Position numbers and translations under genes: made by a program. The notes beneath the pieces are model-generated. The model searched no databases. It was given only the letters and a program-made list of their open reading frames with translations, and was not told the DNA's origin. This document shows positions 1-64,000 of a stretch of 64,000 nucleotides of DNA, in pieces. How positions within the stretch are numbered: position 1 is the first letter of the stretch; every line of letters starts with the position of its first letter. This stretch comes from Fibrobacter sp. (GTDB lineage Bacteria; Fibrobacterota; Fibrobacteria; Fibrobacterales; Fibrobacteraceae), in assembly GCA_017526585.1 (NCBI GenBank), contig JAFXRC010000028.1:1-64000 (forward strand), read 5' to 3'.

Positions 1-1
1 C

Positions 2-2434
2 CAGAAGGGAAAGACGGGCAACGTCATCATTGACTGTTACAAGATGAGCGGCAAAAAACTTTGGCGCATCGATCTGGGCGTAAACATCCGTGCGGGGGCG
101 CACTACACGCAGATGCTCGTGGGTGACTACGATGGCGACGGCAAGGCGGAACTTGCCGTAAAGACAGCGCCGGGAACGAAGGATGCCAGCGGAAAGTACC
201 TGAGCAAGGGCGCGGCGGCCAATGCGGCGCATACCAGCGATTACCGCAATTCGAGTGGATACATTCTGACCGGTGACGAATACCTCACGGTTTTTAACGG
301 CGAAACGGGACTTGAAATGGCGACCGTTGCCTATAATCCAGGGCGCGGTACGGTAAAGAACTGGGGCGACAGTTACGGGAACCGCGTCGACCGCTTCCTT
401 GCGACAAATGCCTATCTCGATGGCAAGAAACCGAGCATGGTTTTCCAGCGCGGCTATTACACGCGCATGGCGCTCACGGCCTACGACTGGGACGGAAAAT
501 CGCTGACGCAGCGCTGGTACCACAATTCGGCGACGAGCGGCAAGGAATGCTACGGGCAGGGGAACCATAACCTTTCGGCGGGTGACGTGGATGGCGACGG
601 ATTTGATGAAATCATGCAGGGTAACTGCGCTATCGATCACGATGGCAAGTTCATGTACCGTGTAGGTTACGGTCACGGTGATGCAATCCACTTTGGCGAT
701 TTGGACCCCGACAACGACGGCCTCGAGGTTTGGCAGGTCCACGAGGAAAAGCCCTACGGCTACAACTTGCACGACGCACGTACTGGCAAGGTGCTTTTCT
801 ACGAAACCAGTTCGGGCGATAACGGGCGCGGTGTCGCGGGCGACGTTGATTCCAACAGCCGCGGACATGAGCTCTGGTCTGCTGCAAACTGGAACACCTA
901 TACGGCTAAGGGAAAAATCTGGAAGGCCGACAAGCGTCCCGCCTACAACTTCCGTATCTACTGGGATGGTGACCTGCTTGACGAACTTTTGGACAATACG
1001 ACCATCAGCAAGTGGGACCATGCAAAGCAACAGAGCAATACACTTTTCCAGATGCAGGGCAACAGCTGCAATACCACCAAGGCGACACCGAATTTCAGCG
1101 GTGACATTCTGGGTGACTGGCGCGAGGAAGTCATCTTGCACGATGGAGCCTCCAAGCTTTACATTTACACGACGACCACGCCTACCGAACATCGCATGTA
1201 CACGCTTGCGCACGACCCGGTTTATCGCAATGGCATGAGCTGGCAGAATACCGCCTACAACCAGCCGCCGCATCTGGGCTTTTGGCTGCATGGCAACAAG
1301 GGCAAGTTCCCGAAGCCGGACATCGTGCTGATAGGCGACAACACGCCGAAGGCGGCCGCGATTGTCAAGCAGGGCGCAGGTAGTTCGAGCCAGGTGATTG
1401 TGGAGGGTGATTCGATTGTCCCGTTCACCTTCGCGATCCAGCATGCGGATGGGGCGAATGTTGACGGGCTCCCGGCAGGCGTGACGGCCGTGTGGAATGC
1501 GACGACATCATCGCTCTATTTTAGCGGGACTCCCGTTGTCGAGGGCGAGTTTACCTATACGATTACGACGAAAGGCGGGAATGCTGACTTTGGCGAAGCG
1601 ACTCGCAACGGAAAATTCACCATTCTGAGTGTCGTGGAATCGGGACCTGCTCCTCTTATGGTTCGGAGCGATATCGAGGCGGCGGTACCGACCGATGCAA
1701 AGGGAGCCTTTGCCGACAACCACGAGAATTTCCGCGGCACGGGATTCTACGATTTCGAAAACAGTCTCGATAGCTACGGCATTTACCACCTGGTTTCGCC
1801 GAAGGAATACAAGAATGCAACGATGGTGCTGCGCTACGCCCACGGCAAAACGGATACGCGTCGCATTATGGTGAAGATGAATGAAGACCTGGTCGGTTCG
1901 CTGACGTTCAAGCCCACTGCCGATTGGGATACCTGGGATAGCGTCTCGGTGGGTGTTTCGCTCCAGAAGGGGTTGAATGTGCTTTATCTGAAATCGCTGG
2001 AAGAGGCGGGTGCACCGAACATCGATCAGATCGGTTTTGATGTCGAAGGCGTGGTGCTTTTTGAGGATTCAACGCAACTCTCGGCGATAGACACCTTGAG
2101 CGCTGAAGTCGCGGGAGACTCTTCGGGAACGACGGGACTTACCCGTGGCGATTACACCGCAGAAGACGACTTTGCAAGTAACATTCGCGTTGCTGCCGGA
2201 ATACACCTGAATCTTGCAGATGGTACGCTGATTGCCCGCGAATCGGGGTATGCCCAGGTGGATTTCTTTGACATGACTGGCCACCAGGTGGCGCGCCTTG
2301 CAAGAAATGTTCCGGCAGGAGCGTCTGACTTGTCCCGCGAAATCAGGGCTCTCCCCGAGGGCGTCTACATGGTCCGTGTCAAGTTCAATGGTCGCATGAT
2401 GCAGAATGCGGTGCAGGTAAGAGTAGAACGGTAG
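2..2434 (+). CDS. Rhamnogalacturonan lyase, PL11-like, secreted (5' end outside window)
   Basis: The reading frame is open from base 2, so the N-terminus and any signal peptide lie upstream; about 810 residues are visible. Repeated Asp-rich calcium-type loops (GDYDGDGKAE, GDVDGDGFDE) within a propeller-like region match PL11 rhamnogalacturonan lyases, which cleave the rhamnose-galacturonic acid backbone of pectin by beta-elimination. After the catalytic region come an Ig-like linker (around bases 1380-1640) and a CBM6/35-like beta-sandwich (around 1650-2070) with a Tyr-Gly-Ile-Tyr-His segment. The last 60 residues (FDMTGHQVARL, then LPEGVYMVRV) resemble a T9SS type A sorting domain, pointing to export and surface attachment. 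A strong terminator follows. The next gene is another pectinolytic lyase. Family assignment is fairly confident; exact substrate is inference. Confidence 0.85.
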   Translation, partial: QKGKTGNVIIDCYKMSGKKLWRIDLGVNIRAGAHYTQMLVGDYDGDGKAELAVKTAPGTKDASGKYLSKGAAANAAHTSDYRNSSGYILTGDEYLTVFNGETGLEMATVAYNPGRGTVKNWGDSYGNRVDRFLATNAYLDGKKPSMVFQRGYYTRMALTAYDWDGKSLTQRWYHNSATSGKECYGQGNHNLSAGDVDGDGFDEIMQGNCAIDHDGKFMYRVGYGHGDAIHFGDLDPDNDGLEVWQVHEEKPYGYNLHDARTGKVLFYETSSGDNGRGVAGDVDSNSRGHELWSAANWNTYTAKGKIWKADKRPAYNFRIYWDGDLLDELLDNTTISKWDHAKQQSNTLFQMQGNSCNTTKATPNFSGDILGDWREEVILHDGASKLYIYTTTTPTEHRMYTLAHDPVYRNGMSWQNTAYNQPPHLGFWLHGNKGKFPKPDIVLIGDNTPKAAAIVKQGAGSSSQVIVEGDSIVPFTFAIQHADGANVDGLPAGVTAVWNATTSSLYFSGTPVVEGEFTYTITTKGGNADFGEATRNGKFTILSVVESGPAPLMVRSDIEAAVPTDAKGAFADNHENFRGTGFYDFENSLDSYGIYHLVSPKEYKNATMVLRYAHGKTDTRRIMVKMNEDLVGSLTFKPTADWDTWDSVSVGVSLQKGLNVLYLKSLEEAGAPNIDQIGFDVEGVVLFEDSTQLSAIDTLSAEVAGDSSGTTGLTRGDYTAEDDFASNIRVAAGIHLNLADGTLIARESGYAQVDFFDMTGHQVARLARNVPAGASDLSREIRALPEGVYMVRVKFNGRMMQNAVQVRVER

Positions 2435-2452
2435 TTTCCTAACTAAACGATA

Positions 2453-2481
2453 CGTCCCGGCGGAAGCCGGGGCGTTTTTTT
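2453..2481 (+). terminator. Rho-independent terminator after the PL11-like lyase
   Basis: A nine-pair GC-rich stem (2453-2461 with 2466-2474, one G-T pair) with a GGAA loop is followed by seven T residues. It begins 19 bases after the lyase stop codon. Confidence 0.85.
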
Positions 2482-2482
2482 G

Positions 2483-2531
2483 CACCGCAGGTGCCCACGG
2501 AGAAACTTGTCTCATGCCACCGCAGGTGCCC
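2483..2531. repeat. 14-bp direct repeat in the intergenic region
   Basis: The 14-mer CACCGCAGGTGCCC occurs at 2483-2496 and again at 2518-2531, a 35-base period. It lies between the terminator of the first lyase and the start of the second. Function unknown; it may be a regulator-binding pair or a chance duplication. Confidence 0.6.
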
Positions 2532-2619
2532 GCCGTAGTCCGCGGACAACTGGAAATTTCTTTTACCCTACCCCCGGAGCAAATCCGAGGGTATTTTTGT
2601 GGGCAGAAAGGAGTTATGT

Positions 2620-5289
2620 ATGGGATGTTTGAACTCTATTCGCGTATTGGGCCTCTCGGCGGCGCTTGCCTTTGCCGCATCGCCCGTCATCAAGGTCGAT
2701 TTTGACATGAGCGGCCGCAATTCGAGCGAGGTCTCGGAACCGAATTACGTGCCTTGGGTGGTTTCGGGTGTCACTTCGAAGGACACGACGCTTTCGGGCG
2801 TGAAGGTGAATGTTGCCGGAAGTGCGAACCTCAAGGCCAACTGGTACAAGGCCGGGGTGCAGTCCCCGAGCTATGCGCGCCTTGTGTGCGACGGCGTGAT
2901 GGTCGAAGGTGGTGGGGCGATTACGCTCACCTTCTCGAATCTTGCGGCAGGGACGCACAGTCTCTTGTTGTACCTGAACAATGTCGATGGGACGGCGGTA
3001 AGCAACAGCATCGATGTCTATGTGAACAACTCGAAGCAGACGTCGGTCAAGCCCACGAATCGTGCGCTCTCGACAGGCGAGGCGGCGATTGCCTATGTGA
3101 CTTTTAATGTAAGCGGTACGGGTGCCTCGACCGCGATAAAGCTGAATACGGGAACGGTTACCCTGAACGGCTTTGAACTGAACGTGCCCAATGCGGCGGC
3201 GCAGGCGACAGGCCCTTCGCCTGCGGATCTGGATTATCACGCTCCGCACGAAAACGGAGCGCTGACGCTTTCGTGGACGGCGGCGAAGTCGGCCGTAAAG
3301 CATCGCGTCTATTTCGGGACGGATTCGGCGGCTGTGCTTGCGGCAACGCCCTCGAGCACTGCGGTTTACAAGGGTGAACAATCCGGCAGTTCGTATAAGG
3401 TGAGCGGTACGACTCCGCTGCAGACATACTACTGGCGCATCGATGAGGTCGATGCGAACGGAACGGTCACAGCAGGGAATGTCTGGTCGTTCAAGCCGGG
3501 CCGCGTCGCGTTCGAAGGTGCCGAAGGTTATGGCCGCAACGCCCTGGGTGGCCGTGGCGGCAAGGTGGTGTACGTGACGAACCTGAACGATGACGGTGCA
3601 GGCTCCTTGCGCGAGGCGTGCACGGCAGAAATTGGCCCGCGTACCATCGTGTTCAAGGTGTCGGGCATGATCCAGCTGAAATCGCGCCTGGTCTGCAATC
3701 AGGATTACGTGACGATTGCGGGGCAGACGGCTCCCGGCAAGGGAATTACCATCAAGAGCGCTCCCATCGGGTTCACGGGCAAGGACATGGTCATCCGCTT
3801 CATGCGCGTGCGCTTGGGTTACGGTGCCACTTACGACGGCATGGGGCTCACCGGCGGCGACCACAGCATATTGGACCATGCGAGCATCAGCTGGACGATT
3901 GACGAAGCCTTCAGTAGCCGAGGCGGCAAGAACCTTACGCTGCAGCGCACGCTGATTTCGGAAGCGCTGAACATTGCGGACCACCAGAATTACCCTGTCG
4001 GGACGGGACACGGGTATGCGGCGACTATCGGCGGCGATATCGGCAGCTTCCACCACAACCTGCTTGCGCATAATGCGGGCCGCAACTGGAGCCTGGGCGG
4101 TGGCCTCGACGGGAACGGCTACTATGCGGGCCGCCTTGACATATTCAACAACGTTGTCTATAACTGGGTGAGCCGCGTGACCGATGGCGGTGCGCACGAG
4201 GTGAACTTCGTGGGCAATTACTACAAGGAGGGCGCCGCCACCACCTTGCACGGCTATACTTTGCGCGCACAGTTCGAAGGTACGGGCAAAGGCTCGCAGG
4301 CGTATTACTACCACAACAACGTTCTCGAGGCTGCGGGCGGCAAGTTCACCTGCGACGGCACCAACGACAATTGCGGTCGCGAGTATTCGCTTTCCGGCGG
4401 GCAGGTGCTGGATTGGGAACCCTGGAACAGCAAGCCCTTCTTTGCCTCGTATGCGACTGTCCAGAGCGCGAAGGCCGCCTACAAGGATGTGCTGAGCGAT
4501 GTGGGCCAACGCATGCCTGTACTTGACAATCACGACACCCGCGTGATAAACGAAACCAAGAACGGAACCTACAGCATGAAGGGCTCCGTGGGTGGCATGG
4601 CGGGCATTCCCGACCGCGAAACCGACGTGAAGGATACGGCGAACATCAAGGGCTGGGAGCCTTACCCGAGCGAAATCCGGGCCGACGACTACGACAGCGA
4701 TTTGGACGGGCTTCCGGACTGGTGGGAAAATATGTACGGGTACAATCCGAAGTCGAAGAGCGGTGACTTTAGCGAAGCGAACAGGGACCGCCTGGGCGAT
4801 GGCTGGACGGAACTGGAACGCTACCTGGAATGGATGGCCCGCGCGCACTACACCTTCGCGAAGGGCGAAACGCAGGTGATAGACCTTTCGCAGTTTACCC
4901 GCGGTTACGACGGCGGAACCTACACCGTGTCGGCCCCGAGCGGCGTGACGGCGACCGTGAGCGGTTCCAGGTTGACGGTGAAACTCGCCGATAGCTTTGC
5001 AGGTGCGGGCTACGTGCAATTTACGCTGAAGGACAACGCGGGCGATACCTTTAGCCGCTACATCGGCGTGACGCAGGGCCTAGCCTTGAACGCCTCGCAG
5101 GGCGAACAGGATGAAAACGATACGACATCTATTGTCGCGGGTGATTCTACGGCAAAGGATTCGACGACCCTGATTCGGGACCTTCGTCGTGCACGCCCTG
5201 CCGACATGCGCGGGGCTACGCATAAAAACTACCGCGACCTGAAGGGCCGCCGCTTCGACAAGCAGATTCCTTACAGGGTGATGTTCTAG
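2620..5289 (+). CDS. Pectate lyase, PL1-like, secreted multidomain
   Basis: This 889-residue protein starts at ATG 2620, seven bases after an AAAGGAG ribosome site at 2607-2613; an upstream GTG at 2599 lacks one. A short hydrophobic signal peptide ends near AFAA. Next come a carbohydrate-binding-like beta-sandwich (about residues 25-195), an FN3-like module with a YYWRIDEVD motif, and a right-handed beta-helix of the PL1 type (about 300-650) with HNAGRN, the expected region of the catalytic Arg, and repeated NNVVYN turns. A DSDLDGLPDWWE calcium-binding-like segment follows. The C-terminus is strongly basic (RDLRRARP and DLKGRRFDK), like the basic terminal domains of Fibrobacter enzymes, not a clear T9SS signal. 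It should depolymerise homogalacturonan outside the cell. Substrate is inferred from family. Confidence 0.85.
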   Translation: MGCLNSIRVLGLSAALAFAASPVIKVDFDMSGRNSSEVSEPNYVPWVVSGVTSKDTTLSGVKVNVAGSANLKANWYKAGVQSPSYARLVCDGVMVEGGGAITLTFSNLAAGTHSLLLYLNNVDGTAVSNSIDVYVNNSKQTSVKPTNRALSTGEAAIAYVTFNVSGTGASTAIKLNTGTVTLNGFELNVPNAAAQATGPSPADLDYHAPHENGALTLSWTAAKSAVKHRVYFGTDSAAVLAATPSSTAVYKGEQSGSSYKVSGTTPLQTYYWRIDEVDANGTVTAGNVWSFKPGRVAFEGAEGYGRNALGGRGGKVVYVTNLNDDGAGSLREACTAEIGPRTIVFKVSGMIQLKSRLVCNQDYVTIAGQTAPGKGITIKSAPIGFTGKDMVIRFMRVRLGYGATYDGMGLTGGDHSILDHASISWTIDEAFSSRGGKNLTLQRTLISEALNIADHQNYPVGTGHGYAATIGGDIGSFHHNLLAHNAGRNWSLGGGLDGNGYYAGRLDIFNNVVYNWVSRVTDGGAHEVNFVGNYYKEGAATTLHGYTLRAQFEGTGKGSQAYYYHNNVLEAAGGKFTCDGTNDNCGREYSLSGGQVLDWEPWNSKPFFASYATVQSAKAAYKDVLSDVGQRMPVLDNHDTRVINETKNGTYSMKGSVGGMAGIPDRETDVKDTANIKGWEPYPSEIRADDYDSDLDGLPDWWENMYGYNPKSKSGDFSEANRDRLGDGWTELERYLEWMARAHYTFAKGETQVIDLSQFTRGYDGGTYTVSAPSGVTATVSGSRLTVKLADSFAGAGYVQFTLKDNAGDTFSRYIGVTQGLALNASQGEQDENDTTSIVAGDSTAKDSTTLIRDLRRARPADMRGATHKNYRDLKGRRFDKQIPYRVMF

Positions 5290-5306
5290 AAAGACTAGCC
5301 TTAATC

Positions 5307-6797
5307 TTATGCGCCCTTGTACAGAATGGCAAGCATTGTCAGGTCGTCGCTTTGTTCTGCATCTTGTACGAAATGGGCTACGGATTGTTTCATCGTCTCG
5401 ATCAGTTCTTCAGGCGTGAACGTTTTCTGAGCCTTTGTTGCGGCTTGGGTGGAATCGCTACCATTGATGGTACTTGCGATGCGTGAAAAGCCGAACAACT
5501 CTTCTGCCGCATTTGTGGCTTCGTTCAGTCCATCGGTATAAAGCATGATCATGTCGCCTGGAACGATGGTTGTTTCTTGATCTTGGTATTTTGAATTCTC
5601 TGCAATGCCGATGGGGATGTTCGCCTTGGCTTCTACTTGAGAAATTACGCGACCCTTGATAATGAGCGGCTTTTCGTGACCTGCGTTGCAGAAATGTAGT
5701 TTTCCTGTTTCCAAATCGAGAACGCCGACAAACAGCGTGGAAAACATGCCTGTGCTGTTGCCTCGGCTCGCTATTGCGTTCATGTCGCGAACGATGGTCG
5801 CCGGGTTGTCTTCTTTTGCGGCAACGGTGCGGAATACGGCCTGTGTCATCGACATGACCAATGCTGCAGGAATTCCTTTTCCGCATACATCTCCGATATT
5901 GAAAAATAACTTGTTGTTGCGTACAAAGTAATCGTAGAAATCTCCGCCGACCTGTTTGGCAGGCACCTGTGTTCCTGCAATTTCGATGTCGCCGCGTTCC
6001 GGTTTTTCTGTGGGGAGCATCGATGTTTGGATTCTGTTGGCGATATCGAGTTCTCGGTTAAGAAATTCCTTCTCGGCACTGACCTTATTCAGGCGGCTCA
6101 CGCTGGTTACGCTGCGGTAGATGATAAAGGCGAGAACAAGAAGACCCAATAATTGAAAGATGATGACTCGGTATAGCACCAGCTGCTGGTTGTCGTAGAG
6201 CTGCGTGGCGAGAGCGGAAAGCTCGCTCATGGGAACATCTGCCCCAATGACAGCTGTAACTTCACCCTTGTTGTTGTGAACGGGTCGAGAAAATGTGGAC
6301 ATCAGGGTTTCGTAATAACGGCTCATGTAAGGCTCGCTCCAGAATCCGTTGCCGTGGAGGCCTTCCCTGTACCAGGTACGTTCGGTGTAATCAAAACCGA
6401 TAATCGTGTCTGCTATTTTATGGTGCTCTTCGTCCCTGAAGGTGTAGTAGCCGTTACGTACGCCGTCGCTTAGGACGCGGTGCGTGTAGTCAATACCCAC
6501 GATTTCTGGGTGGATGGCAACGGTCTTTTGCAACAATCTGTGCAGTGAGTCTTCTTGGTTCAGCTCTGCCAAGCGCTCAACTTCGGGCAATATATCGGTT
6601 ATGGCTCCTTCGGCAATGCGTTTAATCTCGGCGGTATGGTTTGTTTCGCTTAGGTCGCGCTGCGCCATTTCCATGATTTGAGAGCTGATGGCCTTGCGTG
6701 TCGACATGAATTGTACGGCCGTAGTCAATTCTAGCAATAGTGCTGCCGTGATGAGAACGGCTATGCTCCGTATTTTGGCCTGTCGAGAGGTTTTCAT
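5307..6797 (-). CDS. Membrane-sensor PP2C (SpoIIE/RsbU-type) serine phosphatase
   Basis: The 496-residue protein has an N-terminal transmembrane helix, an extracytoplasmic sensor region of about 160 residues (dCache-like: FDYTERTWYREGL, then VIGADVPMSEL), a second helix near residue 220 and a cytoplasmic SpoIIE/PP2C domain. Metal-binding signatures GGDFYDY, GDVCGKG, YTDGLNEA and QSDDLTML are all present, so it is predicted active. Such proteins usually dephosphorylate anti-sigma-factor antagonists in a partner-switching pathway. No STAS or HATPase partner is encoded nearby, so the target is unknown. It converges on the pectate lyase gene with only 17 bases between and is divergent from purA. 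The ligand is unknown. Confidence 0.9.
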   Translation of the reverse strand: MKTSRQAKIRSIAVLITAALLLELTTAVQFMSTRKAISSQIMEMAQRDLSETNHTAEIKRIAEGAITDILPEVERLAELNQEDSLHRLLQKTVAIHPEIVGIDYTHRVLSDGVRNGYYTFRDEEHHKIADTIIGFDYTERTWYREGLHGNGFWSEPYMSRYYETLMSTFSRPVHNNKGEVTAVIGADVPMSELSALATQLYDNQQLVLYRVIIFQLLGLLVLAFIIYRSVTSVSRLNKVSAEKEFLNRELDIANRIQTSMLPTEKPERGDIEIAGTQVPAKQVGGDFYDYFVRNNKLFFNIGDVCGKGIPAALVMSMTQAVFRTVAAKEDNPATIVRDMNAIASRGNSTGMFSTLFVGVLDLETGKLHFCNAGHEKPLIIKGRVISQVEAKANIPIGIAENSKYQDQETTIVPGDMIMLYTDGLNEATNAAEELFGFSRIASTINGSDSTQAATKAQKTFTPEELIETMKQSVAHFVQDAEQSDDLTMLAILYKGA

Positions 6798-6999
6798 ATA
6801 AAAATCCTTACACCTTTCCCCTGTCGGAGCTTTTCTCCCTGTAACTAATTTAGCAAATGGGGTGTTTTTTTCGGTTACAATCGGCTTCGTTTACAACTAA
6901 CTGCGGGTAGCTTTTTTATCTTTAGGGCGAAAAAGGGCTCAGGGAAATCCCCTGGGTAGCTTATTTTCGTGTTTAACTAGAAAGAAAAACGAAGGATAT

Positions 7000-8283
7000 A
7001 TGGCAAATCGTGTTGTAATCGGTTCCCAGTGGGGTGACGAAGGCAAGGCCAAAGTTGTTGATTTTCTGACTCTGGACGCAGACTACATTGTGCGTTTCCA
7101 GGGCGGCGCAAATGCCGGCCATACCGTGGAAGTGGGCGACAAGAAGTTCGTGTTCCACCTGATTCCTTCGGGCATTATGCATGATGACAAGATTTGCGTG
7201 ATCGGTAACGGCGTTGTGCTCGACCCGGTGCAGACTCTTGCCGAAATCGCTGACCTCCACACCAAGGGAATCAATCCGGAAGGTCGCCTGTTCATTGCCG
7301 ACAACGCACACGTGGTGCTCCCGTACCATTCTACCCTCGACAAGGCCAAGGAAAAGAAGGCCGGCAAGGGTGCTATCGGCACGACGGGCCGCGGCATTGG
7401 CCCCTGCTACAGCGACAAGGTGAACCGTATCGGTGTCCGCGTGGGTGATCTCATGGACGAACGCGAACTGCGCCCCCGCGTCGAAGCGATGGCCAAGGTC
7501 CACAACGAAGAATTTAAGGTGATGTACGATGTTCCCGAAATCGATCCGGAACAGGTCATCAAGGACTACCTCGAACTCGGCCAGAAGATCAAGCCGTTCG
7601 TGCGCGACGTGAGCGCTATGCTCTATGCTGCCGTGAAGGCTGGCAAGCGCCTGGTGTTCGAAGGTGCCCAGGGCACCATCCTCGACGTCGACCAGGGTAC
7701 TTACCCGTTCGTGACCTCCAGCAACACGGTCGCAGGCTATGCAAGCTGCGGCGCTGGCATTGGCCCCACGGCTATCGACCAGGTTGTCGGTGTCGTCAAG
7801 GCTTACACGACCCGCGTGGGTAACGGTCCGTTCCCGACCGAACTTCTGGACGAAACGGGCGACACGCTCCGCAAGATTGGTAACGAATATGGTGCAACGA
7901 CCGGTCGTAACCGCCGCTGCGGTTGGTTCGACGCTCCGGTGGTCCGCAAGGCTGCCGTGGTGAACGGCCTGACTCATCTCGCCATCACCAAGCTCGACGT
8001 GCTCGACACCTTTGATACCATCAAGATTTGCACTCACTACGAATGCGACGGCGAAAAGATCGAGAACTTCCCGAACCAGCTTTCCAAGGTCGGTCGTTGC
8101 GTTCCTGTCTACGAAGAAATGCCGGGCTGGAAGTGCGATACCACCAAGTGCCGCAAGCTCGAAGAACTGCCGGAAAAAGCCCGTAAGTACCTGAACCGCA
8201 TGGCGGAACTCGTGGGCGTGAAGATCGGCATGATCTCGATCGGTGCGAAGCGTGACCAGAGCATTATCGTGGATTTGGACTAG
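7000..8283 (+). CDS. purA: Adenylosuccinate synthetase
   Basis: The 427-residue protein has the normal length of PurA, which condenses IMP and aspartate using GTP in AMP biosynthesis in the cytoplasm. The N-terminal GSQWGDEGKAKVVD signature carries the catalytic Asp, followed by GGANAGHTV with the catalytic His; GTTGRGIGP, the GAQGTILDVDQGTYPFVTSS stretch and TTGRNRRCGW are all intact. Start ATG 7000 follows GAAGGAT. Codon use is strongly biased, typical of a highly expressed gene. The 200-base divergent region upstream has a stem-loop near 6938-6960. The Crp/Fnr-type gene follows after 21 bases and is probably cotranscribed. Confidence 0.97.
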   Translation: MANRVVIGSQWGDEGKAKVVDFLTLDADYIVRFQGGANAGHTVEVGDKKFVFHLIPSGIMHDDKICVIGNGVVLDPVQTLAEIADLHTKGINPEGRLFIADNAHVVLPYHSTLDKAKEKKAGKGAIGTTGRGIGPCYSDKVNRIGVRVGDLMDERELRPRVEAMAKVHNEEFKVMYDVPEIDPEQVIKDYLELGQKIKPFVRDVSAMLYAAVKAGKRLVFEGAQGTILDVDQGTYPFVTSSNTVAGYASCGAGIGPTAIDQVVGVVKAYTTRVGNGPFPTELLDETGDTLRKIGNEYGATTGRNRRCGWFDAPVVRKAAVVNGLTHLAITKLDVLDTFDTIKICTHYECDGEKIENFPNQLSKVGRCVPVYEEMPGWKCDTTKCRKLEELPEKARKYLNRMAELVGVKIGMISIGAKRDQSIIVDLD

Positions 8284-8304
8284 GATCTAACGAAGGAGAA
8301 GGAT

Positions 8305-9015
8305 ATGGACAACGATGTATGTGGACTCTTGAAAGGGGTTGACCTTTTCTCTGAATTGACGGAAGAACAACTTGGCTTGCTGGCCAATTTGGTTGTTGTC
8401 CAGGACTTCAACCGCGACGAAACTGTGGTGCTCGAAGGCGACTGCTCGATGAAGGCGCTGTACCTGATTGCTTCGGGGACGGTGCAGGTCTATATGACCG
8501 GCGTCGATGGGCGCGAGACGATCCTCAGTTTCTTGGAACGCGGCGACTTCTTTGGTGAAATGTCGCTCATCGACGGCGAACCGAGGTCTGCCTCGGTGCG
8601 CACCGTCACCGATGCGCAGCTGATGATTATTCACCGCGAACCGTTTCTGACGCTGATTCGCCAGACCCCTGAAATTGCGATGTCGCTCTTGTCTGAAATG
8701 AGCAAGAGACTCCGTAAGGCGAACAAGCAGATCGGTTCCTTGTCGACTATGTCCGTAAGTGGCCGTGTGGCGGGTACTCTCCTGAACCTCATGGAAGAAC
8801 GCGGCATGCGCATTCATACCGATAACGGCCAGATGGTGACGGTCATCCACAACCGCCCGACCCAGCAGCAGCTCGCCGATATGTCGGGTACGACTCGCGA
8901 AACCGTGAGCCGCATTTGCTCGATGCTTGTGAAGGCAAACGCGATTGCCATGACCGGCAAGGATATCGTGATTTTCGACGAAAACGCCCTGCAGGAGAAA
9001 GCTACCAAGGGATAA
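8305..9015 (+). CDS. Crp/Fnr-family transcriptional regulator
   Basis: The 236-residue protein has an N-terminal cyclic-nucleotide-binding beta-roll (around 10-130, with the GDFFGEMSLIDGEPRSASV phosphate-cassette-like segment) and a C-terminal winged helix (around 150-225) with the recognition helix TRETVSRICSML. The GE..L..GEPRSA arrangement matches cAMP-type cassettes, but whether a nucleotide is bound cannot be told from sequence. It lacks an FNR-like cysteine cluster. Its start has a strong GAAGGAGAAGGAT leader, and it probably shares a transcript with purA. Targets are unknown. Confidence 0.92.
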   Translation: MDNDVCGLLKGVDLFSELTEEQLGLLANLVVVQDFNRDETVVLEGDCSMKALYLIASGTVQVYMTGVDGRETILSFLERGDFFGEMSLIDGEPRSASVRTVTDAQLMIIHREPFLTLIRQTPEIAMSLLSEMSKRLRKANKQIGSLSTMSVSGRVAGTLLNLMEERGMRIHTDNGQMVTVIHNRPTQQQLADMSGTTRETVSRICSMLVKANAIAMTGKDIVIFDENALQEKATKG

Positions 9016-9032
9016 TAAAGCTTGACCGGCCC

Positions 9033-9075
9033 TTCGGCAAGCTCAGGGACTTTAAAGTTTGGTGAGCCTGCCGAA
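9033..9075. repeat. Intergenic REP-like inverted repeat (TTCGGCAAGCTCA type)
   Basis: TTCGGCAAGCTCA at 9033-9045 is the inverse complement, 12 of 13 bases, of TGAGCCTGCCGAA at 9063-9075. A second palindrome ACTTTAAAGT (9049-9058) sits in the loop. The arms match the CCTTCGACAAGCTCAGG-type palindrome found in intergenic regions of many unrelated bacteria. Only one copy is seen in this window. Confidence 0.7.
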
Positions 9076-9100
9076 CCAAAGTTCTGATATTTGTTTTGTT

Positions 9101-9874
9101 ATGGATAAAGTAAAAAGTATTTTAAACAAACTTCTGACGTGGTTCAAGACGGCGCCAATTGTCAAGGCGGTTGCCGTTTGGATTGTTCTCTTGATTGTGC
9201 TTGCCTTTGCGGTCGACAAACTTGTGATGCCGATTTTCTCTGGGCATTTCGCCTCTACGGGTGAAGTTCCGAACTTGGAAGGCATGACGCAGGAAGCTGC
9301 TGAGAAGGCTCTGGACGAAGCGGGCTTCAAGTACGAATGGCTCGAAGAAGGGCGCTATAACGCCCAAATTCCGGAAGGTCTTGTGCTGGTGCAGATGCCC
9401 GCTGCCGGACGTACCGCAAAGCTTGGCCGTACAGTCAAACTTACCAAGAGTTTGGGACTTCGCGAAGTGGAAATTCCTGATTTGCGTGGCAAGAGCCAGA
9501 AGCAGGCTGCGATTTCCTTGAGCCGAGCAGGTCTTGTGCAGGGAGCAATTGTGAAGGGCGCTCACCAGAGCATTCCGCGTGGTGTCGTGATTCGCACGAT
9601 TCCTTTTGCGGGTCAGAAGGTGCGCGTTGGCGATACGGTGAAGGTCGTGATTTCTGCTGGAGTCACATCGGGTAATACGCTGTTGCCGGACTTTGGCGGC
9701 GAATTGATTGACAATGTCTATGCGAAAATCGAAAAGCTCGGTTTTAAAGTTGGCAAGATCAAGCGCCAGAAAGACGAAGAAGGTCGTGCTCCTGGTACGG
9801 TGATCGAGACTTCTCCCAAACATGGCGACTACTTGCCGCCAGATACCAAGATTGATTTTATAATCGCTGACTAG
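9101..9874 (+). CDS. PASTA-domain membrane protein
   Basis: The 257-residue protein has a short cytoplasmic N-terminus, one transmembrane helix (about 18-42) and three extracytoplasmic PASTA repeats: about 50-115 (VPNLEGMTQEAAEKAL), 116-183 (IPDLRGKSQKQAAI) and 185-257 (LPDFGGELIDNV). Start ATG 9101 is chosen; a TTG at 9059 in the same frame would lie inside the intergenic inverted repeat. PASTA domains bind peptidoglycan fragments or beta-lactams in PBPs and PknB-like kinases. Here no kinase or transpeptidase domain is attached. Likely a cell-wall-associated inner-membrane protein; role unknown. The next gene starts 10 bases downstream. Confidence 0.88.
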   Translation: MDKVKSILNKLLTWFKTAPIVKAVAVWIVLLIVLAFAVDKLVMPIFSGHFASTGEVPNLEGMTQEAAEKALDEAGFKYEWLEEGRYNAQIPEGLVLVQMPAAGRTAKLGRTVKLTKSLGLREVEIPDLRGKSQKQAAISLSRAGLVQGAIVKGAHQSIPRGVVIRTIPFAGQKVRVGDTVKVVISAGVTSGNTLLPDFGGELIDNVYAKIEKLGFKVGKIKRQKDEEGRAPGTVIETSPKHGDYLPPDTKIDFIIAD

Positions 9875-9884
9875 GAACGAACGC

Positions 9885-11822
9885 ATGAAGTCCCTGTTCA
9901 TTTCGCTTGCGGTTGCGGTAGCGCTCTTTACGACGGCGCTTTCGTGTGGCGGTTGCGCCTCGTCGGCGAAGAAGGGTAGCGCCTTGACGGCTGCTGATTC
10001 GGCGGCGATTGCAATGGCTGTAAATGCGAAGCTGGATTCCATGCAGAAGGCAGCGGCTGAAGAAACCGCCTTGCCAGAGAATATCGATGCGGCGCACGAA
10101 TCGTTTATCCGCGCTCAGGAAATGGAACTCCGCGGAGAAAAGGCGCTGGCGAACGTGTTCTGGCAACATGCAGCGGAATCGGATCCGTACAACCGGTACC
10201 TTGCCTTTAAGCTTGCCGAAATCATTGCGGCACAGGGCGTCGATTCCCTTGCCTTAGTTCAGGCTCAGCATGCGCAGCGTCTCAAGGGAACTGCAACGGC
10301 GTCTCAGCTGGGGTTACTTGCGCACCTGTACGTGAAGGACGGCAGCGCTGATTCGGCTCGTAAGTATTTTAACGCGGCGTTAGATTCTTCTCGCTACCAG
10401 GACATGACGCTTCTGTATGATTACAGCCTGTTCCTGGAAGCGGTGCAGGACGGCAAGGAACTGGTTCGCGTCTATGACTTGCTTTTGCCGCAGGTGAACT
10501 ATATGCCGACGCTTTTCCAGCGTCAGCTCAAGCTACTGCTCGATCAGGGGAAGGATTCTGCCGTCGTGGAACTTTTCGAAAAGGGTCATGAGGCGACGGG
10601 TGACAAGAAGATGCTTTTGCAGATGGTGCAGGGACTAGTGTTCCAGAAGCGCATGAAGGAGGCTCAGGCGGTTGTTGACACGCTTTCGGAAACGACGAAA
10701 GAGGACGAGTCGATGATTGTTCTTATGATGAGCGCCCTCGCCGAAACGGACCGTGAAGCGGCATACACCCTTCTTAAGAAGAAGTATTTGGAAGATGGTG
10801 TTCGTACTCCGATTCTTGCCAATTTCCTCGGTCACTACGAGAATATGTTTGGGAACCTGGATAGCGCGAAGGTCCATTTGAAATATGCTGCCGAGAATAT
10901 AGAGGATCAGCGGGTCTATGTGACGAATTCCTACCATGCCCTTGCAGCAATTGCCTTTAAGGAGAAGAAGCCGAAAGAAGCCGTTCGCTATGCGGAAATG
11001 GCGGATTCTGTTGCCCTGGGAGGTGACAAGGCTTTGCTCGCGATGACTTATGGAACAGCGGGAATGTACAGCAAGGCTTACAAGCTGCTGGATTCTTTGA
11101 TTGTCGTGTGGGATAAGTGGACTCCGATGGAAGGAATCGCTGATTCTGCATCGATGCAGCGCATGCAGGTGGAAGTCGAACGCAACAGAAGGCAGTTCCG
11201 TGATGCGTATGCCCGCATTTTGACCGTGGAGGCACAAGAAATCCAGCAGAAGGATATTGCGGATTCTGCTGCTGTCAAGAAGGCGCAGGTGCTGCGAGGA
11301 AAGGCGGACTCCCTTTACAGGGATTTGTTGAACAGGGACTCGTCGGATTTGGGATTGTTAAACCAGATAGCGATGAACCTGGAACGAATGGAAAAGTTCG
11401 ACGAAGCGTTTAAGCTGTTCGACAAGCTTCTCTTGCCGGAGAATGTCGCAAAGATTGATTTGCCGGAAGTGCTTAATTATTACGGATACACGCTGATTGA
11501 CTTGAACCGAACCCCCGAAGAACTGGACAAGGGTATCGCTCTGGTGAACGAAGCTCTTGCAAAGGACAATTCTGCGGAGCCTACGGAGGCGTACCTGGAT
11601 TCCAAGGCATGGGGACTTTATCGCAAGGGACTCTTTGCCGAGGCCCTCGAAGTGATGAAACTCATCAAGAATCCGCGCTTTGAAGAGGACTATGTTTACT
11701 GGGAACACATGGCGGCTATTCAGGAGGCGCTCGGAATGAAGACCGAAGCGGCGGCATCCTACAAGAAACTGAAAAAGTTACAGCCGCATCATCCTGCCGT
11801 AAAGAAGTTCTATAAGAAATAG
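9885..11822 (+). CDS. TPR-repeat lipoprotein
   Basis: The 645-residue protein begins with a lipoprotein signal (MKSLFISLAVAVALF, then LSCGGC), so it is probably lipid-anchored. The rest is all-alpha, with many degenerate tetratricopeptide-like helix pairs, for example AKVHLKYAAENI, KEAVRYAEMADSV and FDEAFKLFDKLLLPE, and a last repeat near residue 610. TPR proteins are scaffolds for complexes; large TPR lipoproteins are common in Gram-negative outer membranes. It sits between the PASTA protein and a LolB-like lipoprotein in one co-directional run (gaps of 10 and under 20 bases), suggesting joint work on the envelope. No enzymatic motif is seen. Confidence 0.85.
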   Translation: MKSLFISLAVAVALFTTALSCGGCASSAKKGSALTAADSAAIAMAVNAKLDSMQKAAAEETALPENIDAAHESFIRAQEMELRGEKALANVFWQHAAESDPYNRYLAFKLAEIIAAQGVDSLALVQAQHAQRLKGTATASQLGLLAHLYVKDGSADSARKYFNAALDSSRYQDMTLLYDYSLFLEAVQDGKELVRVYDLLLPQVNYMPTLFQRQLKLLLDQGKDSAVVELFEKGHEATGDKKMLLQMVQGLVFQKRMKEAQAVVDTLSETTKEDESMIVLMMSALAETDREAAYTLLKKKYLEDGVRTPILANFLGHYENMFGNLDSAKVHLKYAAENIEDQRVYVTNSYHALAAIAFKEKKPKEAVRYAEMADSVALGGDKALLAMTYGTAGMYSKAYKLLDSLIVVWDKWTPMEGIADSASMQRMQVEVERNRRQFRDAYARILTVEAQEIQQKDIADSAAVKKAQVLRGKADSLYRDLLNRDSSDLGLLNQIAMNLERMEKFDEAFKLFDKLLLPENVAKIDLPEVLNYYGYTLIDLNRTPEELDKGIALVNEALAKDNSAEPTEAYLDSKAWGLYRKGLFAEALEVMKLIKNPRFEEDYVYWEHMAAIQEALGMKTEAAASYKKLKKLQPHHPAVKKFYKK

Positions 11823-11839
11823 CCGGTAGGTTGAGTTTC

Positions 11840-12640
11840 GTGGTTAGGGTTTTGAAGGATACATTTTTGAAGTTTTCCTGTTCCATATTTGTCTTGTTCT
11901 TCGTGACGGTTGTTCTTGTTGGCTGCGCCGGTCAAAAGCCCGTAGTGGAACCCAGTGCTCCTGCAGACTCGGCGACGGCTGAAGCTCCACGCGACAGCCT
12001 CCGTGCGAAATTCTTGCTCACGATTGTGCAAAAGGACAGTGCAACGGGAAAAGATGTCGCCCAGGAACTGGATGCCGTTATTTTCTCGGTACCTGGCAAG
12101 CGCTACCGCATGGAACTCACCGGACCACTTGGAATCGGCGTAGCGTCGCTTCTGTGGCAGGAAGAGGGCTGGCAGATGACCTTTCCGACCGAGAAGCTTT
12201 ATATGAAGGGTGTCGGATACATGGTGGGGCTCCTGAACAACGATGAGCTCCCGCTGGTGCATATCCACCAGGTAGCGGACATCTTTGACGGACGTCTCTT
12301 GCCCGAAGGCTACGAGGAAGTCGCTCCCCCGAATGATTCGACGCGTGTCGAAGGGGCTATGTATGCTCGTGAAAAGATGGGGCGCCCCTTTACCTTCCGG
12401 AAGGAAGGCGATCATGTCTCGTGGCTGTCTCGCATGGGACGCGGAGGCAAGACGGAGACCATCCGTTTCTATGATTTCAAGGAATTCGAAGGGGTCGAAA
12501 CTCCATCGAGAATTGTATTCGATCTAGATGGGGTTCGCTTTTTGGAAATACGTATCAAGAAGGTGACTCGCAACAAGTCATTCAGTTCGGGAACTTGGCG
12601 GTTGAACATTCCGAAAAGTTTCAAACGCGTTGGGGAATAA
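11840..12640 (+). CDS. LolB/LppX-like outer-membrane lipoprotein
   Basis: About 266 residues with a lipoprotein signal ending VVLVGC. The mature part (AKFLLTIVQKD, RYRMELTGPLG, GWQMTFPTEKLYMKG, later SRIVFDLDGVRFLEIRIKKV) has the alternating pattern of the incomplete beta-barrel fold shared by LolB, LolA and related lipid-binding lipoproteins. A role in carrying lipids or lipoproteins to the outer membrane is inferred. The start is unclear: TTG 11831, GTG 11840 and TTG 11867 (preceded by AAGGA) are in frame; the last gives the shortest, most typical signal peptide. It follows the TPR lipoprotein closely. Confidence 0.7.
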   Translation: MVRVLKDTFLKFSCSIFVLFFVTVVLVGCAGQKPVVEPSAPADSATAEAPRDSLRAKFLLTIVQKDSATGKDVAQELDAVIFSVPGKRYRMELTGPLGIGVASLLWQEEGWQMTFPTEKLYMKGVGYMVGLLNNDELPLVHIHQVADIFDGRLLPEGYEEVAPPNDSTRVEGAMYAREKMGRPFTFRKEGDHVSWLSRMGRGGKTETIRFYDFKEFEGVETPSRIVFDLDGVRFLEIRIKKVTRNKSFSSGTWRLNIPKSFKRVGE

Positions 12641-12662
12641 ATTTTAGTGGTGAGGAGATTGA

Positions 12663-13763
12663 ATGAAAAAAGTTCTGTTTCTTGGCGCATTGATGGCGCT
12701 GCTTCTATCGTGTTCTGACGAAACCACGTATGTGGAGTACGACGCCGACCCCGTCATGGTGGAATCGTACAAGGAATTGTCCGACCTGGACGCCTCTGAT
12801 TTCAAGAGCGGTACGCGCATCTTTGTCCGCGACGAAGACCGTTTCTATTCCTGGGATGGAAAGTCGTGGAACGAAATCGACGAAGTCCGCTCGTCTTCGA
12901 GCAGGTCGTCCTCCAGCAGCGATGATTACGATGATGAATCGTCCGATTCAAACGGCGACATCGAAAGCTCGGACGACGAAGAAGGTTACTCCAGTTCCCG
13001 CGAAGATGATGTGACGGTGCGCTCCAGTTCCTCCGAACAGCTGGTCGAGTCCAGTTCTTCTGCGGAAGAGTCCTCCAGCTCGGTTCGGGAATGTTGGCGT
13101 GAGATGAATAAAAATTACTCCTATGGCGAGTATGTTGACGAACGCGATGGATACTTGTATAGAACCATAGAGATTGAAGGACGAACATGGCTTGCCGAAA
13201 ACCTGAATTACGATATTCCTGACCTTGGTGATACTGCAGATGCCTGCTTTGCTTATAACGATACGTTATACTGTGGAAAATATGGAAGGTATTACACATG
13301 GTATGCCATGATGAATATTAGACCGGAAGAGTGTAGCGGTAATGGCGGATGTCCTGGATTGTACAGCTACCCCTATCGCGGCGTTTGCCCCGCTGGCTGG
13401 CATTTGCCCGATTCCATTGAAGTGGCGGAACTGATTGAACTGTTCGGCGGAATGAAGGCGGCGGGTGGAACCTTGATCGCCCATAGCTTTGGTTTTAATT
13501 TTCTGGGAGGAGGATATCAAAATGTCAAGAGCAATGGCGAACGCTATTGGTCAAATGAATTTGCTGGATACCCGAAGGGCTACCTTTATTTTGTAAGTGA
13601 GAGTGGCTTTACTAAAACTTTGAGTCCGGTGTATTATGTTGAATTTTACTACCGAGACCTGCAATTGACTTCAATAGGTCGAAATACGGCGATTCCGGTG
13701 AGATGCGTCAAAGACGATCCCGATGAAATTGAGCGTCGTAAAAATTTGGTGGTGGAGGAATAA
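12663..13763 (+). CDS. FISUMP-domain lipoprotein
   Basis: The 366-residue protein has a lipobox (ALLLSC), a short domain ending near FYSWDGKSWNEI, and a Ser/Asp/Glu-rich linker of about 75 residues (runs such as SSSSS and ESSDDEEG). The C-terminal Fibrobacter major paralogous domain contains DERDGYLYRTIEIEGRTW, AENLNY, the CPAGWHLPDS signature and the closing PVRCVKD. FISUMP proteins are abundant surface lipoproteins of Fibrobacter with unknown function; adhesion or carbohydrate contact is only speculation. Start ATG 12663 follows GAGGAG. The stop codon is directly followed by the ATG of the next FISUMP gene, so the two are cotranslated. Confidence 0.9.
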   Translation: MKKVLFLGALMALLLSCSDETTYVEYDADPVMVESYKELSDLDASDFKSGTRIFVRDEDRFYSWDGKSWNEIDEVRSSSSRSSSSSDDYDDESSDSNGDIESSDDEEGYSSSREDDVTVRSSSSEQLVESSSSAEESSSSVRECWREMNKNYSYGEYVDERDGYLYRTIEIEGRTWLAENLNYDIPDLGDTADACFAYNDTLYCGKYGRYYTWYAMMNIRPEECSGNGGCPGLYSYPYRGVCPAGWHLPDSIEVAELIELFGGMKAAGGTLIAHSFGFNFLGGGYQNVKSNGERYWSNEFAGYPKGYLYFVSESGFTKTLSPVYYVEFYYRDLQLTSIGRNTAIPVRCVKDDPDEIERRKNLVVEE

Positions 13764-15317
13764 ATGCAAATGTTGCCGAAAAGTTTGATCGTCTTAGGGT
13801 CGCTTATCCTGTTGAATGCTTGTGGCGATGAAAAGACCGTTTATTATCCGAGCTCTGCAGTTTCTGAAATTGTAGACAGTCGTGAAGACTTGAAAAAATG
13901 TACCGAAAAAAACAACGGCGATATTGTCTATGTCAGGGATGAACACGCTGCCTATATTTGTGACATGGAAAAATGGGGAATCTACGAGGAATACGACGAA
14001 CCGCATATAGGTGGTTCCGATGAAGATGGATTGTCTAGTTCTTCGGAAAAGTCCGGTGGAAAATCTAGTTCGTCGCAATCTTCGAAGAATGAGTCGTCAT
14101 CATCGAATAAATCGTCTTCTGAACCAGATGAAGATTCTTCGGATTCCGAAGAGAAAGAGCTTTCTTCTTCGTCTTCGGCGGAACGGTCCAGTTCGTCGGC
14201 GTTTGTCTGTGCAAATGACTGGTATTGCAGCAATGTCGAAGAACCCTGCAACGAGGCGACCATCGACAACTTTGCCGTGCTCCCTTATAATGACAAGGTT
14301 TATTACTACCGGTGCATGGCAGATGGGTGGATGCCTTCGGACCTGGTGGAGTATGACACGTTTGGAAAGCCCTGCACCTCGGATGCCGATACTGCTTGGG
14401 GAACCCATGACTTTTATGACCTTAAAGATTCCCTGAACCCCTATCGGAAGTTTTATGTGTGCAAAAAAGGTTCTTATAAGACTTACTATTCATTTGAAGA
14501 ATCCAATTCAACCGTGTTGACGTTCTTTGATGGCATTGTATGCGATGATTTCCATCAGAATGTTGTGGTGCAAAAGAAGTATTCTTCGTTTGCGTGTCAT
14601 GGAACTTCTTGGTACCTGGAAGACCAGTATACGGGAACGATGGTGGACGATCGCGATGGAAAAGAGTACAAGACGGTTGGAATTGGTGACCATATCTGGA
14701 TGCAGGAGAATCTGATGTATAAGGATGTCCCGGCTGTGGAATATGGAACCTACACTGTTAAACAGGGGCCGCAATACAATTGGTACACTGCCGCAAATGT
14801 GTCTGAAAAGGAATGGAACAATAACCCGCTCAAAATCAAGGCCCCGATTCAGGGGATATGCCCGGATGGCTGGCATTTGCCGACCTACAGAAATTTTTTG
14901 GAGTTGTCCGATGCAATCCATGGAATGGTAGACGATTATTATCACTCCAATAATATTTCTAGCGTCAAAAACAGTGTAAAAGCCTGCTACGTTGGCAAAA
15001 ACTGGAGCTTGTTTACGAATAATTCTTTCGAAGGAAAGGATTGTATGAACATGAAATTTCTAACTGTTCCAAGGTTGGAGTCTAATGGACGTGTCGCGAA
15101 AAATGATTCTAACCATACCACTGCCATGTGGCGAAGCGATACATACGACGATTTTTATGCGGGATCTCTAAATTTGTCGAATGCGATGTACAACGAAACG
15201 TCGATGGCATTCAATGAAAATGCTTACGTCAGAATGGAAGCTTTCGAAGTGATCCGTTGCGTCAAAGACGAAGAAGGGGAACATATTTACAAGTCCCCCT
15301 ACGACATTCCGCAGTAA
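13764..15317 (+). CDS. FISUMP-domain lipoprotein
   Basis: The 517-residue protein starts immediately after the previous stop, with GGTGGAGGAA as ribosome site inside that gene. It has a lipobox (LILLNAC), an N-terminal module of the form DIVYVRDEHAAYICD followed by a Trp (a repeated Cys-Trp unit in these proteins), and an acidic serine linker (about 88-150). A middle Cys/Trp-rich section (about 150-295) precedes the C-terminal FISUMP domain (about 296-510: DDRDGKEYKTVGIGDHIW, CPDGWHLPT, VIRCVKDEE). Exposed cell-surface location is inferred. The gene converges on the following minus-strand FISUMP pair with 19 bases between. Confidence 0.9.
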   Translation: MQMLPKSLIVLGSLILLNACGDEKTVYYPSSAVSEIVDSREDLKKCTEKNNGDIVYVRDEHAAYICDMEKWGIYEEYDEPHIGGSDEDGLSSSSEKSGGKSSSSQSSKNESSSSNKSSSEPDEDSSDSEEKELSSSSSAERSSSSAFVCANDWYCSNVEEPCNEATIDNFAVLPYNDKVYYYRCMADGWMPSDLVEYDTFGKPCTSDADTAWGTHDFYDLKDSLNPYRKFYVCKKGSYKTYYSFEESNSTVLTFFDGIVCDDFHQNVVVQKKYSSFACHGTSWYLEDQYTGTMVDDRDGKEYKTVGIGDHIWMQENLMYKDVPAVEYGTYTVKQGPQYNWYTAANVSEKEWNNNPLKIKAPIQGICPDGWHLPTYRNFLELSDAIHGMVDDYYHSNNISSVKNSVKACYVGKNWSLFTNNSFEGKDCMNMKFLTVPRLESNGRVAKNDSNHTTAMWRSDTYDDFYAGSLNLSNAMYNETSMAFNENAYVRMEAFEVIRCVKDEEGEHIYKSPYDIPQ

Positions 15318-15336
15318 AATTTAGCGAGCCTTTGTG

Positions 15337-16854
15337 TTACTTATCCATTAGGCAACGAATGGACATGCTATGGCTACTTTTTTTATAACAAGGCACGACC
15401 TTCACCGTGTCCATTGAAATCTCCAAGCTCCATACTTCATCATCGTCCTTTTCGGAAGCACTCCAATAGGTGACAGCACTGTAGCGATCTTCGGAGTTTC
15501 TTGAGTGAACTGGATGCGCTTCAAAACCGAGAATGTTTGATCCGTAATAACGATAGGGCCAATCCATGATGCTTCTCAGGTCTTTTTTGATATCGTAATT
15601 TTCTAGGACAAAATTTACCAGCGTATCGAATTCGTCTTTAATGGGGATGTGCCACCCTTTGGGGCAAAGTCCTTGTCTTGGGAATGCATCGGGGGCAAGT
15701 CCACAAATGTAACCGCCGGCGCAGACTTTTTCGAGAGTGTCGATAGCCTGGTACCAGTAGTCGTAGCCATAACCTGTTTGAGGATTCGCGTCAGACCATC
15801 CTTCTTTCAATTTATACCTTAAGTTCTCGGCCAACCAGGTCTGATTTCCGATGTCGACGGTCTTGTAAACGGTTCCGTCTCGCTCGTCGGTAAACTCGCC
15901 GTATTCGCCTTGATAACCGTATGGCTGCAAGGTGTCGTTGATGCAACGGACTGGGATTGCATATCTCGTATATGTGAAACTGATTCTTGAACCATAATCA
16001 TAGCTTGTGCTGACATAGAAAGTGAGCCCTGTGTTGGTGACACTGTCGTACATTCTGGAATTGCTTCCCCAGAGTGTAGCCCCATTTGTTTCTTCCCCGT
16101 CGAACTTTCCATCTCTATAAAGATATGACTTGGGTAGCGAAAATCCGTATATGTCTGCAAAATCCCAACCGGCTTTCGACAGCAAGTAGGATCTTGCACT
16201 GGTTTTTCCCATGGACATTTCTAGTAGTTCCTTGAACTCGGCTGAGTCGGGTAGGTGATAACCTGCAGGGCAGGCGGTTTGAGCGTCTTCCCAGGTGTAG
16301 CAGCGGCCCACACTTGCACAATGGTGACAATAAGAGGAATCCGTTTCGTAATTCAGGTTTTGCGCCATCCATTTTTGGTAACCGATGACAACGGTCTTGT
16401 AGGTTTGACCATCGCGGGCATCGGTGAATTCTCCGTATGAAATTTTCGGATTCAAAAAGTCTTCGCGGGTGGGAAACGATGATGAACTGTGGCTATCTTC
16501 ATAGTAGTAATCGCTGCTGGAAGAGTACTGCGTCTCGCTTGAAGACGAAATGTCGTCGGAATCGGAAGACGAGCCTTCGGACGAAGAGGATTCTTTGGAC
16601 TTGGAGTCGCTAGAGGATTTGCCCAAGCTGCTCGATGAAGGTTCTTCTTGCGCAACCCATTCGTAGCCATCGCATTCGTATTCGATGTCTTCGTCCTTTA
16701 CGTAGACGTAGTCGCCCCTGTTGCCGCTGCTGCAAGCGATGACTTGGAGTTCTTTGGCCGATTGGATCTCGGCAAGGTGAATGTTGATGTCATCATCGCT
16801 GCAGGCGCAAAGAACCAACAGGGAAAATGCAAATGCTGCTTTGGACTTATTCAT
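15337..16854 (-). CDS. Lipoprotein with two FISUMP domains
   Basis: The 505-residue protein has a lipoprotein signal (VLCAC), the N-terminal DYVYVKDEDIEYECD unit, a serine/acidic linker (about 75-125) and two tandem FISUMP domains: about 142-310 (DARDGQTYKTVVIGYQKW, CPAGYHLPDS, PVRCIND) and about 320-504 (DERDGTVYKTVDIGNQTW, CPKGWHIPIK, SIRCLMDK). Its start overlaps the end of the upstream minus-strand FISUMP gene by eight bases, so the pair is translationally coupled. The two domains differ clearly in sequence, suggesting an old internal duplication or fusion. Function unknown. Confidence 0.9.
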   Translation of the reverse strand: MNKSKAAFAFSLLVLCACSDDDINIHLAEIQSAKELQVIACSSGNRGDYVYVKDEDIEYECDGYEWVAQEEPSSSSLGKSSSDSKSKESSSSEGSSSDSDDISSSSETQYSSSSDYYYEDSHSSSSFPTREDFLNPKISYGEFTDARDGQTYKTVVIGYQKWMAQNLNYETDSSYCHHCASVGRCYTWEDAQTACPAGYHLPDSAEFKELLEMSMGKTSARSYLLSKAGWDFADIYGFSLPKSYLYRDGKFDGEETNGATLWGSNSRMYDSVTNTGLTFYVSTSYDYGSRISFTYTRYAIPVRCINDTLQPYGYQGEYGEFTDERDGTVYKTVDIGNQTWLAENLRYKLKEGWSDANPQTGYGYDYWYQAIDTLEKVCAGGYICGLAPDAFPRQGLCPKGWHIPIKDEFDTLVNFVLENYDIKKDLRSIMDWPYRYYGSNILGFEAHPVHSRNSEDRYSAVTYWSASEKDDDEVWSLEISMDTVKVVPCYKKSSHSMSIRCLMDK

Positions 16855-18013
16855 CGTTGTTCTCCTCGGGGTTCTTTATGCAGCGGACTGCGAATTGACC
16901 GACCTTGGCATAATCGTCAAAGACGTTTTTTATTAAAAATGTGCCTGCAACATAGGCTTTGTAACCATAGCCATATACTTCTGATGAGGTCCAATAAGCG
17001 GCAACGATGTTGTCCATCCATACATAGTCGCCCACGTCGGTCTTGTAACCATGACGCGTTGCCGAAAATCCAAAGAAATCACTTTTACCGGAACGGTCCC
17101 ATGTAATATAAGAGGTGTCGGATATTAACCCGCGTACGGCTGTGCGGCCGTATTCGTCGCCATTCTCTAGATTTTCAGAAGTGAATCCCACATTGCTCCA
17201 AAGGGTGTCCCATTCACTCTTGGTAGGAACATGCCATCCGTTAGGGCATATTCCTTGGTTGCTTGTCAATGAGCAGCTTGCGTCGTCTTGACAGCGGTTC
17301 TTGTCGTAATCCATGACGCCCGGCCAGGAATAGAGTTTTCCGAAACGTAAACAGAAATCGGGCTCGTCTCTGTAACAGGATTGTCGGCGGTTGTCTTCTA
17401 TATCGTAATTCAGGTTCTGCGCCATCCAGGTCTGTTCGCCGATAACAACGGTCTTGTATTTTTGCCCGTCGCGTTCGTCTTCGAGGACTCCATATTGGCA
17501 AGTGTCGATTTCTGCATTACGGCAGGGCTTTACCTTCGTAATAAAGTTGAACGAAGAACTACTTGAAACGGCTTCTTCGCTGGACGAAGACTCTTCCTCT
17601 TCTTCACTGGAAGACGATTCCTCGATTTCTTCGCTCGAAGAGCTTTCCTCGTCGATATCGAAAATATAGGAGCTACTGGAAGGAACCACGATGATGTCTA
17701 GGTCGTCGCTGGAGGAACTTTCTTCGTCCTCGTCGGAGCTGCTCGAAGAATTTTCAGAAGATGACGATACGAACAGTTCAACCCATTTCTTGTTGTCGCA
17801 TTCGTAAATCTGTTCGGTCTCGATGATGTAGACGTATTCGCCTTCGAGAGATTTGGTGCATTTCAGTGTCTTGAAAGTGGATTCACTGATGTCGTTAGGG
17901 TGCCCCACCTTCAGGGTGTAAAAGTCCTGCTCGTCGTCGGAACATCCTGTGAAAATGCTTCCTGCCAATAGAGCAAGTAACACTAGAACACAATTGTTCA
18001 AGTTTAAATGCAT
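16847..18013 (-). CDS. FISUMP-domain lipoprotein
   Basis: About 388 residues from ATG 18013, chosen because it gives a compact lipoprotein signal (MHLNLNNCVLVLLALL, then IFTGC) and has AAGG upstream; an ATG at 18046 would add 11 polar residues. Layout matches its relatives: a GEYVYIIETEQIYECD unit, a long acidic serine linker (about 85-150), then one FISUMP domain with DERDGQKYKTVVIGEQTW, AQNLNYD, CPNGWHVPTKSEWD and AVRCIKN. It is first in a two-gene minus-strand operon and divergent from the M6-like gene. Confidence 0.88.
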   Translation of the reverse strand: MHLNLNNCVLVLLALLAGSIFTGCSDDEQDFYTLKVGHPNDISESTFKTLKCTKSLEGEYVYIIETEQIYECDNKKWVELFVSSSSENSSSSSDEDEESSSSDDLDIIVVPSSSSYIFDIDEESSSSEEIEESSSSEEEEESSSSEEAVSSSSSFNFITKVKPCRNAEIDTCQYGVLEDERDGQKYKTVVIGEQTWMAQNLNYDIEDNRRQSCYRDEPDFCLRFGKLYSWPGVMDYDKNRCQDDASCSLTSNQGICPNGWHVPTKSEWDTLWSNVGFTSENLENGDEYGRTAVRGLISDTSYITWDRSGKSDFFGFSATRHGYKTDVGDYVWMDNIVAAYWTSSEVYGYGYKAYVAGTFLIKNVFDDYAKVGQFAVRCIKNPEENNDE

Positions 18014-18132
18014 AAAATGATGACCTTGGAAAAAATTGTATCTCATAACCCGTAGCGCAAATATATTAAATAATGAAGGGGAGTTTTGGTGCGTGCCCGA
18101 CTTTGCGGACGCGACTTTTGTAAATTAGGGGT

Positions 18133-21100
18133 ATGAAGTTTAATGCTAAAATTTTTGCATTGGTTTTTGGGCTATTCTCTTTTGTGCCGACTTTTGCTGT
18201 CGATACCCTTCAGGTGTTTGCAATCCGCGTGCAGTTCGCCGAAGAATCCCCTGACAACAGTTTGACCACGGGAACGGGACTTTTTGATTCGGACAAGAAC
18301 AAGAAGGGCGACTACAAGTTGGACCCGGTGGGCAAACGCAACAGCGTTCCCTACTGGAAAAAGCATTTTGAATTTGCGAATGCCTACTTTAACAAGGCGA
18401 GTGGAGGCAATGTCGTCATCACGTCGAGGATTTTTCCAGAGTCATCGAGCGCTTACAAGTTGAAAAAGCAGATTATTGACTACAACCGTACGAGTAAGAT
18501 GAAGGGCGAAAAAACGGCGGAATTCGATGAGGCTCGCAGCCAAGACTATCTGCATTTCATTTACGACGCGGTAATGACCGCACACACGAGTGGCGAATCC
18601 CCGTTTAGCATACCGCTTCCGAAAAGTCCGAATGTAAAACGTGCTTACATGATTATTCATGCGGGGGCAAGCCGCCTGGTCGATGGCGGTAGCATGGGAA
18701 CGCGCGGTGCCGATACTCCGGGCGACTTTATGGATGTGTACATTGATGAATCTGCCTGGCAGTATCTGCCCGATACGCTTGAAGGTGCTGTGCTTGAAAA
18801 AGTGAGCAAGGATTCTTCAGTGGTCAAGGGAATGGTGCTAAAGGACGCCGCCATCGATACGCTCCGCTCGATCATGATCACGAGCGAGACCGCTTCGCAG
18901 GATGGACTGAACTGGGGTGTGAACGGAATTATCGTGAACCAGATTGCGCGTGAACTGGGACTTCCGAATACCTACGATGTGGTTAAGGGAATTAGCCGCT
19001 TGGGCTACTACGACATGATGGACTTTGCGGGTTATAACGCGGGCAATGGATTCCTGCCGTCGATGCCTGCGGCGTGGGAACGAGCCTATATGGGTTGGAC
19101 CCAGGTGAAGGAAGTTCGCCCCGTGGCAGGTAAACCCGTGACGGTCGATATTGCCGCGGCGGGAACCGGCAAGGGTGTTGAAATCGTAAAGGTTCCCTTG
19201 AGTGCAAGCGAATACCTGCTGATTGAAAACCGCCAGCGCAGCTGGAACAAGGACGGCGAAGTCTCTGTGACTCTTGGCGACCCCGATGAAAGCTCCGATA
19301 CCCTAATCAAGACGGTGCCGGTCGACAGCCTGAATTTGGTGTTCGAGGATAGCGTATGCACCGATGGTAAGTGCAAGAAGAATACCAAGAAGGCAAGTGG
19401 CATTATTCTGGACATGAGCAGTTTTGATGCGGGACTCCCTGCAAGCGGCATTGTGGTGTGGCGCGTGAACGACTGGTACCTGCGCGAAACGCTTGAATAT
19501 GGTATTGCAAACTTCTGGGGTGGCGACACCCTGCGTGACCATCAGTTTGGCATCGGTATGATTGAAGCCGACGGAATCCTGAGCATCGGTAAGACTTTCA
19601 AGAATGCGTTGGGCGAAGATACTTATGATTACGGTTCCGGAACGGACCTGTTGCCGCACCTGCGCCAACCCGCTAAGGATTCGAAACAGAAGTTCGATAC
19701 GGTGAAGACGATCGGTGCTACAGGGTATGCGAACACCATGACGACGCAGGGTGGCTACACCGGCATCAAAATTTCTGTCAGTGTGCCCAAGAAGGCTCGC
19801 AAAGAAAAGACGGCGAATGCGTTTATGGGTGATAGTGTCATAAATTTTGCTGCGCTTTCGATTAGCGTGACCATCAGCATTGATGACGGCAGCATCGACG
19901 GATCGCAGTTCCCGCGCAATGTAGGCTTGGCTTCTGCGGTGCGTGGGGCAGTGTTTGTGGATGACCCCGAAAACGAAGGCGAAAAGCTCTTGGTGGTGGG
20001 CGCCATGGACGGAACGCTTCAGGTGTTCAATGCTCTCGGTGACACGCTGTTCCCGGCAGATACGGTTGTCAAGCAGAAGACGATTTCCCGCGATGGTGCC
20101 GAGCGTGAAGTGCCGCTGTACCGCATTGGAGCAAGCTACGGTCCGCTTGTCGGCATGGCGAGCGATGGCAAGGATGTGTTTAGCCTGCACAAGAACATGC
20201 TCGTGAAGACGAGCTTTGTGGGAGGGCTTCCGACGCAGGAAGCGATTGCTGTAGATTCTGCGACGGCGGGGCCGATTGTCTATGACGGCTATGTTTATTT
20301 TGCAGACCGAAAAGGTAGTGCGAAGGTTAGCACGGCAAAGATGGAGAAGGAAAAGCCGACCACGGAATCCAATGTTGATTTGAGCGATGTCGTGGACATG
20401 GCATATTGCGGTCACGATCTTCCCGGTTCGGGTGATGGAACAGATCTGTTTGCGTATGTGACGGCAGATGGTCGTCTTGTTCTTCCTTCACGCGGTATCA
20501 ATGAAAAATTGAATGGCAAAAAAGATGAGTCTTGGCGCGTTGCCTGTACTGATTTGGGAAGAGACGGAAAAATGATTGCGACTGCAGTCGGTAGCCGCGG
20601 GTCGGTTGCTGCGGTGAATCTTGATACTGAGAAGTCCCTCTGGACCAAGTCCTATAAGCGAGGTGCCGCAGGTTCTAGTGGTCTGAAGGACGAAACTTCC
20701 GGCATCGCGATAGGTGATGTCAACGGCGACGGCTACCCCGAAGTAGTATTCTTGGGAGACAACCTGGTGTATGCTCTTGACCGTTCGGGACTCCCCATAG
20801 CGGGCTTCCCGGTGAAAATTTCACGCGGCTTGCCAGTCTTTGGGTTCTTCAGCGACCCCGTGATTGTCGATGTGACGGGTGATGATGTCCCTGAAATCCT
20901 AGTGCCGAGTAGCGATGGACTTGTCTATGCGATTAACGGCAAGGGAAAACTTTTGACGGATGGATTCCCCATGGCGGCGGGTAGCTTTGAATATATCGAT
21001 TCAACAAATATCATTCAACCTATGAGTATTTTTGTTGCAAACGCCGTTTCTGATAAAAAGTCGAATGGCCCGGAGCTCTATGCGCTCCATCGTAACAGCT

Positions 21101-21528
21101 TGTCGGCATTCCGTCTGCGCAGGGCATCTGATGACGCCGCCGAATCGGCTGCGGCGTGGACGCTTCCGGCGGGTGGTAACGAACGTACCGGTTTCTTTGA
21201 TGCTTCCAAGTTGGATGATGTGAAGAAGGTTGCTGCTAAGGATGAAATTTCGGAGTTCTTCATGTTCCCGAATCCGGTCCGTGGAGGAAGCGCGAAGGCT
21301 CGCTTTGAAATCGGTGCTCCCGCCAAGAATGCGACGCTTGAACTCTACGACATTACGGGACTCTGCGTGTTTAAGGCGAAGATGAGCGACCTGGAGCAGG
21401 GCCGCAACCAGTTCGAAAAACTCGACCTGAAACACTTGGGCTCTGATGTTTACACCGCGCGTCTCAAGGTAAAGTTCGAAAGTGGCAAAACCAAGCAGAA
21501 ACTCTACCGCGTCGGCGTGGTGAAATAG
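18133..21528 (+). CDS. M6-peptidase-like surface protein with destroyed zinc motif
   Basis: The 1131-residue protein has a Sec signal peptide (ending PTFA), an M6 (immune inhibitor A-like) region (about 25-450), a propeller-like region with FG-GAP/PQQ-like repeats (about 590-960: GDVNGDGYPEVVFL, DVTGDDVPEILVPSSDG) and a C-terminal T9SS type A-like sorting domain (MFPNPVRGG, then LYDITGLCVFKAK). In M6 enzymes the zinc site reads HExxHxLGLPDLYD; here bases 18937-18951 encode N-Q-I-A-R at 269-273, followed by ELGLPNTYD. Both zinc histidines and the catalytic Glu are replaced while the flanks are conserved, so it is predicted not to be a protease. It may act in binding or adhesion. It lies among FISUMP genes. 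Confidence 0.82.
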   Translation: MKFNAKIFALVFGLFSFVPTFAVDTLQVFAIRVQFAEESPDNSLTTGTGLFDSDKNKKGDYKLDPVGKRNSVPYWKKHFEFANAYFNKASGGNVVITSRIFPESSSAYKLKKQIIDYNRTSKMKGEKTAEFDEARSQDYLHFIYDAVMTAHTSGESPFSIPLPKSPNVKRAYMIIHAGASRLVDGGSMGTRGADTPGDFMDVYIDESAWQYLPDTLEGAVLEKVSKDSSVVKGMVLKDAAIDTLRSIMITSETASQDGLNWGVNGIIVNQIARELGLPNTYDVVKGISRLGYYDMMDFAGYNAGNGFLPSMPAAWERAYMGWTQVKEVRPVAGKPVTVDIAAAGTGKGVEIVKVPLSASEYLLIENRQRSWNKDGEVSVTLGDPDESSDTLIKTVPVDSLNLVFEDSVCTDGKCKKNTKKASGIILDMSSFDAGLPASGIVVWRVNDWYLRETLEYGIANFWGGDTLRDHQFGIGMIEADGILSIGKTFKNALGEDTYDYGSGTDLLPHLRQPAKDSKQKFDTVKTIGATGYANTMTTQGGYTGIKISVSVPKKARKEKTANAFMGDSVINFAALSISVTISIDDGSIDGSQFPRNVGLASAVRGAVFVDDPENEGEKLLVVGAMDGTLQVFNALGDTLFPADTVVKQKTISRDGAEREVPLYRIGASYGPLVGMASDGKDVFSLHKNMLVKTSFVGGLPTQEAIAVDSATAGPIVYDGYVYFADRKGSAKVSTAKMEKEKPTTESNVDLSDVVDMAYCGHDLPGSGDGTDLFAYVTADGRLVLPSRGINEKLNGKKDESWRVACTDLGRDGKMIATAVGSRGSVAAVNLDTEKSLWTKSYKRGAAGSSGLKDETSGIAIGDVNGDGYPEVVFLGDNLVYALDRSGLPIAGFPVKISRGLPVFGFFSDPVIVDVTGDDVPEILVPSSDGLVYAINGKGKLLTDGFPMAAGSFEYIDSTNIIQPMSIFVANAVSDKKSNGPELYALHRNSLSAFRLRRASDDAAESAAAWTLPAGGNERTGFFDASKLDDVKKVAAKDEISEFFMFPNPVRGGSAKARFEIGAPAKNATLELYDITGLCVFKAKMSDLEQGRNQFEKLDLKHLGSDVYTARLKVKFESGKTKQKLYRVGVVK

Positions 21529-21537
21529 GGGGTAACC

Positions 21538-22434
21538 ATGAGCATGTCAAAATGGAGCTTTGTGGCGTTGGTCTTGTTCTCAATGAACTTGATTGCCTGT
21601 ACCGCAGAGGGGGAGCCTGTCGATATGACTCCAATTCGTCCGAGTGACGAGGAATGGAATAATACTAAGAACTCTAGTGTGAACGACTTGTCTAGTTCTT
21701 CGGAAGAATCCGGAACTGAAAAGACGACGCTTCGGGATTTTGTCGAAATGGTTGATTTCCCCGCAAGCCTCTTTACTCGCGGCAATGTGGAGTATAAGGT
21801 GTCTGCTTATTCCATCGGCAAGACCGAGGTGACGCAAGGACTTTATCGTAAAGTGATGGGTGGTATTGCTAAGGAAGATTCGCTGGGCGACGATTACCCT
21901 GTTTTTAATGTGAACTGGTATGACGCCATTCTTTTCTGCAATGCGTTGTCCAAGAAGGCGGGGCTTGATACGGCTTATATCTACGAGCTTGATACTAAAA
22001 GCGAAACGCTTAAAAATTTGTCTGTAAAGTATGATGCAGACGCCGTTCGCCTTCCGACTGAAATGGAATGGGAAATTGCTGCGCGTGCCGGTACCTCGAC
22101 TACCTATTATTGGGATACGGATGTCGCTTCGAATTATGCGTATTATGCACAACATAAGGGTCCGGTTGCCGTGGCGGGCTACGTACCCAATGCGGCGGGC
22201 TTGTACGACATGGCAGGAAATGTTGCCGAATGGGTGGGAGACTGGTTTGGAGCGTACCCGACCGAATCTCAAGTCAATTATACGGGACCTGCCGATGGAA
22301 ACTACAAATGTGTCCGTGGCGGAGGATGGTCGGATAAGGTCGTTGCACTCGCTTCTTCCGAACGCGATAAAAAGGTTCCCGAATACCGAAGCCAAAAGCT
22401 CGGATTTAGAATTGTGTATTCTGTCGGCTTTTAG
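21538..22434 (+). CDS. FGE/SUMF1-like lipoprotein lacking catalytic cysteines
   Basis: The 298-residue protein has a lipoprotein signal (MNLIAC), a short serine linker (LSSSSEESG) and a formylglycine-generating-enzyme-fold domain (about 75-297): YSIGKTEVTQGLYRKV, VNWYDAILFCNALS, VRLPTEMEWEIAARAG, LYDMAGNVAEWVGDW, RGGGW and GFRIV. True FGEs need a C-terminal cysteine pair for copper-dependent oxidation of sulfatase cysteines; those cysteines are absent, so this is probably a binding or structural member. It starts nine bases after the M6-like gene and is likely cotranscribed with it. The serine linker resembles those of FISUMP lipoproteins. Confidence 0.88.
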   Translation: MSMSKWSFVALVLFSMNLIACTAEGEPVDMTPIRPSDEEWNNTKNSSVNDLSSSSEESGTEKTTLRDFVEMVDFPASLFTRGNVEYKVSAYSIGKTEVTQGLYRKVMGGIAKEDSLGDDYPVFNVNWYDAILFCNALSKKAGLDTAYIYELDTKSETLKNLSVKYDADAVRLPTEMEWEIAARAGTSTTYYWDTDVASNYAYYAQHKGPVAVAGYVPNAAGLYDMAGNVAEWVGDWFGAYPTESQVNYTGPADGNYKCVRGGGWSDKVVALASSERDKKVPEYRSQKLGFRIVYSVGF

Positions 22435-22446
22435 GTCGCTTTTGTC

Positions 22447-22469
22447 TCGTTTCTGACCTTCTGAAACGA
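22447..22469 (+). terminator. Possible terminator hairpin
   Basis: TCGTTTC (22447-22453) pairs perfectly with GAAACGA (22463-22469); a T-rich stretch begins some ten bases later. AT-richness and the gap before the T-run make it weak. It lies in the 66 bases between the FGE-like and NlpE-like genes. Confidence 0.4.
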
Positions 22470-22500
22470 ACATTCATTTCCTTTTTACTAAATTGAAAAT

Positions 22501-23028
22501 ATGACGAAAACAAACGCCGTATTTTCTTTTTTTGCGTTAAGGGCTTTACCTTTCCTTGCCATGGTTTCTTTTGTGGCTTGTGGAACCGAAGAAAAGTCCG
22601 AACCCCTTCCCGATCTTCCCCCGATTGAAATTCCGAAGGAAGTGCCTGGTCTCTATTCGGGCCGCCTGCCCTGTGACGATTGTACTAGTCGCATGGTGCG
22701 CATGACCCTTGGCGAAGACAATACTGTCGAAGCCGTGCAAGTTGTCCTGCGCGATACGATGACGACCGATACGCTCAGAGGAACGTATGTAGTGACCGAC
22801 AGTACCATCAAGGTATCGCTTTCCGAAGACAAGTTACATTGGAATTTTAAGCGTGCCAAGTTTGGCAACTTGACTTATATGACCGCCGCAGGAACCATCT
22901 ATGAGGACGAAGATGGAATGACCGCGGATTTGATCCACATCTTCAAGGCTAAAAAGCCGACGCCCAAGACGGTTTCGGATTCTTCAAAATCTGAAATGCC
23001 TGATTCAGCAGCGGCGCCGAAGGAGTAG
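22501..23028 (+). CDS. NlpE-like lipoprotein
   Basis: The 175-residue protein has a signal sequence with lipobox (VSFVAC) and an NlpE N-terminal-type beta-barrel domain (about 45-150) with the diagnostic GLYSGRLPCDDCTS segment (CxxC) and the later GTYVVTDSTIKV strand pair. In enterobacteria NlpE signals surface contact and envelope stress through Cpx; no Cpx-type kinase is visible here. The C-terminal 25 residues are a charged tail. Its stop is followed after one base by the LytTR regulator start, so the two are coupled. Confidence 0.85.
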   Translation: MTKTNAVFSFFALRALPFLAMVSFVACGTEEKSEPLPDLPPIEIPKEVPGLYSGRLPCDDCTSRMVRMTLGEDNTVEAVQVVLRDTMTTDTLRGTYVVTDSTIKVSLSEDKLHWNFKRAKFGNLTYMTAAGTIYEDEDGMTADLIHIFKAKKPTPKTVSDSSKSEMPDSAAAPKE

Positions 23029-23029
23029 T

Positions 23030-23797
23030 ATGCAGTGCAGCGCCCTTGTCATTGACGATGAACCTCTTGCCCGCAAGCGAATGATTTCGCTTTTGGAACC
23101 GTATTCTTCTGAAATCGAAATTCTTGGAGAGGCGGGTTCTGGTGCCCAGGCAATCAAGATGATTCATGAGACACTTCCCGACGTGGTGTTTCTCGATATT
23201 CAGATGCCCGATATGGATGCTTTCGAGGTGTTGCACTCGCTTTCGGCTAATGATGTGCCGCTTGTGATTTTTACGACGGCTTACGATAACTTTGCGCTCA
23301 AGGCGTTCGATGAAAATACGGTCGACTATTTGCTAAAGCCTGTAGATCCTGATCGTCTGGCGGTCTCTATTGAAAAGCTTCGCCGGCAGATTCCGCAGGT
23401 GGACGATACGACGGTTCCGCCCGGTTTTAGCTGGGAAAAACTTTGCAACCTGGTTGATATGAGTGCGCTCTATTTGCAGCGCCTGCAGGTCAAGGTGGGT
23501 GACCGTATCGTGTTCGTGAACCTCGACGAAGTTATCCGCTTCCATAGCGAAGAAAAGTATACGACGGTCTATACGGTGAATGGCCAGTATGTGATTGACA
23601 CTCCGCTGGTGGAACTCGAAAAGAAACTGGATCCGAGACACTTTACGCGTGTTCATCGTTCGCACATCGTGGCAATCGACTACATTGCTGAATGTCGCAA
23701 GGGCGACGCGGGGCGTATGGTTATGGTGCTTCGCGACAAGGCGGCGACGCAGCTCATTGTCAGTCGCTCGCTGGTGAAAAAAATCAGAAGCCTGTAG
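23030..23797 (+). CDS. LytTR-family response regulator
   Basis: The 255-residue protein has a receiver domain (1-120; acidic pocket D9/D10, phospho-acceptor D56 in FLDIQMPD, Lys in LLKPVDPD) and a LytTR DNA-binding domain (about 150-255; IRFHSEEKYTTVY, FTRVHRSHIVAID). Start ATG 23030 follows GAAGGAG, which lies in the end of the NlpE-like gene. No histidine kinase is adjacent, so it is an orphan within this window. Coupling to an NlpE-like lipoprotein suggests, as inference, a role in envelope or surface responses. Confidence 0.95.
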   Translation: MQCSALVIDDEPLARKRMISLLEPYSSEIEILGEAGSGAQAIKMIHETLPDVVFLDIQMPDMDAFEVLHSLSANDVPLVIFTTAYDNFALKAFDENTVDYLLKPVDPDRLAVSIEKLRRQIPQVDDTTVPPGFSWEKLCNLVDMSALYLQRLQVKVGDRIVFVNLDEVIRFHSEEKYTTVYTVNGQYVIDTPLVELEKKLDPRHFTRVHRSHIVAIDYIAECRKGDAGRMVMVLRDKAATQLIVSRSLVKKIRSL

Positions 23798-23846
23798 ATG
23801 AATTAAGAAGTTATCTGCTTGGACATAGGTAAGGAAGGGGAACAAC

Positions 23847-24554
23847 ATGAAAAATGCATTTGGTGCATTTGCTGCGTGCTTTGCTGTATCTGCATTACGA
23901 GCTCTTGCGGGTTGCGCTTCTGGACGCCTACCGCTTAAAGCATAGTGAAATCGACAAGCTCGGCAAAGACCAACGGTTATTACAATGTCCGTTGCATAGC
24001 CTACCCATCCTTTGTGAAGTCCGTGAAGGACCTGCCGGCTTGCGATCCGTCGTTGAAGAATCCGCCGGAACTGATTTACGTGTTTGACGAAAAGGAAAAC
24101 TACCGCTGCTATCCGGATGAAAAGAAATGGCTTCCGGACTTTACTGAATCCTGTACCACTGCCGGAAAGACAATTGTCTTCGACAATACCATGATGGTTT
24201 GCGAAGATAGAATTTGGCAGTACGCCGATGTCAGCTATTCGCCCGAAGAATGCGATTCAGAGAACAAGGGAAAGATCCTAGTTTTCAATGGGGAAAAATA
24301 CGCTTGCAGCGGTTCTAGGTGGCGTCGATTCACCGATTTGGAAGATACCTTGGGTATTTGCAATGACCGCAAGTCCGGCACATTCGATACGCTGTATACC
24401 GGCAGCACCATAATGGACGGCTTCGGAAAGCTATAATCAGTTTGACAAGATAAAAATGGCAATAGAAGTAACTGTTGCTGAAAATCTTAAAAGACAAAAC
24501 AATCAGTATAAATACACACTGGCGCCGGTTCGCTGTGTTAAGGACGACGAATGA
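23847..24554 (+). pseudogene. Broken FISUMP-type lipoprotein gene
   Basis: ATG 23847 after AAGGGGAACAAC opens a lipoprotein signal (MKNAFGAFAACFAV, then ALAGC) that stops at TAG 23943. The reading continues in another frame from GTG 23945 to 24436 as the Cys/Trp module region typical of FISUMP proteins (ELIYVFDEKENYRCYPDEKKW, then GKILVFNGEKYACSGSRW). A third frame to TGA 24552 ends in APVRCVKDDE, the FISUMP terminus. Nearly the whole FISUMP domain, including the CP.GWH.P motif, is missing. At least two frame breaks plus a deletion point to a decayed gene; sequencing error could explain a shift but not the missing domain. Confidence 0.75.
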
Positions 24555-24608
24555 CGCTGTAATTTTCTAAATTACTACTGAATTTCTTGTCTTTAATTGC
24601 GGATTTGT

Positions 24609-26012
24609 ATGGAAAAGGAAAACAAGTCGTTTTCGTGGAAGAAGTTTGTGAAGGGACTCCTTCGGGAAATCATTGTCCCGGTGGCGCTCGCGTTGATTGT
24701 GATTCAGTATGTGATTCAGGCGTTCCAGATTCCGAGCGGATCGATGGAAGATACGTTGCATACGGGCGACTTTTTGCTGGGGCTCAAGTTCACCTACGGT
24801 TCTCCGATTCCTTTTAGCAACCAGAAGTTTCCGGGATACGCCTATCCGGCTCCGGGCGATGTGGTGATTTTCCGTTACCCTGGTGAGCCCGAATACCCCG
24901 ATGGCAATCCTGAGCGTTACACGCACCTTTTTAACGCCCTGATGTTTGGTAACCTCTACTGGGATCATCGGCCACTCGATGGGCAACCGCATCTGGTGCA
25001 CTATGCCGATGGTCCGAAGGACTACATCAAGCGTTGCGTTGCTGTGAGTGGCGATACGGTGGCTGTCCACAAGGGACGCCTCTATGTGAATGGGGTGCTG
25101 CAGGACACGCTGCCCGGTCGCGGCAAGTATACGGCTGCTGTGCGCACTTATTCTCCGCGTGACGAACGCGACGCCTTCGTGGTGCCTTCGGTCGGGGATA
25201 CCTTCGATGTGGCGAGCCTTCCGCTTGAAAAGCTGTGGTGGTTGCGTTCGCTCGTGGCGCAAGAAAATCCCGACGAACCGGTGGAATTGGAAATTTCTCT
25301 GTGGAAGGACTCTGTCGAAGTCAATAACTACGATTTCGAAGATTTCAAGATTCCTGTCGAGAACGACCGTGGCTTAGCGATCAATGAGTTGTTCCGCCGC
25401 AACCACACCGTGGTTCAGCAGCGACTGACTCAGGGTGATACGGTTTCGGGCGTGATGTCTTTTGCCTACTTTAAGGAACTTTCCCGCATCGGTTATTTGC
25501 CGATGATCGACCCGAATCTTCGCGGCGGGTTTATGCGCCCGGTCAGCTATATGGCGTTCGAAGGCTCGCTCTTGCGTGACTTGGAAGGTAACGTGGCGCT
25601 TCTGAACAAGGCGGAAGAGGATAGCGCTGGCACCGTAGAAACCATTGAGGTTGATGCCCCACAAGACGGTGGCTCCACGGTCGAGGGCATGGCGGGCGAT
25701 ACGCTCGATGCGCAGGCAAAGTCCAAGTTTGAAATTCGTCGCCGCCTGCTTCTGGGCGGGCGCCCGCTTGAGACCTATGTGGTCAAGACACCGCAGTTCT
25801 TCATGATGGGTGACAATCGCGACAACTCCGCCGATAGCCGCTACTGGGGCTTTGTCTCGCTCCGGAACATCCGCGCGAAGGCTTTTGTAATTTACTTCTC
25901 GTTCGAAAACGATGACGAGGCGTTCTCCCTGAAGAATCCGTTTACCTGGTGGCGACTTCCGTTCCGCATTCGCTGGGGTCGCCTTGGAAAGATTATCCAG
26001 ATGATTGACTAA
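24609..26012 (+). CDS. lepB: Signal peptidase I
   Basis: The 467-residue enzyme removes signal peptides from exported proteins at the inner membrane. One N-terminal transmembrane helix (about 20-40) precedes the catalytic Ser45 in PSGSMEDTL; the general-base Lys141 lies in YIKRCVAVSGD, and box E (MMGDNRDNSADSRYWG) is near residue 400. Between boxes D and E lies an insertion of more than 200 residues, making the protein much longer than the E. coli enzyme; large insertions here also occur in Bacteroidetes-type enzymes. Start ATG 24609 is preferred to TTG 24597. The next gene begins one base after the stop. Confidence 0.94.
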   Translation: MEKENKSFSWKKFVKGLLREIIVPVALALIVIQYVIQAFQIPSGSMEDTLHTGDFLLGLKFTYGSPIPFSNQKFPGYAYPAPGDVVIFRYPGEPEYPDGNPERYTHLFNALMFGNLYWDHRPLDGQPHLVHYADGPKDYIKRCVAVSGDTVAVHKGRLYVNGVLQDTLPGRGKYTAAVRTYSPRDERDAFVVPSVGDTFDVASLPLEKLWWLRSLVAQENPDEPVELEISLWKDSVEVNNYDFEDFKIPVENDRGLAINELFRRNHTVVQQRLTQGDTVSGVMSFAYFKELSRIGYLPMIDPNLRGGFMRPVSYMAFEGSLLRDLEGNVALLNKAEEDSAGTVETIEVDAPQDGGSTVEGMAGDTLDAQAKSKFEIRRRLLLGGRPLETYVVKTPQFFMMGDNRDNSADSRYWGFVSLRNIRAKAFVIYFSFENDDEAFSLKNPFTWWRLPFRIRWGRLGKIIQMID

Positions 26013-26013
26013 T

Positions 26014-27825
26014 ATGCGTGTTGTGTTGAAAAAGAATGGCTTGTTGGCGCGAATGCGCTCTGCGGCGCCGGTGCTGCTTACGGCACTGGTCTCGCTTGCC
26101 ATCTTTTCTTGTGCAACGCAGGTGGCGCCGAGTGGCGGTCCCGAAGACAAGCTTCCGCCTCGCGTGGCGGGCGTGTACCCTGCGCCCAATACGACGAATC
26201 ATCCGAATGAGCTTATGGTGAAACTCGAATTCGACGAGTGGATCAATGCTTCCATTCCTCGCAGCGCTGTCTCGATTTCTCCGCCGATTGACAAGAAGCT
26301 TCGCTTTGAAGTGAGCGGAAAGACGCTGGTGCTTTCTTCGCGGGCGGTTCTCGATACGGGGACGACCTACACGGTGACTTTTGCGGGTGGCATCAAGGAC
26401 TTGCATGGCAACGCCCTTGCGAAGCCGTTTCAGGTGGTGTTCTCGACGGGTTCCATCATCGATTCGCTCACAGTATCTGGGCGCGTGCTCGTGAACCAGG
26501 CGATGATGCGCAAGAAGGAATACCCGAGTATCGGACTTTTCTTGCTGGGCGAGTCCCGTAGCTCTAGGCATTACCTGGAAAAATACCGAGACACCACGAC
26601 CAAGGAAATCAGCAAGGAACCTCTCCTGCTGAAGGAACCTCCGCTGTATGTGACTCGCGCCGACAGCGCAGGGCATTTTACGCTCACCGGACTCAAGGCG
26701 GGGCAGTACCGCGTTGTTGCCTTTGTTGATGGGAACGGAAACCAGAAGGTGGAACTTTCTACGGAGCAGGTGGGACTCTGGACGGCAGACTTGAATTTGA
26801 CTCCTGAGACGCAGGATACGCTTTGGCTTGCCGTGACCGACATGGATACGACCAAGCTAGAACTCGAATCGGTGACCCAGCCGTTTGCCAATGTGCTCGA
26901 GGCGGCGTTTACCCGCAATGTGTATTTTGACTCCGCCTTTGCTGACACGACCAACTGCTATTTGACATCGCCAGAAAACAAGAAGCTTTATCCGAAGCTT
27001 GTTTACCTGGGCTCGACATCCAACAAGCCGCAGTTCTATTTTAATCCGGCACCCAAAGGCGAAGTGCTTTACAAGTTTACCTGCGGTGTCGCGAAGGATT
27101 CCGCCTTCCGTCCGCTAGATACGCTGCGCAACGAAGCCGAATGGGAATGGAAGAAGATGGAATCCGATACGCTCCCGGCGAAAGTGGCTGGCGTGAAGTC
27201 GAATTCCAAGGCGAAGGTGCTGTTCCCCGATGATTCCTTGGTGGTGTACTTCAACAAGCCGAAGCTCGATTCGCTCACGCAGACGTTCTATGTGCAAATC
27301 AACAAAGATACGACGCAGGTGCAGGTGAAGCAACTTGATCCGGTTCGTTTCGCCGTCGAGAAGACTGCCCCATGGACAACCGACATTACGGTGAATTTGC
27401 TGATGGGTTACATGGACACGACGCTTGCCGCCGCCGACAGCAACGGAAAGCGCGACACGGTGATAGAACTCAAGTATCAGCGGCTCCAGAAGTTCGAGAC
27501 GGTGAGCAAGCTTAAACTCGCCAAGTTGCAAGGCAAAATTCCGAACGCTTCCGCGAAGGCGGTTGTACGCCTACTCTCTGCAGAGACGAATCAGTATTAT
27601 CTGGAACATTGCAAGGCCGACGGAAGCTTTAGCTTCAATGACCTTGTCGAAGGCGCCTACCTGATGGACTACTATTACCCCGAAGAAGGTAAAGATCAGC
27701 CCGATGCGGGTGCTGTGGAACCGTTGCGTTTCGGTGCTCCCTGGCGTGCCATTAGCGATACGCTCAAGCTGAAGAACGGCGAAAACAAGTTGGACGATCT
27801 TGCGTCACAGGTTCCTTCGCTGTAG
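26014..27825 (+). CDS. Lipoprotein with Ig-like (Big_5-type) domain
   Basis: The 603-residue protein has a signal with lipobox (AIFSC) followed by ATQVAPSGGPEDKLPPRV, a start typical of Bacteroidetes/Fibrobacter Ig-like lipoproteins. Residues about 55-150 form a Big_5-like domain (VKLEFDEWINASI, then TTYTVTFAGGIKDLHGN). Later beta-rich modules include a carboxypeptidase-regulatory-like piece (FTLTGLKAGQYRVVAFVDGNGN) and a similar one near the C-terminus (FSFNDLVEGAYLMDYYYPE). It starts just after lepB and is probably cotranscribed. A surface or periplasmic structural role is inferred; no enzyme motif is visible. Confidence 0.85.
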   Translation: MRVVLKKNGLLARMRSAAPVLLTALVSLAIFSCATQVAPSGGPEDKLPPRVAGVYPAPNTTNHPNELMVKLEFDEWINASIPRSAVSISPPIDKKLRFEVSGKTLVLSSRAVLDTGTTYTVTFAGGIKDLHGNALAKPFQVVFSTGSIIDSLTVSGRVLVNQAMMRKKEYPSIGLFLLGESRSSRHYLEKYRDTTTKEISKEPLLLKEPPLYVTRADSAGHFTLTGLKAGQYRVVAFVDGNGNQKVELSTEQVGLWTADLNLTPETQDTLWLAVTDMDTTKLELESVTQPFANVLEAAFTRNVYFDSAFADTTNCYLTSPENKKLYPKLVYLGSTSNKPQFYFNPAPKGEVLYKFTCGVAKDSAFRPLDTLRNEAEWEWKKMESDTLPAKVAGVKSNSKAKVLFPDDSLVVYFNKPKLDSLTQTFYVQINKDTTQVQVKQLDPVRFAVEKTAPWTTDITVNLLMGYMDTTLAAADSNGKRDTVIELKYQRLQKFETVSKLKLAKLQGKIPNASAKAVVRLLSAETNQYYLEHCKADGSFSFNDLVEGAYLMDYYYPEEGKDQPDAGAVEPLRFGAPWRAISDTLKLKNGENKLDDLASQVPSL

Positions 27826-27880
27826 AGAAATGAAATTTTGTAACGGTGCGCATTCGATTTAAGTGCTGTAGAGGACTCTG

Positions 27881-30604
27881 ATGGAAAATAAAACTTTTGT
27901 GGCTCTTGACCTTGAAACGACGGGTCTTGATTTTGAAAAGGACGAAATCATCGAAGTGGCGTTGGTGCGCTTTGAAGAGGGTGTTCAGAAAGAGTCTGTC
28001 GACTACTTGGTGAAACCGACTAGCGTGACGCTTCGTCCCTTTATTGAAAACCTGACGGGTATCAGCAATGCAGACCTTGAAAATGCAGAACCCTTTGCTG
28101 CCGTTGCCCAGAAGATCTATTCGTTCATTGGCGACTTGCCGATTGTGGCGCACAATGCGATGTTTGACTCCAAGTTTCTGAAGCAGACCTTTGCCAAGGT
28201 GGGCGTCTCTTTCGAGAACCATCCGGTGTGGGATTCTCTGACGGTTTCGCGCATCGCCTACCAGAATGTGCCGAACCATCGCCTCGATACCTTGGTGCAG
28301 GAATTGGGCATCGAGCGTAGCCGCGCGCACCGTGCACTCCCTGACGCGGAAGCTTGCGGTCAGCTGTTCGTGATGTCGCTCGATAAAATTGCAAGTGCAG
28401 ACCCGTGGCTCGTGGATGCTCTCGCTCGAATTGCCAGGGGTTCGGACTGGTCGCTGGTATGGGGGAACCCGTCGGAGACTTCGGAACTTCCGCAGTTCAA
28501 GCTGCCTGATGTTCCGCTTGAAGATGTTCCGGTAAAGGAAAAGGCTCCCCGCGTAAGCGAGTTCTTCAAGGAAGGCGGACTCCTTTCGACGAAAATTGAA
28601 AATTACCAGATGCGCCACAACCAGCAGGATTTTGCCTCGGTGGTGGAACGCAACATGCACAAGGGTGGTCTTTGCGTACTCGAAGCCCCGACGGGCTCGG
28701 GAAAGTCGATGGCGTACCTCGTGTCTGCCGCCTGCAAGGCTGTGTCGGGCGAGCGCGTGGTGGTAAGCACCGCGACCCGGGCACTGCAGGAACAGCTTTC
28801 CCGCAAGGATATTCCTCTGGTGGAAAGCCTATTCGACGGCAAATTGAAAACTGCCGTGCTGAAAGGTCGAGAAAACTACCTGTGCCTGCGCAAGTTCGAA
28901 GAAGTCTTGAATGCTCCGTCAAACCTTTTGCTCCCGGATGAAAGGGATTCCTTTATGGCGATTGTACCGTGGGTGTATACGACGGAAACGGGAGATGTGA
29001 ACGAGTGCAACTCGTTTAGTCAGAGTCGCAATCGTGTCCTCTGGTCGAAAATTTCAAGCTCCGCGAAGTCGTGTCTTGGAGAAAGGTGCCCTCACTACCT
29101 CAAGTGCCCAGCCCTTGCCGCCAAGCGCCGCGCCATGAATTCCAATCTGCTCCTGGTGAACCATTCGCTGTTCCTTGCGGACATGGCGGTGGATTTTGCG
29201 TTGCTCCCGCTTTACGAACATATCGTTTTCGATGAAGCCCATAAGCTTCCGCAGGTGAGCCGTCAGGCGTTCGGTCGTAGCATATCGTTCTTTGCACTTA
29301 GGAACATCATCAAGACGCTGGTTCCTTCTCGCGGACCGTCAGGCTTGAATACGGATGGGCTCCTTTCTGAAATCCAGTCGCGTATCCCCGCCACAGAAAC
29401 GGAAATCCATGCGCTTTGCACGAACTTGACTGAAACGCTGATGGAAACCGAAAAGGCGCTGCATCGCTTCTTTATGAAGATCGGCAAGAAGCTTGCCAAG
29501 CAGAAAAATCAGCGGAACGGCTTTACCTATGTCTCGGGAATCCTGGCCGAATACGATGCCGATCCGTCGGCATTCTTGGACCAGGGGCAGAATGCACTCA
29601 AGCTTTCGGAAACCCTTGGGGCTGCCCTTGCCGCACAAAAGCCGCTTGCGGGCCTGTTAAGTGACCTGAATGGTCGCATGACGGATCTTTCTCGGTTTAT
29701 GCAGGACTTTGAGTTCTTGGTGAAGGCGGGTCGCGAAGACTGGACCTTCTTTATGGAAGAACCCTTTAATCCGCATACAATCAAGTTGCATGCCTGTCCG
29801 CTTGAAGCAGGTAGCCCGTGGAAAGAAAAATTTTATCCGTGGATTAAGTCTGCAACATTTACCTCGGCGACGCTCTCGGTGCAAGGCGACTTGACCTATT
29901 ATATTCAGAAGATGGGGATGCCTCTGGATGGCAAAAAAGCGCCATTCCTGCGCGTCTATAGCGATTCTTCGAACAAGGACGAACGCTGCTCGGTGATTGT
30001 CGCCAAATATCTGCCGAAGCCCTCGGTGCCCGAATACAACGATGCGGTGAACGAGACGCTATGCGCGGTGCTTCCCGATGTCGAAGAAAATACGATGGTG
30101 CTCTTTACGAGTATCTCGGCGATGATGAAGGCGCAGACGGCACTTGCTCCGGTTTTTGCTGAAAAGAACAAACTGCTTCTTTGCCAGCATGTGGACGGAT
30201 CGCTTGACGGTCTTGTCGCCATGTTCCGCAAGTCCCGTGGCGCATGCCTGCTGGGTTGCCAGAGCCTCTGGGAAGGCGTGGATTTCCCGGGAGATGCGCT
30301 CAAGCTGCTCGTCATTCCGAAACTCCCGTTCCCGAACCCGGTGGATCCACTGGTGTCGGGAATCGTGAACAAATTGAAGTCCGAAGGCAAGAACTCCTTC
30401 AAGGAATTCTTTGTTCCCGAAGCTTACATGGAACTGCGCCAGGGACTGGGTCGTCTGATTCGTTCCGAAGAGGATTCGGGCAAGGTGCTTATCCTTGACA
30501 ACCGCATTGTCCTAGAACATTACGGCAAAACCTTTGCCCGTATCTGGAATAACAAGCAGCGGTTGGTTGGCTCTGTTGAAGAAGTAAAGTCCGCTATCAA
30601 GTAG
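27881..30604 (+). CDS. dinG: DnaQ-type exonuclease fused to DinG-type helicase
   Basis: The 907-residue protein joins a DEDDh 3'-5' exonuclease domain (about 1-175: FVALDLETTGLDF, HNAMFDSKFL, HRALPDAEA) to an XPD/DinG superfamily 2 helicase (about 230-900: Walker A EAPTGSGKSMAYL, DEAH box FDEAHKLP, motif VI RQGLGRLIRS). The cysteines before the DEAH box (CLGERCPHYLKCPA plus one upstream) suit the 4Fe-4S cluster of this family. The fusion is common in Firmicutes DinG; exonuclease residues look intact. The likely role is unwinding of D-loops, R-loops or damaged replication intermediates. It converges on the GGDEF-like gene with four bases between. Confidence 0.95.
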   Translation: MENKTFVALDLETTGLDFEKDEIIEVALVRFEEGVQKESVDYLVKPTSVTLRPFIENLTGISNADLENAEPFAAVAQKIYSFIGDLPIVAHNAMFDSKFLKQTFAKVGVSFENHPVWDSLTVSRIAYQNVPNHRLDTLVQELGIERSRAHRALPDAEACGQLFVMSLDKIASADPWLVDALARIARGSDWSLVWGNPSETSELPQFKLPDVPLEDVPVKEKAPRVSEFFKEGGLLSTKIENYQMRHNQQDFASVVERNMHKGGLCVLEAPTGSGKSMAYLVSAACKAVSGERVVVSTATRALQEQLSRKDIPLVESLFDGKLKTAVLKGRENYLCLRKFEEVLNAPSNLLLPDERDSFMAIVPWVYTTETGDVNECNSFSQSRNRVLWSKISSSAKSCLGERCPHYLKCPALAAKRRAMNSNLLLVNHSLFLADMAVDFALLPLYEHIVFDEAHKLPQVSRQAFGRSISFFALRNIIKTLVPSRGPSGLNTDGLLSEIQSRIPATETEIHALCTNLTETLMETEKALHRFFMKIGKKLAKQKNQRNGFTYVSGILAEYDADPSAFLDQGQNALKLSETLGAALAAQKPLAGLLSDLNGRMTDLSRFMQDFEFLVKAGREDWTFFMEEPFNPHTIKLHACPLEAGSPWKEKFYPWIKSATFTSATLSVQGDLTYYIQKMGMPLDGKKAPFLRVYSDSSNKDERCSVIVAKYLPKPSVPEYNDAVNETLCAVLPDVEENTMVLFTSISAMMKAQTALAPVFAEKNKLLLCQHVDGSLDGLVAMFRKSRGACLLGCQSLWEGVDFPGDALKLLVIPKLPFPNPVDPLVSGIVNKLKSEGKNSFKEFFVPEAYMELRQGLGRLIRSEEDSGKVLILDNRIVLEHYGKTFARIWNNKQRLVGSVEEVKSAIK

Positions 30605-30608
30605 CGGC

Positions 30609-31766
30609 TTAGTGTTCCGTTTCTTCGCGATGGTTGTACTGCAGCTGCGTGTAGTACCGCGTCTTTTCTTCCTGCATGGACCTGGTGATGTCATCGATGA
30701 AATCATCCATGCTCTTTTGCGGATTGTAGCTTTGGCTGCAAATGCATGCGGAAAGCTTGTACGAGGTGCTGAAGGTGTTGATTTCGTTCAGGCTCGACTT
30801 GATGCGGGTAATGCACATGCTTACCGCCATTTCGTTCTGCGTATTGATGAACGCGATGAATTCATCGCTGGAGTAGCGCAGGATAATTCCCATTTCACCG
30901 ACGACGCGGCTTAGGATTTTGGACATCTTTGCGAGGACCTTGTTGCCCGTGAACCGTCCGTAGTTCTGGTTGATGTTCTTGAAACCATTGATGTTGATGA
31001 GAAGCCCTGTGACTTGCAGGTCTTTCTTTTTCTTGTAATCCTTGGCGAGAATGTCTAGGTAGGCGTAGTTGTAGACGCCCGTGAGTTTGTCTCTGAAAAT
31101 TCGTTCGCTATGTAACGAGGCGAGTACGCCTGCGATGGAAATGGCGGTGCAAGGTGAAATTGCCGAAATGCCGTAGACGAACGATTGAGCCAGCGTGCCT
31201 GCGACAAGCGGGAAGAAATAGATCCAGATGGGGAATGTCTTGAGGAGTCCCCCTTTCCTTTTGCAGATGAAGTAGATAATCAAACTGTCCAGCAGGAATC
31301 CGTAGGCGATGGCGATATAGAACCAGTAACCGCTTTTGCGCGAATAGACATTCGCCGCGGAAACATCAAAGACAATCGGGACGAAGTTGTTCAGGATGAC
31401 GATGACGATGCCTGCGATGATGGCGAATCCGAGAATGTTGCGATGGACAATTGAAAAGCGGAAGTTGAGGTGGTCGGCAAGGAATAGTAGCCAGAAAAAG
31501 GGGCTGAACAGGTTACTTAGGTATAGTAGCGCGTTGCTTCCGTAGACAATAATTCGAGGCCATGTTCCTGTATGACCGTCTGCCGTATAGGCGATGGGGT
31601 CGAGGACGCAGCTGCAGAATGCGAAGAATAAGATGAGCTGAAGGTATGCGTTTTCAGCCCCTTTTTCGCGAAAACGCCAAAGGTTGCCAATCATCAATAC
31701 GGCAATCAAGACGATGCCGAATATATTGGTCGCGTAAACGGCTGCCAGTTCAAAGGTTTGCTGCAT
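30609..31766 (-). CDS. Membrane protein with degenerate GGDEF domain
   Basis: The 385-residue protein starts at ATG 31766 after GAAGGGGTG. Seven or so transmembrane helices fill residues 1-215 and a GGDEF-fold domain follows (about 220-370; DKLTGVYNYAYLD is the usual opening). Active-site residues are lost: the metal-binding LDIDxFK-type motif reads ININGFKNIN, with Asn for both Asp, and the GGDEF loop reads SSDEF. Diguanylate cyclase activity is therefore very unlikely. It could be a c-di-GMP or GTP sensor, or a signalling scaffold. A promoter-like pair lies just upstream. Confidence 0.85.
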   Translation of the reverse strand: MQQTFELAAVYATNIFGIVLIAVLMIGNLWRFREKGAENAYLQLILFFAFCSCVLDPIAYTADGHTGTWPRIIVYGSNALLYLSNLFSPFFWLLFLADHLNFRFSIVHRNILGFAIIAGIVIVILNNFVPIVFDVSAANVYSRKSGYWFYIAIAYGFLLDSLIIYFICKRKGGLLKTFPIWIYFFPLVAGTLAQSFVYGISAISPCTAISIAGVLASLHSERIFRDKLTGVYNYAYLDILAKDYKKKKDLQVTGLLININGFKNINQNYGRFTGNKVLAKMSKILSRVVGEMGIILRYSSDEFIAFINTQNEMAVSMCITRIKSSLNEINTFSTSYKLSACICSQSYNPQKSMDDFIDDITRSMQEEKTRYYTQLQYNHREETEH

Positions 31767-31781
31767 ATTCACCCCTTCATT

Positions 31782-31810
31782 AATATAAATCAAAAAAATC
31801 AAAAAAACAA
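31782..31810 (-). promoter_or_regulatory. Sigma-70-type promoter for the GGDEF-like gene
   Basis: On the minus strand TTGTTT (31810-31805) and TATATT (31787-31782) are 17 bases apart, in very AT-rich DNA, 16 bases before the ATG at 31766. The leader would be very short. Motif match only. Confidence 0.45.
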
Positions 31811-31910
31811 TATAATTTGTCTAGGAAAGCTTCTAAAATGGCTTTTTGGGAGGCAGAAACGAAGAACTCTTTCCATTTTTTGTATTTTATAGTCAAATCG
31901 GAGAAATTTT

Positions 31911-33251
31911 ATGTCTAAACTTATGCGTTCTATTTCGGGTATTCGCGGCATTGTAGGCGACACCCTTACTCCCCAGGTCCTTAAAAGTCATGTCAGCGCT
32001 TTTTTGCAGATTACGGGGGCAAAACGAGTCGTAATTGGTCGCGATAGCCGTCCCACAGGCGATGCTATCAGTCAGTTTGTTTCGGGTATTTGCCGTCTGT
32101 CGGGCGTAGATGTGGTCGAGGTTGGTCTCTCTACGACGCCGTCGGTTGAAATCCTTACGACCGAACTCAAGGCGGATGCGGGTATCATCATTACCGCAAG
32201 CCACAACCCTCTCGAATGGAACGCGCTCAAGTTCCTGAACAACAAGGGCCTTTTCCTTGGTCCCGTCGAAGTGAAGAAGCTTTTTGAGCTTGCCGATGCC
32301 GACAATTTTGATTACCCCGACTACCGCAACATGGGCAAGTACGAGTTCATGAAGGACGCCGACGGCGTGCATGTCGACGGCACCCTCAAAATTCCGTTTG
32401 TCGATGTCGAAGCTATCAAGGCGAAGCATTTCAAGGTGGCGGTCGATGCCGTGAACGGTGCAGGTAGCTACATTGTGCCGCGCCTGTTGGAACAGCTCGG
32501 CTGCGAAGTGGTGCGTGTGCATTGCGAACCCGACGGCACGTTCCCGCGTGGTGCCGAACCTATCCCCGAAAATCTGGGGGACCTCCGCAAGGCGGTGAAG
32601 GATAACGGCTGTGCGGTCGGATTCGCCGTGGACCCCGATGCGGACCGCTGCGCCCTGGTCGATGGTCTTGGCCAGAGCATTGGCGAAGAATACACGCTTG
32701 CCATTGCGACCGAAGAAGTGCTCAGCCAGAAGAAGGGTAGCGTTTGCGTGAACCTTTCGACGAGCCGCATGAATCAGGATGTCGCTGAAAAGTACGGTTG
32801 CGGCTTCAGCCGCGCAAAAGTCGGCGAAATCAACGTGAGTTTGCAGATGATTGAAAACGGTTGCGTCATCGGTGGCGAAGGCAACGGCGGTGTGATTCTG
32901 CCGGCGCTCCACTATGGTCGAGACAGCCTCGTGGCAGCAGCCCTTGTGCTCAGCTGGATGGCTCACCATGACGGCGGCCCTGAAAAGTTTGTCGCAGAAA
33001 ATCCGTCGTACGCGATGCCCAAGAAGAAGTTCGAACTGGGCGACAAGAAAGTGGCGGACATCCTCCCGAAGGTCAAGGCTGAATTTGCCGGCTGGGAAAC
33101 GGACGAACGCGACGGTCTGTGGCTTGGGTCAGAAAAGTCCTGGGTGCATGTGCGCGCGAGCAACACCGAACCCGTCATCCGCGTGATTGCCGAAGCGCCG
33201 ACGGCTGAAGAGGCCGAGTCGCTCTGCTCCCGTGTCGAAAAACTTATATAG
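31911..33251 (+). CDS. Phosphoglucosamine mutase / phosphomannomutase family
   Basis: The 446-residue protein is an alpha-D-phosphohexomutase. Catalytic phosphoserine S97 sits in TASHNPLEWN, the magnesium loop is DPDADRC, the sugar-specificity loop GGEGNGGV, and the phosphate loop RASNTEPVIR. GlmM converts glucosamine-6-phosphate to the 1-phosphate for peptidoglycan; the GEGNGG loop and length fit GlmM or archaeal-type phosphomannomutases equally well, so the substrate is not fixed. It is monocistronic: a structured 3' region and a strong terminator follow. Start ATG 31911 follows CGGAGAAA. Confidence 0.92.
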   Translation: MSKLMRSISGIRGIVGDTLTPQVLKSHVSAFLQITGAKRVVIGRDSRPTGDAISQFVSGICRLSGVDVVEVGLSTTPSVEILTTELKADAGIIITASHNPLEWNALKFLNNKGLFLGPVEVKKLFELADADNFDYPDYRNMGKYEFMKDADGVHVDGTLKIPFVDVEAIKAKHFKVAVDAVNGAGSYIVPRLLEQLGCEVVRVHCEPDGTFPRGAEPIPENLGDLRKAVKDNGCAVGFAVDPDADRCALVDGLGQSIGEEYTLAIATEEVLSQKKGSVCVNLSTSRMNQDVAEKYGCGFSRAKVGEINVSLQMIENGCVIGGEGNGGVILPALHYGRDSLVAAALVLSWMAHHDGGPEKFVAENPSYAMPKKKFELGDKKVADILPKVKAEFAGWETDERDGLWLGSEKSWVHVRASNTEPVIRVIAEAPTAEEAESLCSRVEKLI

Positions 33252-33255
33252 TCTT

Positions 33256-33362
33256 CGCGAGCGGTCTTACTGTGAGCCATAAGCGCCTTGTATTAACGAG
33301 GCGTGTTGGCGAGAGCGAGCGCTCTGGGTACGTACTTGGCAGATTGGGCGCGAGCGGTCTTA
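33256..33362. repeat. 14-bp direct repeats flanking a structured spacer
   Basis: CGCGAGCGGTCTTA occurs at 33256-33269 and 33349-33362. Between them lie a hairpin (33284-33289 with 33298-33303) and the palindrome AGAGCGAGCGCTCT (33312-33325). The block fills the region between the phosphohexomutase stop codon and its terminator. It contains no ORF and could be a small mobile remnant or a structured RNA. Confidence 0.6.
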
Positions 33363-33369
33363 TAAACAA

Positions 33370-33400
33370 AAAGGTCCGCCTATGAGGCGGACCTTTCTGT
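33370..33400 (+). terminator. Rho-independent terminator (usable on both strands)
   Basis: An 11-pair perfect stem (33370-33380 with 33386-33396) with a TATGA loop, A-rich before and T-rich after, separates the phosphohexomutase gene from the convergent esterase gene. Confidence 0.88.
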
Positions 33401-33421
33401 TGTTGGAGGTGTGTAGGAAAC

Positions 33422-34969
33422 TTAGAACTGTTCGAAGAACTTGTGGACTTCCTCGGGAACCCAGGTATTCTGCCAGCCCTGTCCGGTACCCGTGTTGGGG
33501 CCGTCATGTGCTGTCCACTGGTGTTCGCCGTTCCAGCTGCACCACTTGACCGGGAAGCGTTCGTCGACGGTTTTAAAGTCGTAGCACACGTGGCCTGCTG
33601 TGCCGTTGAATTCCTGCGGCTTTTCGCTGCTGGCATCGGTGAAGTTGCCGCTGGCGTCGGCCTTGCCGTTACGCTTGAGGATTCTCGGGAGGGCGCTGGT
33701 CTTTGCGCGGTCGTAGTTGCACACACCGTCTCTCTTGCCGTGTACGCCCATCCAGGCAATCGGCAGGTCCTTGGCGTCATAACGACCTGTTCCTGCAGAC
33801 GGGAGCCAGATGTTGTAGTCGGCGGTTGCATAGACGGCGACTGCACGGAGTCTTTCTTGCATGTCCTGAGCGAGGGAGTTCGTGAACATGGCGCCGAAGC
33901 TAAAGCCCGTAGCGAACACGCGAGTCGTGTCAACGCAGTAGTTGTCGAACATCGCGGTGATCATTTCGTCGACGAACTGGTGGTCTTCCTTGCCGTTCCA
34001 TGTACCGTTGTCGTTACCCTGCGGGGCTACGAAGATGTAGTCGCCGTTCTTGTCGAGCACTTGCTGGCCATAGTACGGAGTCGGATGGTCGTAGTCCGGA
34101 TTGTGGTGCACGAAGTCTTCTGCCTTAGAGCCCATGCAGTGGTTTGCAATGAGAAGCTTGTGCGGCTTGGTGTTGTCGTAGTTCTTTGGCAAGGTGATGA
34201 AGAATGTACGGTTTTTGCCGCCGACATTCAGGTTGTACTGTGCGCCGTTTTCGACTTTATTGCCGGACCCCAAGGAAGAATTCTTTCCGCAACCCTTGCT
34301 CGGACGCGGTGCGTTTCCGAGTGCATAGCCGAATGCGTAGGTCTGTTCGGCTGGTATGGTCTTCGTAAGCATCATGTTGAGCGTAGTGTCGAGCGTGCTG
34401 AGCGCTATGGTGAGCGTGTCGTAGCCGTCGGCGGTCACCTGGAGCGGTTCGCCGCCCGGAGCGACTTCCTTGAGAAACTTGTTGGATTTAGCGGCGCCAA
34501 AGGTGCTGGAATAGCTGCCGTTTGCGCTGAAGCGGAAGGTTTGCTGGGTGCTTCCAAGCTTGACGCGGGCGAGATAGGTACCCTGCGCTTCGATTACGGC
34601 GCTCAAGTCGATGGAACCGGAACCTTGCAGAACCTTGTTGAAGACTTGGTTACCCATCATGTCAAAGACTTTTACCTGCACCGGACTGCTGCCGCCCTGG
34701 GCGAAGTTCAGGATTCCTTTGTTTAGACTGAAATTCCCGGGCTTCTCTGCGGCGCGGATCGCCATGTCCTCTTCGTCTTCGTGGATGGTGAACTTTCCGT
34801 TATCGTCGGTCGTCGTGCTCTGATTCAGGTTTGTCAAGGAAACCTTGGCTCCAACGATAGGGGTCCTGTCTGAATCGCTCACGGTGCCTGTCAATGTGTA
34901 GGCTGAGGCAGTGCCGCAAAGTGCTGCGAAAAATGCTATTGTGCACAGCTTGGAAATATGTTTACCCAT
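33422..34969 (-). CDS. Secreted CE1-type esterase (feruloyl or acetylxylan esterase-like)
   Basis: The 515-residue protein starts at ATG 34969 after AAAGGAG, with a Sec signal peptide (ending GTASA). A carboxypeptidase-regulatory-like beta-sandwich (about 24-75) comes first, then a module resembling a T9SS sorting domain (about 85-160; VFDMMGNQVFNKV, then GTYLARVKLG) in an unusual internal position. The alpha/beta-hydrolase esterase domain (about 240-515) has the nucleophile elbow GFSFGAMF, an HCMG oxyanion-type segment and a C-terminal GEHQW carrying the likely catalytic His. Homologues release ferulate or acetate from xylan or pectin. The substrate is not determined. Confidence 0.87.
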   Translation of the reverse strand: MGKHISKLCTIAFFAALCGTASAYTLTGTVSDSDRTPIVGAKVSLTNLNQSTTTDDNGKFTIHEDEEDMAIRAAEKPGNFSLNKGILNFAQGGSSPVQVKVFDMMGNQVFNKVLQGSGSIDLSAVIEAQGTYLARVKLGSTQQTFRFSANGSYSSTFGAAKSNKFLKEVAPGGEPLQVTADGYDTLTIALSTLDTTLNMMLTKTIPAEQTYAFGYALGNAPRPSKGCGKNSSLGSGNKVENGAQYNLNVGGKNRTFFITLPKNYDNTKPHKLLIANHCMGSKAEDFVHHNPDYDHPTPYYGQQVLDKNGDYIFVAPQGNDNGTWNGKEDHQFVDEMITAMFDNYCVDTTRVFATGFSFGAMFTNSLAQDMQERLRAVAVYATADYNIWLPSAGTGRYDAKDLPIAWMGVHGKRDGVCNYDRAKTSALPRILKRNGKADASGNFTDASSEKPQEFNGTAGHVCYDFKTVDERFPVKWCSWNGEHQWTAHDGPNTGTGQGWQNTWVPEEVHKFFEQF

Positions 34970-35092
34970 TTTTAACTCCTTTATCCCCAAAAATATCTTC
35001 TACGGGCTTGTATAATCTAAATAGAAATAGGACATCTGTTGACTAATTATCAATAAAAAATTATTTACACGGTAAATCTTGAAAAATACGCA

Positions 35093-35116
35093 AAAAGGGC
35101 TCTATAGAGCCCTTTT
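35093..35116 (-). terminator. Terminator downstream of the small heat shock gene
   Basis: A perfect 24-base palindrome (AAAAGGGCTCTA and its complement) gives a long stem with T-rich tail on either strand. It lies 71 bases beyond the hsp20 stop codon. Confidence 0.82.
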
Positions 35117-35186
35117 CGTTGTTTAAGGAGTGCTGTGATTGGAAAATTTTTACACGATTTTCGCGTTTTTGGCCCCGTTTTAGGGC

Positions 35187-35558
35187 TTAATCGACCGTCA
35201 ATTTACGGGCGGCCGCCTGCTGCTTTTTGGCAAGCTGGAATGACAACACGCCGTTTTCAAGGGTAACCTTGATGTTTTCGGTGTCGATGTCGTCGGCTAG
35301 TCTGAAGCTGCGCTCGTAAGTGCACTTGCTTTCCTTGCGGGCACGGGTTGCCTTGACGGTGATGATGTTCTTTTCGACCTGGACGTCCATGTCTTCCTTT
35401 TTCACACCCGGAAGCTCGACTTCAAGCATGAAGCCGTTGTCGACTTCGTAGTAGTCGGCCTTGGGGGTGTAGCTGCATTCGTTCTGGGCGTTGCAAGCGT
35501 TCAAGTTGTCAAGAAAGTTCTGGATGCCGTAGAAAGTATTCGGAATAAACTGTGTCAT
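35187..35558 (-). CDS. Small heat shock protein, Hsp20/alpha-crystallin family
   Basis: The 123-residue protein has a short N-terminal arm (1-33) and an alpha-crystallin domain (about 34-121: ADYYEVDNGFMLEVELPGVKKEDMDVQV, the A-x-x-x-N-GVLSF strand near 107, then a short tail lacking a clear I-x-I anchor). It acts as an ATP-independent holdase in the cytoplasm. It stands alone between two terminators, and its upstream region carries a near-perfect sigma-54 promoter, so it is probably controlled by RpoN and an enhancer-binding activator. Confidence 0.93.
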   Translation of the reverse strand: MTQFIPNTFYGIQNFLDNLNACNAQNECSYTPKADYYEVDNGFMLEVELPGVKKEDMDVQVEKNIITVKATRARKESKCTYERSFRLADDIDTENIKVTLENGVLSFQLAKKQQAAARKLTVD

Positions 35559-35640
35559 AATTTTAACCTCGTTGGTTGTGGGCCCAATCTTTGGCGGTTT
35601 GCCTCGGCTTGGAGCCCTGTTTTTGTCTTCACACCCCTAA

Positions 35641-35658
35641 TAGCAAAAGGCGTGCCAA
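35641..35658 (-). promoter_or_regulatory. Sigma-54 (RpoN) promoter upstream of hsp20
   Basis: The minus strand reads TTGGCACGCCTTTTGCTA: the -24 GG and -12 GC elements lie exactly ten bases apart and the flanks match the TTGGCACG-N4-TTGC consensus. Transcription would begin near 35630, giving a leader of about 70 bases before the ATG at 35558. Confidence 0.85.
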
Positions 35659-35722
35659 CTTTGAATTTTGGGCCCTTTGCGGCTTAAGAGGGCCGTTTGT
35701 GCTAAGGCTGTACAAAAAGAAA

Positions 35723-35742
35723 CGCCCCTTGTTTCAGGGGCG
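35723..35742 (-). terminator. Terminator downstream of the TolC-like gene
   Basis: On the minus strand CGCCCCTG pairs with the CAAGGGGCG region (35723-35729 with 35736-35742), followed by a T-rich run. It lies just beyond the TolC-like stop codon. Confidence 0.8.
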
Positions 35743-35765
35743 CAACATCTGCTGTTTATTTTTGA

Positions 35766-37070
35766 TTAGTCCAGCTTTCCCTGGTAAAGTTCCAGGAGCT
35801 TGCGCGAAAGCAAGCTCGTGTACTTTGCGTTCGTGAGCGTAATCTGCGCCTTTTCCAGGTTGTTTTTCTGGGTGAGGTAGTCGGTGTAGGTGAGTGCGCC
35901 GGCGTTTCGCTGCTCTTCGGCGACGGTTAATGCTTCGGTCTCCGCTTGCACCTGGAGAATGGCCGCTTTCCATTGCATGTCGGCGCTGACGGCGTTCAGG
36001 TAGAGCTTCTCGATGTTGTTCTCGAGGGTCTTGGCGTCTTCCTTAAGGCTCACCTGCGATTCCGTTTCGCTTACTTGTGCCTGCAGAACCTTGTTTGCGG
36101 TGGCGCCGCCGTCGATAATGGGGATGTTGATTCCGAGCGTGATCGAGTTCTGCCAGCCGTACTTGAGCTGGTCCTTGTAGGCGCCCGATTCCCACGCCTG
36201 CAACCCGGTGCTGGAATTTGCACCGAGGGTTACGGTGATGGAGCTTCCCTTGCCGGCGACCTGCGTGTTCTTTTGCGCGGCACGCACGGAGACGCTGTCT
36301 GACTTGAGTCCGGGGTGGGCGTTTTGCGCGTCGCTTTTAATTTGTTCAAAAGTCGGCAGTGGAGGAAGCGAGTCGGGACTGTCGATGCCTGTCTCGGGGG
36401 CGCTCACCTGGAACTCGGCGGAATCTTCCAGTTCCAGCAGCTGCCTAAGAGTCGTCTTGGCGGTACTCACCGAAAGCTGTGCCGATAGCTGCGCCACCTG
36501 CTTCTGCAGGACGTTGGACTGAGACTGCGTGAGGTCCTTCTTGGTGATGGAACCTGCTTCAAAGAGCTTGCCGTAATGCTCGAATTCCGCCTGGGCAAGT
36601 TCTACGGAAGCGTCTGCGGTGCGCAGGTTCTCGTTTGCGGCGAGCAGGCTCATGTAGGCATTGAGCACGCTTTCCTGGATGCTACGTTCGGTCTGCAAGG
36701 TGGCAAGTGCCGTCGCTTCCTTGGAGAGCGTCTTGGATTCCACGTTTAGGCTCTTGGCGCCTCCATCCCACAGGGTGTACGATCCTGAGATACCCAGGTT
36801 CAGCCGGTAGTGGTCTTCGTTATCGATGAAGGGGTGGTCGTAGAGCGTGTTCTGGATGCTTGCGCTCACGGTGGGGTAGTTGCTCGACTTTGCCTGCTTT
36901 ACGGAAATGTCGGCGGACTGTTCACGGAGCTTTGCAGATTCGAGCTTGAGGCTTGCCTTCTTGGCTTGCTTGAGGCAGTCTTCAAGCGACCAGGTGCTCT
37001 CGGCGAGAGACGCCGTCGTGAAAACGGTCGTTGCCATGATTGCGGAAATGAGTACTCTGGTTTTAGTCAT
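35766..37070 (-). CDS. TolC-family outer membrane efflux protein
   Basis: About 434 residues from ATG 37070, which gives a normal signal peptide (MTKTRVLISAIMATTV, then SLAEST). Two internally similar halves of long coiled-coil helices alternate with short beta segments, as in TolC; typical pieces are SLEDCLKQAKKASLKLESAKL near the N-terminus and TLENNIEKLYLNAV in the second half. Such proteins form trimeric channels for export or efflux. No adaptor, RND or ABC partner lies next to it. The family normally ends around this length. Confidence 0.9.
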   Translation of the reverse strand: MTKTRVLISAIMATTVFTTASLAESTWSLEDCLKQAKKASLKLESAKLREQSADISVKQAKSSNYPTVSASIQNTLYDHPFIDNEDHYRLNLGISGSYTLWDGGAKSLNVESKTLSKEATALATLQTERSIQESVLNAYMSLLAANENLRTADASVELAQAEFEHYGKLFEAGSITKKDLTQSQSNVLQKQVAQLSAQLSVSTAKTTLRQLLELEDSAEFQVSAPETGIDSPDSLPPLPTFEQIKSDAQNAHPGLKSDSVSVRAAQKNTQVAGKGSSITVTLGANSSTGLQAWESGAYKDQLKYGWQNSITLGINIPIIDGGATANKVLQAQVSETESQVSLKEDAKTLENNIEKLYLNAVSADMQWKAAILQVQAETEALTVAEEQRNAGALTYTDYLTQKNNLEKAQITLTNAKYTSLLSRKLLELYQGKLD

Positions 37071-37130
37071 GCCCTTTAGATGCCTGCAAAGGTCAAGTCG
37101 TTGCATTGGTGAAGACAAGATAACAAAAAA

Positions 37131-37150
37131 AGACTCCCGTGAAGGAGTCT
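37131..37150 (-). terminator. Terminator downstream of tRNA-Val
   Basis: AGACTCC (37131-37137) pairs perfectly with GGAGTCT (37144-37150); on the minus strand a run of T residues follows. It begins nine bases beyond the tRNA. Confidence 0.8.
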
Positions 37151-37158
37151 TCTTTTCG

Positions 37159-37233
37159 TGGACGGTACTGGATTTGAACCAGTGACCTCTGCCGTGTGAA
37201 AGCAGCGCTCTAAACCAACTGAGCTAACCGTCC
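37159..37233 (-). tRNA. tRNA-Val(CAC)
   Basis: The minus strand folds into a cloverleaf: acceptor GGACGGT/ACCGTCC with discriminator A, D arm starting GCTC, an anticodon loop TTCACAC giving anticodon CAC (codon GUG), and a T arm ACTGG/CCAGT with loop TTCAAAT. The CCA end is not encoded. Confidence 0.95.
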
Positions 37234-37280
37234 GAGGTAGGCGCAATTATAGAAAACTTTTTCTAGGCTGTCAAGGGGCT

Positions 37281-37745
37281 TTACAGGTATTTGTCCTCGG
37301 CAGCGCGGAGGATGGTGAGGAACTCTGCCGGGTCCTTGGACGCAATCAGGTCCTTGCGGACTCCGCCATCGGCAAGCAGTCGGCTTACGGAGGAAAGAGC
37401 CTTGAGGTGCGGTCCGACCGTGTTGCCTGGGCTTACGATCAGGATGATCAGGTAAACCGGTTCACCATCGAACGAGGCAAAATCCAGACCGTTTTCGATC
37501 GTGGCGGCGGCCATGCACATGCGGTCCACGCAGTCAATCTTGGCGTGCGGTACTGCAAGTCCGCAACCGATACCGGTAGAACGGCTCTGTTCGCGGGTCC
37601 AGACTGCATCGAAGATCTCGTCGCGGTGTTCCAATTTGTAGGCACTGCAGAGCGTGTCCACGAGTTCGTTCAGGATGGCTTCCTTGCTCGAACTCTTGGA
37701 GTTGATCAGAATGCAATTGTCGACAAACCTTTCGGAAAGACGCAT
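37281..37745 (-). CDS. PtsN-like PTS EIIA domain protein
   Basis: The 154-residue protein is a single PTS_EIIA type-2 domain. The phosphorylatable His67 lies in LAVPHAKID, after GIGCGLA; LIILIVSPG and HLKALSSVSRLL are typical. Stand-alone domains of this kind (EIIA-Ntr) act in regulatory phosphorelays linked to nitrogen, potassium or envelope control, rather than in sugar uptake. No EIIB/EIIC genes are nearby. It lies between aroD and tRNA-Val on the same strand; RBS AAGGA precedes ATG 37745. The hsp20 sigma-54 promoter 2 kb away is notable because ptsN often travels with rpoN, but rpoN itself is not in the window. Confidence 0.88.
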   Translation of the reverse strand: MRLSERFVDNCILINSKSSSKEAILNELVDTLCSAYKLEHRDEIFDAVWTREQSRSTGIGCGLAVPHAKIDCVDRMCMAAATIENGLDFASFDGEPVYLIILIVSPGNTVGPHLKALSSVSRLLADGGVRKDLIASKDPAEFLTILRAAEDKYL

Positions 37746-37844
37746 AATGATATCCTTCTATAGTTTTCCGTATAGATATTTAGCAAAAAAAGGAGCCGTT
37801 TGGACGAAAAAAGCCTTTTTGGAACGAAAAAATATCAAAAAACC

Positions 37845-38609
37845 TTAAAATTGGTTCAAAAAAGCCAAAATTTCCATCTGGGAGTTCAGGTTGTCGAACT
37901 GTTCCAAGGCGCGACTCATGGTGGACACCTCAATCTGTCCGGGAGCTTCGGCATGCCCGATGGACCCGTAAGTGAGGTTTGAACCTTCCTTGAGCGACCA
38001 TAGGCGACTTACACGACCGGACTCACCCATGCCGAATGCGGCGAACATCTGGAACTTCTTGCCGTATTTCTTTGCGAACTTGTATAGGCGGTCGCAGTCG
38101 GTGTCGGAATTGCTCATGGCGGCGATTTTCAGTCCCTGTGCGCCCACCCGCTTGACGTCGTCTGCGAATGTGGCAAGTTCCATCTCGCCCGGAATACGAA
38201 CAAAGTTGTGCTCCGAGACAAGGATGCTTACGCCCCTTGGGCGTGCATCGTCGTTCAACGCCTTGAAGTCCGACAGGCAATCGCGTTCCAAGTCGAGCCA
38301 TTCCGGGACTTGGTCTGCGTCAAGAATTTTTTCCCACAGGGCAGGGCGCTCGATGGCGCGGACGTCGGGAAAACGTCCTCCATCGCGTTTTAGGCGGATG
38401 GTGCTTATTTGGAGCTTTCCGGGAGCGATGTCTCTGACTCGTTTTGAAAGGGATGCCCAAAGGGATTCGTCGAAGAAGTCGTAGCGGATTTCAAGGGCGC
38501 CACAGCAGTCGAGATCGAGCCTGACCGGATGAAACAGGTCCTTTTCGGCAGCTTCGAGAACTTCAGGACCAACGAGCCCTACCAGGTATTTTGTGGAGTC
38601 GGATGCCAT
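37845..38609 (-). CDS. aroD: 3-dehydroquinate dehydratase, type I
   Basis: About 254 residues from ATG 38609. The family's Schiff-base and substrate residues are recognisable: LEIRYDFF (Glu, Arg), WLDLE, SEHNF (catalytic His), LKIAAMSNSD (Schiff-base Lys), GRVSRLWS (Arg), LTYGSIGHAEAPGQI (Ser and Gln near the end). It converts 3-dehydroquinate to 3-dehydroshikimate in the shikimate pathway. The protein is divergent from the family average, with a Phe/Trp-rich N-terminal strand, but no key residue appears lost. It is divergently arranged with clpP; ptsN lies 99 bases downstream. Confidence 0.82.
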   Translation of the reverse strand: MASDSTKYLVGLVGPEVLEAAEKDLFHPVRLDLDCCGALEIRYDFFDESLWASLSKRVRDIAPGKLQISTIRLKRDGGRFPDVRAIERPALWEKILDADQVPEWLDLERDCLSDFKALNDDARPRGVSILVSEHNFVRIPGEMELATFADDVKRVGAQGLKIAAMSNSDTDCDRLYKFAKKYGKKFQMFAAFGMGESGRVSRLWSLKEGSNLTYGSIGHAEAPGQIEVSTMSRALEQFDNLNSQMEILAFLNQF

Positions 38610-38650
38610 GCCCACAAAGATAGTAATTCGTCGAAGTGGGCGAAAACCGT

Positions 38651-38679
38651 TTGACAATATGGTCGCGCGAGACGATAAT
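38651..38679 (+). promoter_or_regulatory. Sigma-70-type promoter for the clpP run
   Basis: TTGACA (38651-38656), a 17-base spacer and GATAAT (38674-38679) lie 43 bases before the ATG of clpP at 38722. The -35 is perfect and the -10 matches five of six positions. Confidence 0.8.
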
Positions 38680-38721
38680 ATATTGAATTTTCTAAATTGT
38701 TACCGAACAAAAGGATTAATT

Positions 38722-39303
38722 ATGGCAGATTGCAACGAAAAGAATGAGAAGGCCCCTTCCGAAATCATGAAGAAGGCTGAAGAATTCCTTGCCTCCAAGA
38801 GGAAAATTTTCCTGTGGGGCGGTGTCGATGACGAAAGCGCCGAACGTATCGTGAAGGAACTCCTGTATCTGGATTCTCTTTCCCACGAAGACATCTACTT
38901 CTTCATTAATAGCCCGGGTGGTGTGATTTCCAGTGGTCTTGCCATTTACGATTGCATGAACGCTATCCAGAGCGACGTGGTCACGGTTTGCTGCGGTCAG
39001 GCTGCCTCCATGGGTGCTGTGCTTTTGACTTCGGGTGCGAAGGGCAAGCGCTATGCCTGGCCGAACGCACGCATCATGATTCACCAGCCGCTTATTCACG
39101 GTGAAATTGTCGCCCCTGCAAGCGATATCCAGATTCAGGCTGAAGAAATGCTTCGCATCCGTAACATTACGGGCAAGATTCTTGCCGAGACGTCTGGTCA
39201 CACTATGGAAGAAATCGACCGCGACACGGAACGCGATAACTTTATGAGCGCCGAAGAAGCCAAGGCCTACGGCCTGGTCGACAAGGTTGAAAGCGTCGTT
39301 TAA
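38722..39303 (+). CDS. clpP: ATP-dependent Clp protease proteolytic subunit
   Basis: The 193-residue serine protease has S96 in GQAASMGAVLL, H121 in ARIMIHQP and the Asp-containing RDTERDNFMSA segment, plus the oxyanion INSPGG stretch. Tetradecamers degrade substrates fed by ClpX or ClpA, neither of which is nearby. Start ATG 38722 follows AAAGGA. The IHQPLIHGEIVAPASDI handle region and length are normal. ftsY follows after 21 bases; the pairing clpP-ftsY is unusual but co-directional. Confidence 0.95.
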   Translation: MADCNEKNEKAPSEIMKKAEEFLASKRKIFLWGGVDDESAERIVKELLYLDSLSHEDIYFFINSPGGVISSGLAIYDCMNAIQSDVVTVCCGQAASMGAVLLTSGAKGKRYAWPNARIMIHQPLIHGEIVAPASDIQIQAEEMLRIRNITGKILAETSGHTMEEIDRDTERDNFMSAEEAKAYGLVDKVESVV

Positions 39304-39324
39304 CGATTTTACGGAAATTTTCGA

Positions 39325-40245
39325 ATGGGACTTTTTTCTGCCATTAAGAGTGGCCTTGCCAAGACCCGCGACGCCTTGATGGGCGAACTCAAGGGTATTG
39401 TCGGTGCTGGTAAAATTACAGACGACACTCTTGAGGAACTCGAAGAACATCTGATCAAGGCGGACGTCGGTGTCGAAGCGGCGTTCCTCTTGACCGATGC
39501 CTTGCGCGAACAGGCTCTCGGCAAGTCGCTCACGACCGAACAGGTGCTGGACATTATGCGCGGCGAAGCGGAACGCCTCTTGAAGGACCCGCCGCCGTTC
39601 GAACTTAAGGGAAAGCCGCATGTGGTGCTTGTTATCGGCGTGAATGGCGCCGGCAAGACGACTACGATCGGTAAGCTCGCCGCCCGCTTGAAGGATGAAG
39701 GCAAGAAGGTGATGATTGCGGCCTGCGATACGTTCCGCGCGGCCGCCATCGACCAGCTGGAAACCTGGGCTGAGCGTTCCGGTGCCGAATTCGTGAAGCA
39801 CCAGGAAGGGAGTGACCCTGCTGCTGTGGCTTTCGATGCTTGCAACGCTGCGGTGGCCCGCGGATGCGACGTGGTCCTCATCGATACCGCCGGCCGTCTG
39901 CATAATAAAGACTACTTGATGGAAGAACTCAAGAAGATTGTCCGCGTGATCAAGAAGGTAAGCCCCGACATGCCGCACGACATGTGGCTCGTGATCGACG
40001 GCAATACCGGACAGAACACCATCAACCAGACGAAAATTTTCAACCAGAGTTTCCCGCTCACCGGCCTCGTAGTCACTAAGCTCGACGGTACGGCCCGTGG
40101 CGGCGCAGTACTTTCGATTGCAAGCTCGTTGCAGATTCCTATCCGCTGGATTGGCATGGGCGAACGCATCGACCAGCTGGTACCTTTCAGCAAGGCTGAA
40201 TACGTGGAAGGTCTTTTCGAAAACGCACTGGAAGAACGCGATTAG
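39325..40245 (+). CDS. ftsY: Signal recognition particle receptor FtsY
   Basis: The 306-residue GTPase has an N domain (1-90) and a G domain: P-loop [45 protein letters not shown], and the closing [12 protein letters not shown]. It docks ribosome-SRP complexes at the inner membrane. The acidic N-terminal A domain of E. coli FtsY is missing, as in many short FtsY proteins. The catalytic pieces are intact. Downstream genes encoding a lipoprotein and secreted proteins appear to be in the same transcript. Confidence 0.96.
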
Positions 40246-40259
40246 TAAGATAGGTGTCT

Positions 40260-40685
40260 ATGGTTTTTGTCGAAAACAAGATGATGAGGGCGCGTACGGT
40301 TTTTGCCGTAGCGCTTCTTTTGATTTCTGTTTTCGGCGTGTCTGGCTGCAGCAACGAGGTCAAGGTAGACGAGAAGTTCGTGGACCTCTACATAGAGTTG
40401 CGTATCGCAGAAATGACTTACGGCAGGGAATCCCCGATGGGGCGCTTGGTGCGTCAGGACGCCTTGAAGGCTGCCGGTTACACCCGCGAGCAGTTCCTCG
40501 CAAAGACAGACGAAATCTTGAACGACGAACGCCAGTGGGTGCCTTTCCAGAAAGCCGTGACGGCTCGCATCGATACGCTGCTGGAACAGCCTACGGAAAA
40601 GGCTCCTCCTGCGCCTGCTCCAAAGCCCTCCAGACCGCCTACTAAAAAGTTTAAGCCCTCTTCGGAAAAGGGGGGCGATGACTGA
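40260..40685 (+). CDS. Small lipoprotein of unknown function (DUF4296-like)
   Basis: About 141 residues with a lipoprotein signal (ending FGVSGC). The mature part is helical (VDEKFVDLYIELRIAEMTYG) and resembles the DUF4296 lipoproteins of Bacteroidetes in pattern; that link is tentative. The C-terminus is Pro/Lys-rich (PAPAPKPSRPPTKK). GTG 40254 or a later ATG are alternative starts. Its TGA overlaps the ATG of the thioredoxin-like gene, so the two are translationally coupled. Confidence 0.7.
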   Translation: MVFVENKMMRARTVFAVALLLISVFGVSGCSNEVKVDEKFVDLYIELRIAEMTYGRESPMGRLVRQDALKAAGYTREQFLAKTDEILNDERQWVPFQKAVTARIDTLLEQPTEKAPPAPAPKPSRPPTKKFKPSSEKGGDD

Positions 40686-41194
40686 TGCCTGGCTTGAAGA
40701 AAATCCTGTGTTCGCTGATAGTCCTGCTTTCTTTTTCGCTAGCCGTGTCGGCGACTGCTTCAAAGGGACCTGTTGTGCAGAAGAACCAGGACAAATCTCT
40801 GGTGCAGTGGATGGACTACGGTAAGGCGCTTGAAAAGGCGAAAACGGACCCGAAGCTGATCTTTGTGGACTTGTATGCGGATTGGTGTGTGCCCTGCCGT
40901 ATTATGGATGCGAACGTCTATAACAACCCGACGGTGGCGTCCATTTTGAACACCCGGTTCTATGCGGTTAAGCTTGATGCCGATTCTCAGGACTCCATCG
41001 TGTGCGACGCCCAAAAAAATACGGTGCAACGTTGCTATTTTGATGTGTGGGAATTGCATGCGCTTCCGGCATTCGTGCTTGTCGCCCCCAAGGGCATGAG
41101 CATCTTGACGGTGACGGATTCCATGTCTCCCGAAGAATTGCGTTATATGCTCTACCAGTTTCTTGAAAAGGAAAAGGAGTGGATTTCTCGATGA
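40685..41194 (+). CDS. Exported thioredoxin-like protein
   Basis: The 169-residue protein has a Sec signal peptide (about 1-24) and a thioredoxin fold with DLYADWCVPCRIMD; the CVPC redox pair is intact, and the cis-Pro segment ELHALPAFV follows. Its fold resembles the DUF255/DsbD-gamma type more than cytoplasmic thioredoxin. Periplasmic disulfide reduction or isomerisation is inferred. Start overlaps the preceding stop (TGATG) and its own stop overlaps the ATG of the glycosyltransferase. Confidence 0.85.
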   Translation: MPGLKKILCSLIVLLSFSLAVSATASKGPVVQKNQDKSLVQWMDYGKALEKAKTDPKLIFVDLYADWCVPCRIMDANVYNNPTVASILNTRFYAVKLDADSQDSIVCDAQKNTVQRCYFDVWELHALPAFVLVAPKGMSILTVTDSMSPEELRYMLYQFLEKEKEWISR

Positions 41195-42345
41195 ACGAAC
41201 AGGTCCTGTTTTACATCCAGGTCGCCTTTTGGCTGCTGCTCTTTTTGCTGGTGCACTGTTATCTACTTTTCCCGATGACGCTCCCGTTTGTAAGTGAAAT
41301 TTTCAAGCGTCGCAAGACCTCCTTGGAAAAGGGTAGCGCCGAACTTCCGACGGTCTCCATCTTGATTTCGGCTTATAATGAAGAAGCTGTCATCGAACGT
41401 AAAATTCAAAATATCTTGGAACTGGATTATCCCAAGGACAAGCTCGAAGTGCTTATCGGTGACGATGGCTCTGCGGATAGGACTGCAGAAATTGTCGCCC
41501 GCTATGAAGACCGTGGCATTACGCTGGTTAAGGCGCCTAAGAACGCGGGCAAGGCGGCAATGCTCAACCGTTTGCATAAAATAGCGAAGAATGACATTTT
41601 GCTCTTCTGCGATGCAAACACGATGTTCTTCCCGAACGTAGTGCGCAAGCTAGTGTTTCCGTTTCAGGACAAGAAAATTGGTTGCGCTTGCGGACACTTG
41701 ATTCTTTCGGACAAGAGTGGCTCGACGCTGGGCCGCGGTGAAAGCTCCTACTGGGATTTGGAATCGGAAATCAAAAAGTTCGAGGGAGTGCTCGACATGC
41801 TTATCGGCGGCAATGGAGCCCTGTATGCTATTCGGCGAGAACTGTATACGGAACTCCCTGTCAAGAAGAGCGTGATGGATGACTTCTTCGTGACGACCAA
41901 GGTGCTCGAAAAGGGTTATTACTGTACGTTCGTTACCAGTGCCATCGGAACGGAACAGACTTCCAAGGAATCCAGTGGCGAGTTCCGCCGTAAGGTTCGC
42001 ATCGGTCGTGCGAACTTCAATTTCCTGTTCTCTTACTTGCCGCTTCTGAACCCGCTTCATCCGCTGCTTGCTTACCTGTTCTTCTCGCACAAGATTCTGC
42101 GTTGGTTCTCGCCGCACATCCTGATTCTTTTGTTTGTTGCCAACGCCTGCCTGCTTACTAGCGGACTCTTCTATCAGATTTTCTTTGGCGCGATGTCGCT
42201 CGCCCTTTTGGTGGCGCTCTTCAAGATTGTACCGAGTGGCTATTACTTCCTTTCGATGAACTATGCGATGCTCAAGGGATTCTTTATGGCGTTCAAGCGC
42301 GAAAAGAGTGGTGGCTGGGCTCGCGAAGCAAGGAGCGACGAATGA
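41191..42345 (+). CDS. Membrane glycosyltransferase, GT2 family
   Basis: About 384 residues. An N-terminal transmembrane helix, then a GT-A domain (about 50-280) with VSILISAYNEEAVIERKI, GDDGSADRT, NAGKAAMLNR, the DxD-like FCDANT, and DDFF followed by RRKVRIGR, and two or three C-terminal helices. This is the arrangement of processive or polyprenyl-linked polysaccharide synthases. The product is unknown. Start ATG 41191 overlaps the previous TGA; AAAAGGAG lies upstream. It overlaps the next gene by four bases, continuing the clpP-ftsY run. Confidence 0.9.
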   Translation: MNEQVLFYIQVAFWLLLFLLVHCYLLFPMTLPFVSEIFKRRKTSLEKGSAELPTVSILISAYNEEAVIERKIQNILELDYPKDKLEVLIGDDGSADRTAEIVARYEDRGITLVKAPKNAGKAAMLNRLHKIAKNDILLFCDANTMFFPNVVRKLVFPFQDKKIGCACGHLILSDKSGSTLGRGESSYWDLESEIKKFEGVLDMLIGGNGALYAIRRELYTELPVKKSVMDDFFVTTKVLEKGYYCTFVTSAIGTEQTSKESSGEFRRKVRIGRANFNFLFSYLPLLNPLHPLLAYLFFSHKILRWFSPHILILLFVANACLLTSGLFYQIFFGAMSLALLVALFKIVPSGYYFLSMNYAMLKGFFMAFKREKSGGWAREARSDE

Positions 42346-42800
42346 AACGTTTCCTTTCTGCCATTCTATTTGCGTTAGCCTTTGCTGTCGTGCCGGCAAG
42401 CGCTTTCACCATGGACCTCCAAGGTGGTGTGGTGAACCATGTCAGCGAACTCAAGAAATTCAACTTGAATGTGTATGGACACTGGTGGTATCCGATTGAC
42501 CAAATGCTTTTCTTTGGCATTGGTTCGGGATATCAGGAAATCGACAATGTGAGTCTGATCCCTGTTTCGGGTAGCGTTTGGATTAGGCTTCCGATAGGCT
42601 CTCGTACCCTTCCCGTTGCGACTGGGGACTGGGGCTACCTTTTTGGCTCTAAACACCAGATGTTCTGGCGAGCCGGTGGCGGTTTCGACATTAAGAACGG
42701 TGATTACTCGTCGATCATGCTGATGGGCGGCTACCAGTTCCTAGACCATGACGGATATGGTTACGCTTACGTGCAGGCGGGAATCCTAATAGAGATTTAA
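42342..42800 (+). CDS. Putative small outer-membrane beta-barrel protein
   Basis: The 152-residue protein has a Sec signal peptide (ending PASA) and alternating amphipathic strands rich in Gly, Tyr and Trp (LNVYGHWWYPI, FFGIGSGYQEI, MFWRAGGGFDI, IMLMGGYQFL, AYVQAGILIEI) ending in a hydrophobic residue, typical of eight-stranded barrels. No family recognised. Coupled to the GT2 gene by an ATGA overlap, so a role with its product is possible. A terminator follows. Confidence 0.7.
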   Translation: MKRFLSAILFALAFAVVPASAFTMDLQGGVVNHVSELKKFNLNVYGHWWYPIDQMLFFGIGSGYQEIDNVSLIPVSGSVWIRLPIGSRTLPVATGDWGYLFGSKHQMFWRAGGGFDIKNGDYSSIMLMGGYQFLDHDGYGYAYVQAGILIEI

Positions 42801-42818
42801 ATTTTTTGCAAAAAAATG

Positions 42819-42845
42819 AAGCCCGCTTGTATGCGGGCTTTTTCT
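42819..42845 (+). terminator. Terminator closing the clpP-to-barrel run (bidirectional)
   Basis: AAGCCCGC (42819-42826) pairs with GCGGGCTT (42833-42840), followed by TTTTT; an A-rich stretch precedes it. It separates two convergent transcription units. Confidence 0.85.
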
Positions 42846-42846
42846 G

Positions 42847-44058
42847 TTATTTAGCAATTTCGCTTTCGAGGAACTTCTTGTTCTCTTCGACTTTCTGTTT
42901 CTGCGGGTTGTCGGGGAATTCCGTCAGGCATTTATCCAGTGGCGCGATGGCGTCTTGCAGGAGCTTCTTTTTCTTCGCTGCGTCCTTCTGCTTTTGCGCC
43001 TTGCCGAACAGCTGGCTTGTGACGGTACGCTGCTTGGTGCAGAAGGTGTCTGCAAGCTTGCTGTATTTTTCGACGGCGTCCTTGCGCAGCTTGCTGAACT
43101 TGAGCTTGCCGAGAAGTTCCTTGGCTTCCGCAAATTTTTCTTTTTTCATCAGGGTGTCTGCCTTGGCGAGAGCCTTCTCGGGATCGTTTGTTTCCCAGTA
43201 CTTAGTGGCGGCTTCATCGGTTGCACTGGCAAGTCCCTTGATGTAGTCGATGAGTCCCTGGATATGCAAGGTTTCTTCGAAGTCGCGGTAGCGCATCTGC
43301 AATACTGTCGCCTGCTTTTCCGCTTCGGCAAATTGCGCCTGCTCGTCGGCGAGAGCCTTGATGACGGCGTATTCCTTTTGAGCCTTTTCGAGCGTGTTCT
43401 TGTAGGCGATGTCCTTCTGCGATTTTGCCCACTGTGTAAGCGAATCTCCCGGAACAAGGGCTATCAAGCTGTCAGCCGCTTCGGCGACCATGCTAAATGC
43501 CGCCTTAGCGCGGTTCATATTCTGGATTTCGCGGATAAACGATTCGAATTCCTTAGCCTTTTCGGCGCGGGTCTTGCCGAATTCGTTCAGCATGGAATCC
43601 GCCTTGGTTTCCCACTGGGCCCAGAGGGGCTTGATGACGCGGAAGCGTTCCAGGTAGGCTGTCGCTGAATCGGTGTTGCCTGCCTTGTACAAGCTATCGG
43701 CGTGGCTGAAAATGTTTTCGATGAGCAGGGGTACAGCGATGTAGGGATCCGGTACTGCTATGTTGCTGCTACTGGCAAGCGGCTGCGTTCCATTGCGGTC
43801 GGTTTCGGCTGTACTTGCCGATGGAATGTTTTCGGGGGTGCTTAGACGGTAACTATCGAGCGCCTGCGAATTGAACGCAACGGCACTGCCTTGTTCCTGG
43901 GCGGGTTCGTTGCTGGCGACCGTGTTTTCGACGCCCACCTGCGTGGATTCGCCATTGTCGGTAGAGACTGGGTCCGTTCCGGGTGCAGGTGCGTTCCCTG
44001 CACATGCGGTGAGCACCAAGGTGCTTGCTGATAACAAATTAAAAATGCGTTTTTTCAT
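42847..44058 (-). CDS. Helical repeat lipoprotein
   Basis: The 403-residue protein has a lipoprotein signal (MKKRIFNLLSASTLVLTAC), a low-complexity region (about 20-110; Pro/Thr/Ser/Asn rich) and an all-helical, Lys/Glu/Ala-rich region with TPR-like helices (DSLYKAGNTDSATAYLERF; DTLMKKEKFAEAKELL; LLQDAIAPLDKCLTEFPDNPQ). It may be a periplasmic scaffold. It is 20 bases from the PBP gene, on the same strand, suggesting cotranscription and a role near peptidoglycan synthesis. No enzyme motif. Confidence 0.78.
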   Translation of the reverse strand: MKKRIFNLLSASTLVLTACAGNAPAPGTDPVSTDNGESTQVGVENTVASNEPAQEQGSAVAFNSQALDSYRLSTPENIPSASTAETDRNGTQPLASSSNIAVPDPYIAVPLLIENIFSHADSLYKAGNTDSATAYLERFRVIKPLWAQWETKADSMLNEFGKTRAEKAKEFESFIREIQNMNRAKAAFSMVAEAADSLIALVPGDSLTQWAKSQKDIAYKNTLEKAQKEYAVIKALADEQAQFAEAEKQATVLQMRYRDFEETLHIQGLIDYIKGLASATDEAATKYWETNDPEKALAKADTLMKKEKFAEAKELLGKLKFSKLRKDAVEKYSKLADTFCTKQRTVTSQLFGKAQKQKDAAKKKKLLQDAIAPLDKCLTEFPDNPQKQKVEENKKFLESEIAK

Positions 44059-44078
44059 CTTCGCTCAAGTTGGAAAAA

Positions 44079-47000
44079 TTATTCCGCTTCGATAGGCACA
44101 AATGCATTCTTGCTGTCGAATCCTGCGGGAAGATCCCAATCGTCGTCCTTGGGCATTGCAGCCGCCTTGGGCTGTGCCGGTTGGGCGTGCGGTGTTGCTT
44201 CTGTCGTCGATGCGGTGGCAGCCGGGGAAGCTGCAGGAGGCGTAACCTCGGCAGGTGCGTTTGCGGTCGGTGCGCTTACGATTGGCGCATTTGCCGGTGC
44301 GGCGCTCGGTGTTGCTTGTTCCGCGTTCGTTGCGGAGTTGTCTGCAGTCTGAGGTCCCGCATTTGTCGCAGAAGCGGTATCGGTTGTTGCCGCGGCGGGC
44401 TCTGCATTTTCAGCCTGTGCTGTGGCTGGCATCGGAAGACTTACCATGATTCCGTTTTCGGCTGCGGATTCGGCGGCGATGCTTTGCACCTGCGGCGGGG
44501 TGAATCCGGGAACCTCGATCCACGGCAGTGGTCTTCCCTGTTCTGCGCTGGCGCCAGCCATCATGGTGCCTGTCATCGGGTCGACGGTCAGCTGTCCACG
44601 CTCGTTGGGAAGCTGCAGCGGAACTTCACCTGCGGCGAGCATCGAAATGTCGAGGAAGTCAATCTTGTGCGGAATGTCTAGGATTTCAATTTCTTGTTTT
44701 GCAAAATCCGCCCATTGCGGAAGACCACCACTTGCGCCTGCGATACGCGTGCGTCCGGATTTCAGTGGCTTGTTGTCGTCAAAGCCCACATAGCTTCCGA
44801 TGGCGACGACAGAATCGAGAGCGACGGCGCCTTTTTCGTCAACATAGGTGGGGAGCGCTCCGAGGAATGCCACGTTCCTGTAGTCGTTGGTGGTACCGGT
44901 CTTTCCAAGCACTGGGTAACGCAGCGTAATAGCCTTGTCCGGAGAAGTTACGGTCATGTTGGTGTACTGGCTACGTGCCGTACCGTTCACGAAAACGGAG
45001 TGGAGCATTACCGCCATCTGTGTTGTGATGGAGTCGCCCAGGACAACCTTGCTTTCGACCTTGTTCCTGAAGATAACCTTGCCGTCTCTGTTCTTGATTT
45101 CCTTGATGAAGCAGGGATCGGTCCAATCTCCGTCGAGGCACTTGAAAACTTTACCCGTAAGCATCGTCTGGTAGGCGGTTGAAATTTCGGCGAGCGTGAT
45201 GTCGTTTACGCCGAGTGGCATGCTGAAAACTTTCTGCAGCTTCTGGTGAATGCCGATTTCCTTGGCGAACCTTGCGTATTCGGCGAAGGCGAGAGAACGG
45301 CGGAAATCCGGCCAGTAGCGGATATGGTCTGCATCCAGGTAGTCCGCTTCGCCGTCGACGGGTTCAATCATCGTCGAAAGACGTTTCATGTCGGCAAGCG
45401 TAAAGGCTTCGAACAATACCACGGAATCCAGGGGCGGAAGCACTGCGGCGGGGTCGAGCTCCTTTGCCTGACGTTCGCGCAAAATTTCGGAGTAGCGCTT
45501 GTAGTTGTGGTTGATAAATCCGATAATTTTGGAATCTTTCTTTGCCTGCTTGATGGCGATGTCGTTGAAGGTTCCGTAGCGCAGGTTCTGTACTGCGCGA
45601 GCCTTGTCGTCTTTGCCCTCGTTCTTGTAGCGTTCCGCTAGGGCATCCTTTGCCTTGGTGAATTCGATTTCGCGCTTGATTTCTTCCTTCATAATCAGGC
45701 CGAACTTATCGCGCAGTCTTTCAAAATACTTTTTCGTTTCTTCTTCCTCTTCGCGGGCAAAGCCGTTCTCAGCGGCGATTTCCTGGAACTCTTCGGCGGA
45801 CACCTTGTCGAGCAGGTGTTCGAGTAGCCAGATGCTTGCGATGTTTTCGGAACGGGTGGCGGACCATGCAATGCTTACGATGTCGCCTTTGTTTTTGTGG
45901 TCAGGACGCGGGAAGTAGAACTGGTTGGTGAATTGGAACACATTGAAGTCGTTTTCCAGAACATCCAGGTAGTTCCAGTGGTACTTGAGCGCGAGTGCGT
46001 ATAGGATTGGTTTCCAGCTTGAACCCAGCTGGCGCACGGCTTTGAAGCTTCGGTCGAATCCAGTATTGTGGAAGCCGCCCTGGCTTGCAATGACATTTCC
46101 GTTCTGGATAGCGAATAGGGCGCCTTGCAGCACGGGTTCGGTTTCAATTTGACAGGGAGCAAATCCGTCGACAACCTTGCTGTCCGTGATGCTTACGAGA
46201 AGGATGGCTCCTTTCTTGAGCTGTGGTGCGAGGATTTTGTTGACGTCTCCGCCCGCCTTTTTAGCGAAGTCCTTGACGGCATCTTCGGAAACGAGACCCT
46301 TGAGCTGCCCAAAGCCGAGCATAATCGACTTGAGGCTCCCCTTGTCATCGACAATGACGCTGTCGACGGTGCCGTAGAGGTAGTCGCCCTTGCGCGCGCT
46401 CTGCGCGCGGTTTGCGAATTGCGCCTTAGGAAGCACAAATCCGCCGAGCTGCATCTGGAGTCCGCTGATGTTTGCTTGGAGTGCTGTCTTTGCTGCGTCC
46501 TGGCTATTAGCGTCGATGGTCGTGGTAATGGAAAGCTGCGCCTTGCGCCAGTCCTCGATCCCTTCGCTTTCGAATTTTTTTTGGAAGAATTCTCCGTCGA
46601 GTTTTTCTTCGATGCGGTCGAGCATGGTGCTTACGCTAAAGCGGAAGTTTCCATGGTTGAATGCAAGGGGCGTTTCGAGAGCAGCGTTCATGTCCTCTTG
46701 CGAGATGTAGTTTTCTTCGACCATGCGACCAAGCACATATTCGAGGCGTTCCCTGCCGCGGGCGAGTGCTTTTTCGCGGCGTTCAGTGCTCCGTTGGATA
46801 AAGGGGTCATAGTTGAAGGGACCTTTGACTGACCCAGCGATAAAGGCGCATTCGGCAAGAGTGAGGTCCTTGAGGTCCTTGTTGAAGAAATACTGCGCGG
46901 CGATGGCGACGCCCTTGCCTGTTCCCGATACATGGAACTGGTTCAGGTAGAATTCAAGGATTTCTTCCTTGCTGAAGTGGTTTTCCATGCGCAATGCATT

Positions 47001-47462
47001 GATGAGCTCTTTCCACTTTTCCTTGATGCTCCGTTCTTCTCGTCCGAAAATGTTCTTGACGGTTTGCTGGGTCAAGGTGGAGCCTCCCTGACGCATGTGC
47101 CCACTCTTTAAGTTTGTTATCATGGCGCGGGTGAAGCCGTAAATGCTGAAACCGTTGTGGTGCCAGTATCCTGCATCTTCTGCGGCAATCAATGCGTTCA
47201 CGATGTTTGTCGGAATGTCTCCGTAGGGCACATACACGCGGTGGTTTGCATCGAAGAATGCTCCCAAAAGTTGATCGCCGTCGTTATAGTAGACGCGGGT
47301 CTCGCCCGAAAGCACCTGCAAGATGGTGGCTCGGTTGAACTGGTTGTCCGGATCGTGCGTGGGAAGAATTTTGAAAACGACGATGTAGGCGGGGATACAA
47401 CAAATCAGGCCGACAAGAGCGAATGCGGCCACGATTTTGAACACTTTTGAAAAAAATCGCAT
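44079..47462 (-). CDS. Class A penicillin-binding protein (PBP1A-like)
   Basis: The 1127-residue bifunctional peptidoglycan synthase has an N-terminal membrane anchor, a GT51 transglycosylase domain (about 80-260: EDAGYWHHNGF with the catalytic Glu, RQGGSTLTQQTVKN, EFYLNQFHVSGTGKGV), an intervening OB-like insert, and a transpeptidase domain with SSWK (SxxK), SEN (SxN) and KTGTTND (KTG). The C-terminal 120 residues are an Ala/Pro/Thr-rich linker ending DDWDLPAGFDSKNAF, an unusual disordered tail. It is longer than E. coli PBP1a (850). It polymerises and cross-links glycan strands. Confidence 0.94.
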   Translation of the reverse strand: MRFFSKVFKIVAAFALVGLICCIPAYIVVFKILPTHDPDNQFNRATILQVLSGETRVYYNDGDQLLGAFFDANHRVYVPYGDIPTNIVNALIAAEDAGYWHHNGFSIYGFTRAMITNLKSGHMRQGGSTLTQQTVKNIFGREERSIKEKWKELINALRMENHFSKEEILEFYLNQFHVSGTGKGVAIAAQYFFNKDLKDLTLAECAFIAGSVKGPFNYDPFIQRSTERREKALARGRERLEYVLGRMVEENYISQEDMNAALETPLAFNHGNFRFSVSTMLDRIEEKLDGEFFQKKFESEGIEDWRKAQLSITTTIDANSQDAAKTALQANISGLQMQLGGFVLPKAQFANRAQSARKGDYLYGTVDSVIVDDKGSLKSIMLGFGQLKGLVSEDAVKDFAKKAGGDVNKILAPQLKKGAILLVSITDSKVVDGFAPCQIETEPVLQGALFAIQNGNVIASQGGFHNTGFDRSFKAVRQLGSSWKPILYALALKYHWNYLDVLENDFNVFQFTNQFYFPRPDHKNKGDIVSIAWSATRSENIASIWLLEHLLDKVSAEEFQEIAAENGFAREEEEETKKYFERLRDKFGLIMKEEIKREIEFTKAKDALAERYKNEGKDDKARAVQNLRYGTFNDIAIKQAKKDSKIIGFINHNYKRYSEILRERQAKELDPAAVLPPLDSVVLFEAFTLADMKRLSTMIEPVDGEADYLDADHIRYWPDFRRSLAFAEYARFAKEIGIHQKLQKVFSMPLGVNDITLAEISTAYQTMLTGKVFKCLDGDWTDPCFIKEIKNRDGKVIFRNKVESKVVLGDSITTQMAVMLHSVFVNGTARSQYTNMTVTSPDKAITLRYPVLGKTGTTNDYRNVAFLGALPTYVDEKGAVALDSVVAIGSYVGFDDNKPLKSGRTRIAGASGGLPQWADFAKQEIEILDIPHKIDFLDISMLAAGEVPLQLPNERGQLTVDPMTGTMMAGASAEQGRPLPWIEVPGFTPPQVQSIAAESAAENGIMVSLPMPATAQAENAEPAAATTDTASATNAGPQTADNSATNAEQATPSAAPANAPIVSAPTANAPAEVTPPAASPAATASTTEATPHAQPAQPKAAAMPKDDDWDLPAGFDSKNAFVPIEAE

Positions 47463-47599
47463 GTTGAAAATGTAGAAATTTTGGTTTTTTGCTCAGGACA
47501 TTGTAAAAAAAAGTGTGTTTTTAGGGCGAAATTTAAGGATTTTGGGAATGAACCCTTGAAATTTTCCTGAATTTTATCTAAAATTTGTGTCCCCAAGAT

Positions 47600-47688
47600 G
47601 GGAAGATGGCCGAGCTGGCCGAAGGCGCGTCCCTGCTAAGGACGTATAGGACTTAATCCTATCGCGAGTTCGAATCTCGCTCTTCCCG
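47600..47688 (+). tRNA. tRNA-Ser(GCT)
   Basis: The acceptor stem GGGAAGA/TCTTCCC and the anticodon stem CGTCC/GGACG with loop CTGCTAA give anticodon GCT (codons AGC/AGU). The long variable arm typical of serine tRNAs (TATAGGACTTAATCCTATC) and the T arm GCGAG/CTCGC with loop TTCGAAT are clear. CCA is not encoded. Confidence 0.96.
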
Positions 47689-47695
47689 CTGCAAG

Positions 47696-47723
47696 ATCCC
47701 CTGGAGAAATCCAGGGGATTTTT
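47696..47723 (+). terminator. Terminator after tRNA-Ser
   Basis: ATCCCCTGGA (47696-47705) pairs perfectly with TCCAGGGGAT (47710-47719) around a GAAA loop, followed by a T-run. Confidence 0.9.
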
Positions 47724-47794
47724 GCTTTTTGGCGTTTTTAGGGCGATTTCTGCGTATTTGCTGCAAAAAAATCCCCCGTCTGGTCATTTTTTAC

Positions 47795-47823
47795 TTGATT
47801 TTTCTATTTTCAAAAGTGATATT
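47795..47823 (+). promoter_or_regulatory. Sigma-70-type promoter for the small membrane protein gene
   Basis: TTGATT (47795-47800), a 17-base spacer and GATATT (47818-47823), or TATTAT two bases later, precede the gene at 47853. Moderate match in AT-rich DNA. Confidence 0.45.
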
Positions 47824-47852
47824 ATAGGAAAAGTTTTTCCAAGGAGTTTAAA

Positions 47853-48206
47853 ATGAAGACATCTAGCTTTCTTTCTGGACTTGCCGTTGGTGCTGTAGCT
47901 GCTATTGCCATTACTAAGAAACTGAAGGCCCTTTGTGCAGATGAAGATGATTCTTGCGGTTGTGAAAATGATGCGGCATTGAAGGACGCGGAAAGCACGG
48001 TCCAGAGTCTTCGTAGTTCTGCCGATAGTTTGCTGAATGACCTTAAGACACAGACCGAAGCAAAGCAGACCTATGCTGCTCAGTGCGAAGACCTCAAGGA
48101 TGAGGTCGCAAAGAAAAATGCTGAAATTGAAAATCTAAAGAACATCTGCGACAAGCAGGCTGGTGAAATCAGCAAGCTCGAAGCAGAACAGGCTGCCAAG
48201 TCTTAA
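47853..48206 (+). CDS. Small YtxH-like membrane-anchored coiled-coil protein
   Basis: The 117-residue protein has one short glycine/alanine-rich transmembrane segment (about 6-21, FLSGLAVGAVAAIAI) followed by a Cys-containing spot (DDSCGCEN) and a long charged coiled coil (about 40-115). This resembles YtxH-like proteins of other bacteria, whose function is mostly unknown. It has a good ribosome site (CCAAGGAG). It converges on the RpiB-like gene with 17 bases between and no clear terminator. Confidence 0.75.
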   Translation: MKTSSFLSGLAVGAVAAIAITKKLKALCADEDDSCGCENDAALKDAESTVQSLRSSADSLLNDLKTQTEAKQTYAAQCEDLKDEVAKKNAEIENLKNICDKQAGEISKLEAEQAAKS

Positions 48207-48223
48207 TTGATGATGGGGTGGCT

Positions 48224-48661
48224 TTAGGCCGGTTCAAACATGTCGATACGGACCTTGTGCTTGCCGCCCATGAAATCCGTCTCAAGGAACTTCTTCGTAA
48301 TCTCCTCGCAGAGCTCGTAGGAGATGATGCGTGCGCCCATGCACAGCACGTTCGCGTCGTTGTGCAGGCGCGTAAACTCGCTGGACTTGAGGTCGCCGCA
48401 GACGGCCGCGCGGATGCCCTTGCGCTTGTTCGCCGCCATGCTCATGCCGATGCCCGTGCCGCAGATGAGGATGCCGCAGTCGGCCTCCTTCGAGATCACC
48501 TTGTCGCACACCTTGTTGGCGTAGACGGGGTAGTCGCACGATTCCGTGGAGTCGGTACCCATGTTCAGGACGGTGTAGCCCTGCTTCTGGAGGTACTCCC
48601 TCAGCTTTTCCTTGTATTCGTAGGCGGCGTGGTCGCAGCCGATGGCGATGGTCTTGAACAT
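48224..48661 (-). CDS. rpiB: Ribose-5-phosphate isomerase B family protein
   Basis: The 145-residue protein matches RpiB/LacAB in full length. Catalytic Cys67 is in CGTGIGMSMAANK, with His11 in GCDHAAY and His100 in RLHNDANVLCMGAR. RpiB interconverts ribose-5-phosphate and ribulose-5-phosphate, but related enzymes act on other sugar phosphates. It is last in a three-gene minus-strand unit, 16 bases after the cytidylyltransferase. The unit has third positions almost all G or C, unlike neighbours, suggesting separate origin. Ribulose-5-phosphate is the precursor of CDP-ribitol in teichoic acid synthesis, so a cluster-specific role is possible. Confidence 0.9.
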   Translation of the reverse strand: MFKTIAIGCDHAAYEYKEKLREYLQKQGYTVLNMGTDSTESCDYPVYANKVCDKVISKEADCGILICGTGIGMSMAANKRKGIRAAVCGDLKSSEFTRLHNDANVLCMGARIISYELCEEITKKFLETDFMGGKHKVRIDMFEPA

Positions 48662-48677
48662 TTCGTGGCTCCTGGTG

Positions 48678-49394
48678 TTACGAGTTGAACAGGTCCTCTT
48701 CGCTGAACTTCATCAGTGACTTGCACAGGGGTATGTCCTCCTTGCGCGTGATCTTGATGTTGTTCGTGAAGCCCTTCGAGAAGTAAATGCGCTTGCCGTA
48801 GTAGATGGCGACGAGGTCCGCGTAAATGAAGTCGTGCTTGTCGTCCCTTTCCGCCTGCTCGTAGAGCTCGCGGATGAACTGGTAGTTGTACGCCTGCGGG
48901 GTCTGCACGCGCATGATGGCGCTGCGGTCGAGCTCCTTGTCGCCGCTCTTGCCGTCCTCGGTGAACAGCACCGTCTCGTGGCAGGGGATGGCGAGCGAGG
49001 CGTTGCCCTTCTCGTGCGAGACCTTGAGCATCTCGTTGATCGCCGCCTGCGGAAGGATCGGGCGCGCCGCGTCGTGGATGACGACCTGGTCGCCATCGTC
49101 GAGCTTGTCGCGCAGGAAGAAGATGCCGTTGCGGGTGGAGTCGTGGGAGGTCTCGCCGCCGGCGACGACCCACTTCACCTTGGTGATCTTGTATTCGTCG
49201 AGGATCTCCTTCAGGTGGTCGATCCAGTCCTCCACGCACACGATGAGGATGCTGTCGATGTTCTCGTTCTTCTGGAAGTTCTCGAGCGTGTAGACGATGA
49301 CGGGCTTGTCGTTGAGGGAGAGGAACTGCTTGGGCATCGCGCCGCCCATGCGCTTCCCGACACCGCCCGCGAGGATGATTGCGACGTGCTTCAT
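48678..49394 (-). CDS. IspD/TarI-family cytidylyltransferase
   Basis: The 238-residue protein has the nucleotide-binding ILAGGVGKRMGGAMPKQFL motif, HDAARP and later TPQAYNY segments of the IspD/TarI fold. IspD acts in isoprenoid synthesis, while TarI/Bcs1 makes CDP-ribitol and relatives activate other alcohols for surface polymers. Because it sits in a unit with a PLP enzyme and RpiB, opposite flippase and LicD genes, a surface-glycan role is more likely than MEP-pathway IspD. The substrate cannot be told from sequence. It starts two bases after the PLP enzyme's stop, with GGAGGG as ribosome site. Confidence 0.85.
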   Translation of the reverse strand: MKHVAIILAGGVGKRMGGAMPKQFLSLNDKPVIVYTLENFQKNENIDSILIVCVEDWIDHLKEILDEYKITKVKWVVAGGETSHDSTRNGIFFLRDKLDDGDQVVIHDAARPILPQAAINEMLKVSHEKGNASLAIPCHETVLFTEDGKSGDKELDRSAIMRVQTPQAYNYQFIRELYEQAERDDKHDFIYADLVAIYYGKRIYFSKGFTNNIKITRKEDIPLCKSLMKFSEEDLFNS

Positions 49395-49395
49395 G

Positions 49396-50463
49396 CTATA
49401 CTCCCTCCGGGACGTCGATCTGTACGAGTTCCTTCATGAACATTTCCATGTACTTCCTGTCCCAGATGGTGACGCGCAGGAACCCGGCGGAGTCGCCCTT
49501 GCCGCAGAAGATCAGGATGCCGCGGTTCTTGAGCTCGTCGGTGATGTACTCGGCGGTCCTGTGCTTCGGCGTGATGCAGATGAAGCATCCTTCCGTCGGG
49601 ATGTAGGAGTAGCCGGTCTTGTCGAGGGCCTCGAGCAGGCACTTCTTGCCGCCCTCGAACTTCTCGGTGAGTTCCTTCACGACGCGGTCGTAGTTCGCGA
49701 CCATCTCCTCGGCGACGGCGAGCGCCACCGCGTTCACCGTGTAGTGCGGCTTGTAGTTGCGGATGTACTGGGCGTTTTCGGCGCTCGATATCACGACGCC
49801 CACGCGCAGCCCCGGCATCGAGAGCATCTTCGAGAACGTGCGCAGGATGACGAGGTTGTCGTATTCCTTGAGGAGCGGGAGCGCCGTCTCCTTGTGGAAC
49901 AGGTAGTAGGCTTCGTCGACGATGACGAGCGCGTTGTTAGCCTTGGCCTTGTCGAGGACCTTGCGGATCTCGTCCATGGCGTAGGCGTTGCCGATGGGCA
50001 TGTTCGGGTTCACCAGCGAGACGAGGCTGGTGCTTTCGTTGATTTCTGCGAGGAGCTTCTCGATGTCGAACGTGTAGTCCTTCTCGTAGTGGACGAACTT
50101 CGTGTTCATCCCCTGCATGTCGGCGTAGACCTTGTACATGCCGAACGTCGGGGTGACGCAGACGAGGTCCTTGCCGGGCTCGCCGAAAACCTTGATGACG
50201 TAGCCCATCGCGACGACGCTTCCGTCGGTGAGCGCGATGTTCTCGGGACCAAGTCCAATGACCTTCGCGTATTCCTCGGTGAGCCTGGATTCTTCGGGGT
50301 AGATGGAGAGGTATTCCGGCGTGACCTTCGCCATCGCCTTGTCAAAGAGCCACTGCGGGATTCCGTCGGGGTTTTCGTTCTGGTCCAGGCGAACGTATTT
50401 GCCGCGGCCTTCCGGCTGGTTGGTACGGAGGAAACTCTTGATGATCGGGTTCACGTAGTACAT
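49396..50463 (-). CDS. PLP-dependent class I/II enzyme, HisC/CobD-like
   Basis: About 355 residues from ATG 50463 (AAGGAG upstream). The fold-type I signatures are present: LDQNENPDG near the start, NPNMPIG (NPN.P.G), IVDEAYYLF with D183, the PLP lysine K212 in TFSKMLSMPGLRVG, and RVTIWDR near the end. This family includes histidinol-phosphate aminotransferase, threonine-phosphate decarboxylase (CobD) and, in Campylobacter capsule synthesis, Cj1436/Cj1437 acting on serine phosphate or dihydroxyacetone phosphate. No other his or cob gene is near, so a capsule-type amino-alcohol-phosphate role is a reasonable inference. Aminotransferase versus decarboxylase is open. Confidence 0.87.
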   Translation of the reverse strand: MYYVNPIIKSFLRTNQPEGRGKYVRLDQNENPDGIPQWLFDKAMAKVTPEYLSIYPEESRLTEEYAKVIGLGPENIALTDGSVVAMGYVIKVFGEPGKDLVCVTPTFGMYKVYADMQGMNTKFVHYEKDYTFDIEKLLAEINESTSLVSLVNPNMPIGNAYAMDEIRKVLDKAKANNALVIVDEAYYLFHKETALPLLKEYDNLVILRTFSKMLSMPGLRVGVVISSAENAQYIRNYKPHYTVNAVALAVAEEMVANYDRVVKELTEKFEGGKKCLLEALDKTGYSYIPTEGCFICITPKHRTAEYITDELKNRGILIFCGKGDSAGFLRVTIWDRKYMEMFMKELVQIDVPEGV

Positions 50464-50480
50464 TTTTGGACTCCTTGACG

Positions 50481-50495
50481 TATTGTCATACAATA
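50481..50495. promoter_or_regulatory. Operator-like inverted repeat between divergent glycan units
   Basis: TATTGT-CAT-ACAATA is a perfect 6-3-6 palindrome, 18 bases before the PLP enzyme's ATG and 71 bases before the flippase gene. It could bind a repressor controlling one or both directions, or be by chance in AT-rich DNA. Confidence 0.45.
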
Positions 50496-50565
50496 TAGTT
50501 AATTCATCGGAACTTGTTCATCTATAGATTGCCGGTGGGGTGAATAAATCTATATTTGGAAAACC

Positions 50566-52008
50566 ATGGGTAATTTAGAGTCTGATAGTAAGTTCTTGAA
50601 AAAAGCGATGATTGTGAATGTGGTGGGCACAATCCTAAAGGTTTGTGGACCGCTTCTCACATTCGTAATGGCGCGTATATTTGGTGCTGCTGAATTTGGT
50701 ATTTTCATATCGGCACAGACGCTTCTTTTGACCATTGCGCATTCGGCGACTCTTGGCCTGGATAAAGGTCTCTATTGGTACCTCCCGCAAAACAAGCTTC
50801 AAGCTCGAAAAGACTATGACGGCATTATGGAATCGTTCTGGATTTCTGCCGCCATCGCTTTGTTCTGCACGGCGGTCATTTTTGTGGGCTCCTTTACGCC
50901 GTATATTTCAAAGGAACTCCCCTGGTACGCACTGTCGTTACTATTCTATGTCGGTTCCTATGTTTTTAGTACGGCTTCCGAAGGAAATCGCCGTCCCCAG
51001 AATGCTGTTTTTGTGAATTCTTTTTTGACGGTGTCCATCGCTCCGGCGGTATCCATCGCGCTCCATTTCTTGGATATTCCTCATGCGCTTCCGTTGGGTC
51101 TTTTAGTGGGTCAAGCCGTGGGATTCTTCGTCCATTTTGTCTTGGTCCGTAGGCAGTTTCCTGAAATGCCGTTCCGCCCTGGAAAGACGGTGCCTGGTGC
51201 GCTTTTGAAGTATTCATTGCCTCTTGGTTTTGGGGAGTTCGTGTCTGCATTCCTGACGCGTTCCAGCCTTTGGATGGTGATGCTTTTCTTGGGTCCCGAA
51301 AAGGCAGGTGCCTATGGTATCATGGTAACGATTTCGAACGCACTTCAGACCATTCGCGTAGGCTTTACGCCAATCCTTACGCCTGTGGTTGCAGGGATGG
51401 ACAAGGGGCGTCTTCATACGGACTTGAAACCGGTGTATAGCTACTGCGTTTTCATGGTTACTTTTATTCAGCTGCTCATTGGTTTTTTCATTGTTCTGTT
51501 CCCAGACTTGATTTTGGGCATTGCTGGTAAGGACTTTATCGTTCAACCGGAAACTTTGGGATTTCTCTTGCTGGTCCATTTAGTGGCTGGTTTTGGTGGC
51601 ATGTCTATCGTTGTGTTGAACGGTATGGGTAAAAGCCTTTATTCGCTTATCATTGATATCGTCTCGCTGGCGGTAGCGCTGGTTTCTGGATATTTCCTGA
51701 TTCCTGCATTCGGACTTGTTGGAGCAGCGCTTTCGATGCTGACATACAACATTGTTGCCATTGTCTGTAACAACATTTATCTTTTCAAGTTGGATCTTCA
51801 GCCCTATTCACTGCGCCTTTTGCCTCAAGCGCTTTGGATTGTGGGTTTAATCGCGTTTTATATCGTTCTCAATATGGGTATTTTTACTTTGGTGTTTTGG
51901 CAGAAAGCGGTTGTATACGTGATCGTTTTAGGACTGCTTGGGCTCTATTGGAAAATTGCGAAGAAAAAGCTGGATGATGACCGCAAGCAGGCAGGAGGTG
52001 CAAAATGA
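50566..52008 (+). CDS. Polysaccharide flippase, Wzx/MATE-like family
   Basis: The 480-residue protein has about 12-14 predicted transmembrane helices and no soluble domain. The N-terminal pattern (KKAMIVNVVGTILKVCGPLL, then FGAAEFGIFISAQTLL) is typical of Wzx-type O-antigen or polysaccharide flippases, which move lipid-linked glycans across the inner membrane. It overlaps LicD by four bases and is first in a plus-strand run with LicD, a GT8-like enzyme and an LtaS-like enzyme. The lipid-linked substrate is unknown. Confidence 0.9.
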   Translation: MGNLESDSKFLKKAMIVNVVGTILKVCGPLLTFVMARIFGAAEFGIFISAQTLLLTIAHSATLGLDKGLYWYLPQNKLQARKDYDGIMESFWISAAIALFCTAVIFVGSFTPYISKELPWYALSLLFYVGSYVFSTASEGNRRPQNAVFVNSFLTVSIAPAVSIALHFLDIPHALPLGLLVGQAVGFFVHFVLVRRQFPEMPFRPGKTVPGALLKYSLPLGFGEFVSAFLTRSSLWMVMLFLGPEKAGAYGIMVTISNALQTIRVGFTPILTPVVAGMDKGRLHTDLKPVYSYCVFMVTFIQLLIGFFIVLFPDLILGIAGKDFIVQPETLGFLLLVHLVAGFGGMSIVVLNGMGKSLYSLIIDIVSLAVALVSGYFLIPAFGLVGAALSMLTYNIVAIVCNNIYLFKLDLQPYSLRLLPQALWIVGLIAFYIVLNMGIFTLVFWQKAVVYVIVLGLLGLYWKIAKKKLDDDRKQAGGAK

Positions 52009-52814
52009 AAAAGATTGAACGTGAAGAATGCCGTGAAATCCAGATGTGCATTCTAGATGAAATCGCCCGAATCTGTAACGAAAACGGACTCCACTATTAC
52101 ATTGCCTGCGGAACGCTTTTAGGCGCTGTGCGCCACAAGGGTTACATTCCTTGGGACGACGATGTTGACATTATAGTCATGCGCGATGATTACGATAAAC
52201 TCATCGCCCTATTGAAAGATGAACGCGTCAAGAAGCCTGAGTGGCTAGAAGTGATTGACGATACCCGCGATGATTATTATTACCCATTTGCCAAGGTGAC
52301 TGACAATAGGACTCTGGTTAAGATGGATAGGCACAAAGGCGATAGCGGCCTTTGGGTGGATGTGTTCCCTTATGATGGATTGCCGTCTTCGATTCCGCTT
52401 GCCAAAATCTATACCCAGATAGCCGCTTTTATCCGAGTGATTTGCCTTGCGATGGATACCGATTTTTCGTCGAAAACATTGAATGCTTGGAACCTTTTTT
52501 ACAAGTGTGTCTTGAATGCGATGACTTATGTGGTGGGACGCAAGCGCTTTTGCCGATTTGTGGAATGGTTCCACCATCGTTATGACATCAAGACTTCTAA
52601 GTATGTGACGAGTCTTTTCTTTGACAATCGTGTCGATTCGATTCTTGATAAAGAAAAATTGCTCCCGCAGACGGTTTTTAAGTTCGAAAACCGCGAGTAT
52701 ACGGGGTTTGCCAATTACGATTTTTTGCTCAAGCGAATGTATGGCGACTATATGACGCTTCCTCCCGAAGAAAAGCGTATTACTCACGATTTCTATGCTT
52801 GGTGGAAAGATTAG
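52005..52814 (+). CDS. LicD-family phosphotransferase
   Basis: The 269-residue protein has the LicD signature: YIACGTLLGAVRHKGYIPWD followed by DDVDIIVMRDDYDKL, with the acidic metal-binding cluster. LicD proteins transfer phosphocholine, phosphoethanolamine or related groups from CDP-activated donors to glycans. ATG 52005 overlaps the flippase stop. The adjacent minus-strand cytidylyltransferase could supply the CDP donor. No choline-uptake gene is visible, so phosphocholine is not assumed. Confidence 0.9.
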   Translation: MKKIEREECREIQMCILDEIARICNENGLHYYIACGTLLGAVRHKGYIPWDDDVDIIVMRDDYDKLIALLKDERVKKPEWLEVIDDTRDDYYYPFAKVTDNRTLVKMDRHKGDSGLWVDVFPYDGLPSSIPLAKIYTQIAAFIRVICLAMDTDFSSKTLNAWNLFYKCVLNAMTYVVGRKRFCRFVEWFHHRYDIKTSKYVTSLFFDNRVDSILDKEKLLPQTVFKFENREYTGFANYDFLLKRMYGDYMTLPPEEKRITHDFYAWWKD

Positions 52815-52823
52815 GAGTTCTTT

Positions 52824-53858
52824 ATGGTTAAGTACCTTTTTGTTCTGACGAGTTCCCCGAAAGATTTTTTCTGCGAACAGACACTGGTGGCGATTGCATC
52901 GCTGCGCGTGCATAACCCAGGCGCATTCGTGACGCTCTTGACCGACGACAAGACGGCGGAAACATTGACTGGTCCGCGTGCGGCCCTTAAGGATGCTGTC
53001 GATGAACTCAAGGTGCTGACGCTCGACGAAAAGTTTACGCCCATGCTGCGTTCCCGCTACCTGAAGACGGTGATGCGCAACGTGATTGACGGTGACTTCC
53101 TCTACATGGATTCCGACATCGCCATTGTGGGCGACCTCTCGATTCCTGAAGAATGGAAGGGCGGCATTTACGCGGTGCTGGACTTCCACACTAATCTTTC
53201 TAAGGCGATTAACCGCAAGAAGGTGCTGAACAACGCGAAGATGATGGGCTTCTCGCCGATTCTGAACGACGAAATTTTCAATGGGGGTGTGATGTTTGCC
53301 GCTGACACTCCCGAAGCCCGCAAGTTCTTCGAAACCTGGCACGAACTGTGGCTCTATTGCGTGTCCAAGAACTTCCCGTACGACATGGCAAGCCTCGCCG
53401 AGACGAACTTCAAGTTCGGCTACATTACCAAGAAGATGCCGGGTGGTTGGAACTGCCAGCTAGCATACGGTAACCGCTTTCTCCCGACGGCGAAGGTGCT
53501 GCACTTCTTCGGCTCGCGCATCATCGATACCCGTGGACACAAGGTGCCCGCAAGTATGGACTTGTTCTTGCCGAAAATTTTGCGCAAGGACTTCTACACC
53601 AACCTAAAGAATATTCCGGTGAAGGTCAATGCCGACAAGAGCATTACTATCAATGAATATTACGACGACGTGATTGCACATGCCAAGGAAGAATTTGAAT
53701 TCCAGACCCGCAAGGTCGGAGCCGGTGGTGCCTACATTATCCGCAGCTATGCCTTCGCGAAGTCGCTTGCTTGGATTTACAAGAAGATGCCTTTCCTCGT
53801 GTTCCCCCTGAGAGTGTTGGGGACACTTATTGGAAAGGACGATCGCGCTGTCCGTTAG
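52824..53858 (+). CDS. Glycosyltransferase, GT8-like
   Basis: The 344-residue protein has a GT-A-like nucleotide-sugar domain (about 1-250) with the YMDSDIAI motif (DxD), NGGVMF, and a HFFGSR segment near 225, features of GT8 and related glucosyl/galactosyltransferases. The C-terminus contains a hydrophobic stretch (FLVFPLRVLG). It has AGGAG at the start and lies directly before the LtaS-like gene, whose frame opens within its end. Donor and acceptor are unknown. Confidence 0.82.
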   Translation: MVKYLFVLTSSPKDFFCEQTLVAIASLRVHNPGAFVTLLTDDKTAETLTGPRAALKDAVDELKVLTLDEKFTPMLRSRYLKTVMRNVIDGDFLYMDSDIAIVGDLSIPEEWKGGIYAVLDFHTNLSKAINRKKVLNNAKMMGFSPILNDEIFNGGVMFAADTPEARKFFETWHELWLYCVSKNFPYDMASLAETNFKFGYITKKMPGGWNCQLAYGNRFLPTAKVLHFFGSRIIDTRGHKVPASMDLFLPKILRKDFYTNLKNIPVKVNADKSITINEYYDDVIAHAKEEFEFQTRKVGAGGAYIIRSYAFAKSLAWIYKKMPFLVFPLRVLGTLIGKDDRAVR

Positions 53859-53880
53859 TTTTTGTATTGAAGGAGTAGTT

Positions 53881-55878
53881 GTGCGTTTTTTGAAGAATCC
53901 CTATCTTGCGCTGGCGCTTGTCGCTCTGCTTGTGCAGACCATCCTGTTGGTGTTTTTCTACAGCCTGCCCGATCCGCTTGGACTTTCGATGTCCGAGATG
54001 TTCGAGGGCAAGACGATTTGGCAGATTTTTATGGCGTTCGGTGGCATTTTGGCCATGGCGGGGCTTTTCGGCTTTGCGCGTGCGCCTCGCGCGCTTGCCA
54101 TTTATTATGGGCTTTATTTCTTTGTGGCGATTGTGGACTATGACGTGTTCCGCTTTTCGCACCAGCGACTTTCCTATTCTTTTTTACGTACGTACTTCCA
54201 CATTTCGAACATAACCGATGCCACCACCGTTTCGACGTTGGGGGGCGACTTGCTCGGAACAGTTCTTTGGATCTCGATGGTTGTGCTCTGCTTTGTGGGG
54301 GCGATTGCCTTTGTGGTTGCCTATACGCTCCGTTTGCGCGCACACCGTCGTTCGAAAGTCCTCGATAACAGCAAAGGAGCCTGGAAGCCGGTCTCTAGAA
54401 AAGCGCCTTGGATTATGTTCGCTGTCGGTATGGCGTTGTCGCTGACTCCTCTGATGCTGTTCCTTACGGGTGCTCGCGGCTGGGGAGAAATCCCGCTTAT
54501 CCATACAAAGATTGAGTGGCGCTTTACGCTCGGTAAGCATACGCTTACGGCTCCGATTCTCCACATCGCAGCGGAGGAGACCTTTGAATTCTTCCACGAT
54601 AATACTAAAATCACCGATGAGCTGGTTGGCGATTTAGATGCTTTCTTGTCGAAGGATTTTGTGGCGGGTCGCAGTAACGCTTTGGATTTTCCCATGTACC
54701 GTAGTGCCCCGACACATGAATACAAAGCAAAAAAGCCCTACAATATCGTGTTTATTATGGGCGAATCTTTTAAAGGGCGCGTCTTCAACAAGATGCTTGA
54801 GGGCGATACTGCCGTTGCTCCAAGTGTGTTTAAGCTGGCAAGTGGCGGTTACTACGCCAAGGATTCTACGGGGAAAAGTCTAGGTGGCGGACTCTGGTTC
54901 AAGAACGCTTTTAGCGGCGGATACCCCACAGTGCGCGGCACGATGGCTACCTACATGGGCTTCCCCTCGCATCCGAACCGTGACGTTCCCAGTTTTTATG
55001 CGGCGAACAAGTTCAAGGGTTGGCCTGAATACCTGACGAATTATCAAAGAAAGTACATGACGGTATCGAACCCGATTTTCGACCACACGTTACCCTTTAT
55101 CGAAAGGTTCTTTGGCAAGAACTGGTTCATGCCTCAAGAAGAGACTGTAGAGGGCGCTAGTGACAGCATGGGCGTGGATAGGGCGCTGGAATTGCTGAAC
55201 ACTCAACCGACGGATAGTCCGTGGCTGCTTGTTTTCAATACAATCGCTTCTCATATTCCTTTCTACAACTATCCAGATGCCTTTGCGGACAAGCCCGACG
55301 ACGCCATGGTGCGTTACCGTAATGCGATTCGCTATACCGACAAGCAGCTGGGGCGTTTCTTTGACGTGCTTTCGGCCCGTCCCGATTTTGAAAATACGGT
55401 GGTATTTGTCCTGGGCGACCATGATACCCCTGTAGATTCTGTAGACTATCTGGTCCCGCAGCCGCTTGGACTTTCGGCTTCGCAAATCTTTCTTGGAATT
55501 TTCTCGGCGGATACGGCTCTCTTTAACGGGCTTACCGTTCGCGAAGATGTGGCTTCGCAGCTGGACCTGGGGCCCACGGTTTTTGACCTCTCGCAGGTGC
55601 GTGAACCGAACCATTTCTGGGGTTACGACTTGTTGACTCAGGAGCGTCCCGCAGAACAGCCCTCGGTGTTCTTCTCGCAGAATTCCTACTACTTGGGCTT
55701 CCGCGACCATGTGCTTGCTGGCGGCCTAGAAAACGAAGACGTTTACCGTGCCGTGTCCGGTGGAGAAAGCCCCTATGCACTCACGACCGATGCTACCGAC
55801 CTAGATTGGAAGAAGAAGGCTGTAGGGGCGGCGAAGGCCGTGCGCTCCGTACTCCGCAACGATATCATGATGCCGTAA
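53881..55878 (+). CDS. LtaS/sulfatase-fold phosphoglycerol transferase-like protein
   Basis: About 665 residues from GTG 53881, preceded by GAAGGAGTAGTT. Four or five N-terminal helices (to about 200) lead to an extracytoplasmic alkaline-phosphatase-fold domain: IVFIMGESFKGRVF (metal-binding Glu), SGGYPTVRG with the likely nucleophile Thr, and VFVLGDHDTP (Asp-His). These match LTA synthase/MdoB-like phosphoglycerol and phosphoethanolamine transferases. In a Gram-negative with a flippase and LicD next door, it probably adds phospho-alcohol groups to a surface glycan or glycolipid. The donor is unknown. Confidence 0.88.
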   Translation: MRFLKNPYLALALVALLVQTILLVFFYSLPDPLGLSMSEMFEGKTIWQIFMAFGGILAMAGLFGFARAPRALAIYYGLYFFVAIVDYDVFRFSHQRLSYSFLRTYFHISNITDATTVSTLGGDLLGTVLWISMVVLCFVGAIAFVVAYTLRLRAHRRSKVLDNSKGAWKPVSRKAPWIMFAVGMALSLTPLMLFLTGARGWGEIPLIHTKIEWRFTLGKHTLTAPILHIAAEETFEFFHDNTKITDELVGDLDAFLSKDFVAGRSNALDFPMYRSAPTHEYKAKKPYNIVFIMGESFKGRVFNKMLEGDTAVAPSVFKLASGGYYAKDSTGKSLGGGLWFKNAFSGGYPTVRGTMATYMGFPSHPNRDVPSFYAANKFKGWPEYLTNYQRKYMTVSNPIFDHTLPFIERFFGKNWFMPQEETVEGASDSMGVDRALELLNTQPTDSPWLLVFNTIASHIPFYNYPDAFADKPDDAMVRYRNAIRYTDKQLGRFFDVLSARPDFENTVVFVLGDHDTPVDSVDYLVPQPLGLSASQIFLGIFSADTALFNGLTVREDVASQLDLGPTVFDLSQVREPNHFWGYDLLTQERPAEQPSVFFSQNSYYLGFRDHVLAGGLENEDVYRAVSGGESPYALTTDATDLDWKKKAVGAAKAVRSVLRNDIMMP

Positions 55879-55886
55879 AAGAGGGG

Positions 55887-56771
55887 TTACCCCTTTACGA
55901 ACGGACGTCTAAAGAAATTGATGATGCCGGCGGCTACCCTGTAACGGTAGCCACGGCAGTCTACGACCATGACGCCTTTATACATGTTGAATGTATGGAA
56001 AGCGACCTTCATCGTCGGGTGAGGGGAGGTCTTTCTCCACAATTCCTTGAACACGAGGCCGTCTGGGGATTTTTCGATTTGCTGGAAGGAAATGCCGTGA
56101 CCGTATTCCACGTTGCATTCCTGGGCGGGACGATATAGCATTCCCTTGTGTTCGAACCAGTCGCCTGCGTTTCTGGCGATGTTTTCGGGGAAACGGTATT
56201 CCTTCACCTTGACATACTTTCCAGTTTCGTTCAATTCGTATACGCCCAATGTGGCACCATTCGGATCGGGAAATTCCGTAGAATAAATCTGCTTTTTGCC
56301 GAATAATTCCGTATAGATGGCGTCTGTCAGAAGGGCGTCGCTCACCTGTCGCCCGTTCACCAAGGCGGGTTTTCCTAGATCCAGCTCGTACAGTTTCAGG
56401 CCACCACCCTTGAAATTTTCAGGGTAGACGAGAATCTTGCCGTCCCTACGGATAATTGCCGGAAAGCTGAGGTGCGAATCCAGTTCCAGGATTGTATCCA
56501 CTTTAAGGAGCTTGTTGCTTGCCTTGTCCACCGTGAGCATCGCGAGTCGCCCTCGCTTATGGGGGTAATAGTATTCTTCCACTAAGACATATATCTTGTC
56601 ATCGGTGACATCGAGAATGAAAGGGTCTGCAAACCAGCGGTCCTTGCAATCATGTTTCAGCCAGTTGATTTTCAGTGGCTTGCCGTCGATGACTTCATCC
56701 AAGGTGTTCTCAACAAAGCCGATGTTCCAGACACCTTGCATAATGCTACGATATAGCTCAATGAATCTCAC
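55887..56771 (-). CDS. Beta-propeller protein (GINT1-N/GH43-like)
   Basis: The 294-residue protein has a five-bladed propeller pattern: DRWFADPFILDV, YVLVEEYYYPHKRGRLAML, HLSFPAIIRRDGKILVYPE and later YRPAQECNVEYGHGISFQ. This matches the N-terminal domain of glucosamine inositolphosphorylceramide transferase-like and GH43/62-related proteins found in bacterial polysaccharide clusters. No clear signal peptide. It may bind or modify a glycan; activity is unknown. It ends nine bases past the LtaS-like gene, converging, and lies just after the RND exporter gene. Confidence 0.75.
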   Translation of the reverse strand: MRFIELYRSIMQGVWNIGFVENTLDEVIDGKPLKINWLKHDCKDRWFADPFILDVTDDKIYVLVEEYYYPHKRGRLAMLTVDKASNKLLKVDTILELDSHLSFPAIIRRDGKILVYPENFKGGGLKLYELDLGKPALVNGRQVSDALLTDAIYTELFGKKQIYSTEFPDPNGATLGVYELNETGKYVKVKEYRFPENIARNAGDWFEHKGMLYRPAQECNVEYGHGISFQQIEKSPDGLVFKELWRKTSPHPTMKVAFHTFNMYKGVMVVDCRGYRYRVAAGIINFFRRPFVKG

Positions 56772-56775
56772 TCGA

Positions 56776-59361
56776 CTACTCCTTCTTTAGGATCTTGCCG
56801 CACAGGAACATCGAGAATACGACGCTTGCGATGAGGAATACGAATATGCTCATGCAGGCCAGATCACCAATTCCCTTCAGACCTTTATGGGTCGTAAAGA
56901 GGAATCCTACGAAACCTGCAATCGTTGTTAAGGAACTTGCCATCACGTTCCGAGCTGTTGTATCCATTAAACGGCGAAGTGTCATGGTCTTGTCGGAATT
57001 CCAGGCGGTCACAAGGTGGATCGTGGCGTCGATGCCGATGCCGAGTGTCATGGGGATGACGATAACGTTGTAAATGCTAATTTTGCAGTACTCGAAAGTC
57101 CCGTTGAGGAATCCGAGCAGTCCGAGCGTAAGCAGAACGCCCATGCCGAAGGGAATGCAACCCACCAGGAAAATCTTCGGCTTTCTGAACGAGATGAGGA
57201 GCGTTCCGAAAATGACGAGGATGATCACGATGGCTAGGTTGAAGCTGTCTTCCTTCACAGAAGAGATCACATCCGAAAGGATGAATTGCGAGGAGAAGGT
57301 GCGGAGGTTTTCGCCGTCAAAATTCCAGTGCCCGTAGCGGTCCTGGAAACGTTGCAGCGCCTTTGCGTCCCAGCTGGGGAAATCGCCGTAGATAAAGCCG
57401 ATCTTGCCGTAGGAACCGTCCTTTTCGCGGACGATGTCCAGAATCCAGCTAGGAATGTCTTCTGGATTAAAGGTATGTTCGACCATGGCGAGTTTACGCA
57501 GATTGGCGATATTGATGGAATCCTCTCCTTCGGCCCTGTCAAAGACACGTGCCTCCGCCAATTCACGGATTTCTTCGATGATTTCGAGGCGGGCTTCTTG
57601 GGAATCCTTTGGCGGAATGAAACTCTTGAGCGTAATGAAGCTGCCGAGCATGGAATCTTTTTCCACGTTGAGGCGATACATTAGCGTATCGTAGAGCTTG
57701 TCCAACTGCGAGGTCTTTGAACCCATGACCGCTGCCGGCGTAGAGGTCTTTGCCTTGTAGCTTGCTCGCGTCACCTTTGTAGAAATTTTGTTGTCTTCGA
57801 CCGTCTTTACCGTAGATGCTCGGCGAAGGTTCTTGAGGTTGTGTTCGAAATCTACCTGCGGAGCAAAATAGAGGGAAATCGCACCAAGGATAAAACCGAC
57901 AATTGCTGCAACTTTGAAGAAATTGAGAATTTTCGCTTCGCTCCAGGCTTTAGGGAAGAAGCTGTTGTCGGGAGCCTTGGGAATGCCGCCCATGCACTTG
58001 ATGAAGACCGGGAGCACCAGGATAGAAGTGAGCATACTGAAGAATACGCCGGCAGATGCTACGACACCGAATTCATAGAAACCCTTGAAATGCGCTGCGA
58101 GCAAAGTGAGGAAGGCGGCGATTGTGGTAAAGCTTGCCAAGACAAACGGTTTCAGCATGCGCTTTTGTGCTTCTTCAAGGACTTCTTCCAGAGTGGCTTT
58201 TTCTCGCAACAGTTTTTGGGCGGTACCCAACATGTGGATAGAATAGTCGATGCCAATTCCCAAGATGATGGAGGCCACAAAGACTGTAAACGGATTCAGT
58301 TTACCGTAGAAAAGCGCCGTAAAGGCAAAAGTCGGGATACAGGCGTAAAGCACGGTACTTGTTACAAGAACAGGTCCCTTAAATCCTCTAAAGAAATAGG
58401 AAGTAAGAAGCAGAATCAACACCAAACTGATGCCAAAGGAGAAGATGCTGTCGTTGGCGACATCGTCCACTTCCTTAAGGCCTTCGTAGGTTCCGTCCAC
58501 GGTAAAGCGGGTGGGAACGGGATAGGTCTTTCCATTGAAATGTTGAAGCAGTGTGTCTGTACGGGCGAGGATATGCGTGACAAACTCGTAATCAGTGGAG
58601 GGCTTGATGAGTTTTGCGTTCACGACACCGTTAAACAAAATCTTTCCGGTGCTATCAGGTCTTGGGCAGCCGATAAGGCGGGATTTCAGATGGGCGGGTA
58701 CGGGATCCTTGGGGTGCCATTCGTCGCTCTCCACTTGGTTGGAATCTAGCTTGGTCTTTTGAATGAATGAGGCGAAGGCTCCAACGGCTTCGTCCGGAAG
58801 ACCGAGTTCCTGTGGCAGGTTTTCGTCAAACCAAATGCGTTCCTTTTTTTCGGAAGTCTCGGCAGGAGCTTCTCCTAGCAAGTCCACGACAAGTGGCCCG
58901 TTCTTGCGACCAATTTCCAGCTGAAGTTCTTCCAGATTGTTGCGGATGCGTTCCAAATGGAATGTGGGCAGGTAAAGGAGGGCGTTGTCCTTGAAAAATT
59001 GGTTGTCTTCATCCTTTTGCGTTGAAACGAAATCGCCTTGCCAACGGCTATGAATGTAGTTTTCGATGGAATCCTGCATTGCCGCCACAATTTCGGGGTC
59101 GTCGCTCTGAATGGCGATCGTGAAGCGGTCTGTACTGCCAAAACGCTGGTACGATTCTTCTAGGGCAAGAACGCTGGGAGTTCCGTCGGGGAGCAAGTGA
59201 GAAAGGTCTGCATCCAGTCGGAGACCCGGTTTAACGAAAATGGGGAAAGCACACAGTGCTGCAAGCAGGAAGTAGAAAGCCAATGCCTTGAATTGATGCT
59301 TACAAATCAGCGGAATGTACCATGCTGAAAATTTTTCTTGCAAGGATTTCTTTGTAGTCAT
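56776..59361 (-). CDS. RND/MMPL-family transporter
   Basis: About 861 residues from ATG 59361. Two repeats each have one helix, a large extracytoplasmic loop and five clustered helices, the RND/MMPL architecture; ILGIGIDYSIHMLGTA and LGIGIDATIHLVTAWN are the equivalent TM4/TM10 motifs. MMPL and hopanoid-type RND exporters move lipids or lipid-linked products in the periplasm. It is followed by the propeller gene after four bases (one unit) and is divergent from a GT4 enzyme. A role in glycolipid export is inferred from context. Confidence 0.92.
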   Translation of the reverse strand: MTTKKSLQEKFSAWYIPLICKHQFKALAFYFLLAALCAFPIFVKPGLRLDADLSHLLPDGTPSVLALEESYQRFGSTDRFTIAIQSDDPEIVAAMQDSIENYIHSRWQGDFVSTQKDEDNQFFKDNALLYLPTFHLERIRNNLEELQLEIGRKNGPLVVDLLGEAPAETSEKKERIWFDENLPQELGLPDEAVGAFASFIQKTKLDSNQVESDEWHPKDPVPAHLKSRLIGCPRPDSTGKILFNGVVNAKLIKPSTDYEFVTHILARTDTLLQHFNGKTYPVPTRFTVDGTYEGLKEVDDVANDSIFSFGISLVLILLLTSYFFRGFKGPVLVTSTVLYACIPTFAFTALFYGKLNPFTVFVASIILGIGIDYSIHMLGTAQKLLREKATLEEVLEEAQKRMLKPFVLASFTTIAAFLTLLAAHFKGFYEFGVVASAGVFFSMLTSILVLPVFIKCMGGIPKAPDNSFFPKAWSEAKILNFFKVAAIVGFILGAISLYFAPQVDFEHNLKNLRRASTVKTVEDNKISTKVTRASYKAKTSTPAAVMGSKTSQLDKLYDTLMYRLNVEKDSMLGSFITLKSFIPPKDSQEARLEIIEEIRELAEARVFDRAEGEDSINIANLRKLAMVEHTFNPEDIPSWILDIVREKDGSYGKIGFIYGDFPSWDAKALQRFQDRYGHWNFDGENLRTFSSQFILSDVISSVKEDSFNLAIVIILVIFGTLLISFRKPKIFLVGCIPFGMGVLLTLGLLGFLNGTFEYCKISIYNVIVIPMTLGIGIDATIHLVTAWNSDKTMTLRRLMDTTARNVMASSLTTIAGFVGFLFTTHKGLKGIGDLACMSIFVFLIASVVFSMFLCGKILKKE

Positions 59362-59416
59362 AGACAAAATATATAAAATGTTGGCGCGAACACTTGTTTT
59401 TACTAGATTTACATAC

Positions 59417-60505
59417 ATGAAAATAATGATAGTTCTTAACCGAATTGCCCGTGGTGGCGGGGAAAATGTGGCGGTTCAACTGGCCAATCAATTTTCCCGA
59501 ATGGGGCACGAAATTTTTTTCGTAAGCAACAAAGAACGAAACAATATTTCTGACTTTTACCCTATCGACGAAAATGTTCAAATTCTCCCCTGTTTTAGTC
59601 ATTATTTCCCCTTTAAAATTTTCAGCCTTCGCCGCGCCATTAAAAAAGAGAATCCCGATATCATCATCGGTGTCATGCCGGATTCAACATTCTACACCTA
59701 TTTGGCCGCTTTGGGGCTCCATAAGATAATCATTTCGTCTGACCACAGTTCCTTTGAAAAGAATCCCTATTCTCAAAGGCATCTTTTTCCGTACCTTCTC
59801 AAATTTTACTTCAATGCTGTCTACGACTGCGTTACCGTTTTGACGAAAACGGACTATAATGTAGTTGCCAAGAAATTCCGGAGAACAGAGGTGATGCCGA
59901 ACCCTCTTTCGATGCAACCTGCGGAATCCCTTCGCACAAATAGGAAAAAGCGGATTCTTGCGGCTGGGCGACTGAATATCTGGCATTGCAAGGGATTTGA
60001 TATCCTTATCAAGGCTTGGGCGAAAGTTCAGGAAAAATACCCTGACTGGGTCGTGGAAATTGCAGGCGAAGGTGAAAATGGGCGCGTGTACCTAGAAAGC
60101 CTTATCGCCGAAAAACATTTGGAAAACCGTGTGATTCTTTCTGGTTTCCACTTGAATATCAAGGATTTCTTCAACGATTCCGAAATATTTGTTCTCAGTA
60201 GCCGTTACGAAGGTTTTGGAATGGTTCTCATCGAAGCGATGTCACAGGGCGCCGCTTGCATTGCCTGTGACTATAAGGGCCGTCAAAGGGAAATCATTCA
60301 AGATGACACTCAAGGCTTGTGCGTGGAATGCGAAAACGAAGATGCCTTGGCTAGTGCCCTTTCAAGAATGATCGAAGATGAAAATTACCGTAGGCAAGTC
60401 CAGGAAAATGGATGGAAACGTTCCCAGAACTTCACTCCAGATAAAATAGGAGAGAACTGGATGCGTCTCCTTAGCGATTTACTGGAACGGCAGAACCGTT
60501 CCTAG
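59417..60505 (+). CDS. Glycosyltransferase, GT4 family
   Basis: About 362 residues from ATG 59417. GT-B fold: NRIARGGGENVAVQLAN near the start, ILAAGRLNIWHCKGFDILI and EIFVLSSRYEGFGMVLIEAMSQGA (the E-x7-E nucleotide-sugar motif) in the C-terminal half. GT4 enzymes transfer sugars with retention from NDP donors; this type occurs in capsule and lipooligosaccharide synthesis. It ends four bases before the convergent second LtaS-like gene. Its upstream 55 bases are shared with the RND gene. Confidence 0.92.
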   Translation: MKIMIVLNRIARGGGENVAVQLANQFSRMGHEIFFVSNKERNNISDFYPIDENVQILPCFSHYFPFKIFSLRRAIKKENPDIIIGVMPDSTFYTYLAALGLHKIIISSDHSSFEKNPYSQRHLFPYLLKFYFNAVYDCVTVLTKTDYNVVAKKFRRTEVMPNPLSMQPAESLRTNRKKRILAAGRLNIWHCKGFDILIKAWAKVQEKYPDWVVEIAGEGENGRVYLESLIAEKHLENRVILSGFHLNIKDFFNDSEIFVLSSRYEGFGMVLIEAMSQGAACIACDYKGRQREIIQDDTQGLCVECENEDALASALSRMIEDENYRRQVQENGWKRSQNFTPDKIGENWMRLLSDLLERQNRS

Positions 60506-60508
60506 TAT

Positions 60509-62521
60509 TTAAAGCCCGCGTTCGAGTGTATAATCCGAAATTTTGAGCAAAGTATCGAGAGTCGCTCCTAAATAGGTTTCTATGGAGCGACCTTCTTCGT
60601 CTTGTAATTTGCCGGTGAGTTCGTTTTCTTGGCGTAGATCGCTGTCGGCAAAGAGGTGCGTTTCTTGCATGGCTGGGAACCTTGCGATAAAGCGGTAACC
60701 GTTAAGCCCGATGGCCGCATAGCCGCCCGAATAGGATCCGAGGGAAAGCCCGGTACTACATCCTCTTAACAAATTATGTCCCATGAAAATGTTCGGTACG
60801 GCAAGGCCGGCAAGTTCAAGTACGGTGGGAGCGATGTCAATCTGCGCTGCGGTTGTCGTGTCGCGTACAGCATCAAGTCCCTTTCCATGAATAAAGAACG
60901 GGATCCAGCTGATGTTCGAATATCCGCCGCCACTCATCGTCGAGACTCCGTTTTCGCCCAGGGGGAATCCGTGGTCGGCCATGACGATTACGTAGGTATT
61001 CTTGTACCATTCCTCGTTTTCGATGGCGCGGATAAAGCGGCCTAGTTGCCTGTCGGCATAACCCATGGTCACGTTGATACGTTCCTGCAGGGGACGGTTC
61101 TTTTCTTCGTCGGTCATGCCTGCCGCAAAGTTGAACGGGTAATGGTTGGAACGTGTCATGAGGGTCGCGAGGAAGGGCTTGCCTTCTTTTGCGAGGGTGT
61201 CGCGGACGTATTCAATGGCGTTGTCCATGAAGGTGGAGTCGTCTTCGCGATTGCGGTTGTAGTGCTGCGCGGTGTACCACTTTGCCATCCATACGCCCAA
61301 GTTATCCCAGGCGGGATCCGCTGCAGACATGTAATGGGTGCTGTAGCCGTTTTCGGTGAGAACAGAAACAAAGCTCGGTATGGTTATGTGTGCAAGATCG
61401 GTGGCTTGTTGAAGATGGGAATGGTGGGGAATGCCGATATGCGTTGAAAGGACTCCTCCTGTTGTGGGAACGCCGCTGGTATGCATGCGCATCCATACGT
61501 GAGAATGGGCGGCGAGCGAGTCCATGAAGGGTGTGGGGGAGGGCTGAATTTGAGAATTCATGTAGCCCGTATTCAGACCACGTTCGGATTCCATGAGCAC
61601 TAGAATGAAGTTCGGTTTCATCTCGCGCTGTGTAGCCAGCTTTTCGCTGTTTACAAGTTCGGCGCTAGGAATACGGTATAGCGGGAGAGCATTTCCTTCC
61701 TTTGCGTCGGAGAAAGTCCAGTTGGAATCACCTTCCACCTGTTGCCATAAGTTCTGGTATGCGGTTCGGTAGGCGCTCAACTCGGCTTCGGTAAGACCGG
61801 GAGCTTTCTTTGCTCCAAACAGGTCATTGTATATCAGCGAAACGACCGGACGGAGTTTATCCATACGGGAACTGCCGGTCCATATAAAGTAAACGTACGA
61901 GTAAGAGGCAATGTAGAATACGAGCATCGCGATGACGGATTTTTTGATGTAGAAACCGTCAGTAGGACGGTACCACTTGCAAAGCAGCTTGTAGACTCCG
62001 TAAGTCAACGGGAGCATGAGCGCAAGTACGACGAACTGCAAGTAGGGTACAGAGAGGTCGTTTGCTACATAGTCGTAGAACACGACGATGGAAGAGGTGT
62101 CCTTGTAAGTGTCCACAAGACCGAAGGTCAGGTGTCCACCAAGGAAACGCTGTGTCTCGTTGTCGAGCAGCGTCAAGAGTAGAATGGCGCTGTGGAAAAT
62201 TCCATAAAGAACGGGTACGGTTCTTGCGACGATTTTTTTTGCGGTTTCGTTGCTTGCGGCAAATCGGTAGACGATGCCTCCCAAAATCAGGAACACTACC
62301 AGGGTGTTCGTAATCCACATAAAGTCGATGCAGACGGCATGGAAGATAAACCAGTCCGGCTTGCTTACGAACGGGAATCCGTAAGGGTTGCTGCGGAACA
62401 GGAGTAGGATGCGCAGGACAATGTGGGTTGCCCAGGCGGCAAGCGAAATCAGGACAAGGTTTTGGAATGGGGCTAGACCGCCTGCCAATTTCTTCAGGAT
62501 ATCAAGAACGCGAAGTTTCAT
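60509..62521 (-). CDS. LtaS/sulfatase-fold phosphotransferase-like protein (second)
   Basis: About 670 residues from ATG 62521. Five N-terminal helices (to about 235) then an alkaline-phosphatase-fold domain: FILVLMESERGLN (metal Glu), SGVPTTGGV with the candidate nucleophile Thr, TRSNHYPF, VIVMADHGFPLG (Asp-His). It belongs to the LTA synthase/phosphoglycerol transferase family. Sequence differs clearly from the 53.9-kb paralogue, so the two probably modify different targets. Its ATG abuts the start region of the LptC-like gene on the other strand. Confidence 0.88.
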   Translation of the reverse strand: MKLRVLDILKKLAGGLAPFQNLVLISLAAWATHIVLRILLLFRSNPYGFPFVSKPDWFIFHAVCIDFMWITNTLVVFLILGGIVYRFAASNETAKKIVARTVPVLYGIFHSAILLLTLLDNETQRFLGGHLTFGLVDTYKDTSSIVVFYDYVANDLSVPYLQFVVLALMLPLTYGVYKLLCKWYRPTDGFYIKKSVIAMLVFYIASYSYVYFIWTGSSRMDKLRPVVSLIYNDLFGAKKAPGLTEAELSAYRTAYQNLWQQVEGDSNWTFSDAKEGNALPLYRIPSAELVNSEKLATQREMKPNFILVLMESERGLNTGYMNSQIQPSPTPFMDSLAAHSHVWMRMHTSGVPTTGGVLSTHIGIPHHSHLQQATDLAHITIPSFVSVLTENGYSTHYMSAADPAWDNLGVWMAKWYTAQHYNRNREDDSTFMDNAIEYVRDTLAKEGKPFLATLMTRSNHYPFNFAAGMTDEEKNRPLQERINVTMGYADRQLGRFIRAIENEEWYKNTYVIVMADHGFPLGENGVSTMSGGGYSNISWIPFFIHGKGLDAVRDTTTAAQIDIAPTVLELAGLAVPNIFMGHNLLRGCSTGLSLGSYSGGYAAIGLNGYRFIARFPAMQETHLFADSDLRQENELTGKLQDEEGRSIETYLGATLDTLLKISDYTLERGL

Positions 62522-62545
62522 GTGTCTAAAATAGAAAATCAAATT

Positions 62546-63370
62546 ATGTATATTTGGCTCATGATTCTTCAAAAGTGGGCGTGGATACCTTTATTGCTGA
62601 TCGGTCTCATGTTGACCGCTTGCGAAGAAATTGAAGAAGAAAAGCCCTGGTTGCAGGTGGAACGCCCGGAAATGCTTTTTACGGACACCACCCTGATGGA
62701 CAGTTACGATAAGGGTGTGCTTGCCTGGAAACTCAAGACCGCCTATTTGGAACGTTGGGGTGACAAGGAAATCGTCTTTGTGCGTCCGGTGCTGGTCGAT
62801 ATTTATGATTCGCTTGGCGAACGCACGGCATTCTTGCGCGCCGATTCCGGTCGCATGGATTTGAAGTTCACCTATGTCTATGCCTACGGGCATGTGTACG
62901 CCTTGACTCCCAAGGGAGCCTCGGTTCGTTCCGATTCCTTGATATGGAACAAGAAAGACAATCTAGTCAAGACGGATAGCTATGTGCGCGTCGTAAGCGA
63001 AGAAGGCGATGTGCTGCAGGGGCAGGGCTTTGTAAGCGATGCCCACATGGACAATTGGCGCATTCTTTCCAATGTGACGGGTATTTTCCAGGATGCGGCT
63101 CGCCGCCTCAAGGAAGAAGACAAGACCCAGGCTAAGGAAATCGAGTCCCGCGATAGCGCTCAGGCGGTGAGGTCTTCTTCGTCGGTTGCGGCGAAGGTCG
63201 CTACTCCGGTTGCAAAAAGCTCTTCTGCGACAGCGTCCAAGCCTGCAAAGGCGACTCCGGATGCACCTGCCACGAAACAGGATTCGTTGGCAGAAAAGGC
63301 TCGCCGCAATGCCTTGAATGCGATTCGTGGAACTGTGCTACGCCCCAAAGCGAAGACGAGGAATGAATAG
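62546..63370 (+). CDS. LptC-like lipoprotein
   Basis: About 274 residues with a lipobox-like signal (LMLTAC). The body (LDSYDKGVLAWKLKT type strand, FVRPVLVDIYDSLGERTAFLRADSGRMDL, VYALTPKGASVRSDSLIW) has the repeating beta-strand pattern of LptC, the membrane-anchored member of the LPS transport bridge. A Ser/Ala/Lys-rich tail (about 215-260) is extra. GTG 62522 and ATG 62561 are alternative starts. The following OstA-like gene supports the assignment. Confidence 0.82.
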   Translation: MYIWLMILQKWAWIPLLLIGLMLTACEEIEEEKPWLQVERPEMLFTDTTLMDSYDKGVLAWKLKTAYLERWGDKEIVFVRPVLVDIYDSLGERTAFLRADSGRMDLKFTYVYAYGHVYALTPKGASVRSDSLIWNKKDNLVKTDSYVRVVSEEGDVLQGQGFVSDAHMDNWRILSNVTGIFQDAARRLKEEDKTQAKEIESRDSAQAVRSSSSVAAKVATPVAKSSSATASKPAKATPDAPATKQDSLAEKARRNALNAIRGTVLRPKAKTRNE

Positions 63371-63390
63371 TGGCGCCGCTGTGTAGAAAC

Positions 63391-64000
63391 ATGCGCAGGC
63401 TGTTGCCGCTATTGTTTGTCGCGCTCCTTGCGACCAGTGCCTTTGCGCAGTCGTCTCCCTTGATTATGAAGCACGCCGATAGCCTCGCGGTTGCAAGAAA
63501 GCGTGGAACGCTCTTGCTGCAGGGGCGCGTGCATTTTATCCACGACAGCATCCAGTTCCGTACGCAGCGCGCCTTCTGGCACAAGGATGCCGAAAGCGTG
63601 CAGTGCAGCGGCGGGTTCCTTTTCACACACCCGTCGGGCTATATTAAGGCGCAGAATGGCCACTACCAGAAGAAGGTGGGAATCGCTACGGCTTCGGGTG
63701 ATGTGCATGCGGGTGATTCGGCAAATTCCTACCTGTTTACCGGCGAATATCTGGAGTACGACCGCGAAAAAGAAATCCTCACGATGCCGCAGAAGCCGAA
63801 ACTCTACCAGTATGAAAAGCAGAAGAATGGAAAGATCGATACGGTGACTATTTCGGCAAGGCGCATTATCTACAACAAGAAGGAGGCCTTTGCGCAGGCG
63901 TTCGATTCGGTAAAGGTGACGCAGAACGATATGGTGGTCACTTGCGATACGGGCTTTTTTGACCGCAAGAACAACTGGCTCAGCATGAAGGGGCATCCGA
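63391..64000 (+). CDS. LptA/OstA-like protein (3' end outside window)
   Basis: The first 203 residues are visible, with no stop before the window ends. A Sec signal peptide (ending TSAFA) precedes a jelly-roll-like beta repeat: RGTLLLQGRVHFIHDSIQF, VQCSGGFLFTHPSGYIKAQNG, TASGDVHAGD, VTISARRIIYNKKEAFAQ. This is the OstA-type domain of LptA/LptD proteins that carry LPS across the periplasm. GTG 63370, overlapping the LptC-like stop, is an alternative start. Whether it is a short LptA or a longer protein cannot be seen. Confidence 0.82.
   Translation, partial: MRRLLPLLFVALLATSAFAQSSPLIMKHADSLAVARKRGTLLLQGRVHFIHDSIQFRTQRAFWHKDAESVQCSGGFLFTHPSGYIKAQNGHYQKKVGIATASGDVHAGDSANSYLFTGEYLEYDREKEILTMPQKPKLYQYEKQKNGKIDTVTISARRIIYNKKEAFAQAFDSVKVTQNDMVVTCDTGFFDRKNNWLSMKGHP

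Follow-up and report, generated by a model that had tools for sequence, protein, structure and literature searches.

Why do genes resembling hisC, ispD and rpiB lie back to back with genes for a flippase and a LicD-family enzyme, and what could their products make together? An earlier note on this DNA had proposed that the PLP enzyme makes an amino-alcohol phosphate or that RpiB feeds a pentitol branch, that the cytidylyltransferase activates the product, and that LicD and an LtaS-like protein attach it to a surface glycan. Here 'the window' refers to the whole stretch of 64,000 nucleotides that was analyzed; the host genome is Fibrobacter-like.

Seven genes in two divergent groups

ORF coordinates and profile searches of the window agree with the seven genes that the earlier note had placed here, and with most of its family labels. 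The GT8 label is weak, as PF01501 is below its cut-off, and the LtaS-like protein is clear only as a member of the Sulfatase superfamily.

48224..48661, minus strand: RpiB-type ribose-5-phosphate isomerase, 145 aa; TIGR01120 180 bits (cut-off 138.65)
48678..49394, minus strand: IspD/TarI-type cytidylyltransferase, 238 aa; NF001183 166.6 (cut-off 166)
49396..50463, minus strand: HisC-fold PLP enzyme, 355 aa from ATG 50463; TIGR01141 230.9 (cut-off 276.55)
50464..50565, no strand: divergent intergenic region; promoter-like matches on both strands (consensus only)
50566..52008, plus strand: Wzx-like polysaccharide flippase, 480 aa; PF01943 33.7 bits (cut-off 28.2)
52005..52814, plus strand: LicD-family phosphotransferase, 269 aa; PF04991 139.3 bits (cut-off 22.6)
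52824..53858, plus strand: GT-A/GT8-like glycosyltransferase candidate, 344 aa; PF01501 E=0.0048, below cut-off
53830..55878, plus strand: membrane sulfatase-fold (LtaS/OpgB-like) phosphotransferase candidate; PF00884 70.7 bits

Only 1 nt separates the PLP gene from the IspD gene, and 16 nt separate the latter from RpiB; therefore, the three look like one transcription unit, divergent from the flippase, LicD, GT8-like and LtaS-like genes. Family alignment places the start of the PLP enzyme at ATG 50463 rather than TTG 50493. Promoter-like sites, which are consensus matches only, number 5 in 48100-50700 against 0.7 expected, most of them inside or touching the divergent gap.

LicD covers its profile from 1 to 227 of 227 and is predicted to attach a CDP-activated group. 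Its one PDB sequence match is FKRP, a weak one (E=0.00017). Profile searches of the locus genes found neither LicC nor LicA, the cytidylyltransferase there being of IspD type.

Family assignment of the PLP enzyme, the cytidylyltransferase and RpiB

The PLP enzyme has HisC structures as its best fold matches and shares with HisC the PLP lysine and the cofactor-binding residues, which are invariant among 25 aligned homologues. HisC proper was nevertheless rejected; the TIGR01141 score is below cut-off, one of the two substrate-binding Arg residues (the second, in the IVRG motif) is replaced by Phe or Leu in this family, and a true hisC lies on contig C69 (333 bits, above cut-off). CobD threonine-phosphate decarboxylase was rejected too, with TIGR01140 at 142.5 against a cut-off of 290.55. 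The enzyme is predicted to be a transaminase of a keto-sugar phosphate.

The cytidylyltransferase exceeds the ribitol-5-phosphate cytidylyltransferase model NF001183 by just 0.6 bit, and the 13 best PDB matches of its AlphaFold model are all S. aureus TarI. Fold searches thus confirm the HisC and TarI folds of the two enzymes, while fold does not separate their substrates. An assignment as the MEP-pathway IspD was rejected, as TIGR00453 gives 159.5, below 181.3, and a separate ispD on contig C62 scores better (183.5 bits). The earlier note had conceded that its scheme would fall if the genome held no other hisC or ispD; a second copy of each is present. Among the genes of the window unit there is no ribulose-5-phosphate reductase of the TarJ/Bcs1 type, and the PLP enzyme is found instead. 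The predicted product of the cytidylyltransferase is a CDP-amino-alcohol.

RpiB retains the active-site residues Asp10, Cys67, His100 and Arg138 in alignment, and is best described as a ribose-5-phosphate isomerase, being above the TIGR01120 cut-off and far below that of EryPhIsonDerIRhiz. No RpiA was found in the genome, which is 81% complete, leaving RpiB as the only Rpi seen. Therefore, RpiB may be the sole ribose-5-phosphate isomerase of the genome and perhaps housekeeping, so that the earlier note's treatment of it as a pathway gene only may have been too narrow. In two other Fibrobacter strains (G002 and G022), RpiB lies beside the flippase with neither PLP enzyme nor IspD.

Conserved pairing and exchanged partners

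About 85,000 species genomes were scanned, and PLP enzyme loci were found on 40 contigs from five phyla, in rumen and gut bacteria and in methane-producing archaea. An IspD-family gene lies at most 4 genes from the PLP enzyme at every one of the 40 loci. Because the pair recurs so widely, its grouping is not by chance, and the neighbours are conserved together, as the earlier note had suggested checking. A nearby LicD is present at 29 of the 40 loci, and either LicD or a TagF/TarL-like CDP-alcohol phosphotransferase at 35. Of the loci without LicD, six are 18 kb or longer, and each of these has a TagF-like gene (PF04464, the CDP-glycerol/ribitol phosphotransferase family) 1-2 genes before the PLP gene. 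Searches of plasmids and viruses gave no matches to the cassette.

The third partner varies. RpiB adjoins the unit in Fibrobacter, Treponema and Anaerovibrio. At all three methanogen loci, in three gene orders, RpiB is replaced by the non-homologous RpiA, which is presumably housekeeping in these archaea. In Clostridia, the third partner is a split acetolactate-synthase-like enzyme. The carriers include culturable strains, namely Treponema bryantii NK4A124 and Anaerovibrio sp. JC8, with [Clostridium] symbiosum ATCC 14940 representing the variant. With such an enzyme at 17 of the 40 loci and no third partner at 8, pentose isomerization is not universal. In the IspD tree, the RpiB- and RpiA-linked copies group together, apart from the acetolactate-synthase-linked copies (99/97). 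The partners of about 350 aa of a second IspD in Treponema were expected to be TarJ, but the one examined is an SDR of the epimerase/dehydratase family; therefore, those loci are not called TarIJ.

At the same flippase-LicD locus, other Fibrobacter strains carry a different PLP enzyme (PLP2) with a LicC-like nucleotidyltransferase. LicD identity follows the module, being 78-83% in strains with PLP/IspD and 57% in strains with PLP2/LicC-like. The flippase, on the other hand, is 81-89% conserved under either module (except in strain G007, 73%), and the GT8-like protein is 94-97% conserved in most strains with either. Thus, within Fibrobacter, LicD switches together with the module, and the flippase and the GT8-like protein do not. 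The LtaS-like gene is found in strains with either module and also in strains that lack both; nothing therefore ties its product to attachment, contrary to the role that the earlier note had given it.

A putative CDP-aminopentitol route and its alternatives

If the alcohol is left unnamed, the general scheme is quite probable: the PLP enzyme would supply an amino-alcohol phosphate, which would be activated by the cytidylyltransferase and then attached by LicD. The conserved neighbourhoods, the matching of LicD to the module and the exchange of LicD for TagF/TarL-like enzymes strongly support this scheme, which the earlier note had drawn. Its own caveat, that sequence fixes the substrates of none of the enzymes, holds. 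Its two options, an amino alcohol or a pentitol, may be one and the same, as the RpiB/RpiA exchange suggests a single amino-pentitol pathway.

Gene families, their conserved linkage, the non-homologous exchanges and the matching of LicD come from computation; every substrate and product, and the step order, are inferred as follows. A horizontally spread cassette would make a CDP-activated amino-alditol phosphate and attach it to a surface glycan. RpiB (RpiA in archaea) would keep the balance of ribose-5-phosphate and ribulose-5-phosphate. The PLP enzyme would transaminate the C2 ketone of ribulose-5-phosphate to 2-amino-2-deoxy-pentitol-5-phosphate, standing in for TarJ, which would reduce the same ketone to ribitol-5-phosphate. 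With CTP, the TarI-like enzyme would form CDP-aminopentitol, from which LicD (a TagF/TarL-like enzyme at some other loci) would move aminopentitol phosphate onto a lipid-linked glycan, exported by the flippase.

This aminopentitol version is close to an even call, leaning slightly to the doubtful side. The TarI-like model score and fold, the weak FKRP match of LicD, the grouping in the IspD tree, the RpiB/RpiA linkage, the constant pairing of PLP enzyme and IspD and the switching of LicD with the module argue for it. Against it stand the possibly housekeeping RpiB, kept without PLP enzyme and IspD in two strains, the presumably housekeeping RpiA of the archaea, the loci with an acetolactate-synthase-like enzyme or no third partner, the 0.6-bit margin over NF001183 and the position of the ketone. 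HisC-type enzymes normally use ketones adjoining CH2-O-phosphate (imidazole-acetol phosphate; DHAP for Cj1437). In ribulose-5-phosphate, by contrast, the ketone is three carbons from the phosphorylated carbon. A wider proposal is somewhat less likely than not: that a so far undescribed CDP-2-amino-2-deoxypentitol, arising by transamination and not reduction of ribulose-5-phosphate, decorates glycans in Fibrobacter, Treponema, Clostridia and methanogenic archaea, with the split acetolactate-synthase-like enzyme of Clostridia supplying a different keto-sugar phosphate for a sister CDP-amino-deoxyalditol. A literature search, with most subscription journals outside its coverage, turned up no earlier description of aminoribitol phosphate, of aminopentitol phosphate or of the cassette.

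If true, an exchangeable cassette for zwitterionic amino-alditol phosphate decoration would be common to at least five phyla of microbes from rumen and gut, methanogens among them, one more CDP-alditol would join the few known, and many orphan 'hisC' and 'ispD' annotations near licD would be accounted for. The aminopentitol reading also names definite enzyme substrates (ribulose-5-phosphate and CTP) and a definite glycan to seek.

Could the PLP enzyme be a decarboxylase instead? The HisC fold is shared by CobD and probably by Cj1436 of Campylobacter jejuni. Decarboxylation of phosphoserine has been reported for Cj1436 (PMC12409886). Acting on phosphoserine or phosphothreonine, such an enzyme would give phosphoethanolamine or aminopropanol phosphate, from which the IspD-like enzyme would make CDP-ethanolamine-like donors for LicD, with RpiB as a bystander. 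The PLP2/LicC-like module at the same locus would fit, as the two modules may feed equivalent decorations. We consider this unlikely; it leaves the RpiB/RpiA and acetolactate-synthase-like partners unexplained, the CobD score is far under cut-off, and the cytidylyltransferase is of the TarI/IspD type, which is known to act on polyol phosphates, and not of the LicC/PntC type known for phosphocholine and AEP (PMC6697681). Transamination of another keto phosphate, with the remaining scheme unchanged, seems quite improbable. DHAP would yield serinol phosphate, the reported product of the PLP enzyme Cj1437 (PMC12409886), and tetrulose phosphate could come from an RpiB-family isomerase, as this family also holds erythrulose-4-phosphate isomerases, a weaker match for the window RpiB. 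However, serinol phosphate requires no isomerase, and both the window RpiB and the archaeal RpiA belong with ribose-5-phosphate isomerases. The Campylobacter parallel drawn by the earlier note stands for the PLP chemistry, which supplies amino-alcohol phosphates for capsule, but not for activation and attachment; there, serinol and ethanolamine phosphate are amide-linked to glucuronic acid and then dephosphorylated, with neither CDP activation nor a LicD step (PMC12409886).

That the three genes are ordinary HisC, IspD and RpiB copies, placed next to a glycan locus by coincidence, is very improbable, and largely refuted for the PLP enzyme and IspD. RpiB as possibly the only Rpi, and its presence beside the flippase in G002 and G022, would suit such a coincidence. 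However, the genome has a separate hisC and ispD, LicD co-varies with the module, and the PLP enzyme is carried by just 3 of the 25 genomes of the genus but is met again in other phyla. The archaea with the cassette belong to a group that makes its isoprenoids by the mevalonate route, so that IspD there does not serve this purpose.

The preferred aminopentitol route resembles the TarI/TarJ and Bcs1 pathway to CDP-ribitol (teichoic acid and Haemophilus capsule) in its TarI-like cytidylyltransferase, its likely precursor ribulose-5-phosphate and its downstream CDP-alditol phosphotransferase (LicD or TagF/TarL-like). It differs by a linked Rpi isomerase and by a PLP transaminase-like enzyme in the reductase's place, which predicts an amino group. 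In mammals, the IspD homologue ISPD makes CDP-ribitol, used by FKRP, so that the ISPD-FKTN/FKRP system likewise has an IspD-type enzyme providing a CDP-alditol for LicD-domain enzymes (PMC4873967); the cassette, unlike it, would serve a bacterial surface glycan and includes a PLP enzyme. In Lic-1 phosphocholine and Pnt (PntC) aminoethylphosphonate tailoring, too, an amino-alcohol phosphate or phosphonate is activated by a cytidylyl group before it is attached to the surface. Aminoethylphosphonate is reportedly present in the Fibrobacter outer-membrane glycan. The cassette differs from both pathways in its IspD/TarI-type cytidylyltransferase and its class I/II HisC-fold aminotransferase, the AEP transaminase being of class V. 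In T. denticola, PntC is fused with an AEP transaminase domain (PMC6697681).

The cassette and its genome

Seven genes were borne out where the earlier note had placed them, with families RpiB, IspD, Aminotran_1_2, Polysacc_synt, LicD, weak GT8, and Sulfatase, respectively.

48224-48661 (-), RpiB isomerase
48678-49394 (-), IspD/TarI-like cytidylyltransferase
49396-50463 (-), HisC-fold PLP enzyme
50566-52008 (+), flippase
52005-52814 (+), LicD
52824-53858 (+), GT8-like enzyme
53830-55878 (+), sulfatase-fold LtaS-like protein

The PLP-IspD-RpiB unit has intergenic spacings of 1 and 16 nt, and diverges from the flippase gene across 102 nt. Its GC content is 0.56-0.61 and that of the sequence on its right about 0.45-0.52, a difference that fits acquisition without proving it.

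The catalytic Lys212 and the cofactor residues are intact in the PLP enzyme, and the best fold match of its AlphaFold model (pLDDT 88.5) is HisC. The enzyme scores below cut-off both as HisC and as CobD and has lost the Arg of the HisC 'IVRG' motif, so its substrate probably differs. The 13 best matches of the cytidylyltransferase model (pLDDT 93.5) are S. aureus TarI, and RpiB keeps its active-site residues.

A housekeeping role for the PLP and IspD-like genes, which the earlier note had raised against its own scheme, is rejected because they are not the only hisC and ispD. The window's genome (81% complete) carries a second ispD on contig C62 (183.5 bits) and hisC on C69 (333 bits, above cut-off). 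RpiB, on the other hand, probably serves metabolism besides the cassette. The genus normally has RpiA as its isomerase (20 of 25 genomes), while four genomes (the window's G000, G002, G017, and G022) have RpiB with no RpiA found; since these are 62-88% complete, true absence of RpiA is likely, not certain. Both isomerases are present in G004 and G007, whose RpiB lies within the cassette. The RpiB-only genomes, in a genus that mostly has RpiA only, suggest that a cassette gene has replaced a housekeeping isomerase to which it is not orthologous.

Incidentally, the genome has a second, larger phospho-decoration cluster on C44 (~46-63 kb; L129, L130), where five further LicD genes and a HisC-like aminotransferase lie within 17 kb. 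A seventh LicD is on C68.

Partners of the PLP gene across 40 loci

Scanning genome contigs gave 40 PLP loci (51-96% identity) in Fibrobacter, Treponema, Sphaerochaetaceae, Anaerovibrio, Lachnospiraceae, Oscillospirales, Acholeplasmatales, and three Thermoplasmata archaea, the nearest homologues being in Fibrobacter succinogenes MAGs (95-96%), on which basis the window is assigned to Fibrobacter. Close orthologues (88-93%) occur in 2 of the 24 other genus genomes, where PLP-IspD-RpiB belongs to another, larger glycan cluster and precedes a gluconolactonase-like protein and a further LicD. Searches of plasmids and viral contigs gave no relatives. The cassette is sporadic and mobile.

An IspD-family gene lies within four genes of PLP at all 40 loci. 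The third partner is RpiB at 12 loci, RpiA at all three archaeal loci, each with its own gene order (recognised with TIGR00021, whose cut-off two of them exceed, while a frame break splits the third), and a split acetolactate-synthase-like TPP enzyme at 17; eight have no adjacent third partner. Because RpiA and RpiB are unrelated proteins catalysing one reaction, their exchange points to ribose-5-P/ribulose-5-P. The archaeal PLP-IspD-RpiA sets (L106, L108, L111; methanogen lineage) adjoin LicD genes in two of three, an apparent movement of surface decoration genes between bacteria and archaea.

TagF/TarL-like (PF04464) transferases use CDP-alcohol donors. So does the LicD family (PMC4873967). 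LicD is near PLP at 29 loci, and all six LicD-less loci of at least 18 kb (L084, L091, L093, L095, L100, L103) have a TagF/TarL-like gene 1-2 genes before PLP, giving 35/40 with either transferase. Of the remaining five, four are short or begin right at the end of a contig, and the fifth is archaeal L111. Surrounding genes encode glycosyltransferases, flippases, and nucleotide-sugar enzymes.

In the IspD tree, RpiB-linked, RpiA-linked, and five partnerless copies form one group (99/97), separated by a long branch from TPP-linked copies. The alignment reads 'ET ... QTPQ ... YAD' in the Rpi class versus 'PP ... ASPQ ... FTS' in the TPP class, at positions that in IspD line the substrate pocket, suggesting two related yet different substrates. 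Four loci (L078, L080, L081, L088) have a more distant IspD. Two of them have tandem IspD-family genes after PLP (L078:11077-12520, L081:2844-4287), the first with AAGQ instead of AGGxGxR as nucleotide-binding loop, as if inactive and active copies were paired.

Exchange of the presumed donor-making module

In G007, G020, G022, and G002, the same flippase-LicD locus has, instead of PLP-IspD, another PLP enzyme (PLP2, about 24% identical) and a LicC-like nucleotidyltransferase. The flippase is 81-84% identical to the window's in the PLP2 group (G020, G022, G002) versus 84-89% with the window's module (RUG10752, RUG11683), and GT8 identity is 94-96% in both groups. LicD identity, however, is 78-83% with the same module versus 57% in the PLP2 group, whose LicDs are 73-93% identical to each other. 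G007 is farther off overall (flippase 73%, GT8 83%). By these identities, the donor-making module and LicD change together while LicD's neighbours stay, matching what is predicted for a donor-specific transferase.

The LtaS-like protein, to which an attachment role had also been given, is assigned no step, because it occurs with PLP-IspD, with the PLP2 module, and with neither (G003).

Other Fibrobacter genomes encode a fused nucleotidyltransferase and aminotransferase of 604-608 aa (L062:2366-4180, L064:9449-11275, L066:8815-10635), apparently the PLP2/LicC-like pair as a single polypeptide.

Proposed pathway and the acetolactate-synthase-like partner

That the PLP enzyme makes an amino-alcohol phosphate, which is activated with CDP and transferred by LicD, as the earlier note had it, we consider probable. 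Ribitol-5-P arises when TarJ reduces the ribulose-5-P ketone, and TarI then activates it (PMC4873967, both activities). With a transaminase in the reductase's place, ribulose-5-P would yield 2-amino-2-deoxypentitol-5-P, which has the ribitol-5-P skeleton with an amine at C2 and would suit a TarI-like enzyme and a LicD or TarL-like transferase. This origin of an aminopentitol is proposed tentatively; its chief chemical difficulty is that the ketone on which enzymes of the HisC type usually act is adjacent to CH2-O-phosphate. In the literature searched, neither such a compound nor such a cassette was found described. In Clostridia, we speculate that the acetolactate-synthase-like enzyme could make another 2-keto sugar phosphate, e.g., by joining pyruvate and an aldehyde phosphate into a 1-deoxyketose phosphate.

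At 16/16 loci examined (L104:11792-13391 and 15 others, e.g., L091, L100, L112), the acetolactate-synthase-like gene next to PLP-IspD is divided into two ORFs, one of 177 aa with the PYR domain and one of ~370 aa, which overlap out of frame by ~50 nt. Inside the overlap, third-base variation drops from 2.9 to 1.2 distinct bases per codon, and the second frame has a conserved TTG with a Shine-Dalgarno-like AAAGGAGG ahead. From the sequences, this looks like dual coding with internal initiation.
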